Assembly: GCF_002355595.1 (NCBI RefSeq)
Contig: NZ_AP017422.1
Coordinates: forward strand, 7,320,823 to 7,384,822
Source: Filimonas lacunae
Lineage (GTDB): Bacteria; Bacteroidota; Bacteroidia; Chitinophagales; Chitinophagaceae
Direction: 5' to 3'
Length of the DNA: 64,000 nt
The position numbers were made by a program, and so were the translations under genes. The notes under the pieces are model-generated. The model had not been told where the DNA came from. It worked only from the letters and a program-made list of their open reading frames with translations, and did no database searches. This document shows positions 1 to 64,000 of this stretch, piece by piece. Within the stretch, counting starts at the first letter, position 1. Each line of letters begins with the position of its first letter.

Positions 1-1152
1 GCGGTGTATCATGTGGCTGATGCGCTTGTTGGCCGATATCAGCTCTTTGCTTAAACCGCTTATCTGGGTAACCAGCCTTTCCTGGTTACGACCAATGACC
101 GATTTAGAAACATCCAGTATGGGCTGGGTGCTGCGATAATTATTGGTGAGTATTACCGTAAGCAGGGTGTCTTTATAGCTATCGGCAAACGTGAGCATGT
201 TTTCAATGTTCGCGCCCTGGAAGCGGTAAATACTTTGGTCATCATCACCCACCACAAACACGTTGGGTTTTTCCCAGAAGTTGATCAGCAGCTCTACCAG
301 CTTGTTTTGCGTACCACTGGTATCCTGGTATTCATCTACCAGGATATATAAAAACTGCTCCTGGTAGCGGTTTAACATGCCTTTGTTTTCTTCAAAAGCG
401 CGTATCACCCAGTTGATCATGTCGTCAAAATCGTAGCGATTGCGTTGGCGCATGGCTTGCTGAAAATGGTCAAACTCGTTTACGGCTGCGCGTAGCTTTT
501 CCATCTTTTCCTGCTCGTCGGCAATCTTATCGGTGCGCACATCTCCTTTCTTAAACTCCTTCACTGCCCGCTTGGCAATGTATTCGTCTCTGAAAGGTAA
601 ACTGGCAATGTATTCGTCTATTTTGCTGTTGATGAAAGCGGGTGTCCAGCCTTCGCGTTTCATGGTACTGAACAGCGATTGCAGGTTAGTGATTTCAAAA
701 TACACATCGCCCCGGTAACGTTTCAGGGGGTGGTTTTTAGGAAAAGTATCTATCAGTTGCTTTAACAGCTCTATGCGTTCCAGGTCTGATATAGGGTCCA
801 GCGCTGTTTTTTCAAACATAGACAGGTTATCCTGTATCACATCGTTACAAAAGGCGTGGAAAGTGTAAATGTTTACTTTATAAGCATCGGCACCTATAAA
901 GTTGAGTAAACGCCTGCGCATGGCTACCACCCCGGCGTCGGTATAGGTAAGGCAAAGAATGTTTTCGGGACGGGCATCTGTATCGGTCAGTATTTTACCG
1001 ATGCGTGCGCTTAAAATCTGCGTTTTCCCCGTTCCCGGGCCGGCTATCACCATTACAGGGCCTTCAATTGTATCCACAGCCAGTTTTTGCTGGGGATTCA
1101 ATTGCTGGTATACCTGTTGAAACTTTTCTGACTGCTGTTGCTTGCCAACCAT
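1..1152 (-). CDS. UvrD/PcrA-type superfamily I DNA helicase, N-terminal part
   Basis: I translated the minus strand from the ATG at 1152; the reading frame stays open to the window edge, so about 384 N-terminal residues are present and the C-terminus is missing. The Walker A motif AGPGTGKT lies at residues 37-44, the DEYQDT motif II near residue 270 and the GDDDQSIYRFQGA motif III near 302-314. These are diagnostic of ATP-dependent 3'-5' helicases of the UvrD/Rep/PcrA group, which act in DNA repair and replication restart. The order of motifs and the QQKLAV Q-motif region at 21-26 are normal. Which paralogue it is cannot be told without the C-terminal domain. It is divergent from the cyclophilin gene with about 60 bp between the starts. 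Confidence 0.9.
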   Translation of the reverse strand, partial: MVGKQQQSEKFQQVYQQLNPQQKLAVDTIEGPVMVIAGPGTGKTQILSARIGKILTDTDARPENILCLTYTDAGVVAMRRRLLNFIGADAYKVNIYTFHAFCNDVIQDNLSMFEKTALDPISDLERIELLKQLIDTFPKNHPLKRYRGDVYFEITNLQSLFSTMKREGWTPAFINSKIDEYIASLPFRDEYIAKRAVKEFKKGDVRTDKIADEQEKMEKLRAAVNEFDHFQQAMRQRNRYDFDDMINWVIRAFEENKGMLNRYQEQFLYILVDEYQDTSGTQNKLVELLINFWEKPNVFVVGDDDQSIYRFQGANIENMLTFADSYKDTLLTVILTNNYRSTQPILDVSKSVIGRNQERLVTQISGLSKELISANKRISHMIHR

Positions 1153-1156
1153 GCAA

Positions 1157-1192
1157 CAAAGGTAATATATGGCGGGGTGTTTACTATTTTTG
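1157..1192. promoter_or_regulatory. Candidate divergent promoters (TANNTTTG-type -7 elements)
   Basis: On the plus strand TATTTTTG at 1185-1192 fits the Bacteroidota -7 consensus TANNTTTG and lies about 20 bp before the cyclophilin start. On the minus strand TACCTTTG (1164-1157) fits too, but it is so near the helicase ATG that the helicase mRNA would be nearly leaderless. No clear -33 TTTG was seen for either, so this is a motif match only. Confidence 0.3.
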
Positions 1193-1211
1193 TGTTCCTT
1201 TTCAAAAAATA

Positions 1212-1802
1212 ATGATGCGTAATCTATTCATATCGCTGGTTGTAAGTTGCCTGACGCTGGCCGCCTGTAAACCCAAATACAAGAACCCGCATGTAGTGAT
1301 TGAAACACGGGATGGTGATATAGAAATAGAACTTTATCCGGATAAGGCCCCTAAAACAGTAGCTGCTTTTTTAAGCTATGTAGATTCGGGCTTGTATAAG
1401 AACACTTCTTTTTACCGGGTGCTTACTGATGACAATCAACCTTCCAACGCGCCTAAAAGCAACTTAATACAGGGCGGTTTGTGGCGCACCAACCATACCA
1501 AGGCCGGCAGCTTACCGGGCATACCACACGAAACCACGCAGCAAACAGGTATTCAACACCTGAATGGTACGGTGTCACTGGCGCGTACCACACCGGGCAG
1601 TGGCACTACAGAGTTTTTTATTTGCGTGGGCGATCAGCCCGGGTTTAATTACGGCGGGGCTAATAACGACGACGGGCAGGGCTATGCTGCTTTTGGGAGG
1701 GTGGTAAAAGGTATGAAAGTGGTGAAAGCGGTATATAACCGCCCGGAAGACGACCAGTATTTTAAGCCTGTGGTAAGCATTTATAACATTACGCGTTTAT
1801 GA
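1212..1802 (+). CDS. Cyclophilin-type peptidyl-prolyl cis-trans isomerase, lipoprotein
   Basis: The product is about 196 residues with an N-terminal signal ending in a lipobox (LAAC), so it is expected to be a lipid-anchored periplasmic or surface protein. The mature part begins with VVIETRDGDIEIELYPDKAPKT, the usual start of a cyclophilin fold, and later shows GTVSLART and the GSGTTEFFIC segment that match the catalytic core. Cyclophilins isomerise X-Pro bonds and assist folding of exported proteins. The open frame extends upstream to 1005, but that part overlaps the divergent helicase; the paired ATGs at 1212/1215 immediately before the signal peptide are the sensible start. Its TGA overlaps the ATG of the next gene by 4 bp (ATGA), so the two are translationally coupled. 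Confidence 0.88.
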   Translation: MMRNLFISLVVSCLTLAACKPKYKNPHVVIETRDGDIEIELYPDKAPKTVAAFLSYVDSGLYKNTSFYRVLTDDNQPSNAPKSNLIQGGLWRTNHTKAGSLPGIPHETTQQTGIQHLNGTVSLARTTPGSGTTEFFICVGDQPGFNYGGANNDDGQGYAAFGRVVKGMKVVKAVYNRPEDDQYFKPVVSIYNITRL

Positions 1803-2392
1803 TAACACCTGACGACCTTACCCAATTCCGCAATGCTATCTCCCGCTTTGTGCTGCTTACAGATGCCGACTGGAATTTGCTGTTGCCGGCATTACAATAC
1901 CGCTCACTGGCCAAAAATGAATGCTGGATAAAGGAAGGCCGCACGGCCACCGAAATAGGCTGGGTGCTGGAAGGGAATATGCGGCACTACTACACGGTGA
2001 ATGGGGAAGAGAAAACCACCTATTTCTACTTTGAAAATCATTTTACCGGCTCTTATTTCAGCTGCATTACCGGAAAGCCTTCTCCCTTGACCTTTGAAGC
2101 GCTTACTGATTGCCGGATGATTGTGTTTGCTTACCGGAAGCTTTGCGATTTGTATGATGCGTCTAAAACCTGGGAGCGTTTTGGTCGCCTGCTGGCCGAA
2201 TACCTGGCCATGGGGCTGGAAGAACGGATGGTAAGCCTGCTTACCTTAAGCCCCGAAGAGCGCTACCAGCAATTGTTACAGGGTAATAAGCAGAAGATTA
2301 TGGAGCGTATTCCGCAGCAATACATTGCTTCTTACCTGGGCATTACCCCGGTAAGTTTAAGTCGCATTCGTAACAGAAGTGCCAAAAGCTGA
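1799..2392 (+). CDS. Crp/Fnr-family regulator with cyclic-nucleotide-binding-like domain
   Basis: This 197-residue protein has the Crp-like N-terminal beta-barrel (around residues 25-115, with LAKNECWIKEGRTATEIGWV and a YYTVNGEEKTTYFYFENHF stretch) and a short C-terminal helix-turn-helix (IPQQYIASYLGITPVSLSRIR, about 172-192). In Bacteroidota this subfamily often lacks clear cAMP-binding residues and its ligand is usually unknown. It starts within the stop codon of the cyclophilin gene. The target genes cannot be inferred from the sequence. Confidence 0.85.
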   Translation: MITPDDLTQFRNAISRFVLLTDADWNLLLPALQYRSLAKNECWIKEGRTATEIGWVLEGNMRHYYTVNGEEKTTYFYFENHFTGSYFSCITGKPSPLTFEALTDCRMIVFAYRKLCDLYDASKTWERFGRLLAEYLAMGLEERMVSLLTLSPEERYQQLLQGNKQKIMERIPQQYIASYLGITPVSLSRIRNRSAKS

Positions 2393-2466
2393 CAGTTTTT
2401 CTTATCTATTGTTAATTCAACGGGCAGCTATGTGGCCGAGCTTTGTGTTATCAAAATACCGATAAC

Positions 2467-2835
2467 ATGAAACTTTTATTGAAAGCAGAAATAGTAGCTC
2501 AGTTATTCTTATCCCTTTTTTTATTGTACCTGCTGCCTGTGCATTTTAGCTGGTGGGCATGGTTGCTGTTGTTCTTTTCTCCGGACATTAGCATGATAGG
2601 TTACGCTGTAAACACGCGTTTGGGAGCATGGACATATAACCTGTTTCATCATTTTTTACCGGCTATTGTATTGGCGATAGCAGGTTATATGTTGCATAAC
2701 GTATGGGTGGAATTTGTGGGCCTGTTGCTTTGGGCACATAGCAATTTTGACAGGGTGCTGGGGTTTGGATTGAAGTATGAAGATGGTTTTAATCATACGC
2801 ATTTAGGGATGACGGGAAAGGCAAAGAATGTTTAA
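2467..2835 (+). CDS. DUF4260-family small membrane protein
   Basis: About 122 residues from the ATG at 2467, with three to four hydrophobic segments. The ending LLLWAHSNFDRVLGFGLKYE followed by DGFNHTHLG, and the internal RLGAWTYNLFHHF, are hallmarks of the DUF4260 family as I know it. The function of that family is not established. An upstream in-frame ATG at 2443 exists, but the hydrophobic protein starts naturally at MKLLLKAE. It ends 13 bp from a convergent gene. Confidence 0.8.
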   Translation: MKLLLKAEIVAQLFLSLFLLYLLPVHFSWWAWLLLFFSPDISMIGYAVNTRLGAWTYNLFHHFLPAIVLAIAGYMLHNVWVEFVGLLLWAHSNFDRVLGFGLKYEDGFNHTHLGMTGKAKNV

Positions 2836-2847
2836 CCGGTTTTTACC

Positions 2848-3630
2848 TTATGGGCATTCTGTTCCGTAACCTCCAAAAGCATAGGCATCACCCACATGAC
2901 CAGCTTCGGTAATAGAGATATTGTAATGGCTTTGTATAAAATTATCCCAGTTGGTATCACTTTCATACCCGTGCCCTATCATTATATCCTGCAAGCCATC
3001 TAATGCCAGCCCAAACGAATCATATTTAGATAAGGCGGGATGGCAGGTACGGATAAACTCTGCCAGGGAGGTTACCCAGCTCTTTACCATCAGCTCGTGT
3101 GTTACTTCCAGGTAAGGGGGCACACCGGGTGTTACATGAGGAGCCATATGATTGATAATGATAAAAGAATGTATGATTTCATGTCCCAGAACAGTGGTCC
3201 AATACTCACGCGATGCATCGGGAGCAATGCTTTTATTCAAATAAATGGTTAGCTCACTGGGGTTAGACCGGGATACATCTGTCCAGCCGGGACATTTTTT
3301 TGTATCGCTTTCTGCAATACTCAAACTAAAGGTAGCCTGGCTTCCATTATAGGTATAGGCGAATAAATGTGATATATAGGTAGATAAGCAAGGATTGGTG
3401 ATACTATCCAGCAGTGTTACCAGGCAGGGATTGGTTAATAACGAGGTTACATGAGTGGATACATAAGGCGTATTCACCGTTACTGATTTTTGAGAATGGT
3501 TATGTGCTGTAATGGGTACTGTTTTGCCAGCTTGTATATCTTCTTTCCAATAGGTGAAGGCGACAAAAGCCAAAATGCAAAACCCTCCAAGGAGCCTTGT
3601 AAGCAGTTTTTTTGTGAGGTGTGCCTTCAT
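2848..3630 (-). CDS. Membrane-anchored or secreted protein with HExxH zinc-protease-like motif
   Basis: A 260-residue protein with one hydrophobic segment near the N-terminus (about residues 9-27) and the motif GHEIIHSF, with HEIIH at 150-154. HExxH is the zinc-binding and catalytic motif of many metallopeptidases. A second conserved-looking segment THELMVKSW follows about 25 residues later. A short internal repeat of the pattern TNPCL-x-T occurs twice around residues 66-83. I do not recognise the family; similar proteins are common unnamed products in Chitinophagaceae. Whether it is a working peptidase cannot be decided from the motif alone. Confidence 0.65.
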   Translation of the reverse strand: MKAHLTKKLLTRLLGGFCILAFVAFTYWKEDIQAGKTVPITAHNHSQKSVTVNTPYVSTHVTSLLTNPCLVTLLDSITNPCLSTYISHLFAYTYNGSQATFSLSIAESDTKKCPGWTDVSRSNPSELTIYLNKSIAPDASREYWTTVLGHEIIHSFIIINHMAPHVTPGVPPYLEVTHELMVKSWVTSLAEFIRTCHPALSKYDSFGLALDGLQDIMIGHGYESDTNWDNFIQSHYNISITEAGHVGDAYAFGGYGTECP

Positions 3631-3770
3631 GTATAGGATTTGCGCAATAGGAAATCAAACTTTCGGCAAGGATGATTTGTGTGCTTTTAAGTAGTAAATA
3701 TAATTTTATTTAATTATTATATTGCCGGGGTGGCGTGAAGGATGGCAATGGCAGCAGTTGGTTACGATAC

Positions 3771-4118
3771 TTACTTTTGGTTAGTGGTGGCCGGCACCTC
3801 TGTTTTACACTTGATAAAGGTATACACCGGGCAGTTGATGTTAGTGGTGTCGGTGCTTCGGGTTTTTATAATAGATGTTTCCCTTAGTTGTTTTACCCTG
3901 TTTCTACGTGCAACCCCAAAATCACATGCTATTATTATGGTAGAGTCGTTTGGTGTAATTGCTTCGGATTTAATGCCAGTAGATTGAATGCTTGCCTGCA
4001 TATTATTCATTGCCTGGTTACTACCCATAACAGATATAGTAGAAACGTTGGCGCTTTGGGCGTGTACAGACATTATGCTTAATAGCAAAATTGCCACTGT
4101 AGATATAATAGTTTTCAT
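3771..4118 (-). CDS. Small exported protein of unknown function
   Basis: This 115-residue product begins with a clear signal peptide (MKTIISTVAILLLSIMSVHA, cleavage likely after HA). The mature part is about 95 residues and rich in Ser, Thr and Asn, with three cysteines (IIACDFG, NINCPVY, FIKCKTE). I see no recognised domain. Plus-strand frames in the same place look like shadows because only this strand gives a signal peptide next to a sensible start. Confidence 0.55.
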   Translation of the reverse strand: MKTIISTVAILLLSIMSVHAQSANVSTISVMGSNQAMNNMQASIQSTGIKSEAITPNDSTIIIACDFGVARRNRVKQLRETSIIKTRSTDTTNINCPVYTFIKCKTEVPATTNQK

Positions 4119-4590
4119 ACTGCCGGGTACTTTATCAATATAAAAAAATGCAGCTTCTTTCTTATTGAATAACGTAAATATAACGAAAAGATTGTTTTAT
4201 GAACAAGGTTGTCATTGCCAATCTGCTGGTGGTAAGGGGCTGGGTGTGTAGCTATGTAAAATAAAATATATGTTATTATAGTTTAATAACGGTATGAGGA
4301 AAGACTTGATTTCCTAAATATCATAGCAAAATGGGCAGTTTCAGGCAATAGTCTGCCATAAGGGTGCGTTCAGTGCGTGTATAAGGTAACTAAAGTTGCC
4401 GGTAATAAACAGTTGCATTCTTATTAAATGCATAATTTGCTAATTTATTTAGTTGTTGTTTGCCCGGATTAAAATTTGGCAGGATTTGCTTTTTAGTCAG
4501 GAATTACTGGTAAGAAACGGTACTATTTTGCTGTAGAGAAAGCATTAAGAGTGTAAACAGTGGTTTTATACATTATAGGTAGTGGGGGAT
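4119..4590. other. Gene-poor intergenic stretch
   Basis: About 470 AT-rich bases between the start of the small exported protein and the terminator of the peptidase gene. I found no convincing open frame, tRNA or repeat. The promoter of the small minus-strand gene should lie at its left end, but no perfect TANNTTTG was picked out. Confidence 0.5.
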
Positions 4591-4640
4591 AAAAAAGCCC
4601 TGTCATCAAAAGCAACATAGTGTTCTTTTAATAACAGGGC
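4591..4640 (-). terminator. Rho-independent terminator of the peptidase gene
   Basis: The 7-bp arms GCCCTGT (4597-4603) and ACAGGGC (4634-4640) enclose a long loop, and on the minus strand the hairpin is followed by six T residues (complement of 4591-4596). It lies 31 bp beyond the peptidase stop codon. Confidence 0.7.
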
Positions 4641-4670
4641 CTATAATATCAAACCTGTAGAACGGAAAAA

Positions 4671-6137
4671 TTACTTTTCCCATCTCCACTCACCTGCTAT
4701 TTGCAGGGGTTGCTTCAGGTTATTTTTAAGAAGGAATTCGCGTGTTTCGGCATCGGTGAAATGTTTGGCCACTAACACCGGTGCATCGGCAATACCATAC
4801 AGTAGCATGGCGCTGAAGCGTACCGTGTTTTGCAATCCCTTTTCATCTACCAGGCTAAAGTTATCGCAATCGGCATGATAGCAGGCGCCTGCATTGTTGG
4901 GCAGTTTACCGCCAAATCCGCCGGCAGTAGGTACGCCCTGCAGCATAAAAGGCTGATGATCGCTATGCAGGCCGGCTTCGTTGCGGAAGCTATTGGTAAA
5001 GCTGGTGTCCAGTGTATGGGCAATAGCGCCTATATGCTGAAACAGCTCTTTGCTGGCCGAGTCGGTAGTGCTATAGCCTTTGGGATCGTTGGTCATGTCG
5101 TAGTTCAGCATATAGCGCAACTGGTGAATGCTTTTGTCTTTGATAGCTGCGTTTACATAGGCTTTAGAACCCAGTAAACCTTCTTCTTCACCCATAAACA
5201 ACACAAACTCTACCGTACGTGCGGGCTGCAGGTGCAGGGCCTGGAAGGTGCGCGCGATGTCCAGCACCGAAAAAGAACCTATTCCGTTGTCAATAGCACC
5301 TGTGGCAAGATCCCAACTATCCAGGTGTCCGCCTATTACTATTTTTTCGTTAGGCAGGCTTTTGCCGGGTATAGTGGCAATGACGTTGCGGGCCTTGATC
5401 TTACCCGAAAAGTTGGTGAGTTGAATGTGGCTGGTCAACTGCTGCGTGGTCAGCTGTTGTTTCAGGGCCATGCCATCTTCCTGCCCGATACATACGGCGG
5501 GGATGGGAATGAGTTTGCCGGTAACAGAAGCGGTGCCGGTTAACAGCACACCATTCGGTACAGCGTTGATGAAAATAACGCCGGCAGCACCATGTTTGGT
5601 AGCGATAGCGGTTTTTTCGGAACGGTGTAAATGTGGAGTGCCTTCTTTAGAACCGGGTAACACGCCCAGGTACACCAGGGCTATTTTACCTTTTACTTTT
5701 CCGGCTGCGGTTGTGTAATCTTCTTCTACCCCATTGCCCATATCTACCAATGGTGCGGTAACATCGGCTTTAACGGGTGAGTGGGCCAGTGACACGGCTT
5801 TTACAGGCTTTTGACCGGCTGCGTTGCTGCCGGTGGTAACGGCTATGGTGCCACGGCTCCAGCTTTCTACTTCAAAAGGCTGATACCTTACGTTGGTGAA
5901 GCCATAGCGGGTAAGCAGGTTAAAAGCATACTCTTCGGCCTTTTTGCCGTTGGCGCTGCCGGTAAGGCGGTGGCCAATGGTGGAAGTGGCTTCCTGTAGT
6001 GTGCTGTAAGCTTTTGAATGGGTAAGTACTTCTGTGTTCATCTGCGTAAACACAGGCGTCCAGTCTGGTTGCTGAGCAGTAGCAGCGGTACAGGCAAAAG
6101 CCAGTATACCTGCTACTGCTAACGTTTGTTTTCTCAT
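4671..6137 (-). CDS. Exported M28-family zinc peptidase with PA domain
   Basis: A 488-residue protein with a signal peptide ending near ATAQQ (residue 22). A protease-associated (PA) domain covers about residues 120-245. The M28 catalytic domain follows, with the metal-binding set HLDSWD (271-276), the bridging Asp in GAIDNGIG (283), the catalytic and metal Glu pair in MGEEEG (317-318), and later Asp and HSDHQPF. The layout matches carboxypeptidase Q / aminopeptidase members of M28, which remove single residues from peptides. It lies 19 bp downstream of the HAD gene, so the two are probably cotranscribed. Its place next to a glycoprotein-degrading locus suggests a peptide-trimming role, which is inference. 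Confidence 0.9.
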   Translation of the reverse strand: MRKQTLAVAGILAFACTAATAQQPDWTPVFTQMNTEVLTHSKAYSTLQEATSTIGHRLTGSANGKKAEEYAFNLLTRYGFTNVRYQPFEVESWSRGTIAVTTGSNAAGQKPVKAVSLAHSPVKADVTAPLVDMGNGVEEDYTTAAGKVKGKIALVYLGVLPGSKEGTPHLHRSEKTAIATKHGAAGVIFINAVPNGVLLTGTASVTGKLIPIPAVCIGQEDGMALKQQLTTQQLTSHIQLTNFSGKIKARNVIATIPGKSLPNEKIVIGGHLDSWDLATGAIDNGIGSFSVLDIARTFQALHLQPARTVEFVLFMGEEEGLLGSKAYVNAAIKDKSIHQLRYMLNYDMTNDPKGYSTTDSASKELFQHIGAIAHTLDTSFTNSFRNEAGLHSDHQPFMLQGVPTAGGFGGKLPNNAGACYHADCDNFSLVDEKGLQNTVRFSAMLLYGIADAPVLVAKHFTDAETREFLLKNNLKQPLQIAGEWRWEK

Positions 6138-6156
6138 ATGTATGTGATAGTTTGGA

Positions 6157-6777
6157 TTATACGATCTTATCCACCCTTATCGACTGCATGCCTGCAGCGG
6201 TAGCGGCTTGTACACCAGGCTCACCATCTTCAAACACAATGCAGCGTTCAGGGGCAATGCCCAGTTCTTCTGCCGCTTTTAAAAACGGATCGGGAAACGG
6301 TTTGCCGTTAGGTGTTTCGCCTGCGCATACCATTACCTCAATCAAATCGAATATACCTAATACGGTTAAGGTTTTAGAAACCGTTCTTCTGCTACCGCCG
6401 GAAACCACACCAATTTTTACTTTACCATGGTGGGCTTTTAAGTGGGCTACTACAAAGTCTATAGGCAATGTTTTTTCAATATACTCTTCAAAAAACACTC
6501 TTGACTTGGTGGTGGCAAACTCTACGGGGTCGAAGTTAGTGCCGTAACGATTGTTTATTTCTTTCACTACCAGCACGGTAGGATAGCCGGCCAGCTCGTC
6601 AATAATAGCCGCGTCCATGTCCAGTCCGTAGCTTTTAGCCACTTTTACGTAAGAGTCTTTATGTGCCTGCATGTTATCGGCCAGGGTGCCGTCGCAGTCG
6701 TACAAAAACGCATCATAACCTTCTGTTAAACGGGTAAGCTTGTCCAGTTTCTGTTCAATAGTGCCGGGATTACTCAT
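6157..6777 (-). CDS. HAD-superfamily phosphatase, beta-phosphoglucomutase-like
   Basis: This 206-residue protein has the HAD motif I YDCDGTLAD (nucleophile Asp27, acid/base Asp29), motif II VVSGGSRR near 125, and motif III/IV FEDGEPGVQAA near the C-terminus. The helical cap between motifs I and II (about residues 36-110) places it in the subfamily with beta-phosphoglucomutases and sugar-phosphate phosphatases. The substrate is probably a small phosphorylated sugar. It is cytoplasmic, with no signal peptide. It sits between the response-regulator gene (62 bp upstream) and the peptidase gene on the same strand. Confidence 0.88.
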   Translation of the reverse strand: MSNPGTIEQKLDKLTRLTEGYDAFLYDCDGTLADNMQAHKDSYVKVAKSYGLDMDAAIIDELAGYPTVLVVKEINNRYGTNFDPVEFATTKSRVFFEEYIEKTLPIDFVVAHLKAHHGKVKIGVVSGGSRRTVSKTLTVLGIFDLIEVMVCAGETPNGKPFPDPFLKAAEELGIAPERCIVFEDGEPGVQAATAAGMQSIRVDKIV

Positions 6778-6839
6778 GATATCTGTGCTTTAAGGAGGGG
6801 CAAAGATACTGGCCTTTTATAAAGTAACCGGCGCTAAAA

Positions 6840-7541
6840 TCAGCAGGAAAAGACGAAGCCTACACCATACACGTTGTTAATGGCTATTTTCTTAGACCGG
6901 CTTAAATGTTTGCGCAGGCGCGAAACAAACACATCCAGGCTACGGCCCAGGAAGTAATCATTCTCGCCCCACAACTGTTGCAATATTTCTTCGCGTTTTA
7001 AAATGCGGTTCTGGTTTTTAAATAAAAAGTCCAGCAGTTCGGCTTCGCGAACGGTAAGTGCTATTTCGTGGTGTTGAATGGTCAGTTTTAGCAGGTCTTT
7101 ATAAAAAAGCACATCGTGCAGTTCCACACAATCGGGTGCAGGCACAGCAGGTTGTATATCTATATGATTGCGGCGGATGATGTTTTTCATGCGCAGCACC
7201 AGTTCGTCAATATCAAAGGGCTTGGTTATGTAGTCGTCGGCCCCGATTTTTAAACCATGCAAACGGTCTTTCTTTTCGTTGCGTGCGGTGAGGAATAAAA
7301 AAGGGATATTACTTTTTAGGGCAATCAGCTGATCGGCCAGTTCAAAGCCATTCATGCCGGGCATGCTTACATCTATCAGCATAATATGATAGCCATTAGG
7401 GTTGGCTTTAAACTTTTGCAATGCCAGCAAACCATTCTCGCACCAGTCTACTTCAAATTCCATTATCTCCAGGTATTGCTTAATCACATTGCCCAGGTCA
7501 GTTTCATCTTCTACAAATAATACTTTGGTTTTCATGTGCAT
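6840..7541 (-). CDS. OmpR/PhoB-family response regulator
   Basis: A 233-residue protein with an N-terminal receiver domain (phospho-acceptor Asp57 in MLIDVSMPG, conserved Lys in ITKPFDIDEL) and a C-terminal winged helix (about 135-232) with the usual VREAELLDFLFKN and SLDVFVSRLRKHL segments. It is encoded 5 bp downstream of a sensor kinase and should be its partner. The pair is transcribed away from the SusC gene and is the nearest regulator of the carbohydrate locus. The start may be at 7535, since two in-frame ATGs lie two codons apart. Confidence 0.93.
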   Translation of the reverse strand: MHMKTKVLFVEDETDLGNVIKQYLEIMEFEVDWCENGLLALQKFKANPNGYHIMLIDVSMPGMNGFELADQLIALKSNIPFLFLTARNEKKDRLHGLKIGADDYITKPFDIDELVLRMKNIIRRNHIDIQPAVPAPDCVELHDVLFYKDLLKLTIQHHEIALTVREAELLDFLFKNQNRILKREEILQQLWGENDYFLGRSLDVFVSRLRKHLSRSKKIAINNVYGVGFVFSC

Positions 7542-7546
7542 TATTA

Positions 7547-8998
7547 TTATTGGGGTATGATAATAATAAACCTGCTTCCCTGTTCAGGTGTACTCTCTAT
7601 TTCAATATGCCATTCGTGCGCATCTATGCAAAGCTTTACATAAAACAAGCCCAGGCCTAAGCCGGTGGTGTGCTTTAAAACACCGGGATGGCGATAGAAC
7701 TTTTCAAAGATGTGTTTTTTTATTTCGGGCGACATGCCAATGCCGTTGTCTTCTATTACCAGCAATAACCGGTTGCCTTCGTTGTAGGTAGATACGTCTA
7801 TCTTTTTACTGCTGCTGGCATTGTACTTAATAGCATTGTCAAAGATATTGTCCAGCATGGTGGTAAGCCAGAAGGCATCGGCCTTAATAGTATCGTCTGC
7901 GGCATTTTTGTTAAATGTAAGCAGTATGGTTTCATCGGTAATTTTTAAGCGGTAGTCCAGTAGTATGTCTTCCAGCAACACATGCAAAGCGTGTTCCTTT
8001 TTTTGCAGCTGCAGGTTTTGCCGGCTGGTAATATCCAGCACTTGCTCAAACAGGGTTTTCAGCCGGTCGCTCTGCCGTTGAATAATATCCGTAAGGGGTT
8101 TAATGTTGCCGCGGTTTTCTATCACTTTATCATTTTGCAGGTTTTTATTGGCTACTATAATTGCGGCCAGCGGTGTGTGAAACTCGTGGGTGATGCTGTT
8201 TACAAAATCCGATTTCATTTCTGCAATCTTTTTTTGCTTGATCCAGTTTCGGAAAGTAATAAAGAACAACAGCACTACCGACAAAATAGCGAACAAAGAC
8301 AACCCAAAGGTGGGCATCATTTGATTTAAAATAGCCAGTCGCCTGTTATAGCTATCCACATACAGGTTAAACGTAATGCGGTAGCTATAGTTAGAAGCAC
8401 TGCTAACAGTAAGTGCTATTACCCGGTTGTGATCGTTGCCATGTTCCAGTGTGCCACCAATCACAATACCGTTTACTGTTTGAATGGCCGAGTCAATGCC
8501 ATGATAATACTGTTGGCTGGTATACAAGGGAACATAACTGTTTCCCTGGAAGGCCACATCCAGCTTGCTGATGGTAAGCAGGTATTTGAGATAGGGATTC
8601 AGGTGTTGTTTTTTTTGAATGGCCTGTAGCAGGCTGTCCATGTTATTTTTCTGGCGCAGCTCGGCAAACATGTTGTTTAACAGCTGTTCTTTAAACTGAT
8701 TGAAATTGGGTGCTTTACGATTATGCAGGCTTTCTATTTCGTGCATGCTGCCCTGGATATACTTGTCTATAATGGCTGCCCCGCCGGGAAAGGCTTTATC
8801 GTTACGGATGCTTTGGGCGTATTCGTCGCTGATAATGGTCTTTTCCGATAAATAGTATTGCTGGTTTTTTAGCTCGTAGGTATTGTATACCAGGAAAAAC
8901 TGTACACTGGAAAGTATCAGCAGGCTTAATATACTAATGAGTTTATAAGTAGTCAGTGACGATTTTTTCATGCGGTGGGCGCGTTGGGTACTTCGCAT
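7547..8998 (-). CDS. Membrane sensor histidine kinase
   Basis: This 483-residue protein has an N-terminal membrane helix (about residues 20-40), a periplasmic sensing region of about 190 residues without a recognised fold, a second membrane helix near 232-250, a HisKA domain with HEFHTPLAAI (His271) and a HATPase domain with the N box (MLDNIFDNAIKYNAS), DNGIGMS and a GLGLGLFYV G box. It should phosphorylate the OmpR-type regulator encoded immediately downstream. The start at 8971 (MKKSSLT) is also possible. Its 5' end lies 169 bp from the divergent SusC gene, which suggests local control of that locus. Confidence 0.92.
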   Translation of the reverse strand: MRSTQRAHRMKKSSLTTYKLISILSLLILSSVQFFLVYNTYELKNQQYYLSEKTIISDEYAQSIRNDKAFPGGAAIIDKYIQGSMHEIESLHNRKAPNFNQFKEQLLNNMFAELRQKNNMDSLLQAIQKKQHLNPYLKYLLTISKLDVAFQGNSYVPLYTSQQYYHGIDSAIQTVNGIVIGGTLEHGNDHNRVIALTVSSASNYSYRITFNLYVDSYNRRLAILNQMMPTFGLSLFAILSVVLLFFITFRNWIKQKKIAEMKSDFVNSITHEFHTPLAAIIVANKNLQNDKVIENRGNIKPLTDIIQRQSDRLKTLFEQVLDITSRQNLQLQKKEHALHVLLEDILLDYRLKITDETILLTFNKNAADDTIKADAFWLTTMLDNIFDNAIKYNASSSKKIDVSTYNEGNRLLLVIEDNGIGMSPEIKKHIFEKFYRHPGVLKHTTGLGLGLFYVKLCIDAHEWHIEIESTPEQGSRFIIIIPQ

Positions 8999-9167
8999 TT
9001 GAAATGTAGCACATTTTAAAAGGAACAGAAAGGGTTTGCGCCGCGTTTAAATTCCGTTAACAATCTGTTTGCAGTCTGTTGACAGGTTGCGGCTGTACTG
9101 CAATTTAATTTAGTAAGGTGAAACTATTGGTTTCGCAACTGCTTTATCTACCATACAAAACAATAGA

Positions 9168-12100
9168 ATGCTTATGAGAAGAAAACATCTCCCCGGAGCG
9201 GCACGCCTTCGTGTGCGTGTGTTTCTTTTACTGCTTTTTACATCATCGGCAGCACTTCCGGTAATGGCACAGAAAAAAACAACCATCGGCCAGGTAATTA
9301 CAGTCAGTGGCCGGGTGAAAGATGCGTTGGACAATAAAATGCTCAACGTAAGTGTATCGGTTCCGGGAACGGGCCAGCACACCCTTACCGATAAAGATGG
9401 CCTTTTTAGCCTGGCAGCCCACCAAGGCGATTCCCTCGCTTTTTCTTTTGTGGGCTATAACACACAAACCTTCCTGATAAACGAACGCATTGTGTTTGAA
9501 GTAACACTGGAAGCGGTATCGGGCAGTTTAAATGATGTGGTGGTAGTAGGTTTTGGTAAACAGAAAAAGGTAAGCCTGGTGGGGGCGCAGTCGTCGGTGA
9601 ATGTAGAAGAACTACAGCAACCGGTGGCCAACCTGAGCTCTATGCTGGCCGGCCGTATTGCGGGTGTAATAGGCGTGCAGCGTACCGGCGAGCCGGGTGC
9701 TGATGCGGCCGACATCTGGATACGCGGCATTTCTACCTTTGGCAGCAATAACGCCAAGCCATTGATACTGGTAGATGGTATTGAGCGTGATTTAAACAGT
9801 TTTGATCCGCAGGATATCCAGTCCTTCTCCGTATTAAAAGACGCTTCTGCTACTGCTGTATATGGCGTAAGAGGTGCGAACGGGGTTATTTTAATTAAAA
9901 CCAAGTCGGGCAAAGTGGGTAAAACCACTTTCAATGTTAATTACAACGAAAGCATTACCGCTTTTACCCGCACACCCGAACTGGCAGATGGTATCACCTA
10001 CATGAACCTTACCAATGAGGCTATGTTAGCCAGTGGTCAAACGCCTAAATATGCACAGGATTATATTGACAAAACGGCATCAGGTGTTGACCCTTATGTA
10101 TACCCGAATGTAGACTGGATGAATGCGGTGTTTGATAAAACCGGTAAAAACAGGCGGTTGAATGTAAGCAGCCGCGGTGGCACCAGCAATGCCAATTATT
10201 ATGTGTCGCTGGCTTACTATGATGAAAAAGGGATGCTGAAAACAGACGGCTTAAGTAACTACGATGCCAGCACCCGGTTTAAGCGTTATAACTTTACCAG
10301 CAACCTGAACCTGGCCCTTACCGCACATACTAAATTTGAGCTGGGCTTGCAGGGCTATATCTCCAATACCAATTATCCTGGTGTTACTTCGCAGGATGCA
10401 TTTTCGCAGGCCATGCAAATTACACCGGTAGCTTACCCGGTAATGTATCCGGGCAATTTTGTACCGGGCCAGAGTTCTAACGGCGACCAGCGTAATCCGT
10501 ATGCGGATATTACACAAAGGGGCTACCGCTCACAGTTTAAAAACCAGGTGTTTTCTAACGTGAAGCTGTTACAGGACTTTGATTTTTGGGTAAAGGGTTT
10601 ATCTGCTTACTTCCTGTATTCGTTTGATGTATTGAATGAACATAACATAGATCGTGTTCGTTTAAGAAGCACCTATTTTGTAGACCAGGTAAATCCGCGC
10701 AAGGACGACGGTTCTTTAAACCTGGTGTTAACCCATGAAGGTTCTGATGCGTTAAGCTATGCCAGGGTAAACGGCGGTAACAGAAGATTTTACCTGGAAT
10801 CGGCCATTAACTACGACCGCGATTTTGGTAAGCACCATGTAAGTGGTTTATTGTTGTATAACCAGAATGATTATACCTATGCTTTTGCTACCGACCTGGT
10901 GGGTTCTATACCCTATCGTTACCGGGGCTATGCGGGCAGGGCTACTTACGCATGGAATAACAAATACTTTGCAGAGTTTAACTTCGGTTATAACGGATCG
11001 GAAAACTTTGCTCCTGACAGACGTTATGGTTTCTTCCCCTCTTTTGGTGTTGGTTGGGTAGTGTCTTCGGAAGACTTTTTTGAGCCATTCAAAAATAGTT
11101 TCCAGTTTTTCAAACTGCGTTACTCTAATGGTACGGTTGGTGCAGGCGGTGCTACCAATGAGTTGAGCCTGATAGATCGCTTTTTGTTTCAAACGTTTGT
11201 GGAGTCAACACCTGGTTACACGTTTGGTAGTACCCGTCAGAACCCGATGCTGGGTGTAGGTATCAGCAGTTATGGCGTGGATGTTACCTGGGCCACTTCG
11301 CATAAACAGGATTTAGGTATTGAATTTAAAACACTGCATAACAATTTATCTGTAACGGTAGATCTGTTTAAAGAACACAGAACCGGTGTGTTTTTACAAA
11401 GAGGAAGTTTGGCCAGCTTTGCTGGCTTAAGTCAAAATCCATGGGGTAACCTGGGCATTATTGATAACAAAGGTATTGACTTAACCATTGAGTCGGGAAT
11501 GCTGAAAGTAGGCAACACTTTCTGGACGCTGCGTGGCAACCTTACCTATGCCAAAGACAGGTTGATAGAGAACGACCAGCCTACTCCTAAATATGCTTAT
11601 ATGGATCGCAGGGGTAGCAACGCCTTATCTATTTACGGATATGAAGCCGTAGGCCTGTTTCAAAGCCAGGACGAAATTTCCAAAAGTCCTAACCAATCGG
11701 GCATTGGCAACCCGCGTGTAGGGGATATCCGCTACAAGGATATGAATGGCGACGGTATTATTGATGCCTATGATGTACACCGCATTGGTAATGGTGATGT
11801 GCCTAATATGGTATATGGCGGCGGGTTTAATGTAAACTGGAAAGGGTTTAGTTTCGGCGCATTCTTCCAGGGTACCAGCGGGGCTGACAGGATTATTGCG
11901 GGCGATGGTATTATTCCGTTTAACAATGGTACCGGTGCCGACAGAAGCAACCTGTATGCTATTGCTGCCGACAGGTGGACAGAAGCCAATCCTAACCCCA
12001 ATGCCTTTTATCCAAGGCTGGCTTATGGCAGCACTGCCAATAAGAACAATACGCTTACCAGCACCTGGTGGTTAAAGGATATGGATTTTGTACGCTTAAA

Positions 12101-12302
12101 AACAATAGACTTTGGCTACACTTTTCCTAAGTCTACTTTAAACAGCATTGGTGTTAAAAACCTGCGTGTATACTTCCAGGGTGTAAACATACTCACCTTC
12201 AGCAAATTCAAATTATGGGATTCAGAACTGAACACGAGTAACGGAACCAAGTATCCGAATATCAAAACATTTGCTATCGGTTTACAGGCCACTTTACAAT
12301 AA
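9168..12302 (+). CDS. SusC/RagA-family TonB-linked outer-membrane transporter
   Basis: This 1044-residue protein has a signal peptide (cleavage near VMAQ), a carboxypeptidase-regulatory-like beta-sandwich (about residues 45-120), the TonB-box-like DVVVVGFG, a plug domain with WIRGISTFG and LVDGIERDLN, then VYGVRGANGVILI, and a long beta-barrel ending in an aromatic/hydrophobic strand. In Bacteroidota such proteins pair with SusD lipoproteins and import oligosaccharides or glycopeptides through the outer membrane using TonB energy. The SusD gene follows immediately. The start is ATG 9168 or 9174 (ATGCTTATG); both precede the signal peptide. Confidence 0.97.
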   Translation: MLMRRKHLPGAARLRVRVFLLLLFTSSAALPVMAQKKTTIGQVITVSGRVKDALDNKMLNVSVSVPGTGQHTLTDKDGLFSLAAHQGDSLAFSFVGYNTQTFLINERIVFEVTLEAVSGSLNDVVVVGFGKQKKVSLVGAQSSVNVEELQQPVANLSSMLAGRIAGVIGVQRTGEPGADAADIWIRGISTFGSNNAKPLILVDGIERDLNSFDPQDIQSFSVLKDASATAVYGVRGANGVILIKTKSGKVGKTTFNVNYNESITAFTRTPELADGITYMNLTNEAMLASGQTPKYAQDYIDKTASGVDPYVYPNVDWMNAVFDKTGKNRRLNVSSRGGTSNANYYVSLAYYDEKGMLKTDGLSNYDASTRFKRYNFTSNLNLALTAHTKFELGLQGYISNTNYPGVTSQDAFSQAMQITPVAYPVMYPGNFVPGQSSNGDQRNPYADITQRGYRSQFKNQVFSNVKLLQDFDFWVKGLSAYFLYSFDVLNEHNIDRVRLRSTYFVDQVNPRKDDGSLNLVLTHEGSDALSYARVNGGNRRFYLESAINYDRDFGKHHVSGLLLYNQNDYTYAFATDLVGSIPYRYRGYAGRATYAWNNKYFAEFNFGYNGSENFAPDRRYGFFPSFGVGWVVSSEDFFEPFKNSFQFFKLRYSNGTVGAGGATNELSLIDRFLFQTFVESTPGYTFGSTRQNPMLGVGISSYGVDVTWATSHKQDLGIEFKTLHNNLSVTVDLFKEHRTGVFLQRGSLASFAGLSQNPWGNLGIIDNKGIDLTIESGMLKVGNTFWTLRGNLTYAKDRLIENDQPTPKYAYMDRRGSNALSIYGYEAVGLFQSQDEISKSPNQSGIGNPRVGDIRYKDMNGDGIIDAYDVHRIGNGDVPNMVYGGGFNVNWKGFSFGAFFQGTSGADRIIAGDGIIPFNNGTGADRSNLYAIAADRWTEANPNPNAFYPRLAYGSTANKNNTLTSTWWLKDMDFVRLKTIDFGYTFPKSTLNSIGVKNLRVYFQGVNILTFSKFKLWDSELNTSNGTKYPNIKTFAIGLQATLQ

Positions 12303-12330
12303 CCTGTTTCACGTAAAAAGATCTATTATG

Positions 12331-14151
12331 ATGCGCAAAAAATACTCCATATATATACTCGCTGCTTTATTGGTGGCAGCGCCTTCCTGCCAGAAAAAGT
12401 TCCTGGACCAGGTGCCGGACGACCGTTTAACTACGGATGATATTTTTACCAGGCAATCTACTACCGAATCGTTCCTGGCCGATGTGTACAGTGCCGTTCC
12501 GGACGAAGCTACACAGCGCTTTGTGGCGGGTTATAACACTACTGCAGGGCCGTGGACCGGTGCTGCTGATGAAGCCAAGTATTCGTGGGATAATAACACG
12601 GCCAACTCCGTTATATTAGGCACTATCAGCACTACAGATGGCTGGTACAGCACTTTGTGGAGCCGTTATTACAAAGGCATTCGCAATGCCGGTTATTTTA
12701 TGGCCAATGTAGATAAAGCCACTATACTGGGCTCGGCATTGATTAAGCAATACAAAGCCGAAGCCAGGGCTTTACGTGCTATGTATTACTATTACCTGGT
12801 ACGCATGTTTGGCCCGGTAGTGCTTACGGGCGACAATCCTATTTCGCCTGATGCTTCTTTTGATGATGTTCAGCTGCCACGTAACAGTTTTGATGATTGT
12901 ATCAATTACATTGTTAGCGAGCTGGATGCAGCTAAACCTAACCTGCTGGTGGTGCCCAGTGATCGCAACTTTGGCAGAATTACTCAGGGCATTGCTATGG
13001 CGTTTAAAGAGCAGGCTTTGCTACTGGCCGCCAGCCCGTTGTATAATGGCAATACGGATTATGCAGCTTTAAAAAATGCGGATGGTACACAACTAATCAA
13101 TCAAACTTATACGGCCGATAAATGGAAGAAAGCGGCAGATGCTGCCAAGGCCTTTATTGATGAGTTTGTTCCTTCTGTGTATGATTTATATGAAAAAAAT
13201 GACGCAGATGGTAAGTTCAGCGCTTATTTGTCGTGCAGGGATGTAATGCTTACCGATTGGAACAAAGAGTGGATACTGGCACGGCCGGTGGGTAATATCA
13301 GCTTCTGGCAATACGATAAAACGCCTTATCACAATGGTTTTAATGGTGATGTAAAAGGCGGCGGTGCGCTGGCGGTTACGCAGGAAATGGTGGATGCCTA
13401 TTTTACTGCTAATGGACGTTCTATTACGGATGGGGCTTCTGGTTATGTAGCTACAGGCTTTTCTTCTTTTAAAGCGCCATTCGATAATGCGTCGCGCAAC
13501 ACCTACAACCAGTGGGCTAACCGCGAACCACGTTTTTATGTGGGCGTTACCTACGATGGCAGCCGTTGGCTGAATACAGATTATGGTGATGTGATCACCA
13601 GTACGCAATATTCCGGCAACTCCGGTATTAAAGTATCCGGTTCTGACCATAGCGCTACCGGGTATATGGTGCGTAAAAATTTATCGTTGGGTAAGTGGAG
13701 CGATGAAAGCCGTTCGCTGGTATTGTTCCGACTGGCCAATATTTACCTGGATTATGTAGAAGCTTTAAATGAAGCCACGCCTGGTAATGAAAACGTGGTG
13801 AAATATCTGAACCTGATAAGGAAGCGTGCAGGCATTCCTTTATATGGGGAGGGCACCGATGCGCTGGATATACCTGCTACACAGGAGGCGATGCGGGAAG
13901 CTATACGGAAAGAAAGAAGAGTGGAGCTGGCATTTGAAAACGTACGCTTCTTTGATACGCGTCGCTGGAAAATAGCCGAACAAACAGATGCGGGCCCTAA
14001 ATACGGTTTAAATATTAATGCAGATGGCACCAACTTTTACAACAAAGTGGTAGTAGAAACCCGTGTGTTTGCGAAGAAGCATTACCTGCTGCCCATACCG
14101 CAATCTGAAATTGATAAAGACAAGCAACTTGTTCAAAACACCGGATGGTAA
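12331..14151 (+). CDS. SusD/RagB-family nutrient-binding outer-membrane lipoprotein
   Basis: About 606 residues from the ATG at 12331 (12328 is an adjacent alternative). The signal peptide ends in a lipobox with Cys in AAPSCQKK. The N-terminal FLDQVPDDRLTTDDIF, the tetratricopeptide-like helical region (KAEARALRAMYYYYLVRMFG) and the C-terminal RKERRVELAFENVRFFDTRRW are typical of SusD/RagB. It forms a lid over the SusC barrel and captures the substrate. The open frame upstream of 12328 overlaps SusC and is not used. Confidence 0.96.
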   Translation: MRKKYSIYILAALLVAAPSCQKKFLDQVPDDRLTTDDIFTRQSTTESFLADVYSAVPDEATQRFVAGYNTTAGPWTGAADEAKYSWDNNTANSVILGTISTTDGWYSTLWSRYYKGIRNAGYFMANVDKATILGSALIKQYKAEARALRAMYYYYLVRMFGPVVLTGDNPISPDASFDDVQLPRNSFDDCINYIVSELDAAKPNLLVVPSDRNFGRITQGIAMAFKEQALLLAASPLYNGNTDYAALKNADGTQLINQTYTADKWKKAADAAKAFIDEFVPSVYDLYEKNDADGKFSAYLSCRDVMLTDWNKEWILARPVGNISFWQYDKTPYHNGFNGDVKGGGALAVTQEMVDAYFTANGRSITDGASGYVATGFSSFKAPFDNASRNTYNQWANREPRFYVGVTYDGSRWLNTDYGDVITSTQYSGNSGIKVSGSDHSATGYMVRKNLSLGKWSDESRSLVLFRLANIYLDYVEALNEATPGNENVVKYLNLIRKRAGIPLYGEGTDALDIPATQEAMREAIRKERRVELAFENVRFFDTRRWKIAEQTDAGPKYGLNINADGTNFYNKVVVETRVFAKKHYLLPIPQSEIDKDKQLVQNTGW

Positions 14152-14175
14152 CCCATTGCTTAAAAACCGACAATT

Positions 14176-16806
14176 ATGAGAAAAAGTAAATCCCTATACC
14201 TCCTGGCTGCATTGGCGTTGATAATGGGCAGTGTGCATGCACAGGATTTAACAACGGGCGGTGTATTAACTGCATCGGCTGATAATGCTTCCGGTGCGGA
14301 TGGTAGCGAAGGCTCTAAAAAAGTGGTGGACAATGATATCACTACCAAATTCCTTTGTACCTATACATCACCTTTATTAATGCAGTTGCAGTTTAGTGCT
14401 GCACAAACGGTGGGGCAGTATACGCTTACATCGGGTAACGATGGCCCTACCCGCGATCCTAAAACATGGAAGCTGGAAGGCTCTAATAACGGCAGCACCT
14501 GGACGGTGGTAGATACACGTACCAACGAAGCTTTTCCAGACCGCAAGCAAACGCGTGTATTTGATATTGCCAGCGCTCCTGCGGCTTACCTGTATTACCG
14601 GATGAATATTTCGGCTAATAATGGCAGCACGCTGTTTCAGCTTTCTGAGTGGCGTTTGCTGGGGGCTTCGGCAGCTTCGGGCGTGCCATCGGCCTTAAAA
14701 GCATTGGCTTTGTCTGGTACCACTGTTTCACTCAGCTGGACAAATAACTCAGTCAACAACAGTTCCTTCGAATTGCAACGCAGTGCGGATGGTACTAATT
14801 ATACCACTATTGCCACAGGGGCCACAACTACTTATATGGATACGAAAGCTGCTATTAACACTACTTACCAGTATCGTGTACGGGCGGTGAACAAATACGG
14901 TAGTACTGCTTATTCCACTGTGGCTTCTGTTACTACATATAATTCTGGTGGCGAGCTGCTGGATATGACAGATGATGGCGGTGTGTTAACGGTGGATAAA
15001 GAGAACACGAATGTTAACGAAAACTCGCCCCATTTAATTGATAACAATACCGGCACCAAATACCTGATACCACAGGCTCAGTTATCGGTTCCGGCCGATT
15101 ACTGGATGATGTATAAAGCAGTGAAATCGAAACTGCTGATATATTATACCATCACTTCGGGCAATGACGCAGAAGAGCGAGATCCGAAAGACTGGACGCT
15201 GGAAGGTTCTAATGACGGCAGTACCTGGGTACAGTTGGATAAGCAAACCGGGCAAACGTTTTCGGGCAGGGGCGTAACGCGTAACTTTTATCTCAGCAGC
15301 AGCGCTACTGCTTATCAATATTACAAATGGCATGTTACTGCTGGTAACTCTACTTCTAATGTTCCCAGTCAGATAGCGGAATGGGAGCTGTACGGGCTTG
15401 ACCCCGATGCTCCTTTGCCCGCTGCCGGGCTTACTGTAAGTAACGTGCTGGTGTCGTCAGTTAAGGTAACCTGGACCACCAGTAGCAGCGCTACGGTTAC
15501 AGGTTATGAGTTGCAGCGTTCAAAAGATACGGATGAAAATTTCGAAACCATTACTACTACTGCTGCATCTGCGAACAATTATACCGATGCCGGGTTGTTG
15601 GGTGGTACCCGTTATTACTATCGCCTGCGGGCAAAAGCGGGTGATGCGGTTTCTATCTTTACCAATGTGGTGGATACTATTACGGTATGGGATCCTGAAC
15701 TGCCGTTAACACCCCAGGCTTTAACAGCAGCAGTTACTTCCGATACTTCCGTACTGCTTACCTGGGAAGATAAATCGGATATTGAAACAGGATATACTAT
15801 TGAACGCTCCACTAACGGCACCTCCTTTACACTGATAGCAACGGTAGATGCCAACGTGGTAAGCTATGAAGATACCACTCTTACCATGGCTACTCAATAC
15901 TGGTATCGTGTAAGGGCCTTTAACGCCAAAGGTACTTCTAACTATACCGACGTGGTAGATGTGATCACTTCCGGAAGCAACACGGCTCCTACGCTGGACG
16001 CTATCAGTGATATTGAAACCTGTAACACTTCTGTACAAACTATCACTATCAAAGGTATTACTGCCGGAGAGGAAGCCGGGCAAACGGTTTCTTTAGGGGT
16101 AGTAAGCGATAATAGCAATGTGTTTGCTGCTTTATCTATCAGTAATGTGGTTAACGGAGAAGCTACTATTACCTACCAGGTAAATGGGGTGGCCGATACT
16201 GCCGTGGTAACTGTTACCGCCACGGATAACGGCGGTACGTTAAATGAGGGTGTAGATACTTACTCGCAAAGCTTTACGGTCATTGTAAGTCCTATTCATG
16301 TGACCATCACTGCCAATCCGGGCACTCTCATCAATCGCTACGAAACGGTACAACTTACGGCTTCTGGTGCTGCTACTTATGTGTGGGATAGTGCGCATGG
16401 TATTGTGGGGGCGCAGAATGCCGATGTGTTAACGGTGAAGCCTACGGTAAACACCTTGTATAAAGCAAAGGGAACGGATGCGCAGGGCTGTATTGATTCG
16501 GCATCGGTGGTAGTGAAGCTGGATACAGATTATAACCTGAAACCGGTGAACGTGCTTACTCCTAATGGCGATGGTAAGAATGATACCTGGGTTATCTGGA
16601 ATATCAGCTCTTTCCCTAATAACAAGGTAACCGTGTTTGACCGCGCGGGACGCAGTGTATTTCATGCGGTAAACTATACCAACACCTGGAACGGTACTGT
16701 AAACGGTGCGCCGCTGGCCCAAGGCACTTATGTATATGTGATTGAGCTGGGCAATGGCATTGAACCGGTAAAAGGAGTGTTAACCATTATTCGCGATCGT
16801 AACTAA
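14176..16806 (+). CDS. Secreted multidomain protein: discoidin-like, FnIII and gliding-type C-terminal domain
   Basis: This 876-residue protein carries a signal peptide (MRKSKSLYLLAALALIMGSV then HAQ). Two discoidin-like carbohydrate-binding modules are visible (about 25-165 and 262-412; both contain DPK-x-W-x-LEGS and an EW-x-L strand). FnIII domains occupy about 172-255, 413-505 and 510-605, followed by an immunoglobulin-like region. The last about 85 residues (NVLTPNGDGKNDTWVI, TVFDRAGRSVF, GTYVYVIELG) form the gliding-motility-associated, type B type IX secretion signal. It is probably exported by the type IX system and displayed on the surface to bind glycans. The PorP/SprF gene follows 12 bp later, as often seen for type B cargo. 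Confidence 0.88.
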   Translation: MRKSKSLYLLAALALIMGSVHAQDLTTGGVLTASADNASGADGSEGSKKVVDNDITTKFLCTYTSPLLMQLQFSAAQTVGQYTLTSGNDGPTRDPKTWKLEGSNNGSTWTVVDTRTNEAFPDRKQTRVFDIASAPAAYLYYRMNISANNGSTLFQLSEWRLLGASAASGVPSALKALALSGTTVSLSWTNNSVNNSSFELQRSADGTNYTTIATGATTTYMDTKAAINTTYQYRVRAVNKYGSTAYSTVASVTTYNSGGELLDMTDDGGVLTVDKENTNVNENSPHLIDNNTGTKYLIPQAQLSVPADYWMMYKAVKSKLLIYYTITSGNDAEERDPKDWTLEGSNDGSTWVQLDKQTGQTFSGRGVTRNFYLSSSATAYQYYKWHVTAGNSTSNVPSQIAEWELYGLDPDAPLPAAGLTVSNVLVSSVKVTWTTSSSATVTGYELQRSKDTDENFETITTTAASANNYTDAGLLGGTRYYYRLRAKAGDAVSIFTNVVDTITVWDPELPLTPQALTAAVTSDTSVLLTWEDKSDIETGYTIERSTNGTSFTLIATVDANVVSYEDTTLTMATQYWYRVRAFNAKGTSNYTDVVDVITSGSNTAPTLDAISDIETCNTSVQTITIKGITAGEEAGQTVSLGVVSDNSNVFAALSISNVVNGEATITYQVNGVADTAVVTVTATDNGGTLNEGVDTYSQSFTVIVSPIHVTITANPGTLINRYETVQLTASGAATYVWDSAHGIVGAQNADVLTVKPTVNTLYKAKGTDAQGCIDSASVVVKLDTDYNLKPVNVLTPNGDGKNDTWVIWNISSFPNNKVTVFDRAGRSVFHAVNYTNTWNGTVNGAPLAQGTYVYVIELGNGIEPVKGVLTIIRDRN

Positions 16807-16817
16807 AATCTGCTACA

Positions 16818-17738
16818 ATGAACCCGATATATTCATACAGAAAACTGATGAGCATGTTGCTGGCTGCTGCCTGTGTGGCAGCAGCGGGCACTGCCCGCGC
16901 ACAACTGTTGCCATCCGGCACCGGTTATTTTCAAAACCGTTATGTGTTGAATCCTGCCTTTGCCGGCTTTACACGCCAGTTAACGGTGAATGCGGCTTAC
17001 CGCAGAGAGCAGGCTAACATTGACCAGGGTCCTACTTCTCAATATGTAACAGCTGATTATGGACTTACCAATAGTGTAGGCGTGGGCGTAAATGCGTATA
17101 ACGAAAAGGCAGGCGTATTAAAGAACACGAATGTAATGGCTACCTATGCCTATCATATTTCTTTTTCAGAAAGCCGCAAGCTGCATTTGGGTTTATCGGC
17201 CGGTGTGCGTAATGAGCGAATTGATTATGGTGCAGTGAACGGAGAACAGGATGATGCTACTTTAACGAGTTTTAACAGCAGGGGTGTGCAATTCGATGCT
17301 GACTTTGGGGCCGCTTATACGGATGGAGGATTGACTATACAGGCGGCTGCTCCGGGGTTGGTAACCAATTTTAAAAGCAGCACCAGTAGCTGGGTAAATA
17401 AGCCCGTGTTTTTTGCAGCGGCTTCGTATAAGGTAAAAATAAGTGAAGATGGTGAAGGTATCTGGCTGCAACCTATGGCCATGTTCAGGCAGGTGAAAGG
17501 GTATGATAACCTGGTAGATGCCGGGGCGCAGTGTAGCTTTTTGGAGGAACGTATGTATGTGTTTGGCATGTACCAGAGCAGCAAGAGCTTTATGGCGGGT
17601 GCGGGTGCCGGTATTATCAAAGATGTGATAACGATCAATGCGGTATACAATACCCGTGTAAATGCTTTAAAAGGGTATTCCGGTGGCAATTTTGAAATTG
17701 GTTTTACGCTTAAGCCGGGCCACCTGGCTAAGCACTAA
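16818..17738 (+). CDS. PorP/SprF-family type IX secretion outer-membrane protein
   Basis: A 306-residue exported protein with a signal peptide ending near ARAQ, then YFQNRYVLNPAFAGF, the opening typical of PorP/SprF proteins, and a beta-barrel-like pattern to the C-terminus. Members of the family help secrete or anchor specific type IX cargo such as SprB. The gene lies immediately after a gene with a type B sorting domain, which is the classic arrangement and suggests that this protein handles that cargo. Confidence 0.92.
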   Translation: MNPIYSYRKLMSMLLAAACVAAAGTARAQLLPSGTGYFQNRYVLNPAFAGFTRQLTVNAAYRREQANIDQGPTSQYVTADYGLTNSVGVGVNAYNEKAGVLKNTNVMATYAYHISFSESRKLHLGLSAGVRNERIDYGAVNGEQDDATLTSFNSRGVQFDADFGAAYTDGGLTIQAAAPGLVTNFKSSTSSWVNKPVFFAAASYKVKISEDGEGIWLQPMAMFRQVKGYDNLVDAGAQCSFLEERMYVFGMYQSSKSFMAGAGAGIIKDVITINAVYNTRVNALKGYSGGNFEIGFTLKPGHLAKH

Positions 17739-17747
17739 ATATAACAT

Positions 17748-18695
17748 ATGAACAAGGCCTGGATAAAAACACTGCTGATTGGGTTAGTAGTAAGTAACAT
17801 GGCTGCGGCCTGTAGTAAAAACAAAACGTCGGGTTATGTGTCGCCGGCAGGTGGCGGGGCAGATACTGCTGTGCCACCGCCAGCTACCTGGCAGGAACAT
17901 TGGTTAGAGCATAAACAGTTGTTAACCAGGGTGTATTACGATACCAGCATTGCTGTTTATTTCGATGCCGATGTAAACCGTGCCATTACCTGGCCGCCTA
18001 ATTATTTAGCGAATGTTTGGAATTATACTAAAAGAGTATATGGTAAATTTGGCAACGAAACACGGCTATATGCTATTTTTCATGCAGGTAAATACAGTGG
18101 CGGGCACCCTTCCACCTATTTCGACGCCAGCCACGATAACAGAAATGTAATTGATTGCGGCAGTAGTTCGGCAACAGCATGGACGGCAGGCACGGGTAAC
18201 GATCTTGATCTTACCACACATGAAGTAGGGCATATTGTAGAAGGGGCGTCTAAAGGAGTGCATAATTCGCCTGCTTTTGGTTTATGGGGCGATAGTAAGT
18301 GGATGGAGATTTATATATACGATGTGTATAAAGGATTAGGGATGGAAAACGATGCTACCCGTTGGTATAACCTGGTGATAAATGGAAAAGATGATTTTCC
18401 GGTTGCCAATACACAATGGTTTAAAAACTGGTTTTATCCTATTTACACAAAGTATGGTGGCGCTAAAGTGCTGAATAATTATTTTGTGTTATTGAGTAAG
18501 CATTTTCCTAAGAAAACAATTGATGGTGGCACCGAATATATGAGGGATATGAACTGGGGCGAGTTTTTTCATTTCTGGAGTGGTGCAGCCGGTGTGAATT
18601 TAAAGGCACAGGCAACTACTGCTTTTGGATGGACGGCTACATATCAGCAACAGTTTGAAAATGCGCAGGCCGATTTTCCGGGCATTACTTATTAA
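17748..18695 (+). CDS. Lipoprotein with HEVGH zinc-peptidase motif
   Basis: A 315-residue protein with a lipoprotein signal (Cys22 in MAAACSKN) and a Thr/Pro-rich linker. The motif THEVGHIVEGASKG has HEVGH at residues 158-162, and 25 residues on comes WMEIYIYDVYKG, which could give the third zinc ligand. The pattern is that of a metallopeptidase-like exported protein; I do not recognise a named family with certainty. The spacing to PorP/SprF is 9 bp, so it is in the same operon. A role in cutting the protein part of glycoprotein substrates is inferred from context. Confidence 0.7.
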   Translation: MNKAWIKTLLIGLVVSNMAAACSKNKTSGYVSPAGGGADTAVPPPATWQEHWLEHKQLLTRVYYDTSIAVYFDADVNRAITWPPNYLANVWNYTKRVYGKFGNETRLYAIFHAGKYSGGHPSTYFDASHDNRNVIDCGSSSATAWTAGTGNDLDLTTHEVGHIVEGASKGVHNSPAFGLWGDSKWMEIYIYDVYKGLGMENDATRWYNLVINGKDDFPVANTQWFKNWFYPIYTKYGGAKVLNNYFVLLSKHFPKKTIDGGTEYMRDMNWGEFFHFWSGAAGVNLKAQATTAFGWTATYQQQFENAQADFPGITY

Positions 18696-18727
18696 GCGAG
18701 ACAATTTATAAAATATAACATACAAGC

Positions 18728-21013
18728 ATGAAGCATTGTTGGGCCGTTTTATCCTTACTGGCACTTACAGGAACTGTTAAAGCGCAGCGTGTTGCGTCTG
18801 TCACTGACCCGGTAGAATGGATAAACCCATTGATGGGTACCGATTCCAAGGGCAGTCTTTCTAATGGCAACACCTACCCCGCCATTGCTGTTCCGTGGGG
18901 AATGAACTTCTGGACACCACAAACCGGTAAAATGGGAGATGGCTGGCAGTATACTTACGGAGCAGAAAAGATCCGCGGGTTTAAACAAACGCACCAGCCT
19001 TCGCCGTGGATGAACGACTACGGGCAGTTTGCTATTATGCCGGTTACTGGCAAAGCGGTGTTTAAGGAAGATGACAGGGCCAGCTGGTTTTCGCACAAGG
19101 CAGAGGTGGTAAAGCCTTACTACTATAGTGTATACCTGGCCGATCATCATGTAACAGCCGAATTTACACCTACAGAAAGAGCGGCTATGTTCCGTTTTAC
19201 CTTCCCTGCTAAAGACAGTGCTTTTGTAGTAGTAGATGCTTTTGATAAAGGCTCTTATATTAAGATTATTCCAGCCGAGCGTAAAATAATAGGTTACTCA
19301 GTTAAATACAGCAGGGGCAAGCTTACCAATTTCAGGAACTATTTTGTAATGGTGTTTGATAAGCCTTTTACCACCACCAGCGCCTGGCAAAACAATGCTG
19401 TTGAAACCGGTAAACTGGAATTGCAGGAAAACCGGGTAGGTGCCATTGTGGGCTTTGCCACATCGGGCAACGAGCAACAGGTGCATGTGAAAGTAGCTTC
19501 TTCGTTTATCAGTGCAGAGCAGGCAGAGCGTAACCTGAATGAACTGGGTACTAACAGTTTTGAAAAGATACAACAACAGGCCAAAGCGGCCTGGAACAAA
19601 CAGTTGGGGCGCATTGCTATTGAAGGCGCTACTATAGACCAGGCACGTACTTTTTATTCCTGTTTATACCGCACCTTGTTATTCCCTAACAAATTGTACG
19701 AACTGGATGCCAGTGGTAAGCCTGTGCATTACAGTCCTTATAACGGTCAGGTATTACCAGGCTATATGTTTGCCGGTACCGGCTTCTGGGACACTTTCCG
19801 TGCCTTATACCCTTTCTTAAGCCTGATGTATCCTGGCATTAATAAAGAGATGCAGGAAGGTTTGATCAATGATTATAAAGAAGGCGGTTTTTTACCGGAA
19901 TGGAGCAGCCCGGGATTTGCAGATATTATGGTGGGTAACAATTCGGCTTCGGTGGTAGCAGATGCTTATATCAAGGGCATACGTGGTTATGATATTGAAA
20001 CCTTATACAAAGCATTGGTACATGGCGCCAACAATGAAGGCCCTATGTCGGCGGTAGGCCGTAAGGGTGTGGACTATTACAACAAGCTGGGTTATGTGCC
20101 TTATAATGTTGGGATTAATGAAAACGCAGCCCGCACACTGGAATATGCTTATGACGATTTTACTATTTACCAGCTAGGCAAGGCCCTGAAAAAGCCGGAA
20201 GGGGAAATTGGTATTTATGCAGAAAGAAGTCAGAATTATAAAAACCTGTTCGACTCTTCGTCTAAACTGATGCGCGGTAAGAATGAAGATGGCAAATTTC
20301 AGTCGCCTTTTAATCCTTTGAAATGGGGCGATGCTTTTACCGAAGGCAACAGCTGGCATTATTCCTGGTCGGTGTTTCATGATATCCAGGGTTTAATAAA
20401 CCTGATGGGTGGTAAAGCGGCGTTTACCAATATGCTGGATTCGGTGTTTAAAATGCCGCCTGTGTTCGATGATAGTTACTATGGAGGTACTATTCACGAA
20501 ATACGCGAAATGCAGATTGTGAACATGGGCCAGTATGCACATGGCAACCAGCCTATACAGCACATGTTGTATTTATACAACTATTCGGGCCAGCCCTGGA
20601 AATCGCAATACTGGATAAGAGAAGCGTTGAACCGTTTATACAAGGCCACGCCTGATGGCTATTGCGGCGATGAAGATAACGGGCAAACTTCTGCCTGGTA
20701 TGTATTCTCTGCATTGGGCTTTTACCCGGTGTGCCCTGCTACGCCTGAGTATGTGCTTGGTGCGCCCCTGTTTCCCAAAGCAGTGCTTACGCTGGAAAAT
20801 GGTAAAAAGTTTACCATTGAAGCCAAAGATGGCAGTGACGATAATCGTTATATACAGCAGTTGAGCATTAACGGAAAAGTATACAATAAAAACTTTATTA
20901 ATCATTTCGATATTTTACAAGGCGGGACTATGCAGGCAGTAATGAGTAGCAAGCCAGCGCTGCAAAGAGGTGTGTCTGCGGATGCAGCCCCGTATTCGTT
21001 TTCCAATAAATAG
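18728..21013 (+). CDS. GH92 alpha-mannosidase-like enzyme with Gln at the general-acid position
   Basis: A 761-residue exported protein (signal peptide ending near VKAQ) with the full GH92 two-domain layout: WINPLMGTD at the start of the N-terminal beta-sandwich, then the alpha/alpha-barrel with GTGFWDTFRALYPF and DNGQTSAWYVFSALGFYPV. Family members remove mannose in a calcium-dependent way. The usual GNEPSHH segment, which carries the general acid Glu, reads GNQPIQH here (Gln608). From memory, a GH92 enzyme acting on mannose-1-phospho-6-mannose also has Gln there, because a phosphate leaving group needs no acid. The same specificity is possible but unproven here. The neighbouring GH92 has the normal Glu. 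Confidence 0.93.
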   Translation: MKHCWAVLSLLALTGTVKAQRVASVTDPVEWINPLMGTDSKGSLSNGNTYPAIAVPWGMNFWTPQTGKMGDGWQYTYGAEKIRGFKQTHQPSPWMNDYGQFAIMPVTGKAVFKEDDRASWFSHKAEVVKPYYYSVYLADHHVTAEFTPTERAAMFRFTFPAKDSAFVVVDAFDKGSYIKIIPAERKIIGYSVKYSRGKLTNFRNYFVMVFDKPFTTTSAWQNNAVETGKLELQENRVGAIVGFATSGNEQQVHVKVASSFISAEQAERNLNELGTNSFEKIQQQAKAAWNKQLGRIAIEGATIDQARTFYSCLYRTLLFPNKLYELDASGKPVHYSPYNGQVLPGYMFAGTGFWDTFRALYPFLSLMYPGINKEMQEGLINDYKEGGFLPEWSSPGFADIMVGNNSASVVADAYIKGIRGYDIETLYKALVHGANNEGPMSAVGRKGVDYYNKLGYVPYNVGINENAARTLEYAYDDFTIYQLGKALKKPEGEIGIYAERSQNYKNLFDSSSKLMRGKNEDGKFQSPFNPLKWGDAFTEGNSWHYSWSVFHDIQGLINLMGGKAAFTNMLDSVFKMPPVFDDSYYGGTIHEIREMQIVNMGQYAHGNQPIQHMLYLYNYSGQPWKSQYWIREALNRLYKATPDGYCGDEDNGQTSAWYVFSALGFYPVCPATPEYVLGAPLFPKAVLTLENGKKFTIEAKDGSDDNRYIQQLSINGKVYNKNFINHFDILQGGTMQAVMSSKPALQRGVSADAAPYSFSNK

Positions 21014-21019
21014 GATACC

Positions 21020-21730
21020 ATGATAAAAAACAGGTGGAAGATTTTGGCCACCGGCATACTGATGCTGGTGGCAGGGCGAAGCTTTGCCCAGGACTGGAGT
21101 TATATCAGCGAGCAGGATATACTCTCTAAAGATTCTGTTACCAGGGGAGAATACACGTTGATATTCATAAACAAAGATTCTGCTATGGACAAGGGGTTAC
21201 AACAAAGAATGACGGATGCCTTTTTTACGGTATATCCTAAGCAGGCGAAGCTGTATAACCCCGCTACTATTAAAAAGGTGATTTTTATAATGGACCCCGG
21301 TTATAAAGGTGTGGCTGCTACTGCGGCGGGCATAGTAAGGTATAACCCGGAATATATGCACAAGCATCCGAAAGATATTGATGTGGTAACACATGAAGTA
21401 ATGCACCTGGTGCAATCGTATCCTGGTGGTGCAGGGCCGGGTTGGGTAACAGAGGGGATTGCAGACTATGTGCGTTTTAAAATGGGCGTGGACAATGCAG
21501 GTGATGGCTGGAAGTTACCCGAATTCAATGCTTCGCAGCACTATACCAATAGCTACCGTGTTACTGCGCGCTTTTTGGTATGGATTGAAAAACAGTATGA
21601 TAAAAAGTTTGTAAAAGGGCTGGACAATGCTTTGCGCACCCACACGTATACAGAAAACTACTGGAAAGCTAAAACAGGAAAAACAGTAAACGAATTGTGG
21701 CAGGAATATGCACTGAATCCTGTAATTTAA
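21020..21730 (+). CDS. Basic secretory protein (BSP) family putative metallopeptidase
   Basis: This 236-residue exported protein has a signal peptide ending near SFAQ. The segment VVTHEVMHLVQSYPGGAGP, with HEVMH at 125-129, is followed by GWVTEGIADYVRFKMG, the signature of the plant-type basic secretory protein family (a gluzincin-like fold with Glu in TEGIADY as third ligand). It lies between two GH92 genes with 6 bp on either side and so belongs to the operon. In glycan loci such proteins are thought to act on glycoprotein backbones, but biochemical proof is sparse. Confidence 0.87.
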   Translation: MIKNRWKILATGILMLVAGRSFAQDWSYISEQDILSKDSVTRGEYTLIFINKDSAMDKGLQQRMTDAFFTVYPKQAKLYNPATIKKVIFIMDPGYKGVAATAAGIVRYNPEYMHKHPKDIDVVTHEVMHLVQSYPGGAGPGWVTEGIADYVRFKMGVDNAGDGWKLPEFNASQHYTNSYRVTARFLVWIEKQYDKKFVKGLDNALRTHTYTENYWKAKTGKTVNELWQEYALNPVI

Positions 21731-21735
21731 CACAG

Positions 21736-24027
21736 ATGAAAAGTAAATTCCCCTTAATAATATTGTTGCCCTGCTCTTTTGCAGCAGCGCAAACCAGGCC
21801 CGTGGATAATCTGGTGCAATATGTAAAACCTATTATAGGCACCCAGCGTATGGGGCATACTTATCCGGGGGCTACGGTGCCGTTTGGTATGGTGCAGCTG
21901 AGTCCGGATACGGATACTTTAAGCTATGAACAAAATGGCGCCTACAATAAAGACGTGTATAAATATTGCGCAGGTTACCAGTATGATGATAAAACGATTG
22001 TAGGGTTTAGTCATACGCATTTCAGTGGTACTGGGCATTCTGATCTGGGCGATTTTTTAATCATGCCTACAGTGGGTGCTTTGCAGTTAAACCCTGGTAC
22101 TGCCGATAAGCCGTTGAGCGGTTACCGTTCCGCTTTTTCGCACAGTAACGAAGTGGCAGAGGCGGGCTACTATAAGGTAAAGCTGGACGATGATCATATT
22201 ACGGCTGAGCTTACAGCTACTGCACGGGTAGGTTTGCATCAGTATACCTTTCCGGCTTCGGACAAATCGCATATTATACTGGATCTGATGCATGGCATTT
22301 ATAACTATGATGCCAAAAATGTATGGACCTATGTGCAGGTGGTAAATGACTCGCTGGTTACGGGTTACCGTCAAACCAACGGCTGGGGCCGCACGCGTAC
22401 CGTATATTTTGCCATGAGCTTTTCCAAACCGTTCAAGCATTATGGCAGTAAAGACTATTCTGATAAGCAGGTATATCGTGGCTTCTGGCGCAAGTTTAAC
22501 CAGGAGGATAACTTCCCGGAACTGGCTGGTAAAAAGCTGCGCATGTATTTTGACTTTGATACCCGCCAGGATGAAAAGATACTGGTAAAGTTTGCCTTAT
22601 CACCCGCAAGCAGTGCGGGGGCGTTGTTAAACCTGAGAACAGAATTGCCCGGCTGGGATTTTGAGCAAGTGAAGCAACAGGCACAACAGGCCTGGCAACA
22701 CGAACTGGAAAAAATTATGATCACTGCAAAGGATACAGAAGCCAAAGAAAACTTTTATACATCCCTGTATCACACCTTTATTAACCCCACTACCTATATG
22801 GATGTAGATGGTAATTATAAAGGCCTGGATCAGAATGTGCATAAAGCAGAAGGCTTTACCAATTACACCACCTTCAGTTTATGGGACACCTATCGTGCCC
22901 TGCATCCGTTTTTTAACCTGGTGCAGCCCAAAAGGAATGCAGATATGATGCAATCTATGCTGGCGCATTTTAACCAAACAGCATTGCACATGTTACCGGT
23001 ATGGAGCCACTATGCCAATGAAAACTGGTGCATGACGGGCTATCATTCGGTTTCGCTGCTGGCCGATGCCGTGGTGAAAGGCAACGCGCCTTTTGATGTC
23101 AATAAAGCATTGGATGCCTGTGTAACCACTGCCAGCAACCGTTGGTTTGAAGGCGTGGGATATTACATAGATAAAGGGTATGTGCCGGAAGACAAAAGCG
23201 GTGCTTCGGTGTCTAAAACACTGGAATATGCTTATGACGACTGGGCCATTGCGCAAATGGCTAAAAAGCTGAACCGGATGGATGTGTACAACACTTTTAT
23301 TAAAAGAGCAGGTTACTATAAAAACGTATTTGATGCTTCTACCGGTTTTATGCGTCCGCGTTTAAGTGATGGCAGCTTTAAAAAAGAGTTTGATCCCCTG
23401 GATACCGAAGGACAGGGCTTTATAGAAGGTAATGCGTGGAACTACAGTTTGTATGTACCGCAAGCGCCTGATAGCCTTATCGCTATGATGGGCGGTCGTA
23501 AACGTTTTGCGGCGCACCTGGATTCGCTGTTTACCATGGAGCTGCCGGATAAATACTTTGAGCATACTGAGGATATTACCCGTGATGGCATTATTGGTAA
23601 TTATGTGCATGGCAACGAGCCTTCGCACCACGTGGTGTATTTGTATAACTGGACGGGCATGCCCTGGAAGACACAGGAAAGGGTGCGTATGATTTTAAAG
23701 CATCAGTATCATACCGGTCCGGCGGGACTGGGTGGTAACGATGATTGCGGGCAAATGAGCGCCTGGTATCTGTTCAGTACACTTGGCTTTTATCCGGTAG
23801 CGCCTGGTAGCGATGAATATGCTATTGGCAGTCCGGCTATTGATAAGGCGGTGATTACACTGGAAAATGGTAACACGTTTACCATTGAAGCGCAAAACCA
23901 GGGTGATAACAATGTATATGTAAAGCAGCTGTTATTGAATGGTGTTCCTTATAATAAATACACCATCCGCCATGCGGATATTGTCAAAGGTGGCAAGCTG
24001 GTATTTGTGATGAGCAATAAGCATTAA
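21736..24027 (+). CDS. GH92 alpha-mannosidase
   Basis: From the ATG at 21736 the product is 763 residues with a signal peptide (FAAAQT). GH92 features: YVKPIIGTQRMGHTYPGA near the start, FSHTHFSGTGHSDLGDF, TTFSLWDTYRALHPFF, YVHGNEPSHHVVYLYNW with the expected general acid Glu628, and GGNDDCGQMSAWYLFSTLGF with the catalytic-base Asp residues. This is the regular, probably alpha-1,2- or related exo-mannosidase of the pair. The frame continues upstream to 21697, inside the preceding gene, but the signal peptide sets the start at 21736. Confidence 0.95.
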   Translation: MKSKFPLIILLPCSFAAAQTRPVDNLVQYVKPIIGTQRMGHTYPGATVPFGMVQLSPDTDTLSYEQNGAYNKDVYKYCAGYQYDDKTIVGFSHTHFSGTGHSDLGDFLIMPTVGALQLNPGTADKPLSGYRSAFSHSNEVAEAGYYKVKLDDDHITAELTATARVGLHQYTFPASDKSHIILDLMHGIYNYDAKNVWTYVQVVNDSLVTGYRQTNGWGRTRTVYFAMSFSKPFKHYGSKDYSDKQVYRGFWRKFNQEDNFPELAGKKLRMYFDFDTRQDEKILVKFALSPASSAGALLNLRTELPGWDFEQVKQQAQQAWQHELEKIMITAKDTEAKENFYTSLYHTFINPTTYMDVDGNYKGLDQNVHKAEGFTNYTTFSLWDTYRALHPFFNLVQPKRNADMMQSMLAHFNQTALHMLPVWSHYANENWCMTGYHSVSLLADAVVKGNAPFDVNKALDACVTTASNRWFEGVGYYIDKGYVPEDKSGASVSKTLEYAYDDWAIAQMAKKLNRMDVYNTFIKRAGYYKNVFDASTGFMRPRLSDGSFKKEFDPLDTEGQGFIEGNAWNYSLYVPQAPDSLIAMMGGRKRFAAHLDSLFTMELPDKYFEHTEDITRDGIIGNYVHGNEPSHHVVYLYNWTGMPWKTQERVRMILKHQYHTGPAGLGGNDDCGQMSAWYLFSTLGFYPVAPGSDEYAIGSPAIDKAVITLENGNTFTIEAQNQGDNNVYVKQLLLNGVPYNKYTIRHADIVKGGKLVFVMSNKH

Positions 24028-24041
24028 TAAAGCGGTATTAT

Positions 24042-24085
24042 AATTGCCGGTACATTTGTGTATTATCACAATTTTACCGGCAATT
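24042..24085 (+). promoter_or_regulatory. Inverted repeat and candidate promoter directly before the SRPBCC gene
   Basis: An 11-bp perfect inverted repeat (24042-24052 with 24075-24085) encloses a second TTGTG/CACAA pair, giving a 44-nt hairpin that ends one base before the ATG at 24087. TACATTTG at 24051-24058 matches the -7 consensus. It could terminate the mannosidase transcript, start the next one, or both; no T-tract follows. Confidence 0.4.
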
Positions 24086-24086
24086 T

Positions 24087-24551
24087 ATGTCTAAAGTATA
24101 CTCACTGAAAACGGTACAATGGTTACCGGTAGATATCAGCACTGCCTGGCAGTTCTTTAGCAGTGCGCACAACCTTGTAGAAATTACACCACCCGATATG
24201 GGTTTTGATATTGTTAGCAAATACCATGGCAACAAGCTTTATGCCGGGCAGATTATTGAATACAAGCTGCGGTTACTGGGTTTTATCCGTTTGTACTGGA
24301 TGACGGAGATCACCCATGTACAGGAAGGTGCTTACTTTATAGATGAGCAACGTTTTGGTCCTTATGCCCTCTGGCACCATCAGCACCATTTTAAAGCCGT
24401 GAATGGCGGCGTAGAAATGACAGATATTGTTCATTACAAAATTCCTTTTGGCTGGTTGGGTTCGCTGGCGCATGCGTTGTATGTGAAAAAACAGCTGAAA
24501 CATATTTTCGATTACCGCTACACCCGCATTGCACAATTATTTAAAGCATAG
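24087..24551 (+). CDS. SRPBCC-family (START/Bet v1-like) protein
   Basis: A 154-residue cytoplasmic protein with the opening SLKTVQWLPVDISTAWQFFSSA, NLVEITPPDMGF and a C-terminal helix, which match SRPBCC-fold ligand-binding proteins of the polyketide-cyclase/CoxG type. The ligand is unknown. It has no signal peptide, unlike its glycosidase neighbours, so it may simply be a passenger gene in the locus. It could have its own promoter in the hairpin region just upstream. Confidence 0.82.
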   Translation: MSKVYSLKTVQWLPVDISTAWQFFSSAHNLVEITPPDMGFDIVSKYHGNKLYAGQIIEYKLRLLGFIRLYWMTEITHVQEGAYFIDEQRFGPYALWHHQHHFKAVNGGVEMTDIVHYKIPFGWLGSLAHALYVKKQLKHIFDYRYTRIAQLFKA

Positions 24552-24609
24552 TTTTTTGCGTTTATATAGGAAGGCTATATAATTGTGCGATATATTTATA
24601 TACATAATT

Positions 24610-26028
24610 ATGCTTATGAGACGTGTAGCTTTTTTATTACCTGTATTAGCCGTGTGGTTTTGCCTGCAGGGGCAGGCGCAGGTTGTTGCTAATGAAAGCC
24701 CCGCTACGCTGCACCAGTTACAGCAGCAGTTTGTAGATCTCCGGTTTGGTATGTTCATTCATTTCAACATTCCTACTTACGCTAACCAGGATTGGCCCGA
24801 CCCCGAAACACCGGCAGCAGTGTTTAATCCGCAGCAGCTGGATTGTAACCAATGGGCATTGGCGGCCAAAAGCGCTAACATGAGTTACGGCTGTTTAACT
24901 ACCAAGCACCACAGCGGTTTTTGCATATGGGATACCAAAAGCACAGATTATAATGTAATGAACAGTCCTTTTAAGCGGGATGTGGTAAAAGAATATGTGC
25001 AGGCCTTTCGTGCCAATGGTTTAAAAGTGATGCTGTATTACTCTATTTTAGATACCCATCATAAACTCAGGCCCAATAGCATTACCCAGCAACACAGGAC
25101 AATGGTAAAGCAGCAGTTAACAGAACTGTTAACCAACTATGGTAAAGTGGAAGCGCTGATCATTGACGGGTGGGATGCGCCGTGGTCGCGTATTAGCTAT
25201 GATGATATTTCTTTTGAAGAAGTATACCTGCTGGTGAAGAAGTTGCAACCTAATTGCCTGGTGATGGATTTAAATGGAGCCAAGTATCCGGCAGAGGGTT
25301 TGTTTTATACGGATATTAAAACATACGAGATGGGGGCAGGGCAACGGGTATCTAACCCCGAAAACCGGATGCCTTCCTTAGCCTGTTTGCCGGTGAATGA
25401 TGCCTGGTTCTGGAAAACAGATTTTCCCACAAAGCCTGTAAAGCAGGCTACGGCATTGGTGAATAACCAATTGGTGCCTTTAAATAAGGCCAGTTGCAAT
25501 TTTATTTTGAATGTGGCGCCTAACCGGGATGGGCTGATTGACTCCAACGCACTGGCTACTTTACAGGAGATAGGTACTTTGTGGAAGAATGAAGGGCCTA
25601 TACCTTCTTTGCCGGTTACGGGCGATCCCATTATTTCTACCAACCTGGCTAAGCACAAGCCTGCCAATTCCAGCTGGAGCTGGGACATGAATATTATGGA
25701 TTTTGCCAATGATGATGATTTTACCACTTCCTGGGAATCGAACAGGGAAGTAAAAGAACCCTGGTATGAAGTGAGTCTGGGAAAGGAACAATCGTTTAAT
25801 GCCCTGGTGCTTACCGAGCCAAAGGCCAATGTTACGGCCTACCGGGTAGAATATTACCAGGGTGGAGAATGGAAGCCGTTGTTTTCAGGTAACGTTGTCA
25901 GCCGTGTAAAACTGCACCGGTTTGCCCGGGTAAAGGGGCAAAAGATAAGAATTTGGCTCACCACTTATCACGATTTCCCGGCCATTGCTGAATTGGGTGT
26001 GTATAATTCATATCTTCACCCCCGTTAA
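24610..26028 (+). CDS. GH29 alpha-L-fucosidase with C-terminal discoidin-like domain
   Basis: About 472 residues from the ATG at 24610 (24616 also possible). The signal peptide ends near GQAQ. The GH29 barrel shows RFGMFIHFNIPTYANQDW, LTTKHHSGFCIWDTK (the conserved KHHxGF substrate-binding motif) and LIIDGWDAPW, whose Asp186 is the likely nucleophile. The domain at about residues 345-470 (NLAKHKPANSSWSWD, FTTSWES, PWYEVSLG) is an F5/8 type C, galactose-binding-like module. It should remove fucose from glycan ends, fitting the N-glycan theme of the two GH92 enzymes upstream. Confidence 0.93.
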   Translation: MLMRRVAFLLPVLAVWFCLQGQAQVVANESPATLHQLQQQFVDLRFGMFIHFNIPTYANQDWPDPETPAAVFNPQQLDCNQWALAAKSANMSYGCLTTKHHSGFCIWDTKSTDYNVMNSPFKRDVVKEYVQAFRANGLKVMLYYSILDTHHKLRPNSITQQHRTMVKQQLTELLTNYGKVEALIIDGWDAPWSRISYDDISFEEVYLLVKKLQPNCLVMDLNGAKYPAEGLFYTDIKTYEMGAGQRVSNPENRMPSLACLPVNDAWFWKTDFPTKPVKQATALVNNQLVPLNKASCNFILNVAPNRDGLIDSNALATLQEIGTLWKNEGPIPSLPVTGDPIISTNLAKHKPANSSWSWDMNIMDFANDDDFTTSWESNREVKEPWYEVSLGKEQSFNALVLTEPKANVTAYRVEYYQGGEWKPLFSGNVVSRVKLHRFARVKGQKIRIWLTTYHDFPAIAELGVYNSYLHPR

Positions 26029-26035
26029 AATCAAT

Positions 26036-26191
26036 ATGCTTATGTCGTTACCAGTGAATAACAAGAATGCCGGTAAAAAGGCTGGAAAAGCGAAAGTAAA
26101 TAATGTACAGGGCTCTAAGTTTATTGCCAAGCCAGGTAAAGCAGCAGGCTCTGTTAAAACTGTGAAAACAGGTGGCAGCCGTGGCAGCTGA
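26036..26191 (+). CDS. Small Lys/Gly-rich basic protein
   Basis: A 51-residue open frame starting MLMSLPVNNKNAGKK and ending TVKTGGSRGS, strongly basic, followed by a good terminator at 26234. It lies 8 bp after the fucosidase stop codon. The composition (Lys, Ala, Gly, Val; no hydrophobic segment) suggests a nucleic-acid-binding or disordered peptide, but I do not recognise a family. The clean start, terminator and biased composition favour a real gene. Confidence 0.5.
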   Translation: MLMSLPVNNKNAGKKAGKAKVNNVQGSKFIAKPGKAAGSVKTVKTGGSRGS

Positions 26192-26233
26192 TTTTTGCCG
26201 GTTATCATTTATAACAATCTCGCTTTCGCATAC

Positions 26234-26270
26234 AAAAGGCTGTATCAATGTCCGATACAGCCTTTTTTTA
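26234..26270 (+). terminator. Rho-independent terminator
   Basis: A 13-bp perfect stem (26234-26246 with 26254-26266), a 7-nt loop and a T run to 26269. It closes the fucosidase/small-gene transcript and sits between convergent genes; it may also serve the minus-strand gene, with a weaker T run. Confidence 0.88.
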
Positions 26271-26311
26271 TTATATATCAGCTACACGCTAACAAGCACT
26301 ATTGCACGTAG

Positions 26312-27832
26312 TTATTTTGCTATTATCAGTTTTTTGGTTTCTACATGCTGGCCGCGTTTAATACGAACCAAATATAGCCCTGCTTTTAGGCCGGCGGTAT
26401 TAATGGATATCCGGGCTTGTTTTTTATTGAATGGAATAGATGTAATCAATTCACCGGTCATTGTTTCCAGTCGGATTTCCCCTGTAGTGTAATTAAGTTT
26501 AACTATTTCGCCGGCAGCAGTTTTATCACTTAGTTCTACTGTGGTGGAGCTTACTGCCGGGTTTGGATAAAGGCTTGAAACGGGCGTTGCTCTTGCTGTT
26601 GCCAGGTTACATGGAATAGGAATGGTTCTAACCGATTCCAACGGACCTACTCCGCAATCATTTTTAGGCCTTACGAATATTTCATACACTCCCATCTGCT
26701 CGGGAATTAAGGTAAAACCGTTGATATAATAAGGGTCTAATACTTCTATCCCCGTTCCCTGAATACGGTAACCCCATTGGTAGCTTTCTGCCGGAATGCC
26801 GGTTGCTTGTGTTAGCGTAAAGGAATAAATGCCGCCCAGCTGGTAACAAAATTCTTCATACGGATAAGCCACTATGTTGTAAGTGGAATAGGGTACGCCT
26901 AAAGAAACATTGGTAGATACAGGGAAATTAAGCGTACACCCGGGATAAGCCACAGTAGCTGCAACCGTAGATCCTCCGTTGGAATAAGAGTAGGGGCTAA
27001 CGGTAGCTGTGCTGCCCGAGGAAGAAATCGCATAATAGCTGTTACTGGTCCAGGTGGCTGCGGCTCCTGTTGGTATGCCCGAAATGGTATAGGTATAGTT
27101 GCTGCCGCTGCAAATAGTATATGGGCCACTCATTGTTAATGTGGGTAGATGTCTGTCTATACCGATTGTCAATTCGCCACTTTTATACAAACTGCTGCCA
27201 CAGCTGTTAGCTGCTCTTATTTTGATTACACCCCCAGTAACCTTATCAGAGGTGATGATTACACTGTTGTTCGATGCTAGCCAGTTACCAGTAGAAGGTT
27301 GACCGTTTAATTTCCAGTTGACAGGCAACAGGTACTCGTAAGAGGTAACGGTTCCAAAGCAAGCGCCTGTAACTGTGTTTACAAACTGCCTGTTGGCAAA
27401 ACTGATAGTAAAGGCGTTTTCCTGGCATATAGGCGCATTTAAAACGGATACATTCGGGTAAATATTGGCACATGCTGAACCGTAGGCTCCGAACAAGGAT
27501 TTTATTTTGGCAAAGGGAAAGTCAAAAGAGGTGAGCGACCCGGTACTTGCTGCTGTGTAGCTTACCCTGAAAGTTTGTGTTACATTCACATCGGCCAATC
27601 TACCAATGAAGGTGAATGTGATAGAGTTAGGAGTTGTTGGATTGGGAATGTTCATGCTCATGACAGCTGAACCGCCCATCGCAAGCACATTTGGGCCACT
27701 TCCGGGAACGGTAACGGTGAAGGTGTAATCGCCCGGGCAATATTCATCGTTATTGCTGGGTGAGATGGTTTGTGCAGTTGCTGCTAAAGAGCATACAAGC
27801 AGGCAAAAGAGAAGCGTAAATGTTTGTCTCAT
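26312..27832 (-). CDS. Secreted protein with type A type IX sorting domain
   Basis: A 506-residue protein with a signal peptide ending in ATAQT. The middle consists of repeated immunoglobulin/PKD-like beta domains (segments such as CSGSNYTYTISGIPTGAAATW) with paired cysteines. The last 85 residues, from SLYPNPAVSSTTVEL to GLYLVRIKRG and KLIIAK, are a type A type IX sorting signal, so the protein should be secreted and attached at the cell surface. No enzymatic motif was seen; it may be an adhesin or structural protein. Confidence 0.85.
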   Translation of the reverse strand: MRQTFTLLFCLLVCSLAATAQTISPSNNDEYCPGDYTFTVTVPGSGPNVLAMGGSAVMSMNIPNPTTPNSITFTFIGRLADVNVTQTFRVSYTAASTGSLTSFDFPFAKIKSLFGAYGSACANIYPNVSVLNAPICQENAFTISFANRQFVNTVTGACFGTVTSYEYLLPVNWKLNGQPSTGNWLASNNSVIITSDKVTGGVIKIRAANSCGSSLYKSGELTIGIDRHLPTLTMSGPYTICSGSNYTYTISGIPTGAAATWTSNSYYAISSSGSTATVSPYSYSNGGSTVAATVAYPGCTLNFPVSTNVSLGVPYSTYNIVAYPYEEFCYQLGGIYSFTLTQATGIPAESYQWGYRIQGTGIEVLDPYYINGFTLIPEQMGVYEIFVRPKNDCGVGPLESVRTIPIPCNLATARATPVSSLYPNPAVSSTTVELSDKTAAGEIVKLNYTTGEIRLETMTGELITSIPFNKKQARISINTAGLKAGLYLVRIKRGQHVETKKLIIAK

Positions 27833-28071
27833 GGAATTTTTTTAGGTTGAATGATAGGTTGACGTTTGGGTTTCCGTGTTTGGTAGTGTAGCAGTAGCTG
27901 AGATACCCTTCAATATACTAAAATGATAGGGGAAAACCCATAGCATTCGCCTGGTAATGCCACAGGTGTGTGAATAAAAGCCGTTGCTCCTGTTGTTTTG
28001 TGATATAAGGGGCTGAACTTTGATTTTTTATTAAAAAACCTTGAATCAAGGGGGTGATGGACAAAGAGTGT

Positions 28072-28079
28072 TACTTTTG
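28072..28079 (+). promoter_or_regulatory. Candidate -7 promoter element (TACTTTTG)
   Basis: An exact match to TANNTTTG, 35 bp before the deacetylase ATG at 28114. Its place argues that the upstream extension of the open frame to 28054 is not translated. No good -33 element was identified. Confidence 0.35.
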
Positions 28080-28113
28080 CGTCCATTTTATCGTTATAAA
28101 GGTGCTACCCATC

Positions 28114-29022
28114 ATGTCCATTAAACCTGCCAGGCGGCTTTTACATCCGCTATTACTCGTATTAGTAAACACCCTTACGCTAACAACCGCCTGTAGTAAT
28201 AACTCTTCCTCAACAGACAAGGAGAAAACTGACAGTTCTGTTACCAGCAAAAAAAAGAAGGTGACCGACACCGCATTAATTACAGATGAAACCGCTAACA
28301 GCGGGTTTGCCTGGAATGCACCTGTGTACGACACCAGCAAAGTGTATATCTATCTTACATTTGACGATGGTCCGCAACACGGCACCATGGGGGTGTATCA
28401 TATTTGCCGCCAGCTGGGCGTAAAAGCTACCTTTTTTATGGTAGGGCAACATGCCATTGATAAGAAAATGGCGCAGATAGTAGATACTATCCGCTATAGC
28501 TATCCACAAATATTGCTGGCCAACCATAGCTATACCCATGCCGGCAACCACTACCAGTATTTTTACCACCATCCGGATTATGCGCTGTCCGACTTTTTAA
28601 AAGCGCAAAAAAGCCTGGAGGTGCCTTATAAAATTATACGCCTGCCCGGTAACAGTGCCTGGGTGCGCGACAGTGGAGAGGTGCGTGCTTCTAAAATTGT
28701 GAAGCCGGTGAGCCTGTTGCTGGATTCATTGGGTTACAATGTGATTGGCTGGGATCTGGAATGGAACTTTAACCATAAAGACGCACGTCCTGTTCAGCAC
28801 GTAAGCAGCATGCTGAAAATGATGAATACGGCTGCTGAACGGAAAGAGAGCCATAGCCGCAATCATATTGTGTTGCTGGCGCACGACCGTATGTTTCGCC
28901 AGCCACAGGATGCAGATTCTTTACGGTTGTTTATCAGTGAGTTACAAAAGAATCCACATTACGTTTTTGAAACCATTGACAATTACCCCCGCCTGAAAAG
29001 GCCCCAATATGAGGGTAATTAA
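28114..29022 (+). CDS. Polysaccharide deacetylase (NodB-type), lipoprotein
   Basis: A 302-residue lipoprotein (LTTACSNN lipobox) with a Ser/Thr/Lys-rich linker, then the NodB homology domain: YLTFDDGPQHGTMG (catalytic-base Asp and metal Asp), NHSYTHAGNH (zinc-binding HxxxH), IRLPGNSAW and HDRMF. CE4-family enzymes hydrolyse N- or O-acetyl groups of chitin oligomers, peptidoglycan or exopolysaccharide. The Arg usually found in RxPG is retained as R-L-P-G. The substrate cannot be told from the sequence. Confidence 0.9.
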   Translation: MSIKPARRLLHPLLLVLVNTLTLTTACSNNSSSTDKEKTDSSVTSKKKKVTDTALITDETANSGFAWNAPVYDTSKVYIYLTFDDGPQHGTMGVYHICRQLGVKATFFMVGQHAIDKKMAQIVDTIRYSYPQILLANHSYTHAGNHYQYFYHHPDYALSDFLKAQKSLEVPYKIIRLPGNSAWVRDSGEVRASKIVKPVSLLLDSLGYNVIGWDLEWNFNHKDARPVQHVSSMLKMMNTAAERKESHSRNHIVLLAHDRMFRQPQDADSLRLFISELQKNPHYVFETIDNYPRLKRPQYEGN

Positions 29023-29082
29023 TTAACAACTCTTACATTTACTTAATTTGTAATTTCATACCGAAAAAACACACGATTTATT

Positions 29083-29853
29083 ATGGCTTTGTTTCAATCT
29101 GACAATCCAACGTTAAGCGAGAAAATCTTTAACAAGTCTATGTCTTTCACCAATGAAGAGACAATGACCGTGCGCGGAACGATGGCTAAATTTGGTTTCT
29201 TATTAGTAATGGTATTAGGTGGTGCAGCCTATACCTGGCGCTTATTTAACATAGGCGACATGGATACCATGATGACCTTCTTCTGGATAGGTTTAATTGG
29301 TGGTTTGGTAAGTGCACTGGTAATTTCTTTTAAACCCACTACTGCACGTTTCCTGGCTCCTTTATATGGTATACTGGAAGGTTTGGCATTAGGTGCTTTA
29401 TCAGTTATTGTAAATGCACGTTTTGCAAAAAGCAACCCCGGTATTGTAATGCAGGCGGTAGGCTTAACCTTTGCTGTAGCACTGGTGATGTTTGCTTTGT
29501 ATAACTTTAGAATTATCAGGGCTACTGCTAAGTTTAAAGCGGTAATGATCTCTGCTACTATAGGTATTGGCCTGTTTTACGTGGTATGCTTCCTGTTTTC
29601 TTTATTTGGTGCGCCACTTTCTTTTATGAGTTGGGAAGATGCCAGTTTATTAGGCATTGGTATTAACGTGTTTGTAGCGGCTATTGCTGCGCTGACGCTG
29701 ATTATGGATTTTGACATGATTGAGCGCGGACAGGAAATGGGTGCCCCTAAACACATGGAATGGTATGGTGCATTTGGCCTGCTGGTAACCCTGGTTTGGT
29801 TATACATCCAGATTTTAAAGTTACTGAGCCGCTTAAGCAGCAGCAAAAACTAA
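29083..29853 (+). CDS. Bax inhibitor-1/YccA-family membrane protein
   Basis: A 256-residue protein with seven predicted hydrophobic segments. The patterns FLAPLYGILEGLALGALS, near the middle, and the C-terminal LTLIMDFDMIERGQE and PKHMEWYGAFGLLVTLVWLY match YccA-like members of the BI-1/TMBIM family. Those are calcium-leak or FtsH-modulating proteins in the inner membrane. The gene is followed by a strong terminator and looks monocistronic. Confidence 0.92.
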   Translation: MALFQSDNPTLSEKIFNKSMSFTNEETMTVRGTMAKFGFLLVMVLGGAAYTWRLFNIGDMDTMMTFFWIGLIGGLVSALVISFKPTTARFLAPLYGILEGLALGALSVIVNARFAKSNPGIVMQAVGLTFAVALVMFALYNFRIIRATAKFKAVMISATIGIGLFYVVCFLFSLFGAPLSFMSWEDASLLGIGINVFVAAIAALTLIMDFDMIERGQEMGAPKHMEWYGAFGLLVTLVWLYIQILKLLSRLSSSKN

Positions 29854-29876
29854 GTATTTACTACCAGAATAGTAAG

Positions 29877-29907
29877 GCCCGGCGGAAAATATTCGCCGGG
29901 CTTTTTT
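29877..29907 (+). terminator. Rho-independent terminator
   Basis: Arms GCCCGGCG (29877-29884) and CGCCGGGC (29894-29901), a 9-nt loop, then six T residues, 23 bp after the BI-1 stop codon. Confidence 0.9.
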
Positions 29908-29999
29908 GTGCAGGTATGTTATCCTATGATAAATTAACTTTTACAGATTAGCCCTTAGCGGCATAATGGGCTATCTTTAGCCTATCTAAAGTCGCAAGT

Positions 30000-30419
30000 A
30001 TGGAGATAATATACACAGCAGCAGCAACAGCTTCAGGAGGCAGGGACGGAAAAGTGACAAGTTCTGATGGTGTATTAAATCTGGATTTACGTATTCCTGC
30101 TGCCATGGGTGGCAGCGGTGGTGCTTATACTAACCCGGAGCAATTGTTTGCAGCAGGTTATGCGGCCTGCTTTGACGGCGCTTTACTGCTGGTGGCCAAA
30201 ACAGCTAAGCTGCCTGCAGGTGATACCCGTGTTACTGCGGAGGTGGGCTTTGGCAAAGAAGACGGCGGTGGTTTTGGACTGGAAATAACCCTGCACGTGC
30301 ATATACCGGGTGTGGATATGGAAACCGCGCGGTTATTGGCTGCCAAGGCGCATGAAATATGTCCTTTTTCCAACGCTACGCGGGGTAATGTAGATGTAAA
30401 CCTGGAAGTAACGATATAA
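30000..30419 (+). CDS. OsmC/Ohr-family organic hydroperoxide reductase
   Basis: A 139-residue protein with the two redox cysteines of the family: AAGYAACFDGALLLVA (peroxidatic Cys) and HEICPFSNATRGNVDV (resolving Cys), plus the N-terminal ATASGGRDGKV that matches Ohr more than OsmC. Ohr enzymes reduce organic hydroperoxides with lipoyl thiols in the cytoplasm. No MarR-type OhrR regulator gene lies next to it. A convergent gene follows across a shared terminator. Confidence 0.92.
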   Translation: MEIIYTAAATASGGRDGKVTSSDGVLNLDLRIPAAMGGSGGAYTNPEQLFAAGYAACFDGALLLVAKTAKLPAGDTRVTAEVGFGKEDGGGFGLEITLHVHIPGVDMETARLLAAKAHEICPFSNATRGNVDVNLEVTI

Positions 30420-30424
30420 AAAGA

Positions 30425-30457
30425 AACAGGTGTGGTGAAAGCCACACCTGTTTTGTT
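30425..30457. terminator. Bidirectional terminator hairpin
   Basis: An 11-bp perfect stem (30425-30435 with 30442-30452) with a 6-nt loop lies between the convergent Ohr and AIM24 genes. T runs are short on both sides. Confidence 0.75.
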
Positions 30458-30477
30458 ATAAATAACTGCTACTCTTA

Positions 30478-31266
30478 TTAATCGCCATCCAGCAGGTTGC
30501 CTAAGCCACCCAGGATGCTTCCTTCTTCTTTACGTTTGTAAGTGCCGTATTGCATGATGCGGCCAGCTAAGCGGCTAATGGGCAGTGATTGTATCCATAC
30601 TCTGCCGGGACCGCGCAAGGTGGCAAAGAATACGCCTTCCCCACCAAAAAATGTGTTGCGGATGCCGCCTACAAACTGGATGTCGTAGGTAACGCCGTGT
30701 GTAAAGCCTACTAAACAGCCTGTATCCACTTTTAATAATTCACCGGGTTGCAATTCTTTTTCCAGTACGTGGCCGCCAGCATGCATAAAGGCCATGCCAT
30801 CGCCTTCCAGTTTTTCCATAATAAAGCCTTCACCGCCAAACAAGCCTGTACCCAGCTTACGTTGAAATTCAATGCCTACGCTTACTCCTTTAGCTGCACA
30901 CAGGAAAGCATCTTTCTGGCATATTACCCGGCCGCCTAGACGTAACAGGTCGAGCGCAATGATTTTACCGGGATAAGGGGAAGCAAAGCTTACATGCTTT
31001 TTGCCCTGACCAACGTTGGTAAAAGCGGTCATAAACAGGTTTTCGCCTACCAGCATACGTTTGCCGGCGCTGAATAATTTGCCCAGCAAACCGTTGTTTT
31101 GTTGCTGGCTGCCATCACCGAAAATGGTTTGCATGCTAATGCCGTCGTCCATCATCATAAAGGCACCGGGCTCGGCTACGGCTGTTTCGTTGGGGTCCAG
31201 TTCTATTTCTACATACTGCATTTCTTCCCCGATAATGCGGTAGTCTATTTCGTGATTATTGATCAT
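30478..31266 (-). CDS. AIM24/TIGR00266-family protein
   Basis: A 262-residue protein with the beta-rich fold signature of AIM24: PGAFMMMDDGISMQT near the N-terminus, GGEGFIMEKLEGDGMAFMHAGG in the middle, VDTGCLVGFTHGVTYDIQ, and GGEGVFFATLRGPGRVWIQS toward the end. The biochemical role of bacterial members is not established; some are tied to membrane or envelope stress. It sits 14 bp downstream of an XRE regulator on the same strand, which may be cotranscribed with it. Confidence 0.9.
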   Translation of the reverse strand: MINNHEIDYRIIGEEMQYVEIELDPNETAVAEPGAFMMMDDGISMQTIFGDGSQQQNNGLLGKLFSAGKRMLVGENLFMTAFTNVGQGKKHVSFASPYPGKIIALDLLRLGGRVICQKDAFLCAAKGVSVGIEFQRKLGTGLFGGEGFIMEKLEGDGMAFMHAGGHVLEKELQPGELLKVDTGCLVGFTHGVTYDIQFVGGIRNTFFGGEGVFFATLRGPGRVWIQSLPISRLAGRIMQYGTYKRKEEGSILGGLGNLLDGD

Positions 31267-31280
31267 GGTAATGTGTTTGT

Positions 31281-31721
31281 TTATGGTTTGTGTGTGATAT
31301 GTTGACGTATCAATTTTAGTTCGTCCAGTATTTCCTGCAATAATGTGTTGGGTATATCCGCTCCGCTATCATGCAGGGCTATCAAAGAATCTTTGTTTTG
31401 CAAGTTTCTTTTAAGTTGCTGCTTGTAGTTGATAGCGCCGGGCTGTTGCTGCCAGTCCGGATGCTGGCTTAAATCGGTTCGCAACAGGTCGTCTACCGAA
31501 ACGTTGAAATAAGTGGCAATCTGTAACAGCGTTTGGATAGACGGTTCTGTTTTACCGTTTTCATAATTGCTCCAGGTGGCGCGGGATATGCCAAGGGCAT
31601 CCTGCATTCCTTCCTGTTGCAGCTTGCGGTGTTTTCGCAAAATGTATAAGTTACCTGGCAAATAATTCAAAGCAATATTCAATTTTAATAGTAAAAATGC
31701 TGAATAAAATTTGAAATTCAA
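31281..31721 (-). CDS. XRE-family helix-turn-helix regulator
   Basis: A 146-residue protein; residues about 24-80 form a Cro/CI-type helix-turn-helix (LYILRKHRKLQQEGMQDALG, ISRATWSNYENGKTEPSI, YFNVSVDDLLRTDL). The C-terminal 65 residues are predicted helical and carry no recognised ligand domain. The start is uncertain because the first 20 residues are hydrophobic and atypical. It lies directly upstream of the AIM24 gene and may control it. Confidence 0.85.
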   Translation of the reverse strand: MNFKFYSAFLLLKLNIALNYLPGNLYILRKHRKLQQEGMQDALGISRATWSNYENGKTEPSIQTLLQIATYFNVSVDDLLRTDLSQHPDWQQQPGAINYKQQLKRNLQNKDSLIALHDSGADIPNTLLQEILDELKLIRQHITHKP

Positions 31722-31858
31722 ATAAAATGAAAATATCTTTGAAGTGCTTACTACTTACTTCTCCCTCCGGCAAATGCGGGCGTTAATCTTAGTACTAATT
31801 TACTTTGATTACGCATATAACATCTTTTTCGTGGTACATACTAAATAAAAATTGTTAT

Positions 31859-32155
31859 ATGAATGAACAGTCTACCTCTTTCCGGTATTTAACCAGCCAG
31901 CAGTTACAACAACCTTCCCTGGCCATCGAAGAATTTTTCGATTATTTTAATTTGCCGGCCAGTTATCAACATCTGTGGCAGTTTGCCAAAGCCTGCATTG
32001 GCAGCGAATATTCAGATGGGTTAACAGCCCTGCAACGAAGTGAAATTGTTTTCTTTTACGAAAAACTGGGGGCTTTAATAGAAGCGGTTTCTATTATACA
32101 CCCTTTTCCAGCTCCTGCACGTGTAGTGGCATTTACACCCGCTACCGCAGCATAA
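31859..32155 (+). CDS. Small hypothetical protein
   Basis: A 98-residue product from the ATG at 31859 (MNEQSTSFRYLTSQQLQQPS). It is probably cytoplasmic and mostly helical, with an aromatic segment EEFFDYFNLPASYQHLWQ. The first about 18 codons of the longer frame from 31805 are AT-rich and lack protein character. I do not recognise a family. The terminator directly behind it supports a real gene. Confidence 0.55.
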   Translation: MNEQSTSFRYLTSQQLQQPSLAIEEFFDYFNLPASYQHLWQFAKACIGSEYSDGLTALQRSEIVFFYEKLGALIEAVSIIHPFPAPARVVAFTPATAA

Positions 32156-32190
32156 TATAAATGCCCCGGTTTGCAGCCGGGGCATTTATA
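32156..32190. terminator. Bidirectional terminator hairpin
   Basis: A 14-bp perfect inverted repeat (32156-32169 with 32177-32190) with a 7-nt loop, between convergent genes. A/T-rich ends on both strands would support termination either way. Confidence 0.8.
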
Positions 32191-32200
32191 TGTTTATCTG

Positions 32201-35200
32201 TTAAAACCAGCTGCCTATAAAGGCTTCGTTTACCCGTTGGTTGTGTAGTTTTCTACGGCGTCTTGCCTTTACCCATCTGTGTCTGATTAATGTAACAGAC
32301 ATTAACAACAGGAAGATGGGGGTTAATGGCGGTATGCCCAGCATAGAAATCCATTTGCCACCATACATACTACGCATGGGTCTTCTTAATCTTTCTGCTA
32401 TCAGGTACATGCTTGGTACAATAATCAGCGTCATGAAAAATGCGAAGATGAGACCGAAGATGATGGTCCAGCATAAAGGTTTCCAGAACACCACGTTATC
32501 GCCACCAAAGAAGATGTGTGGGTTTAACTCGGCAAACAGGGTAACGAAGTTGATGTTAAAGCCTACTGCAATAGGTATGAAACCTAATATTGCGGCCACG
32601 GCTGTTAACAATACCGGGATGATACGTGTTTTACCTGCCTGTATTACCGCTTCGCGTGTACGCAGGCCACGGGCGCGTAACTCATCGGTAAACTCAATCA
32701 CCAATATCCCGTTTTTAATGACAATACCTGCCAGTCCTAATATACCTACACCGGTCATTACTACAGATACTTCCATTCCAAAAATGGAGAAGCCCAGCAG
32801 CACACCAATAATACTAAATATGATTTCGGTAAGAATGATCACCGATTTGCTAATGCTGTTAAACTGTAACACCAGGATAAACAATATCAGCATTAAGGCT
32901 ACTATTAACGCGCTTCCCAGGAAGGAGCCTGTTTCGGCCTGTTGCTCGCCTTCGCCGGTTTGCTTAAGCGTTACACCATCTGCTTTGCCTTTGAAGTTAT
33001 CCAGGTGGCCTTTGATAACTGTGTTTATTTCGGTAGGGGTATAACCGGATAGCACGTTACTGCGTACTGTGATCATACGCTTCTGGTTCTTCCGTTTTAC
33101 ACTACCCAGTGTGTTGGTAAGATCGAATGTTACTACGTTGCTGATAGGAATGCTTTTAAAGCCGCCGGTTGCCAGGTCGCGGAAATAGATGCGCATGTTT
33201 AACAGGTCGGCCAGACTTTTACGTTGTAATTCCTGGTTACGTAACTGAATTTTATATTCATCCTTCCCTTCTTTTATCTTAGACACTTCACGGCCAAACA
33301 AGGCTGTTCTTATCTGCTGCCCTATCTGTGCAGAAGATACGCCTTCAATTAAAGCACGCTCGCGGTTAACGGTTAAGGTTACTTCGGGATTCTTTAAATC
33401 AATATCCAGTTTTAATTCTTCCACACCAGCCACCTGTATACTATCCAGGTAGTTTTTCAGGGATACTGCTGTTTTAATTAAGCCGTCGAAGTCTTCGCTG
33501 GCTACTTCAATATTCACCGGCGGATCGGTTGGCGGACCACTTTGTTCCTGGTCAACCGATATTTCTGCGCCGGGTACACCTTTCATTACTTTACGTATAG
33601 AATCAAGATAAGGTGCCGTGCTGGTGCCTTCCCTTTTTTCATATTCCACAAAGGATACTTGTATACGGCCCAGTTCGGAACGGGTGCTTCTGTCGCCGCT
33701 GGTAGGATCGCTGGCACCTACGGCCACGTTGGTGATAACACTTTCCACCACATGGTTGTGTTTGCCGTTTTCCATGCCCAGCACTTTGTATACCCGCTTT
33801 TCCAGTTCGCTTGTAACAGAGTCGGTATATTCCACGGCAGTACCTACAGGCAGCTTCAGGTAAACATATACCTGGTTGGGATCTCCTTTAGGAAAAAATA
33901 CCACCGGTACTTTGCGTATGCCAAAGAACACGAATGAAAACACCAGTAGGCCAAAGGTGGCTAACAGCAGGTAGGCAGGGCGCCAGCCTTTTAATGCCCA
34001 GCGTAACAGGTTTTCGTAATGGCTCATGATCCATGGCAAGGCCCTGTTCTGGAAGGCATGAATAGCATCATCAAATACATACTTGTTCAGTATTACCAGG
34101 AACATAAAGAAGATTAACAGGTTGCCCCAGAAGGTGGCACCGGCTAAGTCCAGTAAGATGCCTACTGCTATAGCAATCCAGAAGCCTGGCTTTTTAAACA
34201 TAGCCGACTTGGGTGGCTTTTCTTCCCCTTCCGGATGGTTCATAAAGTCAACGGCAAATACCGGGTTCATAATAAACGCTACCACTAACGAAGCGGCCAG
34301 TGTAAATATGAGCATGGTAGGCAGGTAAATCATAAATTTACCAATGATGCCGGGCCAGAATAATAGTGGGAAGAAAGGCGCGAGGGTGGTGAGCGTACCT
34401 GCCAGCACCGGCACAAACACTTCGCCGGCAGCCATCATAGCCGAGGTTTCGGTTTTTATTTTGCCCTTGCCTTCGGTAAAGATGCGGTGTGTGTTTTCAA
34501 TGACCACAATGGCATCGTCTACTATAATACCCAAACCAAACAACAGGGCAAACAGCACAATAAAGTTGAGGGTTACGTGACCGCCTACTATGATATCTGC
34601 GGCTGGTAAGAACACGAAGGCCACAAACATACTCAGTGGTACCGACAAGGCCACGAAGAAGGCGTTGACCACGCCCATAAAGAACATAAGGATAATTAAT
34701 ACCAGAACAAAGCCAATAACGATAGAGTTTACCAGCTCGTTAAAGGAGGCTTTGGTTTTAATGCTCAGGTCACCGGTAACTACTACTTTCAGGTCTTTAG
34801 GAAAAACAGTAGCCCGCATTTCATCCACCGCTTTCTTTACTTCATCAGAAGTTTCAATCAGGTTTTCGCCCGAACGTTTGATGATGTTAAGGGTTACTAC
34901 GTTTTTGCCATCCAGGCGTGCATAGCTTTCCCGGTCTTTAATGGTGTCTTTAATAACAGCAATATCTTTGAGGTAAATGGTTTTTCCCTGACCATTACGC
35001 AGCACTACCTTTTCAATATCAAAGGCCGTTTTAAACTGGCCTTTCAATTGCAGGTTACGCTTCATATTGCCTACATCCAGCAAACCGCCGGATATATCCA
35101 TGTTCTCGCGTTGTACCGCATTGGCAATATCATCAAACGTGATATTAGCTCCTTGCATGCGGTAATTATCTACGTTAATCTGGAATTCACGCTCAGGAGC

Positions 35201-35776
35201 ACCTACCAAATCTACACGGTTAATTTGTGTAAGATCTTCCAGGCGGTCTTTCATATCATCTGCATACTTCTTTAAACGCTGCTGATCGTAATCGCCACTA
35301 ATGTTCACGTACATCACCGGCTGATCACTTATACTCACTTCCAGTGCAGTAGGCTCCTGGGTTAAATCGGTAGGTAAATCCTGTTTGGCTTTATCTATCG
35401 CATCTTTCACTTTTTGCAGGGCGATGTCGGTTTTTACCCGTGTGTCAAATTCCACTATAATGGCGGAATAGTCCTGCTGCGAGGTACTGGTGAATTTTTT
35501 AATCTTAGCGCCGGTAATGCCTTTGATCTGTTTTTCAATAGGGCGTGTTACCAGGTTTTCCATATCCTTTGGAGAGTTACCCACATATATGGTAGATACA
35601 TAGATAGTAGGTATAACGATGTCGGGAAACTGTTCTTTCGGTAACGTAAGAAACTGGAAAATGCCCCCCAAACTTACCATAAGCATCAGCAGGTAAATGG
35701 AGGTTTTATTTTTAATGCTCCAGGTAGTGGGTTTAAAATGTTTAAACTTACCTGTGAAATTGTCTAATGCGCTCAT
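32201..35776 (-). CDS. RND-family efflux permease (AcrB/HAE1 type)
   Basis: A 1191-residue inner-membrane transporter. Seen features: the N-terminal helix, the porter-domain motif FPDIVIPTIYVSTIYVGNSP, the transmembrane-4 segment GLGIIVDDAIVVIENTHR (proton-relay Asp pair), and the C-terminal repeat GVGILGLAGIVIKNGILVIEF. It is about 150 residues longer than typical AcrB, with an extra stretch (around 520-600) of charged loop plus two hydrophobic segments, and a C-terminal hydrophobic-plus-Arg tail. It should pump hydrophobic compounds or metals using the proton gradient together with the adaptor and TolC proteins encoded upstream. Confidence 0.95.
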   Translation of the reverse strand: MSALDNFTGKFKHFKPTTWSIKNKTSIYLLMLMVSLGGIFQFLTLPKEQFPDIVIPTIYVSTIYVGNSPKDMENLVTRPIEKQIKGITGAKIKKFTSTSQQDYSAIIVEFDTRVKTDIALQKVKDAIDKAKQDLPTDLTQEPTALEVSISDQPVMYVNISGDYDQQRLKKYADDMKDRLEDLTQINRVDLVGAPEREFQINVDNYRMQGANITFDDIANAVQRENMDISGGLLDVGNMKRNLQLKGQFKTAFDIEKVVLRNGQGKTIYLKDIAVIKDTIKDRESYARLDGKNVVTLNIIKRSGENLIETSDEVKKAVDEMRATVFPKDLKVVVTGDLSIKTKASFNELVNSIVIGFVLVLIILMFFMGVVNAFFVALSVPLSMFVAFVFLPAADIIVGGHVTLNFIVLFALLFGLGIIVDDAIVVIENTHRIFTEGKGKIKTETSAMMAAGEVFVPVLAGTLTTLAPFFPLLFWPGIIGKFMIYLPTMLIFTLAASLVVAFIMNPVFAVDFMNHPEGEEKPPKSAMFKKPGFWIAIAVGILLDLAGATFWGNLLIFFMFLVILNKYVFDDAIHAFQNRALPWIMSHYENLLRWALKGWRPAYLLLATFGLLVFSFVFFGIRKVPVVFFPKGDPNQVYVYLKLPVGTAVEYTDSVTSELEKRVYKVLGMENGKHNHVVESVITNVAVGASDPTSGDRSTRSELGRIQVSFVEYEKREGTSTAPYLDSIRKVMKGVPGAEISVDQEQSGPPTDPPVNIEVASEDFDGLIKTAVSLKNYLDSIQVAGVEELKLDIDLKNPEVTLTVNRERALIEGVSSAQIGQQIRTALFGREVSKIKEGKDEYKIQLRNQELQRKSLADLLNMRIYFRDLATGGFKSIPISNVVTFDLTNTLGSVKRKNQKRMITVRSNVLSGYTPTEINTVIKGHLDNFKGKADGVTLKQTGEGEQQAETGSFLGSALIVALMLILFILVLQFNSISKSVIILTEIIFSIIGVLLGFSIFGMEVSVVMTGVGILGLAGIVIKNGILVIEFTDELRARGLRTREAVIQAGKTRIIPVLLTAVAAILGFIPIAVGFNINFVTLFAELNPHIFFGGDNVVFWKPLCWTIIFGLIFAFFMTLIIVPSMYLIAERLRRPMRSMYGGKWISMLGIPPLTPIFLLLMSVTLIRHRWVKARRRRKLHNQRVNEAFIGSWF

Positions 35777-35824
35777 AACAATAAATGTTGCGTGTTGAAT
35801 GCTGTTTAATAACGAACACAGGTA

Positions 35825-36970
35825 TTAGTGGGTAGTAATGAGCTGCCCATCGTATAAACTTTGATAACCATCGGTGATGATAACATCACCCGCCTGTAAA
35901 CCGGTTTTAATTTCAATTCTATCGCCGTACAGTTCACCTGCCTGTACAACACGCTTTTTAGCACGCAGCTTGCCTTTTTCGTTAATGGCTACCAGCAGGA
36001 ATTTGCCTTTTTCATCTGTTTGTAAAGTGTTGATAGGGGCAGTAGTGGCAGCAGCTGTAGTATAGTCCTGAATTTTCACCAGGGCTACCTGGTTGGGCTT
36101 AAACTCTTTGCTATCGGGCAAATGTGCTTCAATATAGAAAGAACGGCTGTTGGCATCAATCAACTGGCCTGAAAGTGAAATACGGGCAGTAATGCTTTTG
36201 TTGATGTCGGGAAACACTACTTCCAGCTTATCGCCTTCTTTTACTTTACCCTGGTAGTTTTCAGGTACCTGTGCAGTTACTTTCAGGTTGCTGGTGTTTA
36301 CCAGTTTAATACCGCTGGTAGGCTGGCCGGTAAACAGTTCACCTACACGAATATTTACTTCTTCTGCTACGCCATCCATATCGGCGTACACATTGCTGAA
36401 ACTAAGTTGTTCCTTAGCCAGGTCCAGCTGACGTTGTGCCTGGTCTACATTATTTTTGGCGGTGATCAGTTCCACTTCGGTGCCTATGTTTTCTTTCCAC
36501 AGGTTGTTTCTGCGTTCATACAGGTTTTGTGCATAAGCCAGTTGTGTTTCCTGTTGTGCAATTTGTTTGCGGGCAATGGCATCATCCAGTTTCAATAACA
36601 GCTGGCCTTTATGCACACGTTCGCCTTTTTTTACATACACTCCTTTTACCTGCCCACCGGTTCCGTTGCGGGGAGATACATAAGCAATATTCTCTGCATC
36701 CACTTTGCCCTGCAGTTCAATGAAATGGCTGAAAGGAGTGGTTTTAATAGTATCCAGGCTTACCAGTTTAGGCTTTTCCGGCACAGCGTTGGGATCGAGT
36801 TTAGCTACCTCGGCTTCCAGTTTGGTTATGTCATCAACAAGCGAAGCCTGCTTTGATTTTAACTCGGCTAACTCTTTCTTTTTTGCGGCAAGCGGATCTT
36901 TTTCTTTACAGCCCCAGGTAGTAACGGTAAAGGCAGTAAGGAGTATAGATAAGGTAATTACTTTTTGCAT
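35825..36970 (-). CDS. RND efflux periplasmic adaptor (membrane-fusion protein)
   Basis: This 381-residue lipoprotein (Cys in TWGCKEKD) begins with a coiled coil (about 28-62), then a barrel-sandwich/lipoyl half with VSPRNGTGGQVKGVYVKKGE, an alpha hairpin, and the beta-barrel and membrane-proximal domains to the end (LQAGDVIITDGYQSLYDGQL). It bridges the RND permease and the TolC channel. The order in the operon is TetR, TolC, adaptor, permease. Confidence 0.94.
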   Translation of the reverse strand: MQKVITLSILLTAFTVTTWGCKEKDPLAAKKKELAELKSKQASLVDDITKLEAEVAKLDPNAVPEKPKLVSLDTIKTTPFSHFIELQGKVDAENIAYVSPRNGTGGQVKGVYVKKGERVHKGQLLLKLDDAIARKQIAQQETQLAYAQNLYERRNNLWKENIGTEVELITAKNNVDQAQRQLDLAKEQLSFSNVYADMDGVAEEVNIRVGELFTGQPTSGIKLVNTSNLKVTAQVPENYQGKVKEGDKLEVVFPDINKSITARISLSGQLIDANSRSFYIEAHLPDSKEFKPNQVALVKIQDYTTAAATTAPINTLQTDEKGKFLLVAINEKGKLRAKKRVVQAGELYGDRIEIKTGLQAGDVIITDGYQSLYDGQLITTH

Positions 36971-36989
36971 ATAATTCGGTTGATAATGG

Positions 36990-38354
36990 TTATTGTAATT
37001 GGCCGGTGGCTTTTAAATAATCTATACGGGCTATGATAGCATCGTACAGGGAAGAGATATAGTTGCTTTGTGCAATGCGCAGTTCGGTTTGCGTATTGGT
37101 AAGATCGGTGCTGGAAGCCAGCCCGGACTCATACTTCTTGCGTGTTTGGGTATATACGCTTTCTGCGAGCGCCATGTTCTTCTTCTGGTTATCAATAGTA
37201 AGAATGGATGTTCTGAAGTCGTTCCTGGCTTTGAATACATCCTGGTCTATGCTAAGTTTAAGCGATTCGGTCTGGTTCTGGCTTTGTTGTAATTGCAACC
37301 TGGCTTTTGCTATATTGGCGCTTTTGCTGAATCCATTGAAGATGGGAACGTTCAGACTCAAACCAATGTAGGAGCTGGCATACCAGGGCTCATTGCTAAA
37401 CATGTCAAACTTGTTACGAAAGGCATTTTCGCTGTAGTTGGCATTGAAGCTAAGTGTAGGTAAATAGCCCATGCGCAGGCTTTTGATGTTGTATTCATAC
37501 AGGCTTTGTGTTAACTGTAAAGCCTGGAAGTCTTTTCTGTCACTATATTTATAAATGCCGGCATCCAGTGCGCCTGCTTTTATTTCCTCGTCGGTGATTA
37601 CATCGGTAAGTGCGAGTGAGTCAGTAGGGGGCATGCCTATTAATACTTTCAGACCTAAATAGCCATTAGTGATGGTATTCTCTGTTTTTATTTTTTCAGT
37701 TTGCAGGTTAGACAACTGTACCGATGCCCTGTCTACATCCAGCTTCTCTGCAAAGCCGTTTTCGTTCATCAGCTTTGTATCGTGTACCAGTTTTTCCAGC
37801 TTTTCAATATTGGCATTTATTTGTTCCATCTGGGTTTTGCTCACCACCAGTTGGTAATACACCTTGTAAATATTGGCGCGGATATTCTCTTCTGTTATTT
37901 CAGCGTTTTTGGTAGACAAATCAATGGAGGTTTTGCGGGCCTGGAGACCAACAAACACTTGTCCATCGAACAATACCTGCTGTAAGGTGATGCTGCCGGA
38001 AGCGGTATACTTGGTAGAAAAAGAAAAAGGTATAAGGGTACCGGGAGGTGCGCCGGTGCCGGGGAAATTATCACTGGAAGCAACTGTTACAGGAAGTTTC
38101 AGATAGTCCGTGAAATTGCCTGAACCGTTAATGCGGGGCAAGGCCTGTGCAGTGGTTACCCGGTTACTTTCTTTTTGAACCTGAATATCCAGCAGTGCAT
38201 TTTTCACTTGCACATTGTGACTTTTGGCATAGTCAATCGTTTGCCGCACACTCATCTGGTGTACTTCGGGAGACGGAGGGGGCTGTGTTTGCGCCAGCAC
38301 TCCTGTGCATAACAGGCTGCTGAGTAACACCATGCCGTTCCTTGCTGTAATCAT
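36990..38354 (-). CDS. TolC-family outer-membrane efflux protein
   Basis: From the ATG at 38354 the product has 454 residues, with a signal peptide ending near VLAQ and two copies of the long-helix/beta-strand TolC repeat (for example QTIDYAKSHNVQVKNALLDI, and the C-terminal TRKKYESGLASSTDLTNTQTEL). It forms the exit duct of the pump. The longer frame from 38378 would overlap the TetR gene; an AAAGGAT ribosome-binding site stands before 38354 and decides the start. Confidence 0.92.
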   Translation of the reverse strand: MITARNGMVLLSSLLCTGVLAQTQPPPSPEVHQMSVRQTIDYAKSHNVQVKNALLDIQVQKESNRVTTAQALPRINGSGNFTDYLKLPVTVASSDNFPGTGAPPGTLIPFSFSTKYTASGSITLQQVLFDGQVFVGLQARKTSIDLSTKNAEITEENIRANIYKVYYQLVVSKTQMEQINANIEKLEKLVHDTKLMNENGFAEKLDVDRASVQLSNLQTEKIKTENTITNGYLGLKVLIGMPPTDSLALTDVITDEEIKAGALDAGIYKYSDRKDFQALQLTQSLYEYNIKSLRMGYLPTLSFNANYSENAFRNKFDMFSNEPWYASSYIGLSLNVPIFNGFSKSANIAKARLQLQQSQNQTESLKLSIDQDVFKARNDFRTSILTIDNQKKNMALAESVYTQTRKKYESGLASSTDLTNTQTELRIAQSNYISSLYDAIIARIDYLKATGQLQ

Positions 38355-38358
38355 AATA

Positions 38359-38979
38359 TTATCCTTTTTTGCTTTCACGTTGTTGGTTATATTTTTGAAT
38401 AAGCTTAACCCCTTTAGGGCTGGCTAAGCCATAAGCATAAAGCAATAGCAATTGAATTTCCACTTCCAGCACATTAAACTTGTTGTGCGGGAATGTGTTG
38501 GCATCCAGCGATAACATGGCGGTGCCTATTCTAAACCTGCTTACTATTTCTATATCCACATCTGCCCGGTATACTTCTTCTTTTATTCCCCGCACTACAT
38601 TATCCCTCACGTACTGGTACATGTAGTTGTTTTTAAAATCGAGATATCTCTTAAAGGTTTGCGGGTGATATTTTTCCAGGTCGTACAGTACGAAAGGGTT
38701 CATGGTTTTAAGAAACTCCTGCATCATGTCCATCGCCAGAAACAGCTCGTGTATGGCATTATCGGCCCGTTCTTTATCGGTCAGGCAATCGGTGCTACAC
38801 TTACTGAACAATTGGTCAAACACAGAATAAACCAGTTCATCTTTATCGGTAAAAGACTGGTAAATAGTTTTTTTAGACATGCCCAGCTGACTGGCGATTT
38901 CGTCCATAGTAATACTGCGAACGCCAAAACGTAGAAATAGCTCCTCTGCTTTCTCGCTGATCCTTTCCTTTATTTCCAT
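38359..38979 (-). CDS. TetR/AcrR-family repressor
   Basis: A 206-residue protein with the N-terminal TetR helix-turn-helix (AEELFLRFGVRSITMDEIAS, QLGMSKKTIYQSFTDKDELV, residues about 11-55) and an all-helical ligand domain. It is the first gene of the efflux operon and its stop codon is 4 bp from the TolC start, so it probably represses its own operon until a pump substrate binds. Confidence 0.93.
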   Translation of the reverse strand: MEIKERISEKAEELFLRFGVRSITMDEIASQLGMSKKTIYQSFTDKDELVYSVFDQLFSKCSTDCLTDKERADNAIHELFLAMDMMQEFLKTMNPFVLYDLEKYHPQTFKRYLDFKNNYMYQYVRDNVVRGIKEEVYRADVDIEIVSRFRIGTAMLSLDANTFPHNKFNVLEVEIQLLLLYAYGLASPKGVKLIQKYNQQRESKKG

Positions 38980-39141
38980 AGTATTGTTTTAGGCAAAAAA
39001 CAGGCAACAGGTTGCTGCTGTGCTGTTTTCCTGAATTAAAACTATGGAAACTTTTTTGTGGCTGTAAGTTTCCGTGTTGTTTTTAAGGTTGAATGGCGAT
39101 ATAGAGGGATGAGTGTGTACTTTTACGTCAAATTATCACGG

Positions 39142-39783
39142 ATGTCAATGGGGTTCAAACGGATACTGGTTATTTTTCGCTGGCGCAGGTTTTTGCAGCT
39201 GTTTTTACAGGGGCTGGTGGTGCTGGCACCTATTGTTATTACCGTGTATGCAGTTGTAACACTGTTCAACACTATTGATAATATACTGCCCAATATTATT
39301 CACAGCCTGTTTCCGCATGTGCTGGAGCATAATTCTACCGGTGAACTGGAAAGAACACCGGGGCTGGGGTTTGTGGTGGTAATATTAATTGTGCTGCTGG
39401 TGGGCTGGATTTCCTCTTCTTTTGTAGTCACCCGCCTGGTACATATATTAGATAAGGTGCTGGAAAAAACACCGGGCGTACGCTTTATTTATACTTCGGT
39501 AAAGGATTTTATGGAAGCTTTTGCCGGCAATAAAAAGAAGTTTGACCAGCCGGTGCTGGTAAATGTAGATGGTCCGGACATTTGGCGGGTGGGGTTTTTA
39601 ACCCAGGAAAGCGCGGCGCATTTTGAACTGGAAGATTATGTGGTGGTATATGTGCCGCATTCTTACGCTATTTCCGGCATCACCTACCTGGTACCCCGTT
39701 ATAAAGTAAAGCCGATTAAAAATACTGGCGCCTCCGATGCGATGAAATTTGTAGTGTCGGGCGGGGTAACTCATGTGGATTAA
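39142..39783 (+). CDS. DUF502-family membrane protein
   Basis: About 213 residues from ATG 39142, with two transmembrane segments (LQLFLQGLVVLAPIVITVYA; VVVILIVLLVGWISS) and the family sequence TPGVRFIYTSVKDFMEAFAG and VYVPHSYAISGITYLVPR. DUF502 proteins are broadly conserved inner-membrane proteins of unknown function. The frame is open from 39058 but the upstream part has no family likeness; 39148 is an alternative start. Confidence 0.88.
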   Translation: MSMGFKRILVIFRWRRFLQLFLQGLVVLAPIVITVYAVVTLFNTIDNILPNIIHSLFPHVLEHNSTGELERTPGLGFVVVILIVLLVGWISSSFVVTRLVHILDKVLEKTPGVRFIYTSVKDFMEAFAGNKKKFDQPVLVNVDGPDIWRVGFLTQESAAHFELEDYVVVYVPHSYAISGITYLVPRYKVKPIKNTGASDAMKFVVSGGVTHVD

Positions 39784-39848
39784 TCGCAGGTGCTATACTA
39801 ACAAGCCTTTGTTTCAAATCACTTACTTTGCAGCTCTAATTTGATGAA

Positions 39849-40919
39849 ATGAAAATGCATAATTTCAATTCAGGGCCTTCGATTTTGCCACAGGAAGTAC
39901 TCGCCGAAGCCGCAAATGCCATTCACAACTTTAATAACACCGGTTTGTCTATCCTGGAAATAGGCCACCGTACCAGTTATTTTGAAGCTGTTTTACACGA
40001 AGCGCAGCAACATGTAAAATCGCTGATGGGGTTGGGAAATGACTATGAAGTGCTGTATTTGCACGGCGGAGCTACCACGCAATTTATGCAGGTGCCCATG
40101 AATTTACTGGACGCGAATGCAACTGCTGCTTATTGTGACAACGGTATCTGGGGTAACAAAGCTATTAAGGAAGCCAAACTGTTTGGCAATGTAGCCGTGG
40201 CTGCTTCTTCGGCCGATAAAAACCATACTTATATTAATAAGCAGCTGAACATTCCTGCCAACAGCGCTTATTTACACTATACTACCAATAACACTGTAGA
40301 AGGTACACAATGGCATCATATTCCCGACACAGAGGTTCCTGTGATTGCGGATATGAGCAGTGATATCTTTTGCCGTCCGATGGACTTTAACCGTTTCTCG
40401 CTTATTTATGCCGGCGCTCAGAAAAATATGGGTGCAGCGGGTGTAACACTTACGGTGATTAAGAAAGATATCTTAGGCAAAATAAGCAGAGCCATCCCTC
40501 CTATTATGGATTACCGCAAGCATATTGAAGCGGATGCGTTGTTAAACACGCCACCGGTATTTGCGGTATATGTGAGCATGCTTACCCTGCGATGGATTGT
40601 GAATAATGGCGGCCTGGTTGCTATGGAGCAAAAAGCGAAAGAGCGGGCAGACCTGTTATATAACGCACTGGATGCACAACCGCTGTTTACGCCTACCGTG
40701 GCCAGAGAAGACCGCAGCCTGATGAATGCCGTATTTGTGTTGCCTACGCCAGAGCTGGAAAAAGAATTCCTGGACCTGTGCAAACAGCAAGGTATGGTAG
40801 GTGTGAAGGGACACCGCAGTGTAGGTGGTTTACGCGTATCGATGTACAACGCATTGCCTTTGAGCAGCGTACAGGCGTTTTGCGACCTGATGACCGATTT
40901 TTCCAACAAACATGCTTAA
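39849..40919 (+). CDS. serC: Phosphoserine aminotransferase
   Basis: A 356-residue class V, PLP-dependent aminotransferase. NFNSGPSILPQEVL near the start, EIGHRTSYF, the GGATTQFM substrate loop, the PLP lysine in AGAQKNMGAAG (Lys192) and GLRVSMYNA at the C-terminus are characteristic of SerC. It converts 3-phosphohydroxypyruvate and glutamate to phosphoserine and 2-oxoglutarate in serine (and pyridoxine) biosynthesis. It is followed 20 bp later by a DUF1015 gene; a serA gene is not present between them. Confidence 0.96.
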   Translation: MKMHNFNSGPSILPQEVLAEAANAIHNFNNTGLSILEIGHRTSYFEAVLHEAQQHVKSLMGLGNDYEVLYLHGGATTQFMQVPMNLLDANATAAYCDNGIWGNKAIKEAKLFGNVAVAASSADKNHTYINKQLNIPANSAYLHYTTNNTVEGTQWHHIPDTEVPVIADMSSDIFCRPMDFNRFSLIYAGAQKNMGAAGVTLTVIKKDILGKISRAIPPIMDYRKHIEADALLNTPPVFAVYVSMLTLRWIVNNGGLVAMEQKAKERADLLYNALDAQPLFTPTVAREDRSLMNAVFVLPTPELEKEFLDLCKQQGMVGVKGHRSVGGLRVSMYNALPLSSVQAFCDLMTDFSNKHA

Positions 40920-40939
40920 CTTAATTACTACTTACAATA

Positions 40940-42172
40940 ATGGCAATTATTAAACCATTTAAGGCTTTACGCCCACAGGCTCAACTGGCTAAACAAATAG
41001 CCAGCAAACCATACGATGTATTGAACAGCCAGGAGGCAAAAGTGGAAACACAGGGTAATCCTAACTCTTTTTTACATATCACTAAAAGTGAAATAGATCT
41101 TCCTGAATCGGTAGATATTCACGACGCGCAGGTGTATGAAAAAGCTAAGGAAAACCTGGAGGCTTTTATTAAAAGAGAATTGCTGTTCAGAGAAGAGAAA
41201 GATTGCTATTATATATACCAGCTGATTATGAATGGCAGAAGCCAGACAGGGCTGGTGTGCGCAAGCAGTGTGGATGATTACGAAAACGACATTATTAAAA
41301 AGCATGAGTTTACCCGCCCCGAAAAAGAGCAGGACCGTATTAACCATATCAAAACTACCGGCGCACAAACAGGTAACGTGTTTTTAGCCTATCGCAACCA
41401 TGCAGGCATTGACGCCCTGGTGGAGAAGTGGAAGGAAACAAAGAACCCGGTATACGATTTTACTGCGGACGATAACATTCAGCATACTATCTGGATTGTA
41501 AACGACGAAAAAGCGGTAGAAGAAATAGCCACCCTATTTGAGAAAGAAGTGCCTTGTACCTACATTGCCGATGGTCACCACCGTGCTGCTTCTGCCGCTA
41601 AGGTGCGTAAAGCAATTGGCAGCGGTGCCAAAGAGGGAGCCAACTATTTCCTTACTACGTTGTTTCCTTCTAACCAGTTGTATATTATGGATTACAACCG
41701 GTTAGCAAAGGATTTGAATGGTTTGTCGAAGGCGGATTTTCTGAAACGTTTAGAAGACAAATTTGTGTTAACACCTGCATCGGGTGCTGTGCATCCTGCA
41801 CAATTACATGAATTTGGCATGTATTTAGACGGTACCTGGTACAAATTGACTTCGAAACCAGCTACTTACACCGAAGATCCGATTGGAATACTGGACGTAA
41901 GTGTGTTACAAAATAATATATTGTCTGAGTTGCTTGGGATTAACGACCCGCGTACAGATAAGCGCATTGATTTTGTAGGAGGTATCAGGGGACTGGGCGA
42001 ACTGGAAAAAAGAGTGAACAGTGGTGAATGGGCTGTTGCCTTTAGTTTATACCCGGTAAGCATTGACCAGTTGTTTGCCATTGCCGACAGTGGTAACGTA
42101 ATGCCACCCAAAAGCACCTGGTTTGAGCCGAAGTTGAGAGATGGTTTATTAACGCATCTGATTTACGAATAG
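40940..42172 (+). CDS. DUF1015-family protein
   Basis: A 410-residue cytoplasmic protein with IIKPFKALRPQAQLAKQIAS, the PYDVLN motif, YIADGHHRAASAAKV (a ParB-like DGHHR motif) and ending GVMPPKSTWFEP-like sequence. DUF1015 members are common near serine-biosynthesis genes in Bacteroidota. Their activity has been linked to serine/phosphoserine metabolism, but this is not certain to me. It is probably in an operon with serC and the TPR gene. Confidence 0.9.
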   Translation: MAIIKPFKALRPQAQLAKQIASKPYDVLNSQEAKVETQGNPNSFLHITKSEIDLPESVDIHDAQVYEKAKENLEAFIKRELLFREEKDCYYIYQLIMNGRSQTGLVCASSVDDYENDIIKKHEFTRPEKEQDRINHIKTTGAQTGNVFLAYRNHAGIDALVEKWKETKNPVYDFTADDNIQHTIWIVNDEKAVEEIATLFEKEVPCTYIADGHHRAASAAKVRKAIGSGAKEGANYFLTTLFPSNQLYIMDYNRLAKDLNGLSKADFLKRLEDKFVLTPASGAVHPAQLHEFGMYLDGTWYKLTSKPATYTEDPIGILDVSVLQNNILSELLGINDPRTDKRIDFVGGIRGLGELEKRVNSGEWAVAFSLYPVSIDQLFAIADSGNVMPPKSTWFEPKLRDGLLTHLIYE

Positions 42173-42176
42173 AACT

Positions 42177-43193
42177 ATGAATATGATAAAACGAGTGCTG
42201 GTATTATTGGCATGTGCAGGCGTCGGCTTTATAGCCAGGGCGCAGGATGGTGACGGTAGTTTGCATGAAAAAGGAAAAGCCTTTTTAAAGAAAGGGGATT
42301 ACGAAAATGCCATTATGGTATTGAACCGTGCTGCCGACCAGGAACCACGCAATGTGAACATTCGCAAAGATCTTGCCTTTGCTTACTATTTGCAGAAAGA
42401 CTATTCACATGCCATAGAAGTAGGGAAAAAGCTGGTAGATGCTTATCCTGACGAAACCGGTTACCAGACCCTGGGTTTAAGTTACAAGGCCATTGCGGAA
42501 TATACTGAATGCGAAAAGCTGTATAAGAAGGGATTGAAAAAGTATCCTAAAAGCGGTGTGCTGTATAACGAGTGGGGCGAACTATACGCCATGCAACACA
42601 AGCTGGAACAGGCTATTGTGTATTGGGAAAAAGGTATTGAAGCAGACCCCAACATCAGCACCAATTATTATAACGCGGCCAGGTATTACGACGAAAAAGA
42701 CAACCTGTTATGGGCGGTAATTTACGGCGAAATTTTCCTGAACATTGAAAGCCTGAGCCAGCGCACGGTGATTATGAAAAATATTGTAAAGGATGACTAT
42801 AAGATATTGTTTCTGAAGCCTACGCTGCTCAATGCTTATATAACTAAAGGCACGCCTTTTACCAAGGCCATTGCCGAAACCTTTAGCAAGTTTACAGAGG
42901 TTACTTCGGATGGTATCACTACTGAATCGTTAACCAACTTACGTTCTAAGTTTATACTGGAGTGGTTTAAACAATATGCTACACAGTATCCTTACCGTTT
43001 GTTCGATCATCAGCGTCAGCTGCTGCAGGAAGGTATATTTGGCGCTTATAACAACTGGTTGTTTACCGCTGCTTCCAGCCCCGATGCCTACCAGGCATGG
43101 ATGAAAGCTCATGAAGAAGAGAGCAATAACTTTGCGAAGCTGCAACAAAGCAGGGTGTTTAAAGTTCCGGAAGGACAGTATTACGCGCATTAG
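42177..43193 (+). CDS. Exported tetratricopeptide-repeat protein
   Basis: A 338-residue protein with a signal peptide (ending near IARAQ), then about four TPR-type helix pairs (residues 28-190; for example GDYENAIMVLNRAADQEPRN and YNAARYYDEKDNLLWAVIYG). The C-terminal half lacks repeats and is unrecognised. TPR proteins act as protein-binding scaffolds; the partner is unknown. The start lies 4 bp after the DUF1015 stop, so the genes are coupled. Confidence 0.85.
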   Translation: MNMIKRVLVLLACAGVGFIARAQDGDGSLHEKGKAFLKKGDYENAIMVLNRAADQEPRNVNIRKDLAFAYYLQKDYSHAIEVGKKLVDAYPDETGYQTLGLSYKAIAEYTECEKLYKKGLKKYPKSGVLYNEWGELYAMQHKLEQAIVYWEKGIEADPNISTNYYNAARYYDEKDNLLWAVIYGEIFLNIESLSQRTVIMKNIVKDDYKILFLKPTLLNAYITKGTPFTKAIAETFSKFTEVTSDGITTESLTNLRSKFILEWFKQYATQYPYRLFDHQRQLLQEGIFGAYNNWLFTAASSPDAYQAWMKAHEEESNNFAKLQQSRVFKVPEGQYYAH

Positions 43194-43217
43194 TAAACAA
43201 TGTGTTAAGGATAAAGG

Positions 43218-43250
43218 AAAAGTTCCTGCTGTAGTGGCAGGAACTTTTTT
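43218..43250 (+). terminator. Rho-independent terminator
   Basis: A 12-bp perfect stem (43218-43229 with 43237-43248), a 7-nt loop and a T run, closing the serC-DUF1015-TPR operon. Confidence 0.9.
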
Positions 43251-43290
43251 ATTTCCCGTATAATAACTATCTTAAATGGGTAATTGCATA

Positions 43291-43298
43291 TACATTTG
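43291..43298 (+). promoter_or_regulatory. Candidate -7 promoter element (TACATTTG)
   Basis: An exact TANNTTTG match, 11 bp before the acyl-CoA ligase ATG; the leader would be very short. No matching -33 element was found. Confidence 0.35.
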
Positions 43299-43309
43299 AT
43301 TCTTGCAGT

Positions 43310-45100
43310 ATGAAGGAATGTAAACGACTTTTTGACGCAGTAACGTACCAGTTACAAAAGTTTCCCAAACCGGATATGTTGGCCAGCAAAGTAAATGGCC
43401 AATGGAAAACTTATAGCACAGGAGATGTGGCAGGAATTGTGAATCGCTTTAGCGCCGGGTTGTTGAAACTGGGTGTAAGCGGTAATCAGTTTGACGAGGA
43501 TAGTGCAGATAAAATTGCTATTATCAGTAATAACCGACCGGAATGGGTATTTACCGATCTGGCCGTGCAGCAGACCGGGGCTATCCTGGTGCCTTTATAT
43601 CCTACCACCAACGCGCACGAAATAGAGTTTATTTTAAACGATGCCGCGGTTAAACACATTTTCATCAGCAGCAGAGAGTTATACGATAAGGTGAAGGATA
43701 TCTTACCATTGATATCTACTCTTAAAAACATATATACGTTCGATAAGGTAGAAGGTGTGGCACATTGGGCAGATTTGCTGGTGCCGGCCGGGGATGCTTC
43801 TTTACATGATGTGGAGGGTGTGAAAGCGCGCATTCCGGATAGTCATGTAGCTACCATCATTTACACGTCTGGAACAACAGGTACACCTAAGGGCGTAATG
43901 CTTACCCATCAGAACATTGTAAGTAATGCGTACTTAAGTAAAATCAGTTTTCCTTTTGAAGATGCGCCGGACCATAAGGTGTTGAGCTTTTTGCCATTGA
44001 ATCACATCTTTGAAAAATGTGTTACCTACATTTACCTGTATAGCGGCATTGGTATTTATTATGCTGAAAGCATGGATACCATTGGCGACAACCTGAAAGA
44101 AGTGAAGCCGAACGGCTTTACCACGGTGCCCCGTTTGCTGGAAAAGGTATTTGAAAAAATTATGAACACAGGTAGCCAGCTTACCGGTATTAAACGTAAA
44201 CTGTTTTACTGGTCGGTAGGTTTGGCCGAGAAATATGATAACCGGGTAAGTGGCGGTGCATGGTACAACCTGCAACTGACCATTGCCAATAAACTGGTGT
44301 TTAGCAAGTGGCGCGAAGCATTGGGGGGCAATATCTCTTTTATTGTAACCGGTGGTGCGGCCTGCCAGGCAAAGCTGCTGCGCATTTTTAGTGCGGCGGG
44401 TGTGCCGGTATATGAAGGGTACGGGCCTACGGAAAACAGCCCGGTGATATGCGTGAACAGGCGCGATAACAAATGGAAGAAATTTGGCACTGTGGGCCCG
44501 CCAATCGATGGCCTGGAAGTGAAACTGGCCGAAGACGGTGAGATATGTGTGAAAGGCCCTAGTGTAATGAAAGGATATTATAAAAGGCCCGACCTTACTG
44601 CAGAAGCGGTGACAGACGGCTGGTTACATACAGGTGATATAGGTGTGTGGGATGAAGGCATGTTGAAGATCACCGACCGCAAGAAAGAGCTGTTTAAAAC
44701 CAGTGGTGGTAAGTACGTGGCGCCACAGCCCATTGAAAACAAGATGAAAGAGAATGCTTTCATTGAACAGGTGCTGGTGGTGGGGCCGGAAAGAAAATTT
44801 GTAGGCGCACTGATTGTGCCTTCGTTCAGTACGTTGGAAAAATGGATGAAGCGAAACAATATTCCGTTCAACAACCATGAAGATGTGGTGAAGAACGAGA
44901 AGGTGATAGAAAAGTATAAAGAAATAGTAGAAAGCCTGAATGAAAACTTCAACCACGTAGAGCAGGTCAAGAAATTTGAACTGCTGCCACGCGAATGGAG
45001 TATTGAATCAGGTGAAATGACTCCTAAATTAAGCCTGAAAAGGAAAGTGATTATGGAGAAATATAAAGATGCTATTGAGCATATTTATGAGGGCGGTTAG
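43310..45100 (+). CDS. Long-chain fatty-acid--CoA ligase (AMP-forming)
   Basis: A 596-residue ANL-superfamily enzyme. Motifs: the P-loop TIIYTSGTTGTPKGVMLTH, YEGYGPTENSPVI, DGWLHTGDIG and ITDRKKELFKTSGGKYVAP with the adenylation-domain hinge. The length and the FLPLNHIFEKCVTYIYLYSG segment match bacterial long-chain acyl-CoA synthetases (FadD/ACSL type). It activates fatty acids to acyl-CoA for degradation or lipid synthesis. Its end overlaps the convergent dehydrogenase gene by 4 bp. Confidence 0.95.
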   Translation: MKECKRLFDAVTYQLQKFPKPDMLASKVNGQWKTYSTGDVAGIVNRFSAGLLKLGVSGNQFDEDSADKIAIISNNRPEWVFTDLAVQQTGAILVPLYPTTNAHEIEFILNDAAVKHIFISSRELYDKVKDILPLISTLKNIYTFDKVEGVAHWADLLVPAGDASLHDVEGVKARIPDSHVATIIYTSGTTGTPKGVMLTHQNIVSNAYLSKISFPFEDAPDHKVLSFLPLNHIFEKCVTYIYLYSGIGIYYAESMDTIGDNLKEVKPNGFTTVPRLLEKVFEKIMNTGSQLTGIKRKLFYWSVGLAEKYDNRVSGGAWYNLQLTIANKLVFSKWREALGGNISFIVTGGAACQAKLLRIFSAAGVPVYEGYGPTENSPVICVNRRDNKWKKFGTVGPPIDGLEVKLAEDGEICVKGPSVMKGYYKRPDLTAEAVTDGWLHTGDIGVWDEGMLKITDRKKELFKTSGGKYVAPQPIENKMKENAFIEQVLVVGPERKFVGALIVPSFSTLEKWMKRNNIPFNNHEDVVKNEKVIEKYKEIVESLNENFNHVEQVKKFELLPREWSIESGEMTPKLSLKRKVIMEKYKDAIEHIYEGG

Positions 45101-46548
45101 TGAATGCCGCCTAAACAAAGGTATTTGGTAATAAGGTAGTCTTCTATACCATAGAAACTACCTTCTTTTCCATATCCGCTTTGTTTAATACCACCAAACG
45201 GTACTTCTGCAAAAGAGATAATTCCTTCATTTATTCCAATAATGCCATACTGCAACTGCTCCGCAATACGCCATACCTGTTGCACATCTTTTGAAAAGAA
45301 ATAAGCGGCTAATCCATATTCGGTATTATTGGCTAAGGCAATAGCTTCTTCCACGGTTTCAAACACATATACAGCACTTACAGGGCCAAAGATTTCTTCC
45401 CTGCTTAACTCCATTTCGGGTGTGCAGTGGGTGATAATAGTAGGCTCGAAAAACAGCGGGCCTGCACTATGTACCTTACCGCCACAGAGCAGCTCTGCTC
45501 CTTTGTCAAACGCATCTTTTAACAGCTTCTGTATTTTGTCGATGGCGTCCTGGTTAATCAGTGGGCCTATGGTTACGCCATCAGTAGTGCCGTTGCCTAC
45601 TTGCATAGCCATAACGGCTTCCTGGTAGGCTTTCATAAAGGCAGGGTAAATGTCTTTTTGCACCAGCACACGATTGGCGCATACACAGGTTTGCCCGGCA
45701 TTGCGGTATTTGCTGGCCAGTGTGCCTTTTACGGCCTGCTGCAGATCGGCATCGTTAAACACAATAGCGGGGGCATTGCCGCCCAGTTCCAGTGATAACT
45801 TTTTAAGGGTAGAAGAGGACTGCTGCATCAGTATGCGGCCTACCTCGGTAGAGCCTGTAAAAGAGATTTTATGTACAGCCGGGTGTGTGGTTAACAGCTT
45901 GCCTGTTTCCGCAGCTTGTAAAGTGGTGATCACATTTAATACGCCGGCAGGTAGTCCTGCTTCTTTAGCCAGCTGGGCTAAAGCCAGGGCGCATAAAGGT
46001 GTGTCTTCTGCGGGCTTTAGTACTACCGTACAGCCAGCTGCCAGGGCTGGCGCTATTTTGCGGGTGATCATAGCTATGGGGAAGTTCCAGGGGGTAATGG
46101 CAGCTACAACACCAATGGGCTGTTTGATGGTAAAGAAACGCCTGTCGGCTACCGGGGCGGGTATCACCTGTCCGTAAGTGCGGCGGCACTCTTCGGCAAA
46201 CCATTCAATAAAAGACGCACCGTACTGTACTTCTCCTTTGGCTTCTGTAAGTGGCTTGCCTTGTTCGGTAGTAAGTAATAAAGCCAGATCATTGCTGTGT
46301 TGTATAATTAGCTGGTACCACTTTTTAAGAATGTCGCTTCGTTCCTTGGCGGGTTTATTGCTCCAGGCTGGAAAAGCGGCATCAGCGGCTTGTATGGCCT
46401 GTTCCGTTTCGGCAACGCCTGCGTTATATACGTTGGTGATAACCTCGCCGTTGGCGGGATTGTATACGGGAAAGGTAGCCGCGCCTGTTTGCCAGTTGTT
46501 ATTGATAAAAATACCTTGTTGCAGTAAAGCCGGATATGTGAGTTGCAT
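45097..46548 (-). CDS. gabD: NAD(P)-dependent succinate-semialdehyde dehydrogenase
   Basis: A 483-residue aldehyde dehydrogenase with the catalytic Cys288 in NAGQTCVCANR, general-base Glu254 in LSLELGGNAP and the cofactor loop FTGSTEVGRIL. The TPWNFPIAMITRKIAPALAAG region and the length fit the GabD/SSADH subfamily, which oxidises succinate semialdehyde to succinate in 4-aminobutyrate degradation. No GABA transaminase gene is nearby, so the precise substrate is less certain than the family. Confidence 0.92.
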   Translation of the reverse strand: MQLTYPALLQQGIFINNNWQTGAATFPVYNPANGEVITNVYNAGVAETEQAIQAADAAFPAWSNKPAKERSDILKKWYQLIIQHSNDLALLLTTEQGKPLTEAKGEVQYGASFIEWFAEECRRTYGQVIPAPVADRRFFTIKQPIGVVAAITPWNFPIAMITRKIAPALAAGCTVVLKPAEDTPLCALALAQLAKEAGLPAGVLNVITTLQAAETGKLLTTHPAVHKISFTGSTEVGRILMQQSSSTLKKLSLELGGNAPAIVFNDADLQQAVKGTLASKYRNAGQTCVCANRVLVQKDIYPAFMKAYQEAVMAMQVGNGTTDGVTIGPLINQDAIDKIQKLLKDAFDKGAELLCGGKVHSAGPLFFEPTIITHCTPEMELSREEIFGPVSAVYVFETVEEAIALANNTEYGLAAYFFSKDVQQVWRIAEQLQYGIIGINEGIISFAEVPFGGIKQSGYGKEGSFYGIEDYLITKYLCLGGIH

Positions 46549-46614
46549 AATAGTATTGTTATAAAAAGCAATACTAACAAAACGATGCCAGAAATGGTTG
46601 TGTTAAAAATGGGC

Positions 46615-47460
46615 TTAATGATTGTCGGCTTTGGCGCTTTCCCAGCCTATAATGGCAGTTTTGCGGGTAAGCCCCCAATGGTAACCACCTAAAGCGCCGC
46701 TGGTGCGTATTACACGATGGCAGGGAATAAGAAAAGCCACCGGGTTATCACCTACAGCAGTGCCTACTGCACGGCTGGCGCGTGGATGTTGCAGGGCATT
46801 GGCTATATCAGAATAGGTGGTGAGGTGCCCCATGGGTATTTTTAATAAGGCTTCCCACACTTTCAGCTGAAAAGCGGTGCCTTTTAAATGCAGTTTTATT
46901 TCGGATAGCTTGCTCCAATCCTGCGTAAATAGGAATAGGGCGTTCTGTTGTATCCTGTCGGTCATTTGCTCAAAGTGGGCATTAGGAAACTGGTGTTGTA
47001 GTTGAACAAATGCCTGCTGTGGCTCTTCGGCAAAAGCCATATAGCAAATGCCTTTAGTGGTAGATGCTATTATAAATGGTCCGAAAGGGCTTTCGGCAAA
47101 GCTGTAGTGTATGCTGAGCGCCTGGCCACCGTTTTTGTACTCCCCGGGCGTCATACCTTCTATATTCATAAACAGGTCGTGCAGGCGGCCGGTGCCGGAT
47201 AGGCCAGTTTCGAAGGCGGCGTCGGATAAAGTGTATTGTCTGGTTTTAAGTATATGCTTGGCATGTTCCAGGCTGAGGTATTGCAGAAACTTTTTAGGGC
47301 TTACACCGGTCCATTCTGTAAACAGGCGTTGAAAATGGTAAGGGCTGATATGCACGTGCGCAGCCACCTCTTCCAGCGAAGGTTGTTGTGTGAGGTGCTG
47401 CTGTATATAATCTATTGCCTGTGCAATGCTGTTATAGTGTGTTTGTTGTTGCGTTTCCAT
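46615..47460 (-). CDS. AraC helix-turn-helix fused to O6-methylguanine-DNA methyltransferase (Ada-like, without the Ada zinc domain)
   Basis: About 281 residues from the ATG at 47460. Residues 1-95 carry an AraC-type domain (EEVAAHVHISPYHFQRLFTE, GVSPKKFLQYLSLEHAKHIL). The C-terminal half is a methyltransferase with the PCHRVI active-site motif (reactive Cys) and GGYHWGLTRKTAIIGWE. It removes methyl groups from O6-methylguanine. The N-terminal zinc domain of E. coli Ada that senses methyl phosphotriesters is absent. The frame extends to 47511 but the start before METQQQTHYN is better. Confidence 0.92.
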   Translation of the reverse strand: METQQQTHYNSIAQAIDYIQQHLTQQPSLEEVAAHVHISPYHFQRLFTEWTGVSPKKFLQYLSLEHAKHILKTRQYTLSDAAFETGLSGTGRLHDLFMNIEGMTPGEYKNGGQALSIHYSFAESPFGPFIIASTTKGICYMAFAEEPQQAFVQLQHQFPNAHFEQMTDRIQQNALFLFTQDWSKLSEIKLHLKGTAFQLKVWEALLKIPMGHLTTYSDIANALQHPRASRAVGTAVGDNPVAFLIPCHRVIRTSGALGGYHWGLTRKTAIIGWESAKADNH

Positions 47461-47523
47461 ATTACGTTGCTTATACTTACCAAAGGTACCTTTGCATAGA
47501 TGCGCAGGCAACCCGTTTCTTGC

Positions 47524-48552
47524 TTATTCCGTTTGCGCTGCTGCATCGTATCTATCCATGGAAGCGGCTATGCGTTTCTTTATTTTAGAAGCCAGCAGAC
47601 GGGGAGATAACACTTTCATACATTCGCCAAAGCCCAGGATTTCCCTTTCCAGTTCAAAATTCAGTACCACTTCTATACGGATGATAATACCTGTTTCGTC
47701 TTCTTTCAATACTTCTTGCGAAGCGTGCAAGGGCTTGGTAATTACATAGGGTGCGTTATACTTGTTTACATGCAGAACTACCTTATAGGTTTTATCCTTT
47801 TGAGTTTTGGTAACTCCTATTAAATCGCTGAAATAGGTATCGAAGTCTATGCCTTTATATTCTACAAATTTTTCATCAGGGGCTGGTTCAAAATTAAGTA
47901 TCCTGTCTAGTGCCAGTGTTAACAAATGATTTCCTCTTTTAGGTTTGGCCAGCAGGAACCAGCGGTTGCGGTATTCTTTCAGCAGGTAAGGGTGATAAAT
48001 CTCCTTGCGTGGCTGTAGGGCTTTGAACGACTGGTATTCTATAAACAGTGTTCTTTGATGCAGTATATGCTGGTATAGCGGGTTGATATGCTGTAAACCC
48101 CGGAGTTGTTTATTGTCTTCAAACTGAATGCAGTTGCGGCTTTGATGTGTGCTGTAATACAGGTTGTTTTCCAGCCGGGCAATAATTTCGCTCATCTCTT
48201 CAAAATAGCTGAACCCGTTGAATTGTTTCAGCAATCCCACCACCACTTTCATCTTTTCTACATCTGCATCGTTAATGGGTGTTTGAGTAATGCTATACTC
48301 GGCATCTTCGTAGGTGTAATACTTTTTATCCATCACAATAATGGGGGCATTGTATCCTAATTTATCGCTGCGCATCAGTTGAATGTCGGCCTGTATGGTG
48401 CGTTTGCTTACACCGTTTTCAATGCCTTCATTGTCATATAATACTTCACTTACTTTTTCAATGATGTCGTCGAGTGTCCATTTTCTGCGACGGTTTCTTA
48501 AACAATCATCAATGGTTTTATAACGGATAAGGGCTAGTTTGTTAATAGACAT
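47524..48552 (-). CDS. WYL-domain transcriptional regulator of the RNA-repair locus
   Basis: About 342 residues from the ATG at 48552 (MSINKLALIRYKTIDDCLRN). The N-terminal winged helix-turn-helix (residues about 5-75: RRKWTLDDIIEKVSEVLYD, SKRTIQADIQLMRSD) is followed by a WYL domain (about 155-240: HQRTLFIEYQSFKALQPRKE, YLLKEYRNRWFLLAKPKRG) and a WCX-type C-terminal domain. WYL regulators can bind nucleic-acid-derived ligands and often control defence or DNA/RNA damage genes. It is divergent from the RING/TerD-like, nucleotidyltransferase and RtcB genes. The longer frame to 48762 is promoter DNA. Confidence 0.88.
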   Translation of the reverse strand: MSINKLALIRYKTIDDCLRNRRRKWTLDDIIEKVSEVLYDNEGIENGVSKRTIQADIQLMRSDKLGYNAPIIVMDKKYYTYEDAEYSITQTPINDADVEKMKVVVGLLKQFNGFSYFEEMSEIIARLENNLYYSTHQSRNCIQFEDNKQLRGLQHINPLYQHILHQRTLFIEYQSFKALQPRKEIYHPYLLKEYRNRWFLLAKPKRGNHLLTLALDRILNFEPAPDEKFVEYKGIDFDTYFSDLIGVTKTQKDKTYKVVLHVNKYNAPYVITKPLHASQEVLKEDETGIIIRIEVVLNFELEREILGFGECMKVLSPRLLASKIKKRIAASMDRYDAAAQTE

Positions 48553-48576
48553 AACGTGTATTGTGGGTTTAAAAAT

Positions 48577-48613
48577 AAAAGATACCATGCAAACTGCGCA
48601 GTGGAATTGCGCA
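48577..48613 (-). promoter_or_regulatory. Candidate promoter and operator of the WYL gene (two TGCGCA sites)
   Basis: On the minus strand TATCTTTT (48584-48577) resembles a -7 element. Just upstream of it lie two palindromic TGCGCA sites, 48595-48600 and 48608-48613, 7 bp apart. A third, 48706-48711, lies farther toward the operon. Such closely spaced palindromes could be regulator binding sites. No function is proven. Confidence 0.4.
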
Positions 48614-48705
48614 AATAAATAATTTGTAAAGTGGTGGAAAGTTTTTTGTGTGCTAACTGATTGAAAAACAATTTTTTGTAGCCTTGTTTGGAAAAGATTT
48701 TTTTC

Positions 48706-48742
48706 TGCGCACATCCCTTGCGTAGTGGCAGGGCCATCTTTG
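48706..48742 (+). promoter_or_regulatory. Candidate promoter region of the tRNA-like RNA and RNA-repair operon
   Basis: CATCTTTG at 48735-48742 is one base off TANNTTTG, and the third TGCGCA site (48706-48711) lies just upstream. A transcript from here would cover the tRNA-like element and then the operon. A second, weaker candidate, TAGCCTTG, lies about 50 bp upstream. Both lack a well-spaced -33 element. Confidence 0.3.
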
Positions 48743-48769
48743 ATGTATCGAAGGTTGGTCAAGAATAAG

Positions 48770-48779
48770 TTACTTCAAA
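48770..48779. repeat. Left copy of a 10-nt direct repeat flanking the tRNA-like RNA
   Basis: TTACTTCAAA here is repeated exactly at 48960-48969, beyond the tRNA-like element. The two copies are 190 bp apart and enclose the element. A related TTACTTACTT doublet (48936-48945 and 48956-48965) lies next to the right copy. Confidence 0.6.
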
Positions 48780-48821
48780 AACCCTTTTAAGTTCCACTGA
48801 TTCCATTACCTCTTCGAATAT

Positions 48822-48938
48822 AAAGCAGTAGCTCAATTGGTAGAGCAATGTAATAAGTTTTGTAATTATCGTTCCGGTCAAATCAAACTTACTACTTAAG
48901 GGATACATGGGATGTTGGTTCGAGTCCAGCCTGCTTTA
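48822..48938 (+). ncRNA. tRNA-like RNA with a 44-nt insertion in the anticodon loop
   Basis: Acceptor arms AAAGCAG (48822-48828) and CTGCTTT (48931-48937) pair 7/7, with discriminator A48938 and no encoded CCA. T8 and A9 follow. The D stem GCTC/GAGC (48831-48834, 48843-48846) has loop AATTGGTA with A14, A15, G18, G19, A21. An anticodon stem ATGTA/TACAT (48848-48852, 48904-48908) pairs 5/5. A 5-nt variable loop ends in T48 and the T arm has loop TTCGAGT and a 5-bp stem with one G-U. U8-A14, A15-U48, G18-U55, G19-C56 and U54-A58 contacts are all possible. The anticodon loop is 51 nt (48853-48903) instead of 7. It has A32 and U33 at its start and a 7-bp hairpin (48854-48860 with 48885-48891). 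It lies 85 nt before the RNA-repair operon with no terminator between. Confidence 0.85.
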
Positions 48939-48959
48939 CTTACTTAGGTCAATTGTTAC

Positions 48960-48969
48960 TTACTTCAAA
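48960..48969. repeat. Right copy of the 10-nt direct repeat flanking the tRNA-like RNA
   Basis: This is TTACTTCAAA, identical to 48770-48779. It lies between the acceptor end of the tRNA-like element and the operon start codon at 49024. Confidence 0.6.
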
Positions 48970-49023
48970 CATCTATTAGGAAGACAGCAGTAGCAACATT
49001 ATCTGGTTTAAAAAACAGCAATT

Positions 49024-51231
49024 ATGAAAGGTTTATTACAGGTGAGTTTACGTCAAAAAGCATTGTTTGTTCCTGCTGCTGCCCGTAAAGTGCAGGCGGG
49101 AAGTTTAACAGGCACTTGTGCTGTGCTGGTGGCTAACCTGGCTAAACTGGGTTATGGCGTGTCGCCTGATCTGTTGTATGCATTAGGCGGTGCTACGCCT
49201 GCTTATCATGCGCAGGTGCTGGCTACTATGAAAGAGGTGATGGGCGTAAACAAAAACTGGGCGCCGCTGGTGAAAGATTGGGGTAATGCTACCGGTGAAA
49301 ACTTGCTGGATCATATTATCACCTACTTTACCAATCTGTTCCAGGGTAAAGGAACCCGCCTGGAGTGTGGGCATATTATACCTGCCAATACTTTTCCATT
49401 AGAGCGTTATAACGGATGCCCTTATTGCGGTATGCCTTTTATTACAGAAGAATTGAAGCTGACCAAAAACAATGGTAAGCTGAAAGTGCTGGAATTGTGG
49501 ACAGAGAAAGATGCGGAAGCATTTTTATATGATCTGCTGTTGTCTAAAACGGCACTGGATGCTACACAAACAGAAAGCCTGAATGCATTGCTGGATGTTT
49601 TTCCATTACCAATGGTAGATATTGCGATGAAGGAAACCCGTATGGCGGTGATTGATAAACTGGTGGCTTTGGATAAAGCACAGGATGCTCAGGCTTTGTT
49701 TAGCAGCCCTGCTGATATCATGCGTTACCTGTGGTTTAAGCATACTGGTTTTTTGCAGATCATAGAGCCTGCTGTAATGGCCAAACGTTATGTGCGTAAC
49801 AGAACAGTAGCGAACAAATTACAGGCGAAAGAAAAGCTGAAACTGAAATATACCCGGAAGCAAAGTGTGGTGATAGCACAGTGGTTAAACCACCTGCCTA
49901 TGAGCGATAATGCTATGTGTGAAGTAATGCATGCTAAAAGAGCTATGTGGGTGCGTTTTATACGTGCATTGCGTTTGCCGGAGTATAGCCAGCGTGCTGG
50001 TTTTGAAAAACTGAAATCGGTATTGGATAAGTTCTATAACGAAGAGTATAGTGTATGGCAGGGTCAGGTGAATAAGGGGAGAAATCAGTATGATGCTGAT
50101 GCTACTTTTCAACTGTTGAAACAACGTCCGGGTTTATTTGCGCGTTCGCTGTTTGCCAATATGCTGTGGTTTGGAAAAGAAGAGACGGCAGTTGCATTTG
50201 CAGATATTATTGATAAGGTGCCTGCACGCTTGTTAATAACGCTGGATATGTATGCAGAAGACTATTTTACTAAAAACAGCACACGTGTAGTAAAGCCTTT
50301 AGGAGGTATTCAGAAAGTGGTACCAGGGAATATATTGTTAAGCATATATGAACAGGACGATCTGGATGCTATGCGTAAAGAAGTAAGAGCATTGTGTTTG
50401 CTGGCGGTGAAAAAGCGTTTTGAAAAAATACCTAACAGTAACAAAAGCATGTTCATTGCTCCAGAATTATTCCAGATTCCATTGTCCATAGGCGATAGAA
50501 GCAGCAGTGTGCAGGATATGCCGGCGGCATTAATGGGTACCCGTTTTAAACTGGAAAGCAATACGGTTCGTTTGTTTATGCAGTGGGGTACAGGGTTGGC
50601 AGCCGCTCACCTGGATATGGATTTAAGCTGCCTGGTTACTTATGCTAGCAGCGTGGATAGATGTTCTTATAGCTCGTTGGTAATAACTGGTTGTAAGCAT
50701 AGCGGAGATATCCGGTCTATTCCTGATAAAGTAGGTACAGCCGAATATATAGAAATAGATACGGCAGTATTACGAAAAGCAGGTGCGGGTTATGTGATAT
50801 TCTCCTGTAACGCCTATACTGCGGGTGCTATTACGCCCAACCTGGTAGTGGGTTGGATGAACAGCAGGCATCCGATGAAAATTTCGGAGAGAACGGGAGT
50901 GGCTTATAACCCTGCACATGTGCAACACCAGGTGCGTGTGGTGAACAAGTTAGATAAAGGGCTGGTGTTTGGTGTACTGGATGTGGAACGTAATGAAGTG
51001 GTGTGGCTGGAAATGCCGTTTGATGGTCCGATTGTTCAGTGTATGGATACCAACGGGGTAACCTTGTTGTTGAGAAAGCTGGCCGCTAAAACTACCATAG
51101 GACAGCTGTTAACTATGAAAGCAGCAGCGCAGCAACTGGCTTTGGCCAATGCAGCTGAGGAGGCCGATGAAGTGTATTCGAAAGAATGGGCATTTAATAC
51201 GGCAGCGGTAACGCAATTGTTAATTGATTAA
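49024..51231 (+). CDS. Large zinc-knuckle (RING-like) and TerD-like protein of the RNA-repair operon
   Basis: A 735-residue protein. Residues 1-100 are helical (FVPAAARKVQ, LAKLGYGVSPDLLYAL). A zinc site follows with Cys115-x-His117 (CGHIIPANT) and Cys132-x2-Cys135 (GCPYCGMPF). A long helical region (about 160-500, with QRPGLFARSLFANMLWFG) leads to a beta-rich TerD-like segment with LDMDLSC (530-536), KHSGD (558-562) and EYIEIDTAVLRKAG. From memory the order resembles the family named after MXAN_6230/SCO0854, a RING-domain family of unknown function. It is not a recognisable Ro60/TROVE protein: no von Willebrand A metal motif was seen. It is first in the operon, followed 11 bp later by the nucleotidyltransferase. 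Confidence 0.75.
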   Translation: MKGLLQVSLRQKALFVPAAARKVQAGSLTGTCAVLVANLAKLGYGVSPDLLYALGGATPAYHAQVLATMKEVMGVNKNWAPLVKDWGNATGENLLDHIITYFTNLFQGKGTRLECGHIIPANTFPLERYNGCPYCGMPFITEELKLTKNNGKLKVLELWTEKDAEAFLYDLLLSKTALDATQTESLNALLDVFPLPMVDIAMKETRMAVIDKLVALDKAQDAQALFSSPADIMRYLWFKHTGFLQIIEPAVMAKRYVRNRTVANKLQAKEKLKLKYTRKQSVVIAQWLNHLPMSDNAMCEVMHAKRAMWVRFIRALRLPEYSQRAGFEKLKSVLDKFYNEEYSVWQGQVNKGRNQYDADATFQLLKQRPGLFARSLFANMLWFGKEETAVAFADIIDKVPARLLITLDMYAEDYFTKNSTRVVKPLGGIQKVVPGNILLSIYEQDDLDAMRKEVRALCLLAVKKRFEKIPNSNKSMFIAPELFQIPLSIGDRSSSVQDMPAALMGTRFKLESNTVRLFMQWGTGLAAAHLDMDLSCLVTYASSVDRCSYSSLVITGCKHSGDIRSIPDKVGTAEYIEIDTAVLRKAGAGYVIFSCNAYTAGAITPNLVVGWMNSRHPMKISERTGVAYNPAHVQHQVRVVNKLDKGLVFGVLDVERNEVVWLEMPFDGPIVQCMDTNGVTLLLRKLAAKTTIGQLLTMKAAAQQLALANAAEEADEVYSKEWAFNTAAVTQLLID

Positions 51232-51242
51232 AGGAGAGAGGT

Positions 51243-52019
51243 ATGAGAAATAGAATAGAACAAAAACTGAAAGATATAGAGCGGGAGTACCAGGTGAAAA
51301 TACTGTACTCCTGCGAATCGGGAAGCAGGGCGTGGCAGTTTCCTTCACCCGATAGCGATTTTGATGTACGGTTTATATATGTACATAACAGGAACGCGTA
51401 TTGGTCTATAGCAGAAAAAGAAGATCATATCAGTTTACCTATAGTAGATGAACTGGATATATATGGCTGGGATTTGAGGAAGGTATTGCAGTTGATGCGA
51501 AAGTCGAATGCCACTCCTTTTGAATGGATGCAGTCGCCTATAGTATATAAAGAGAAGGAAGGTTTTTTAGATGGGTTGCACAATCTGGCTCCTGATTATT
51601 TGGATGTGCGGGTGAGTGCGTGCCATTATATGGGCATGGTAAGAAAGCTTACCGGTGAAGAAATGACCGGTGCGCCCCTTACGATAAAGGCATTGTTTTA
51701 TATCATAAGGTCGTTGTTGTCGGCAAAATGGAACCTTGATACAAGGGGGATAGCACCGTTGACTATTGATGATCTGTTGTGTATCTTGCCGGAAGCTTTG
51801 CAACAGCATGTGAAAGAGCTGGTATTGTTTAAGGCCACCGCTAAAGAAAAACAGGAGGTAGCTGCAAGTGATCTGTTGAAAAACTATATCAATGCTACTA
51901 TCGCGGAATGCAACGCAGCTATCAGCGGACTGGAAAAGAGAAACACAAGTGTAGACAAACTGGATGCGTTCTTTATAAAAACACTACAGGAATATGACTA
52001 TTCAGGAATTGAAAGATAA
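51243..52019 (+). CDS. Pol-beta-superfamily nucleotidyltransferase, first of two
   Basis: A 258-residue protein with the nucleotidyltransferase signature SGSRAWQFPSPDSDFDVRF (Gly27-Ser28, metal Asp39 and Asp41) and a third acidic strand near DELDIYGWDLRKVL. The family is the COG3541 type of predicted nucleotidyltransferase, which transfers NMP units to RNA or protein. A strong AGGAGAGAGG ribosome-binding site lies just upstream, unusual in Bacteroidota. Its 3' end overlaps the second nucleotidyltransferase by 26 bp. Next to RtcB, a role in rebuilding damaged RNA 3' ends is plausible. Confidence 0.88.
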   Translation: MRNRIEQKLKDIEREYQVKILYSCESGSRAWQFPSPDSDFDVRFIYVHNRNAYWSIAEKEDHISLPIVDELDIYGWDLRKVLQLMRKSNATPFEWMQSPIVYKEKEGFLDGLHNLAPDYLDVRVSACHYMGMVRKLTGEEMTGAPLTIKALFYIIRSLLSAKWNLDTRGIAPLTIDDLLCILPEALQQHVKELVLFKATAKEKQEVAASDLLKNYINATIAECNAAISGLEKRNTSVDKLDAFFIKTLQEYDYSGIER

Positions 52020-53052
52020 AGGGTTATTGTTGCTGGAATGTGTAAGCGGTAGCAGGGCTTACGGGCTGGCTACTGCACAGTCTGATACCGATATCAGGGG
52101 TGTTTATTATTGGCCTAAAGAAAAGTTTTATGGGCTGGATTATATTGACCAGGTAAGTAACAGCACCAATGATGAGGTATACTACGAATTGGGAAAGTTT
52201 ATGGCCCTGCTTCTAAAAAACAACCCTAACATACTGGAACTGCTGGCCGCGCCGGATAACTGTGTTTTATACAGGCACCCGCTAATGCAGCAATTGTCGC
52301 CTGACCTGTTTTTATCTGCTTTGTGCAAGGAAACTTTTGGCAACTATGCACTTACACAGATAAAGAAAGCCAGGGGGCTGAATAAAAAAATGATGCGGCC
52401 GGTAGAGAAAGAGCGCAAAGGGGTATTGGATTTTTGCTATGTGATGCAAGGGCAGGATGCCATTGCTTTACCTGCCTGGCTTATAGCGCAGGGATGGCAA
52501 CAGGAGCGCTGCGGGCTGGCAGCTATGTCACATGCAAAAGGATTGTATGCTTTGTATTACGATGTCGATAACACCCTGAAATATCGCGGTATAGTAAGCA
52601 GTGAACTGGCAAATGAAGTTTGTTTGTCTTCTATTCCGAAAGGGGAAAAGATAGTCGCTTATCTTCATTGTAATATAGATGGCTACTCTATGTATTGCAA
52701 AGAATACCGCGAATACTGGGAGTGGATGGAGAAACGCAATGAAGATCGTTATCAGAGTAACCAGGCACATGGCGGGGAGTATGATGCTAAAAACATGATG
52801 CACACGATACGACTGTTGCAGGTGGCAGAGGAAATAGCAAGAACAGGAACGCTGGTGGTAAAACGCCCGAACAGGGAGGAGTTGCTGGCTATTAAATCGG
52901 GCGCTTACAGTTATGAGCAACTGTTGCAAATGGCAGAAGACTTACAGGAAAAGCTGGTAATAGCCTACAGGGATACCGCTTTGCAGCAAACACCTGATAA
53001 AGACAAGATTGAAAACATATTAGTGGCTATGCGTGATAAACTATATAGCTAA
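51994..53052 (+). CDS. Pol-beta-superfamily nucleotidyltransferase, second of two
   Basis: A 352-residue protein with the same fold signature SGSRAYGLATAQSDTDIRGVYY (Gly19-Ser20, Asp31-x-Asp33), LNKKMMRPVEKERKGVLDFCY after the catalytic core and a longer C-terminal helical region (SKEYREYWEWMEKRNEDRY type). It is a paralogue, not a duplicate, of the preceding gene and overlaps it by 26 bp, so the two are probably translated in a coupled manner. The RtcB gene follows 18 bp later. Confidence 0.88.
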   Translation: MTIQELKDKGLLLLECVSGSRAYGLATAQSDTDIRGVYYWPKEKFYGLDYIDQVSNSTNDEVYYELGKFMALLLKNNPNILELLAAPDNCVLYRHPLMQQLSPDLFLSALCKETFGNYALTQIKKARGLNKKMMRPVEKERKGVLDFCYVMQGQDAIALPAWLIAQGWQQERCGLAAMSHAKGLYALYYDVDNTLKYRGIVSSELANEVCLSSIPKGEKIVAYLHCNIDGYSMYCKEYREYWEWMEKRNEDRYQSNQAHGGEYDAKNMMHTIRLLQVAEEIARTGTLVVKRPNREELLAIKSGAYSYEQLLQMAEDLQEKLVIAYRDTALQQTPDKDKIENILVAMRDKLYS

Positions 53053-53070
53053 CTATATAAAACGGAACTT

Positions 53071-54492
53071 ATGAAAACAGAGATAAACGGAGATGATTTA
53101 CTGGCCATTGGTTATACCGAAGGCCGTGTGTTGGGGGAAGCCTTGAAAGCGGCGGCAGCATTGCCGGATATAACACGGGAAGAATTGCTGGCATTGCTAA
53201 CGAAGGTGAAACAGTATCCGGAGAACTTTTTGGATGACGAGCATATGGAGTCATTAGCTACAGCCCTGATTGAAGAATTGAATAAGCCGGTAGATACTAC
53301 TATTGCCCTGATAGAAGAAAAAAGAGAATATGCCGTATATGGTGCGGATTATATAGAGGAAGGCGCAGGTAAGCAAATGGCAATAGCGATGCAATTGCCC
53401 GTTACGGTGGCAGGGGCATTAATGCCTGATGCGCACCAGGGATATGGCTTACCTATAGGTGGTGTGCTGGCTACCCGTAACGCTATTATTCCTTATGGCG
53501 TGGGTGTGGATATCGGTTGTAGAATGGCGTTATCGGTATTTGATATCCCGGCAGAACATTTCTATGAGAACGAAGCTATTTATAAACGTGAACTGATAGC
53601 GCATACCAAGTTTGGTGCGGGACATGGTTTTCATGGCCGTTATAAAGCTGACCATGCGGTATTAGACCGGAGCGAATTCAATATTACCCCGTTTGTTAAA
53701 AATCTGCAGGATAAAGCTGCATCACAACTGGGATCTTCGGGGGGAGGTAACCACTTTGTGGAATGGGGTATTATTGAATTTGAACAGCGTGACGAAGTAT
53801 TGAATATAGAAAAGGGTAAATACCTGGCTTTGTTATCGCATTCCGGATCGAGAGGTTTGGGGGCTACTATAGCAGGATATTATACCAGGCTGGCAAAAGA
53901 TATTTGCCGTTTACCTAAAGAGGCTGCTAACCTGGCCTACCTGGATATGGCATCAGAAGCCGGGCAGGAATACTGGCTGGCTATGAACCTGGCAGGCGAT
54001 TATGCTTCGGCATGTCACGAAGTAATTCATAATAAGTTAACCGCGGCCGTAGGGGCGCGTGTATTAGCCAAGGTGGAAAACCACCATAACTTTGCCTGGA
54101 AAGAGCAATGGCATGGTGAAGAAGTGATTGTGCATAGAAAAGGAGCCACGCCAGCCGGTAAAGATGTGATGGGTATTATTCCGGGTAGCATGACAGCGCC
54201 AGGCTTCCTGGTAAGAGGTAAAGGGAATGAAGATGCTATTAACTCCGCTTCGCATGGTGCCGGACGCCAGTTAAGCCGTACCAAGGCTATTCAGCAGATA
54301 TCGCAGCAGGATATGAAGGCGGTGTTGAAAGAGCATGGTGTTACCTTAATCGGGGCCGGTTTGGATGAAGCGCCTATGGCGTATAAGGATATTCATAAAG
54401 TAATGGCTGCCCAGCATGACCTGGTAGATGTTGTTGCCCGTTTTGAACCTAAAATGGTGCGTATGGCAGATGATGGCAGCAAAGAAGATTAA
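53071..54492 (+). CDS. rtcB: RNA 3'-phosphate/2',3'-cyclic-phosphate ligase RtcB
   Basis: A 473-residue RtcB. It has the metal-binding Cys150 in GVDIGCRM, GAGHGFHGRY, the SGGGNHFVEWG motif (His228), SHSGSRGLG, HNFAWKEQW, RKGATPAGKD and the guanylated His395 in NSASHGAGRQ. The enzyme uses GTP and manganese to join RNA 2',3'-cyclic phosphate or 3'-phosphate ends to 5'-OH ends, in tRNA splicing and RNA repair. The length is that of the archaeal/long bacterial form rather than the 408-residue E. coli enzyme. No archease gene is present. It is last in the operon with two nucleotidyltransferases and the zinc/TerD-like protein. Confidence 0.97.
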   Translation: MKTEINGDDLLAIGYTEGRVLGEALKAAAALPDITREELLALLTKVKQYPENFLDDEHMESLATALIEELNKPVDTTIALIEEKREYAVYGADYIEEGAGKQMAIAMQLPVTVAGALMPDAHQGYGLPIGGVLATRNAIIPYGVGVDIGCRMALSVFDIPAEHFYENEAIYKRELIAHTKFGAGHGFHGRYKADHAVLDRSEFNITPFVKNLQDKAASQLGSSGGGNHFVEWGIIEFEQRDEVLNIEKGKYLALLSHSGSRGLGATIAGYYTRLAKDICRLPKEAANLAYLDMASEAGQEYWLAMNLAGDYASACHEVIHNKLTAAVGARVLAKVENHHNFAWKEQWHGEEVIVHRKGATPAGKDVMGIIPGSMTAPGFLVRGKGNEDAINSASHGAGRQLSRTKAIQQISQQDMKAVLKEHGVTLIGAGLDEAPMAYKDIHKVMAAQHDLVDVVARFEPKMVRMADDGSKED

Positions 54493-54533
54493 TTCATCAA
54501 CAGATGCCTTATATAAGGTAATCTGATAGTGTT

Positions 54534-54608
54534 GCAGGAAAAGCTGCTTCCCGCTTTGTTCAGGTTTTATTTAGGGCCTGTGCAGGGGAAGTTGTTTTTC
54601 CTGCTTTT
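54534..54608 (+). terminator. Long structured hairpin after the rtcB gene, probable terminator
   Basis: The arms 54534-54552 and 54586-54604 pair over 19 positions (16 Watson-Crick, 2 G-U, 1 mismatch), with an inner CAGG/CCTG hairpin (54561-54564, 54577-54580), followed by TTTTGT. It ends the RNA-repair transcript 42 bp past the stop codon. The large size is unusual for a simple terminator. Confidence 0.65.
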
Positions 54609-54652
54609 GTATAAAAGGAATGTGTGTAGCTGATGTTATATCAGTAAAAATA

Positions 54653-55069
54653 TTATGCTTTTACAAACGAGAGCATATACTTAGCTATAGTTAAGAAAGA
54701 AGCTACATCATTGGGTTTGGTAATATAATCAGCTGCACCTAGTTCCATACTCATGGCTTTAAATACCGGTGAGCTGGAAGTGCTCCATATAATTTTGGGT
54801 ATCTCCTGGTAGCGGGAATGATTATTCAGTTCCTTTACAACTTCCACTCCTGTTAATTCCGGGATATTATAGTCCAGCACCAGCAAAGCGGGAAGGTCTT
54901 TATCCTGTATAGTGTCTAAGTACGACACAAACTTTCTTCCATTAGGTATACATACAACCTGCCACGACGGATCAATTTCTCCAAACGCGCTTTCTAATAG
55001 TTCCTGATCGTCACTGTCGTCCTCAGCCAACAAAATCAGCCTGTTTAAATGGCCTAAAAATTGCATCAA
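54653..55069 (-). CDS. Stand-alone receiver-domain response regulator
   Basis: A 138-residue protein consisting of one receiver domain: acidic patch AEDDSDD, phospho-acceptor Asp66 in LLVLDYNIPELTG, Ser/Thr in IIWSTSSS and Lys in DYITKPNDV. The DYNIPELTG pattern and the absence of an output domain resemble Rcp1/CheY-like regulators that act as phosphorelay shuttles. It is divergent from, and 122 bp from, the giant hybrid kinase, a natural partner. Confidence 0.9.
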   Translation of the reverse strand: MMQFLGHLNRLILLAEDDSDDQELLESAFGEIDPSWQVVCIPNGRKFVSYLDTIQDKDLPALLVLDYNIPELTGVEVVKELNNHSRYQEIPKIIWSTSSSPVFKAMSMELGAADYITKPNDVASFLTIAKYMLSFVKA

Positions 55070-55191
55070 ATTAAATGGTTATATGAAAGGTGCTGCTAAA
55101 TTACTATTTGGTTTTCATATGAAAGCAATGCTTCTCGATAACCTGAACAGATATTTTTATCTTTTATCAAGTTTAAACTCTAATACCTTTC

Positions 55192-58100
55192 ATGACTGCT
55201 CCCAAAAAGAGAACTGCAAAAGTCTCTTTACCAACTGATACTGTGGAAAATATTCCGCAAAATGGATCTGCGAAAAAGTCGCACAGCGAAGAATTAGATA
55301 CTCCTGAACTATTGAGGGTGTTACTGGATGTTAAGAATGGAAACTTTAGTGTGCGAATGCCTGGCGATAGTACAGGGTTAAGCGGTAAAATCTGTGATAC
55401 CGTAAATGAGATTATATCGCTGAATGAATTATTAGTGGAAGAATTAATGCTCGCCCGTAATACTATTGGTAAAAAAGGCAGGCTCAACCACCGTGTAGAA
55501 ATGCCGCGAAGCGCCAGAGGCTCGTGGAGTGTGGCGGTAGGTTCTATTAATAGCCTGATCTCCGATCTGGTTCATCCCACCATTGAAATTGCACACGTAA
55601 TCAGCTCTGTGGCAAAGGGAAATCTGTCGCAGGAAATGCCATTACAGATAGAAGACCACGTTTTACAGGGGGAGTTTGCGCGTATTGCCACCGAGGTGAA
55701 CGAAATGGTGAAACAGCTAAACCTGTTTTCCCGTGAGGTAACCCGTGTGGCGCGCGAAGTGGGATCGGAAGGTAAACTGGGCGGCCAGGCCAAGGTGAAA
55801 GATGTGGCGGGTGTATGGAAAGATCTGACCGATTCGGTGAACCAGATGGCGGGTAACCTTACTGCGCAGGTTCGTAACATTGCGGAGGTAACTACCGCGG
55901 TGGCAAAAGGGGATTTGTCGAAGAAGATTACGGTGGATGTGCAGGGCGAGATATTGGAGCTGAAGGATACTATTAATACGATGGTGGATCAGCTGAACTC
56001 TTTTTCATCGGAAGTAACGCGTGTGGCGCGGGAAGTGGGTACCGATGGTAAGCTGGGTGGCCAGGCAGAAGTAAAAGGTGTGGCCGGTACGTGGAAAGAC
56101 TTAACTGATTCTGTAAATAAAATGGCCAGTAACCTTACGGGCCAGGTGCGTAACATTGCGGAGGTAACTACTGCGGTGGCACGTGGCGACTTGTCGCGTA
56201 AGATTACGGTGGACGTAAAAGGAGAAATCCTGGAACTGAAAAATACCATTAACACCATGGTGGATCAGTTGAACTCCTTCTCGGCGGAAGTAACGCGTGT
56301 GGCGCGTGAGGTAGGTTCGGAAGGTAAACTGGGTGGACAGGCCACGGTAAAAGGCGTGGGTGGTGTATGGAAAGATTTGACCGATTCGGTAAACCAAATG
56401 GCGGGTAACCTTACAGCCCAGGTGCGTAATATTGCCGAGGTAACTACGGCGGTGGCCAATGGTGACTTATCCAAGAAAATTACGGTGGATGTTGCCGGTG
56501 AGATATTAGAGCTGAAGAAAACCATTAACACGATGGTGGATCAGCTGAACTCTTTTGCATCGGAAGTAACGCGTGTGGCATTGGAAGTGGGTACGGAAGG
56601 TAAACTGGGTGGCCAGGCGAAAGTGCAGGGTGTGGGCGGTACCTGGAAGGATTTGACCGATTCGGTAAACCAGATGGGAAGTAACCTTACTGCGCAGGTG
56701 CGTAACATTGCCGAGGTAACTACGGCGGTGGCGAATGGTGACTTATCTAAGAAAATTACGGTGGATGTTGCCGGTGAGATATTGGAGCTGAAGAAAACCA
56801 TTAACACGATGGTGGATCAGCTGAACTCTTTTGCATCGGAAGTAACGCGTGTGGCATTGGAGGTGGGTACAGAAGGTAAGCTCGGTGGCCAGGCGAAAGT
56901 GCAGGGCGTGGGTGGTACCTGGAAAGACTTAACAGAGTCGGTAAACCAGATGGGAAGTAACCTTACTGCCCAGGTACGTAACATTGCCGAGGTAACTACG
57001 GCGGTGGCGAAAGGTGATTTGTCGCGCAAGATTACGGTGGATGTAAAAGGGGAAATTCTGGAATTAAAGAACACCATTAACACGATGGTGGATCAGTTGA
57101 ACTCCTTTGGATCGGAAGTGTTTCGGGTGGCGCGTGAAGTGGGGTCGGAAGGTAAGCTGGGTGGCCAGGCAGATGTACCGGGTGTGGAAGGTTTATGGAA
57201 AGACTTAACGGATTCGGTAAACATCATGGCCTCTAACCTTACTTCGCAGGTGCGTAACATTGCGGAGGTTACTACGGCGGTAGCGAATGGTGACTTGTCG
57301 CGCAAGATTGAAGTAGATGTAAAAGGAGAGATCCTGGAGCTGAAGAATACGATTAACACGATGGTGGAGCAGCTGCGTTCCTTTGCATCGGAAGTAACGC
57401 GTGTGGCGCGTGAAGTGGGTACGGAAGGTAAGCTGGGTGGCCAGGCAAACGTGCCGGGTGTAGGTGGTACCTGGAAAGATTTAACCGACTCGGTAAACAT
57501 GATGGCGGGTAACCTTACTGCCCAGGTGCGTAACATTGCCGATGTGGCTATTGCGGTGGCGAATGGGGATATGAGCCGTAAGATTACGGTGGATGTGCGT
57601 GGGGAGATATTGCAATTAAAAGAAACGCTGAACACGATGGTGGATCAGCTTCGTGCGTTTGCATCGGAAGTAACGCGTGTGGCGCGTGAGGTGGGTACGG
57701 ATGGTAAACTGGGTGGCCAGGCGTTTGTGCCTGGTGTGGCCGGTACCTGGAAAGACCTTACCGACTCGGTAAACCAGATGACGGGTAACCTTACGGGGCA
57801 GGTGCGTAACATTGCCGAGGTAACCAAGGCGGTGGCATCGGGTGACTTATCGAAGAAAGTAACCATTGATGTAAAGGGGGAGATATTTGATTTGAAGAAC
57901 ACCATTAACACGATGGTGGATCAGCTGAACTCTTTTGCGTTTGAGGTAACGCGTGTAGCGCGTGAAGTGGGTACGGAAGGTAAGCTGGGTGGACAAGCAG
58001 AGGTGCAAGGCGTGGGTGGTACCTGGAAAGACTTAACCGATTCGGTGAACATGATGGCTTCTAACCTTACCAACCAGGTAAGGGGTATTGCCAAGGTGGT

Positions 58101-61100
58101 AACCGCGGTGGCTACCGGAAACCTGAAGCAGAAGTTAAGCATCGTGTCGCGTGGTGAGGTGGCACAGTTAACAGAAACCATTAATGAAATGATTGATACC
58201 CTGGCGTTGTTTGCCGACCAGGTAACTACCGTGGCCCGTGAAGTGGGTGTAGAAGGTAGACTGGGCGGCCAGGCAAGTGTGCCGGGTGCATCGGGTATAT
58301 GGAAGAACCTTACGGAGAACGTAAACCAGCTGGCTGAAAACCTGACTACACAGGTACGTGCTATTTCGGCGGTGGCCAGTGCGGTAACCAAAGGTGATTT
58401 AACACAGATGATTCGTGTGGAAGCGAAGGGTGAGGTGGAACAGCTGAAAGATACCATCAACCAGATGATCGCCAACCTGAAACAAACCACGCTGCGTAAC
58501 CAGGAACAGGACTGGTTGAAATCGAACCTGGCTAAGTTTACACAAATGCTGCAGGGCCAGAAAGATCTGAACACGGTAACACGCCGTATCCTTTCCGAGC
58601 TGGCACAGGTGGTAAATGCACAAAAGGGTATGTTTTATATCCTGGAGCAGGAAGATGATTACAAAACACCTAAGCTGAAACTGTTTGCGGCCTATGCGTA
58701 TGGTGATGAAGTAAACCTGTCGCGCGAATTTGAATTAGGACAAGGCCTGGTAGGCCAGGTGGCTGTTGAAAAAGAGCGTATACTATTAACGAATGTTCCT
58801 TCTAATTATATTAAGATAGGTTCGGGCCTGGGTGAAGCGCCGCCTATTAACCTGATTGTATTACCGGTATTGTTTGAAACAGAAATTAAAGCGGTAATTG
58901 AACTGGCTTCTTTTGATTCGTTCAGCCAAACACACCTTGACTTTTTAGGACAGTTAACAGAAAGTATTGGTATTGTATTAAATACCATTGAAGCCAACTC
59001 CCGTACGGAGCATCTGTTAGAGCAATCACAATCACTGGCCGATGAGTTAAGAAGAACCAACGAAGAGTTGCAGGATAAAGCTCACCTGCTGGTGAAGCAA
59101 AAAGATGAAGTGGAAGGCAAGAACAAAGAAGTGGAGGAAGCCAGGAAGTCGCTGGAAGAAAAAGCAGAACAGCTGCAATTGACCTCTAAGTATAAATCTG
59201 AGTTTTTGGCCAACATGTCGCACGAGTTGCGTACACCGTTGAACAGCTTGCTGATATTAGCGCAACAGCTGTATGAAAACCCTGATGGCAACCTGAACGA
59301 GAAGCAGGTGCGGTATGCAAAAACCATTCACAGTTGCGGGGATGATCTGATCCAGTTGATTAATGATATTTTGGATCTTTCTAAAATTGAATCGGGTTAT
59401 ATCTCTACCGACTTTATTAAAGTGCGCTTTAGCGAGGTGATAGGCTTTGTGGAAACTACCTTTAAGCATATATCAGAAAGTAAAAGCCTGCGCTTTAGCA
59501 TTGATGTGGAAGACATGCTGCCACAAACACTGGAAACAGATGTACAACGCTTAAACCAGATATTGAAGAATCTGTTGTCTAACGCCTTTAAGTTTACTGA
59601 AAAAGGTGAAGTGCGCCTGCGCATTTATGAAGCCAAACGTAACTGGCGTTTGCTGAGCCATAGCCTGGAGAGTGCAGACAGGGTGGTGGCGTTTGAGATT
59701 AAGGACACGGGTATCGGTATCTCTAAAGACAAGCAAAATATCATATTTGAAGCGTTTCAACAGGCGGAAGGCTCTACCAGCCGTAAGTATGGCGGTACGG
59801 GCTTAGGTTTATCTATCAGCCGCGGTCTGGCCGATCTGTTGGGTGGTTCTATTGAACTGGAAAGCGAAACCGGGCATGGAAGCACCTTTACTTTATTCCT
59901 GCCTTTACAGTACAACCCGGCTACTATACGCAAGGAAAAGCAAAGCAGCCTTACTGTGAACGAGTATAAATTACTGGAAGGGTATGATGCAGAAGTGATT
60001 CAGTCGGTAACTACTGTGAAGGCGGTGGAAGCAAAAGATCTGGAAGGGTTGAATGAGATTATCAATGAAGTAGGAGACGACAGAACGCATATAGTAGAGA
60101 ACGACAAGGTGGTGCTGATAGTGGAAGATGATGTGCGCTTTGCCAAAATTATGCAGGAGAAAGCGCATGAGATGGGGCTGAAAGTGGTAGTGGCTACCAG
60201 TTTTGGGGAGGTGTTTGATTTAACCAATAAGTTTAACCCTATAGCGGTAACGCTGGATGTAAAACTGCCCGATGCCAGCGGATGGCGTGTGCTGGATTTG
60301 TTTAAGAACGATATTAACCTGCGTCATATTCCTATACACCTGATATCGGGCGAAGAAAACAGATTGCTGGCTATGCACCGTGGTGCACGCAGTTTTAACC
60401 TGAAACCTTTAACTTCTGAGAAGCTGACGATATTGTTTTCCGGTATTATCGAACAAAGCAGCCGTGCACGTAAAAACGTGCTGGTGGTAGAAGACAACGA
60501 GCCAGATGCATCACAGATAGCGCGTATACTGGACAATGGCGACTTGATACAGATGGAATTTGCCGAGAACGGACAAGCAGCATTGGATATGATCAATGAC
60601 CGTGCTTACGATTGTATTATCGCAGACTTTATGCTGCCTGATATTGAAGGGGCTGAGTTTGTAGCCAGTGTGCAGAATGTAAACCCTTACAATGCAACGC
60701 CGGTGATTGTATATTCGGCAAAAGATTTCTCCAACAAAGAAAAGTCTAAGCTAAAGCAGTATGCCAATAAAATATTGCTGAAAGGGGTGAATTCTTTAGA
60801 CCTGCTGCTGGAAGAAACGATAATGCAGCTGCATATTAATCATAGCACATTATTGCCGGAGAAAAGGAAGCTGATTGAAGACCTGCGCTCGCAGAAAGAT
60901 GTGCTGATACATAAAAATGTATTGGTGGTGGATGATGATGTGCGTAACCTGTTTGCATTAACCACCGCTTTTGAAAGGTATCAGATTAACACTATTACTG
61001 CTGAAAGCGGTAAGGAAGCGATGAACATTCTGGATGAGAATAACCATATTGATATTGTATTGATGGATATTATGATGCCTGAAATGGATGGGTATGAAAC

Positions 61101-61278
61101 CATGCAGAAGATACGCAGGGAACATAAGAACAGTGCGTTGCCTATTATTGCAGTAACTGCTAAGGCTATGAAAGGGGATAGAGAGAAATGTTTGGAAGCA
61201 GGAGCCTCGGATTATATAACCAAGCCGTTAAAAATTGATCAGCTGTTGTCACTGATGCGCGTTTGGTTATACAGGTAA
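55192..61278 (+). CDS. Giant poly-HAMP hybrid histidine kinase (Nik1-like) with three receivers
   Basis: A 2028-residue protein without membrane segments. Residues about 25-190 hold diverged HAMP-like units; 191-1110 hold ten tandem 92-residue units (GKLGGQA-x-V-x-GV-x-G-x-WKDLT to INTMVDQ); about 1130-1275 a GAF domain; a coiled coil; HisKA with [11 protein letters not shown] (His1344); HATPase (1450-1590); then receivers with Asp1689, Asp1812 and Asp1959. The layout is that of group III hybrid kinases (Nik1/Hik1 in fungi, similar proteins in bacteria), cytosolic sensors where the HAMP array transmits or senses stress. The downstream gene encodes a receiver-kinase protein 26 bp away. Confidence 0.95.
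55762..58521. repeat. Ten tandem 276-bp coding repeats (poly-HAMP array)
   Basis: Units begin every 276 bp at 55762, 56038, 56314, 56590, 56866, 57142, 57418, 57694, 57970 and 58246. The adjacent segments 56441-56716 and 56717-56992 are nearly identical, including at synonymous sites, which implies a recent duplication. Antisense open frames across the array are shadows of the repeat. Confidence 0.93.
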
Positions 61279-61303
61279 ATTATTCACGTATGCTTCTAAA
61301 AAA

Positions 61304-62557
61304 ATGGCAGTGCAGGAAAAAGAGACTATCAAAATATTAATTGTGGACGATCGACCCGATAACCTGTTATCTATCGAGTCCATACTGGAAAAAGAAAATT
61401 ACCATATTGTAAAGGCTGGTTCGGGTAGGGCTGCGTTGAAGATATTGCTGAGGGAATTTGATTTTTCATTGATATTGATGGACGTGCAAATGCCGGACAT
61501 GAATGGTTTTGAAACGGCAGCGTTGATTTATCAGCGTGACAAGCTGAAGAACGTACCTATCATCTTTATTACCGCACATAATGAAGATGAAGCCATTTTC
61601 AAGGGATATAAGGTGGGTGCGGTTGATTTTATTTACAAGCCTATTAACCCTGAACTGCTTCGTGTAAAGGTGGGATTGTTTGTAGAGCTTTATCAGAAAA
61701 CACAATCATTACAGGCGCAGGAAACTAAATTGCTCAACATTAATGCTTCGCTGCAAAAAGAGATAGAAGAGCGCGAGGCATCGGAGCAAAAGGTGAGGGA
61801 TTTAAACCGCTTGCTGGTACAGAATAATATTCACCTGAAAGCAGTGAATGAAGAACTGGATCGCTTTGCCTATATCGCTTCGCATGATTTACAGGAGCCT
61901 CTGCGAAAGATAAGAGTGTTTAGTGACATGATCATGCAGAAGAAAGATACCGAAGGGGAAGTAGATAAGTATATCACTAAAATTATCAACGCTACTATCC
62001 GCATGCAGCAACTGGTGAACGACCTGTTACGGTTTTCGCGACATGCGGTGCAGGGCGGAGATTTTGTAACTGCCGATTTAAATGATATTGTTAAGGAAGC
62101 TTTAGGTGAACTGGAAATTGCAATTCATCAGTCTAAGGCAAAAATAACTTTAGGTATTTTGCCGGTAGCGCATGTGATACCTACCTTAATGCGGCAGGTG
62201 TTTTATAACCTGATAAGCAACGCTATCAAGTTTAGAAAAAAAGACACCGTGCCGGAAGTGCATATTTATGCCGAGCAGTCAGCTACTGGCGATAACAACT
62301 ATTACAAAATATTTGTGGTTGATAACGGTATTGGTTTTGAAAAAAAATATAGTGAAGACATCTTTGTTGTATTTAAGCGCCTGCATAGCTATCATGAAAT
62401 AGAAGGTTCGGGTATAGGGCTATCTATCTGCAAAAAGATAATGGAGCAGCACAGCGGTTTTATTACCGCTGCCAGCGAGATAAATGAAGGTGCTACTTTT
62501 GTAATTACCCTGCCAGAAAAACAGGGTGTTATTTACCATAACCATTCATTGCCTTAA
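61304..62557 (+). CDS. Receiver-histidine kinase hybrid (REC-HisKA-HATPase)
   Basis: A 417-residue soluble protein: receiver (1-125, Asp60 in LILMDVQMPDMNG), a coiled coil (about 133-185), HisKA with SHDLQEPLRKI (His194), and HATPase with LISNAIKFRKK, DNGIGFEKK and GSGIGLSICK. In this class the receiver is N-terminal, so the kinase is probably gated by phosphorylation from another kinase, plausibly the giant kinase encoded 26 bp upstream. Its 3' end overlaps the convergent NarL-type gene by 29 bp. Confidence 0.93.
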   Translation: MAVQEKETIKILIVDDRPDNLLSIESILEKENYHIVKAGSGRAALKILLREFDFSLILMDVQMPDMNGFETAALIYQRDKLKNVPIIFITAHNEDEAIFKGYKVGAVDFIYKPINPELLRVKVGLFVELYQKTQSLQAQETKLLNINASLQKEIEEREASEQKVRDLNRLLVQNNIHLKAVNEELDRFAYIASHDLQEPLRKIRVFSDMIMQKKDTEGEVDKYITKIINATIRMQQLVNDLLRFSRHAVQGGDFVTADLNDIVKEALGELEIAIHQSKAKITLGILPVAHVIPTLMRQVFYNLISNAIKFRKKDTVPEVHIYAEQSATGDNNYYKIFVVDNGIGFEKKYSEDIFVVFKRLHSYHEIEGSGIGLSICKKIMEQHSGFITAASEINEGATFVITLPEKQGVIYHNHSLP

Positions 62558-63179
62558 TAATAGCTTCTGCATTGGAGTTAACATGCAGTTTGCGGTAGAT
62601 GCTTTTTATTTGAACGCGTATGGTTTCTACGCTTTTATTCAGGCTATTGGCTATCATCTTATAGCTGTATCCTTTCACCATGTATTCCAGTACTTCCTTT
62701 TCCTTCTCGCTCAGGCTTTCTTCCTGTTTGGGAGCTACAAAGCGGGTTTTAGGAAAATGCGTGAGTATTTTTTTTGCTACCGAAGGGGTTAACGGGCAAC
62801 CGCCTTCAATCACATCTTTAATGCTTTCTATAATTTTTTCAGGTGGGGTGCTTTTAAGCAAATAGCCATCCGCTCCCAGGCATATGGCATTAAGTATGTT
62901 GTCGTTGGTGTCAAATACGGTAAGGATTAATGTTTTTGCTTCGGGGTATTCTTTCTTGAGTTGGCTAATGCCTTCCAGCCCGTTTACCTCAGGCATGTCT
63001 ATATCCGACAGAATAATATCTGGTTGGTGCTGTGCATATAAACGGCAGATATGTTTGGCGTTTGAATACACCCCTGCTACTTCGAAGTCCGGCTGTAACT
63101 GTAGCAGATCGGATAAAGACTGCTGCATTAACGGGTTGTCTTCAAATATGATTATTTTAATACTCCTCATGCTAGTCAA
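62529..63179 (-). CDS. NarL/FixJ-family (LuxR-HTH) response regulator
   Basis: A 216-residue protein with a receiver domain (Asp59 in IILSDIDMPEVNG, Lys in YLLKSTPPEK) and a LuxR-type helix-turn-helix (about 150-212: LSEKEKEVLEYMVKGYSYKM, SVETIRVQIKSIYRKL). It follows the sensor-kinase gene by 41 bp on the same strand and should be its partner. Its target genes are not evident. Confidence 0.93.
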   Translation of the reverse strand: MTSMRSIKIIIFEDNPLMQQSLSDLLQLQPDFEVAGVYSNAKHICRLYAQHQPDIILSDIDMPEVNGLEGISQLKKEYPEAKTLILTVFDTNDNILNAICLGADGYLLKSTPPEKIIESIKDVIEGGCPLTPSVAKKILTHFPKTRFVAPKQEESLSEKEKEVLEYMVKGYSYKMIANSLNKSVETIRVQIKSIYRKLHVNSNAEAIIKAMNGYGK

Positions 63180-63220
63180 ATGTAGTGGTGCTTTAATGGG
63201 GTGAAAATACCCAATTGGGG

Positions 63221-64000
63221 TTATTTTAACAGGGGCATTTTAATAAGCCAGCGTGTGCCATTGTTGTCGGAGGTGATACTGCTTCTGCCCTTTTGCTCTT
63301 TAACCCTTTGTATGATATTATATAAGCCATTGCCTTTTTTTGTTTGTGTGGTATCAAACCCTACCCCATCGTCTTCTGCATTCATTACCAGCATATGTTG
63401 TTCTATAGAAAAATAGAGGGTAAAATGTTTGGCGGCTGAATATTTAACGGTGTTGTTGATGATTTCTTTACTGATGAGGTAAATGTCTTTACGTAACTCC
63501 ATGCTAATTTTCCGGGTAAGCAACTGTGGCGAGCAATGCAACAGGTATTGCGTTTGTGTTTCATCAAACATGTTGCTCATATACTCGCGCAGCCGTATAA
63601 TAATTTGCTCCAGTGTATCTATATCCGGGTTAATGCTCCATACCATATCACTAATAGCGCCTACCATGTTCCGGCTGGTGTTTTCAATCCTGGTAGCTAC
63701 TATTTTAGCTTCCTGCGGGTGGCTGTCTATCTTTCTTTGTGTAACAGCGCTCATAATGCTGATGCTGCTGAGGGCTGCGCCAATATCGTCGTGCAGGTCT
63801 TTGCTTATTTTAGACCGCAGCCGGTATAATGCGGTAACCCTTTTAATGCGCACCTGGTATAAAGCATATAACAAAGCCATTAAAGCGCATGCTATCAATG
63901 TGTAAAACCACCAGGTTTGCCAGAAGGCGCTTTGAATGGTGAAGGGAAAGGTAGCTATAACGGTGCTTTCTATACCGGCACTGTTGCGGGTTTTTACTTT
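63221..64000 (-). CDS. Y_Y_Y/HisKA_3 sensor histidine kinase, C-terminal part
   Basis: The frame is open to the window end, so the N-terminus is missing. The visible 260 residues start with a beta strand ending a Y_Y_Y-type domain (VKTRNSAG), one membrane helix (FWQTWWFYTLIACALMALLY), a HisKA_3 domain with SKDLHDDIGAALSS (phospho-accepting His in DLHDDIG), and a HATPase domain with NDDGVGFDTTQT-like and NGLYNI elements. Full-length members carry a beta-propeller sensor outside the membrane. The ATG-like start at 63898 in a naive reading is a TTG inside the protein. Confidence 0.9.
   Translation of the reverse strand, partial: KVKTRNSAGIESTVIATFPFTIQSAFWQTWWFYTLIACALMALLYALYQVRIKRVTALYRLRSKISKDLHDDIGAALSSISIMSAVTQRKIDSHPQEAKIVATRIENTSRNMVGAISDMVWSINPDIDTLEQIIIRLREYMSNMFDETQTQYLLHCSPQLLTRKISMELRKDIYLISKEIINNTVKYSAAKHFTLYFSIEQHMLVMNAEDDGVGFDTTQTKKGNGLYNIIQRVKEQKGRSSITSDNNGTRWLIKMPLLK

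Follow-up and report, generated by a model that had tools for sequence, protein, structure and literature searches.

The window, by which we mean the whole 64,000-nucleotide stretch of Filimonas lacunae DNA that was analysed, carries a 735-residue protein gene with a series of structured RNAs on its 5' side, a divergent regulator gene, and RNA-repair genes downstream. The features are listed below with their evidence in brackets; R1 and R2 denote our hairpin and tRNA-like models, which match their own rows by construction, and A3 and A4 the hairpin and tRNA-like alignments.

47524-48552, minus strand: divergent WYL/WCX regulator (WYL 37.3 bits, WCX 37.1 bits)
48706-48724, no strand: palindrome TGCGCA-N7-TGCGTA, a candidate operator for the WYL regulator (similar palindromes in the loci of relatives)
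48756-48811, plus strand: free hairpin module 1, GGUCAA-7bp-UUACUUC...7bp'-C-AUUACC, 6/7 pairs (R1 55.5 bits; stem pairing; A3 covariation)
48822-48938, plus strand: tRNA-like RNA with tRNA acceptor, D and T arms and an anticodon arm extended by the module (RF00005 49.1 bits, above 29; R2 109.9 bits, for a sequence that is itself a row of this model; A4 covariation)
48857-48895, plus strand: module within the tRNA-like RNA, in the order B-A, GUUUUGU-A-AUUAUC ... GGUCAA-AUCAAAC-UUACUAC (sequence reading, alignment A4)
48946-49004, plus strand: free hairpin module 2, immediately 5' of the start codon (R1 62.6 bits; 7/7 pairs)
49024-51231, plus strand: 735-residue protein, a putative scaffold and distant MXAN_6230/SCO0854 relative (open reading frame; NF041916 match)
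49366-49428, plus strand: zinc-knuckle-like cluster C115-x-H117-x14-C132-x2-C135 (invariance; sub-threshold Prok-RING_4)
49471-50463, plus strand: helical core spanning residues 150-480, whose modelled fold resembles TROVE (model pLDDT 87; Ro60 alignments)
50548-51072, plus strand: TerD domain, residues 509-683 (Z 12.4-14.8 against three structures titled TerD)
51243-52019, plus strand: RlaP nucleotidyltransferase 1 (PF10127, 236.8 bits)
51994-53052, plus strand: RlaP nucleotidyltransferase 2 (PF10127, 88 bits)
53071-54492, plus strand: RtcB RNA ligase (PF01139, 271.8 bits)

The reading frame of the central protein is genuine and starts with ATG. For the regulator, whose frame was listed as 47524-48762, the ATG at 48552 is the likelier start. 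Palindromes similar to the putative operator occur in 41 of 50 loci with a WYL gene versus 12 of 31 without one. Relatives of the protein are encoded in 426 stretches, fetched by two peptide patterns; the best 80 of these, together with the window, form the 81 loci considered here, two loci with partial genes (L008 and L009) having been left out.

Architecture of the 735-residue protein

The protein matches NCBIfam NF041916 over residues 8-718 (E 1.2e-35), collinear with profile positions 5-758 of 842 and thus over the full-length architecture, at 122.9 bits, below the curated equivalog score of 600. Relatives from a Streptomyces plasmid and from Variovorax score 1156.7 and 477.5 bits. The kinship to RING/TerD-like proteins of the MXAN_6230/SCO0854 type, proposed in an earlier sequence-only reading, was therefore right in kind, but the protein differs from that family in its low score and in a RING reduced to four ligands. 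The C-x-H...C-x2-C motif noted in that reading is indeed conserved: C115, H117, C132 and C135 are invariant in 14/14 relatives retrieved without any peptide pattern and also in 42/42 of a wider set. The former set is the cleaner test, because the latter was mostly pattern-fetched and one of the two patterns spans C132-C135. Residues around 100-140, however, do not make a complete RING, as had been considered: Prok-RING_4 reaches 16.8 bits (cut-off 27) over a partial 15-37 of 46 positions, and the single four-ligand cluster provides half the ligands of a RING, which requires two zinc sites. The protein had no match in PADLOC and no relative in IMG/VR, PDB sequence searches with the full and core profiles returned weak ABC-transporter matches only, and neither SCO0854 nor MXAN_6230, used as queries, was found in the literature searched.

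The helical core claimed by the same reading is present in the model. When the core alone was compared with the PDB, the first of 967 aligned chains was Deinococcus Ro60 (2nvo; Z 7.9, 258/331 residues, 6.3 Å) and the third was again Ro60 (9nep; Z 7.2, 268/331 residues, 6.7 Å). CAND1 at rank 2 about ties with Ro60 (Z 7.8) over 95 residues, and the non-Ro60 chains among the 50 matches listed align over 73-110 residues, or over 153-244 at an rmsd above 12 Å. A Z of 7.9 between helical repeat domains may reflect a common arrangement. The Ro60 matches came from the VIA second look, Foldseek with the core alone giving no match at E ≤ 0.001, and Ro60 was absent from the 50 matches listed for the full-length model.

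The likeness of the core to Ro60 is only a fold resemblance in the model, in which a ring of HEAT-like repeats may be present. TROVE (PF05731) was absent among the 25 of 28 families listed for 42 core sequences at E ≤ 10, its profile did not match the full protein at E ≤ 1, an hhalign profile comparison with 16 TROVE proteins gave 0.2%, and a PDB sequence search with the core profile retrieved no Ro60 chain. The protein also lacks the C-terminal vWA domain of Ro60, with TerD standing there instead, and adds the zinc-type cluster. The suggestion that it acts in place of Ro60 thus gains weight from the top-scoring chain of the core, but a true TROVE protein is encoded elsewhere in the Filimonas lacunae genome, and Ro60 is therefore not simply replaced.

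Residues ~509-683 adopt the TerD fold, as comparison with the structures titled TerD revealed: 3ibz (Z 14.8, 149 residues, 3.2 Å), 2qz7 (Z 13.5) and 2kxt (Z 12.4). The same region aligned with 2qng (Z 13.4; titled as of unknown function) and 9a6r_B, a GLPD-SCP2 model (Z 14.1), and the radial spoke chain 7jtk_A reached Z 12.8 with 182 residues aligned across 179-689; the match following these scored only Z 5.9. As with Ro60, these matches emerged from the VIA second look, Foldseek alone finding nothing for the full model at E ≤ 0.001. Comparison over residues 500-640 had been proposed together with a TerD-like domain bearing LDMDLSC and KHSGD, and both the fold and these motifs hold up: D531-x-D533-L-S and H559-S-G-D562 are invariant in 42/42 sequences. 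DxDLS and HSGD are what we take to be the TerD signature. Known TerD binds Ca2+ (title of 2kxt), and D531, D533 and H559-D562 may form a predicted Ca2+ site here. The domain thus resembles TerD, a tellurite/stress and Ca-binding protein, in fold and signature, and differs in being the C-terminal domain of a large multidomain protein; no further Ter protein was found among the six operon-region proteins scanned.

Hairpin modules and tRNA-like RNAs

Sense-strand hairpins of the form GGUCAA-[7 bp]-UUACUUC...[7 bp']-N-AUUAYC lie upstream of the gene in 81/81 loci. We counted 321 A strands within 1.5 kb upstream and 4 farther upstream, while the reverse strand had none over 1.33 Mb. The spacing between the boxes is exactly 7 nt in 319 of the 321, with 5-10 allowed, and a partner strand with 6-7 of 7 pairs exists for 230 of these 319, against about 72 for decoy stems. 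Covariation in A3 is 0.717, compared with 0.215 after shuffling and at most 0.151 after sliding. The percentage paired in A3 is inflated because only hairpins with 6 or 7 of 7 stem pairs were admitted as rows, 69 of the 79 non-redundant ones being used; the unselected figure is the 230/319 above.

The tRNA-like RNA of the window has acceptor, D and T arms, and the module fills its anticodon arm in place of a 7-nt anticodon loop; ARAGORN called no tRNA at 48822-48938. On the upstream stretches of the loci, this program called a few tRNAs, most of them apparently ordinary genes, and mostly passed over the tRNA-likes. The 32 rows of alignment A4, drawn from modules in which D and T arms could be recognised and from five Rfam tRNA matches, gave a covariation of 0.426 versus 0.199 shuffled and at most 0.125 slid. 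When the window and 47 of the 80 other loci were scored, tRNA-likes holding the module reached R2 ≥59 bits in 40/48 sources, were weak in 6/48 and absent in 2/48. The three window RNAs have unremarkable minimum free energies (z -0.65 to -0.93), a measure uninformative for single RNAs. Rfam 15, applied to window positions 46000-56000 and to four loci, calls these structured RNAs 'tRNA' or leaves them unnamed, and pointing them out is one use of the present analysis.

The RNAs and the protein also occur together in genomes. Of 296 genomes in the phylum, R1 matched 8, and exactly these hold the protein family (Fisher 7.5e-16); R2 exceeded 100 bits in 7 of these and in 0 of the other 288, the remaining one (G427) having the protein and R2 below 100 bits; the genome scans used stricter filters, by which weak matches are lost. 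The association of the protein with a tRNA-like RNA, anticipated from the window, is thereby supported. That small folded RNAs, a tRNA mimic among them, stand before the gene in all relatives examined suggests that the protein and these RNAs assemble into a repair particle similar to that of Ro60 and Y RNA.

The same RNAs could alternatively form a regulatory leader, in which the protein, or else tRNA-processing enzymes, would bind the 5' leader of the protein's own mRNA to set expression of the repair operon, with the tRNA-like acting as a sensor or bait for tRNA-cutting nucleases. The window RNAs all fall within the interval from the putative operator to the start codon, in 65/81 loci the last A strand starts 41-100 nt 5' of the approximate start codon, and PMC7790460 describes a response to tRNA fragments by a repair operon elsewhere. 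However, the six tRNA-likes that locus L026 spreads across 1.4 kb exceed the needs of a leader, the module is found inside tRNA-likes as well, and the YrlA-like arrangement of a phage relative fits a free RNA. We regard the leader as possible, but doubtful.

Exchangeable repair genes and a candidate Ro-like particle

The sequence-only reading was correct in placing the 735-residue gene in an RtcB operon: two RlaP genes and RtcB lie downstream, and the tRNA-like RNA is at 48822-48938. Across the family, the protein-RNA core stays constant while RNA ligases of differing chemistry are swapped behind it: RtcB occurs in 28/81 loci (one of which, L081, has a distant upstream gene outside the operon), ATP-grasp ligases in 12/81 and both in 0/81, with at least 7 ligase changes on the tree; neighbour clusters were labelled from one representative each. 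Outside the 38/81 loci classed by record title as Flavobacterium-type, a ligase is nearby in only 5/43 loci and any repair gene in 11/43 (window included; some flanks short). The constant partner is therefore the RNA, not the ligase. RtcB was found elsewhere in the genome for all 20 tested of the 53 loci without an adjacent RtcB, compared with 51/99 in the phylum, an excess that is a weak point because genome sizes differ.

In archaea and animals, tRNA splicing uses RtcB as its ligase, and the insert sits at the anticodon arm, so that the module could be read as an intron cut from a tRNA whose exons RtcB joins; by eye, a tRNA-Gly-like anticodon loop precedes the module in one copy (L026 6760). 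Yet the 5' anticodon strand is missing in 10-11 of 32 A4 rows, and removal of the module therefore leaves no anticodon stem. Free hairpins with the same boxes exist outside any tRNA-like, and 38/43 loci outside Flavobacterium have no adjacent ligase. We consider an intron very improbable.

It is also unlikely, if slightly less so, that the protein is a TerD-type stress protein unlinked to RNA, with RNA genes and ligases as chance neighbours in a mobile stress island. The patchy distribution of relatives (9/147 family genomes, 2 of the 9 being partial matches), a Deinococcus relative near a DISARM gene and the 41/81 loci without a ligase in the stored flanks would suit such an island, but the strand-specific RNA in every locus and the identical genome sets of RNA and protein argue against it. 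A 585-residue protein of another family, with a TerD-like motif, likewise has its own, different RNA module in 15/15 loci. This motif rests on reading by eye, because the C-terminal parts of the two proteins do not align (2%); profile comparison gave weak N-terminal and middle similarity only (middle E 0.0004, probability 35%; whole 21.5%). A simple search found fully paired stems (5/5 pairs) for only 10/41 copies of its module.

We consider it reasonably probable that the 735-residue protein is the core of an RNP particle that works like Ro60 with Y RNA and serves RNA repair; we infer both its binding and its function. As its binding site we propose the 7-bp helix of fixed length with GGUCAA/AUUAYC and UUACUUC at its ends; to judge from Ro60, the helical core of the protein would probably make the contact. 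With a canonical acceptor and canonical D and T arms, the body of the tRNA-like may recruit the substrates of tRNA-handling enzymes or mimic them. In the window, RlaP and RtcB would thereby be presented with broken tRNAs, or with structured RNAs of another kind; elsewhere the particle would serve Rnl1/Pnkp, Pnkp/Hen1 or a DEDD exonuclease. The TerD domain may adjust the particle's activity or its location, and RNA damage probably induces the operon through the divergent WYL protein. Such a particle would give the MXAN_6230/SCO0854-type family a concrete, testable role and an RNA partner.

Burroughs and Aravind reportedly described in 2016 RtcB-RlaP and Pnkp-Hen1 RNA repair operons with an SPFH/Band-7 scaffold and a tRNA-like RNA. 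Both arrangements unite a ligase, RlaP, a scaffold and a tRNA-like RNA in an operon, whereas the scaffold protein here is different. The parallels with the Ro60 (Rsr)-YrlA/Y RNA RNP are a core that may resemble the Ro60 ring and, with Ro60 RNA-repair operons, the encoding with RtcB beside a divergent regulator. PMC8394870 describes hairpin elements and a tRNA-like domain in one RNA for YrlA, and the partner RNA here likewise joins the two. Unlike Y RNA and YrlA, however, the tRNA-like is unpermuted and each locus has several hairpins. Scores with the YrlA model RF02553 are weak (26-41 bits, cut-off 69); in the window it had no match at E ≤ 1 in 46000-56000 or at E ≤ 5 in 48560-49060. One match in L026 (34.2 bits) was rejected, as it runs from the T arm of one tRNA-like into the D arm of the following one. 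According to PMC7790460, what Ro60 and Y RNA do in bacterial RNA repair has still to be established.

More tentatively, and with less than even confidence, the TerD-bearing members of this superfamily could form a second lineage of Ro-type RNPs. Their core would be a TROVE ring too diverged to be recognised from sequence, every clade would have a Y-RNA-like RNA of its own, and the whole would be a constant platform for exchangeable RNA ligases in cells and phages. In Bacteroidota this RNA would be an unpermuted tRNA mimic, in Chryseobacterium-like genomes a different module accompanying the 585-residue protein, in a Rhodobacter phage a permuted, YrlA-like mimic, and in Variovorax a set of tandem hairpins. 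With a second, independent or deeply diverged Ro-like version and its conserved 7-bp module, comparison could ask what the job of the tRNA mimic is. Parallels that favour the Ro60-like particle itself come from relatives: that of Segatella (47% identity) has the tRNA-like and the hairpins, that of Variovorax is divergent to rtcR, and that of the Rhodobacter phage lies among tRNAs beside an RlaP, with the permuted tRNA mimic upstream scoring 40.7 bits (Rfam cut-off 69).

RNA genes upstream of the scaffold gene

The 735-residue reading frame is present as the sequence-only reading had it, and the RtcB operon in which that reading placed it was recovered: two RlaP nucleotidyltransferases, then RtcB, follow the gene. 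A WYL/WCX regulator lies 5' of it in divergent orientation, and the RNA features precede the start codon.

Features of the locus in the window
48706-48724: palindrome (TGCGCA-N7-TGCGTA), on the 5' side of the first hairpin
48756-48811: free hairpin
48822-48938: tRNA-like RNA, between the WYL/WCX regulator and the 735-residue gene (Rfam tRNA model, 49.1 bits)
48946-49004: free hairpin
49024-51231, plus strand: 735-residue scaffold protein

ARAGORN made no tRNA call at 48822-48938. Palindromes similar to that at 48706-48724 occur at 41 of the 50 loci with a WYL gene versus 12 of the 31 without one, and the element is likely a WYL operator. In Flavobacterium, the WYL gene is separated from the RNA genes by a gene of cluster c2. 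This c2 gene encodes a protein of about 204 residues (stored locus L088, 6396-7007, minus strand, and 33 other loci) whose representative has no Pfam match; in the c2 region of another locus, L057, a Flavo-1 RNA scored below threshold (41.2 bits against a cut-off of 42).

The motif repeated 5' of the gene has two strands. Strand A consists of GGTCAA, 7 nt and TTACTTC, and strand B is the complement of those 7 nt, followed by one nucleotide and by ATTACC or ATTATC. A search of 1.33 Mb, permitting 5-10 nt between the strand-A boxes, revealed 321 sense-strand copies at most 1.5 kb upstream of the gene, distributed over all 81 loci (80 loci of relatives and the window), plus four at a greater distance upstream; the reverse strand had no copy. 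The spacing is exactly 7 nt in 319 of the 321, and 230 of these 319 have a strand-B partner with 6-7 of 7 pairs, versus about 72 expected from decoy stems. In the 7.8-Mb window genome the motif occurs four times, twice at this locus, and a reversed control pattern five times.

The module adopts two arrangements. In the free hairpin, A precedes B, while the tRNA-like RNA, which has canonical acceptor, D and T arms, carries it within the anticodon arm in the order B-A. One of the free hairpins is usually located immediately 5' of the start codon. Hairpin covariation was 0.717 (shuffled, 0.215; slid, at most 0.151) in an alignment whose rows were picked for stem pairing. For the tRNA-like RNA the values were 0.426, 0.199 and at most 0.125, and both-sided changes occur in 24 of 32 pairs versus 15.3 after shuffling. 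These pair counts support both structures; the energies obtained by folding each of the three window RNAs singly are unremarkable. The hairpin model R1 matches all 48 sources (the window and 47 of the 80 loci), and of its 129 matches 128 lie upstream in the sense orientation. With the tRNA-like model R2, 40 of the 48 reach 59 bits or more upstream and six others 32-51 bits; the remaining two, L032 and L050, have no match. Over window positions 46000-56000 and four of the 80 loci, Rfam labels the tRNA-like RNAs 'tRNA' and names no hairpin above any cut-off. A Microscilla locus (L026, 6540-7980) bears an array of six tRNA-like RNAs with the module, in which two spacers are long and look near-identical.

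Family and fold of the scaffold protein

The proposed kinship with MXAN_6230/SCO0854 proteins was borne out by a near-full-length alignment to the NCBIfam model NF041916 (residues 8-718, E 1.2e-35), but the score, 122.9 bits, falls below the curated cut-off of 600 bits. Judged by this alignment, the protein is a relative of the family and a non-member by its cut-off. Relatives were found in 9 of 147 genomes of the same taxonomic family. A contig-collection scan gave 426 stretches encoding one, of which the best 80 were used; by record title each of these 80 is either from Bacteroidota or a MAG that lacks a finer name, and the nearest named genome among them is Filimonas zeae (67% identity). 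The names SCO0854 and MXAN_6230 retrieved no paper in the literature searched.

The RING or zinc-knuckle assignment holds in part. C115, H117, C132 and C135 are invariant in 14 relatives collected without peptide patterns and in a 42-sequence alignment, as are, in the latter, the TerD signatures D531-M-D533-L-S-C and H559-S-G-D562. Only this one four-ligand cluster is present, with no second, and the clade therefore keeps half a RING; the relatives from Streptomyces and Variovorax score above the cut-off of Prok-RING_4.

Foldseek alone, comparing the full-length AlphaFold2 model (mean pLDDT 78.8) with the PDB, gave no match at E <= 0.001. Structural realignment placed residues ~509-683 on three TerD-titled entries (Z 12.4-14.8), in agreement with the TerD-like domain claimed from sequence; three further entries under other titles (2qng, 9a6r and 7jtk) reach Z 12.8-14.1, and the next falls to 5.9. 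The helical core (residues 150-480), folded separately (pLDDT 87), aligned best among 967 chains with Deinococcus Ro60 (2nvo; Z 7.9, 258 of 331 residues, 6.3 A), with Ro60 bound to misfolded pre-5S rRNA ranking third (9nep; Z 7.2, 268 residues, 6.7 A), although Z values of this size may arise by chance for helical repeats, as the tool warns. CAND1 ties with 2nvo (Z 7.8) but over 95 residues, and the other chains among the best 50 align over 73-110 residues, or over more only at an rmsd above 12 A. Since the Z may be chance and the sequence methods tried detected no TROVE domain in the core, we treat 'TROVE-like' as a fold resemblance of the model. A true TROVE (Ro60) protein is encoded elsewhere in the window genome (~6.845 Mb; locus L191, 6578-8143), where a TPP riboswitch was the sole Rfam match (E <= 0.5) in the 15 kb around the gene.

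Joint presence of protein and RNA, and the neighbouring ligases

NF041916 matches 8 of 296 genomes of the phylum, and R1 matches the same eight (Fisher's test, 7.5e-16). R2 exceeds 100 bits in seven of them; in the eighth (G427), which contains locus L045, it is weak (32.4 bits), and the other 288 reach at most 71.1 bits, the next best score.

Counted from the stored flanks of the 81 loci, the neighbours are a WYL regulator (50), RtcB (28; same strand and at most 1.9 kb downstream in 27), RlaP (13), an Rnl1-type ligase (11), a Pnkp-type ligase with Hen1 (8) and a DEDD exonuclease (7). RtcB (28) and ATP-grasp ligases (12) never share a locus. The 38 Flavobacterium-type loci divide into 23 with RtcB, 12 with an ATP-grasp ligase, none with both and three with neither (Fisher, 1.7e-7), and the protein tree requires at least seven exchanges between the two. 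Among the 43 other loci, window included, a ligase is nearby in 5 and any repair gene in 11, which counts against a simple 'RtcB cofactor' reading. RtcB was found elsewhere in 20 of 20 genomes lacking an adjacent copy (20 of 53 such loci taken), compared with 51 of 99 in a phylum sample. The RNA is thus the invariant partner of the protein, and the ligases are exchangeable.

A parallel system has a different scaffold. Three genomes without an NF041916 match gave R2 scores of 66-71 bits over matches longer than a tRNA. Near these lie RtcB, a tRNA-like RNA and tandem hairpins with other boxes (GGCAAA-5 nt-TTCCTATA), followed by a gene for a 585-residue protein and RlaP-like genes, with a WYL-type protein divergent.

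Gene of the parallel system
L152 5508-7262, minus strand: 585-residue protein, also at L192-L206, in genomes that are probably Chryseobacterium-like

This protein, found in 15 of 148 genomes of its taxonomic family, matches neither Pfam nor NCBIfam at E <= 0.01 (Pfam run on the L152 proteins only); its C-terminus, YDLDLSG...MYSGDMT, reads by eye as a TerD-like motif. The second module lies upstream of the gene in 15 of 15 loci (41 copies, none on the reverse strand), 11 of which have a tRNA-like RNA of 59-72 bits, and the first, GGTCAA-type module occurs in none of the 15. Scaffold type and module type thus go together, as would be expected of a module to which the protein binds.

Most likely, in our analysis, the 735-residue protein binds the module both as a free hairpin and where it is built into the tRNA-like RNA, and would form an RNP with these RNAs. 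Substrates of tRNA-handling enzymes would be recruited or mimicked by the tRNA body, and RlaP and the ligase would mend broken RNAs. Both the protein-RNA binding and the repair role are inferences, as is the release of the RNAs from the leader. The main rival explanation is that the hairpins and tRNA-like RNA upstream of the 735-residue gene act as a regulatory leader. Such an RNP would copy the logic of Ro60-YrlA and of the ROT/TROVE platform. Burroughs and Aravind (2016) reportedly described scaffolds of the Rot/TROVE and SPFH/Band-7 types, accompanied by Y RNAs and a tRNA-like molecule, and may already mention the protein or its RNAs. In the literature searched, RNA repair, TerD and RNA ligase come together only in a jumbo-phage review. 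YrlA binds Ro60 through its basal stem and PNPase through its tRNA-like domain (PMC8394870), and ROT/TROVE has been presented as an RNA-repair platform of RNP type that is partnered by a tRNA-like RNA (PMC7824862).

Wider relatives

Three more distant relatives are leads. That of Segatella (47% identity) has a tRNA-like RNA of 88.2 bits and two hairpins, and the next gene is a 3'-5' exonuclease. On a Variovorax plasmid (L155, 5951-11700; NF041916, 477.5 bits), the relative is divergent to rtcR, the RNA-repair activator; R1 and R2 have no match there, and two tandem hairpin-like repeats sharing CCTTCCTTCTAA...GAAAYTTAGGC lie downstream. In Rhodobacter phage RcXuper (L159, 2372-6453; 206.1 bits), it sits amid tRNA genes and adjoins RlaP. 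The region upstream of it carries four repeats that each terminate in an (A/C)CTTCTA box, together with a permuted tmRNA (RF04321, 108 bits) and a permuted tRNA mimic resembling YrlA, whose 40.7 bits fall short of the cut-off of 69.

A relative on a Deinococcus plasmid (L158) has DISARM drmD and a caspase-family protein in its neighbourhood, and two repeats ending in GCATCCTTC lie 5' of the gene (7314-7420).
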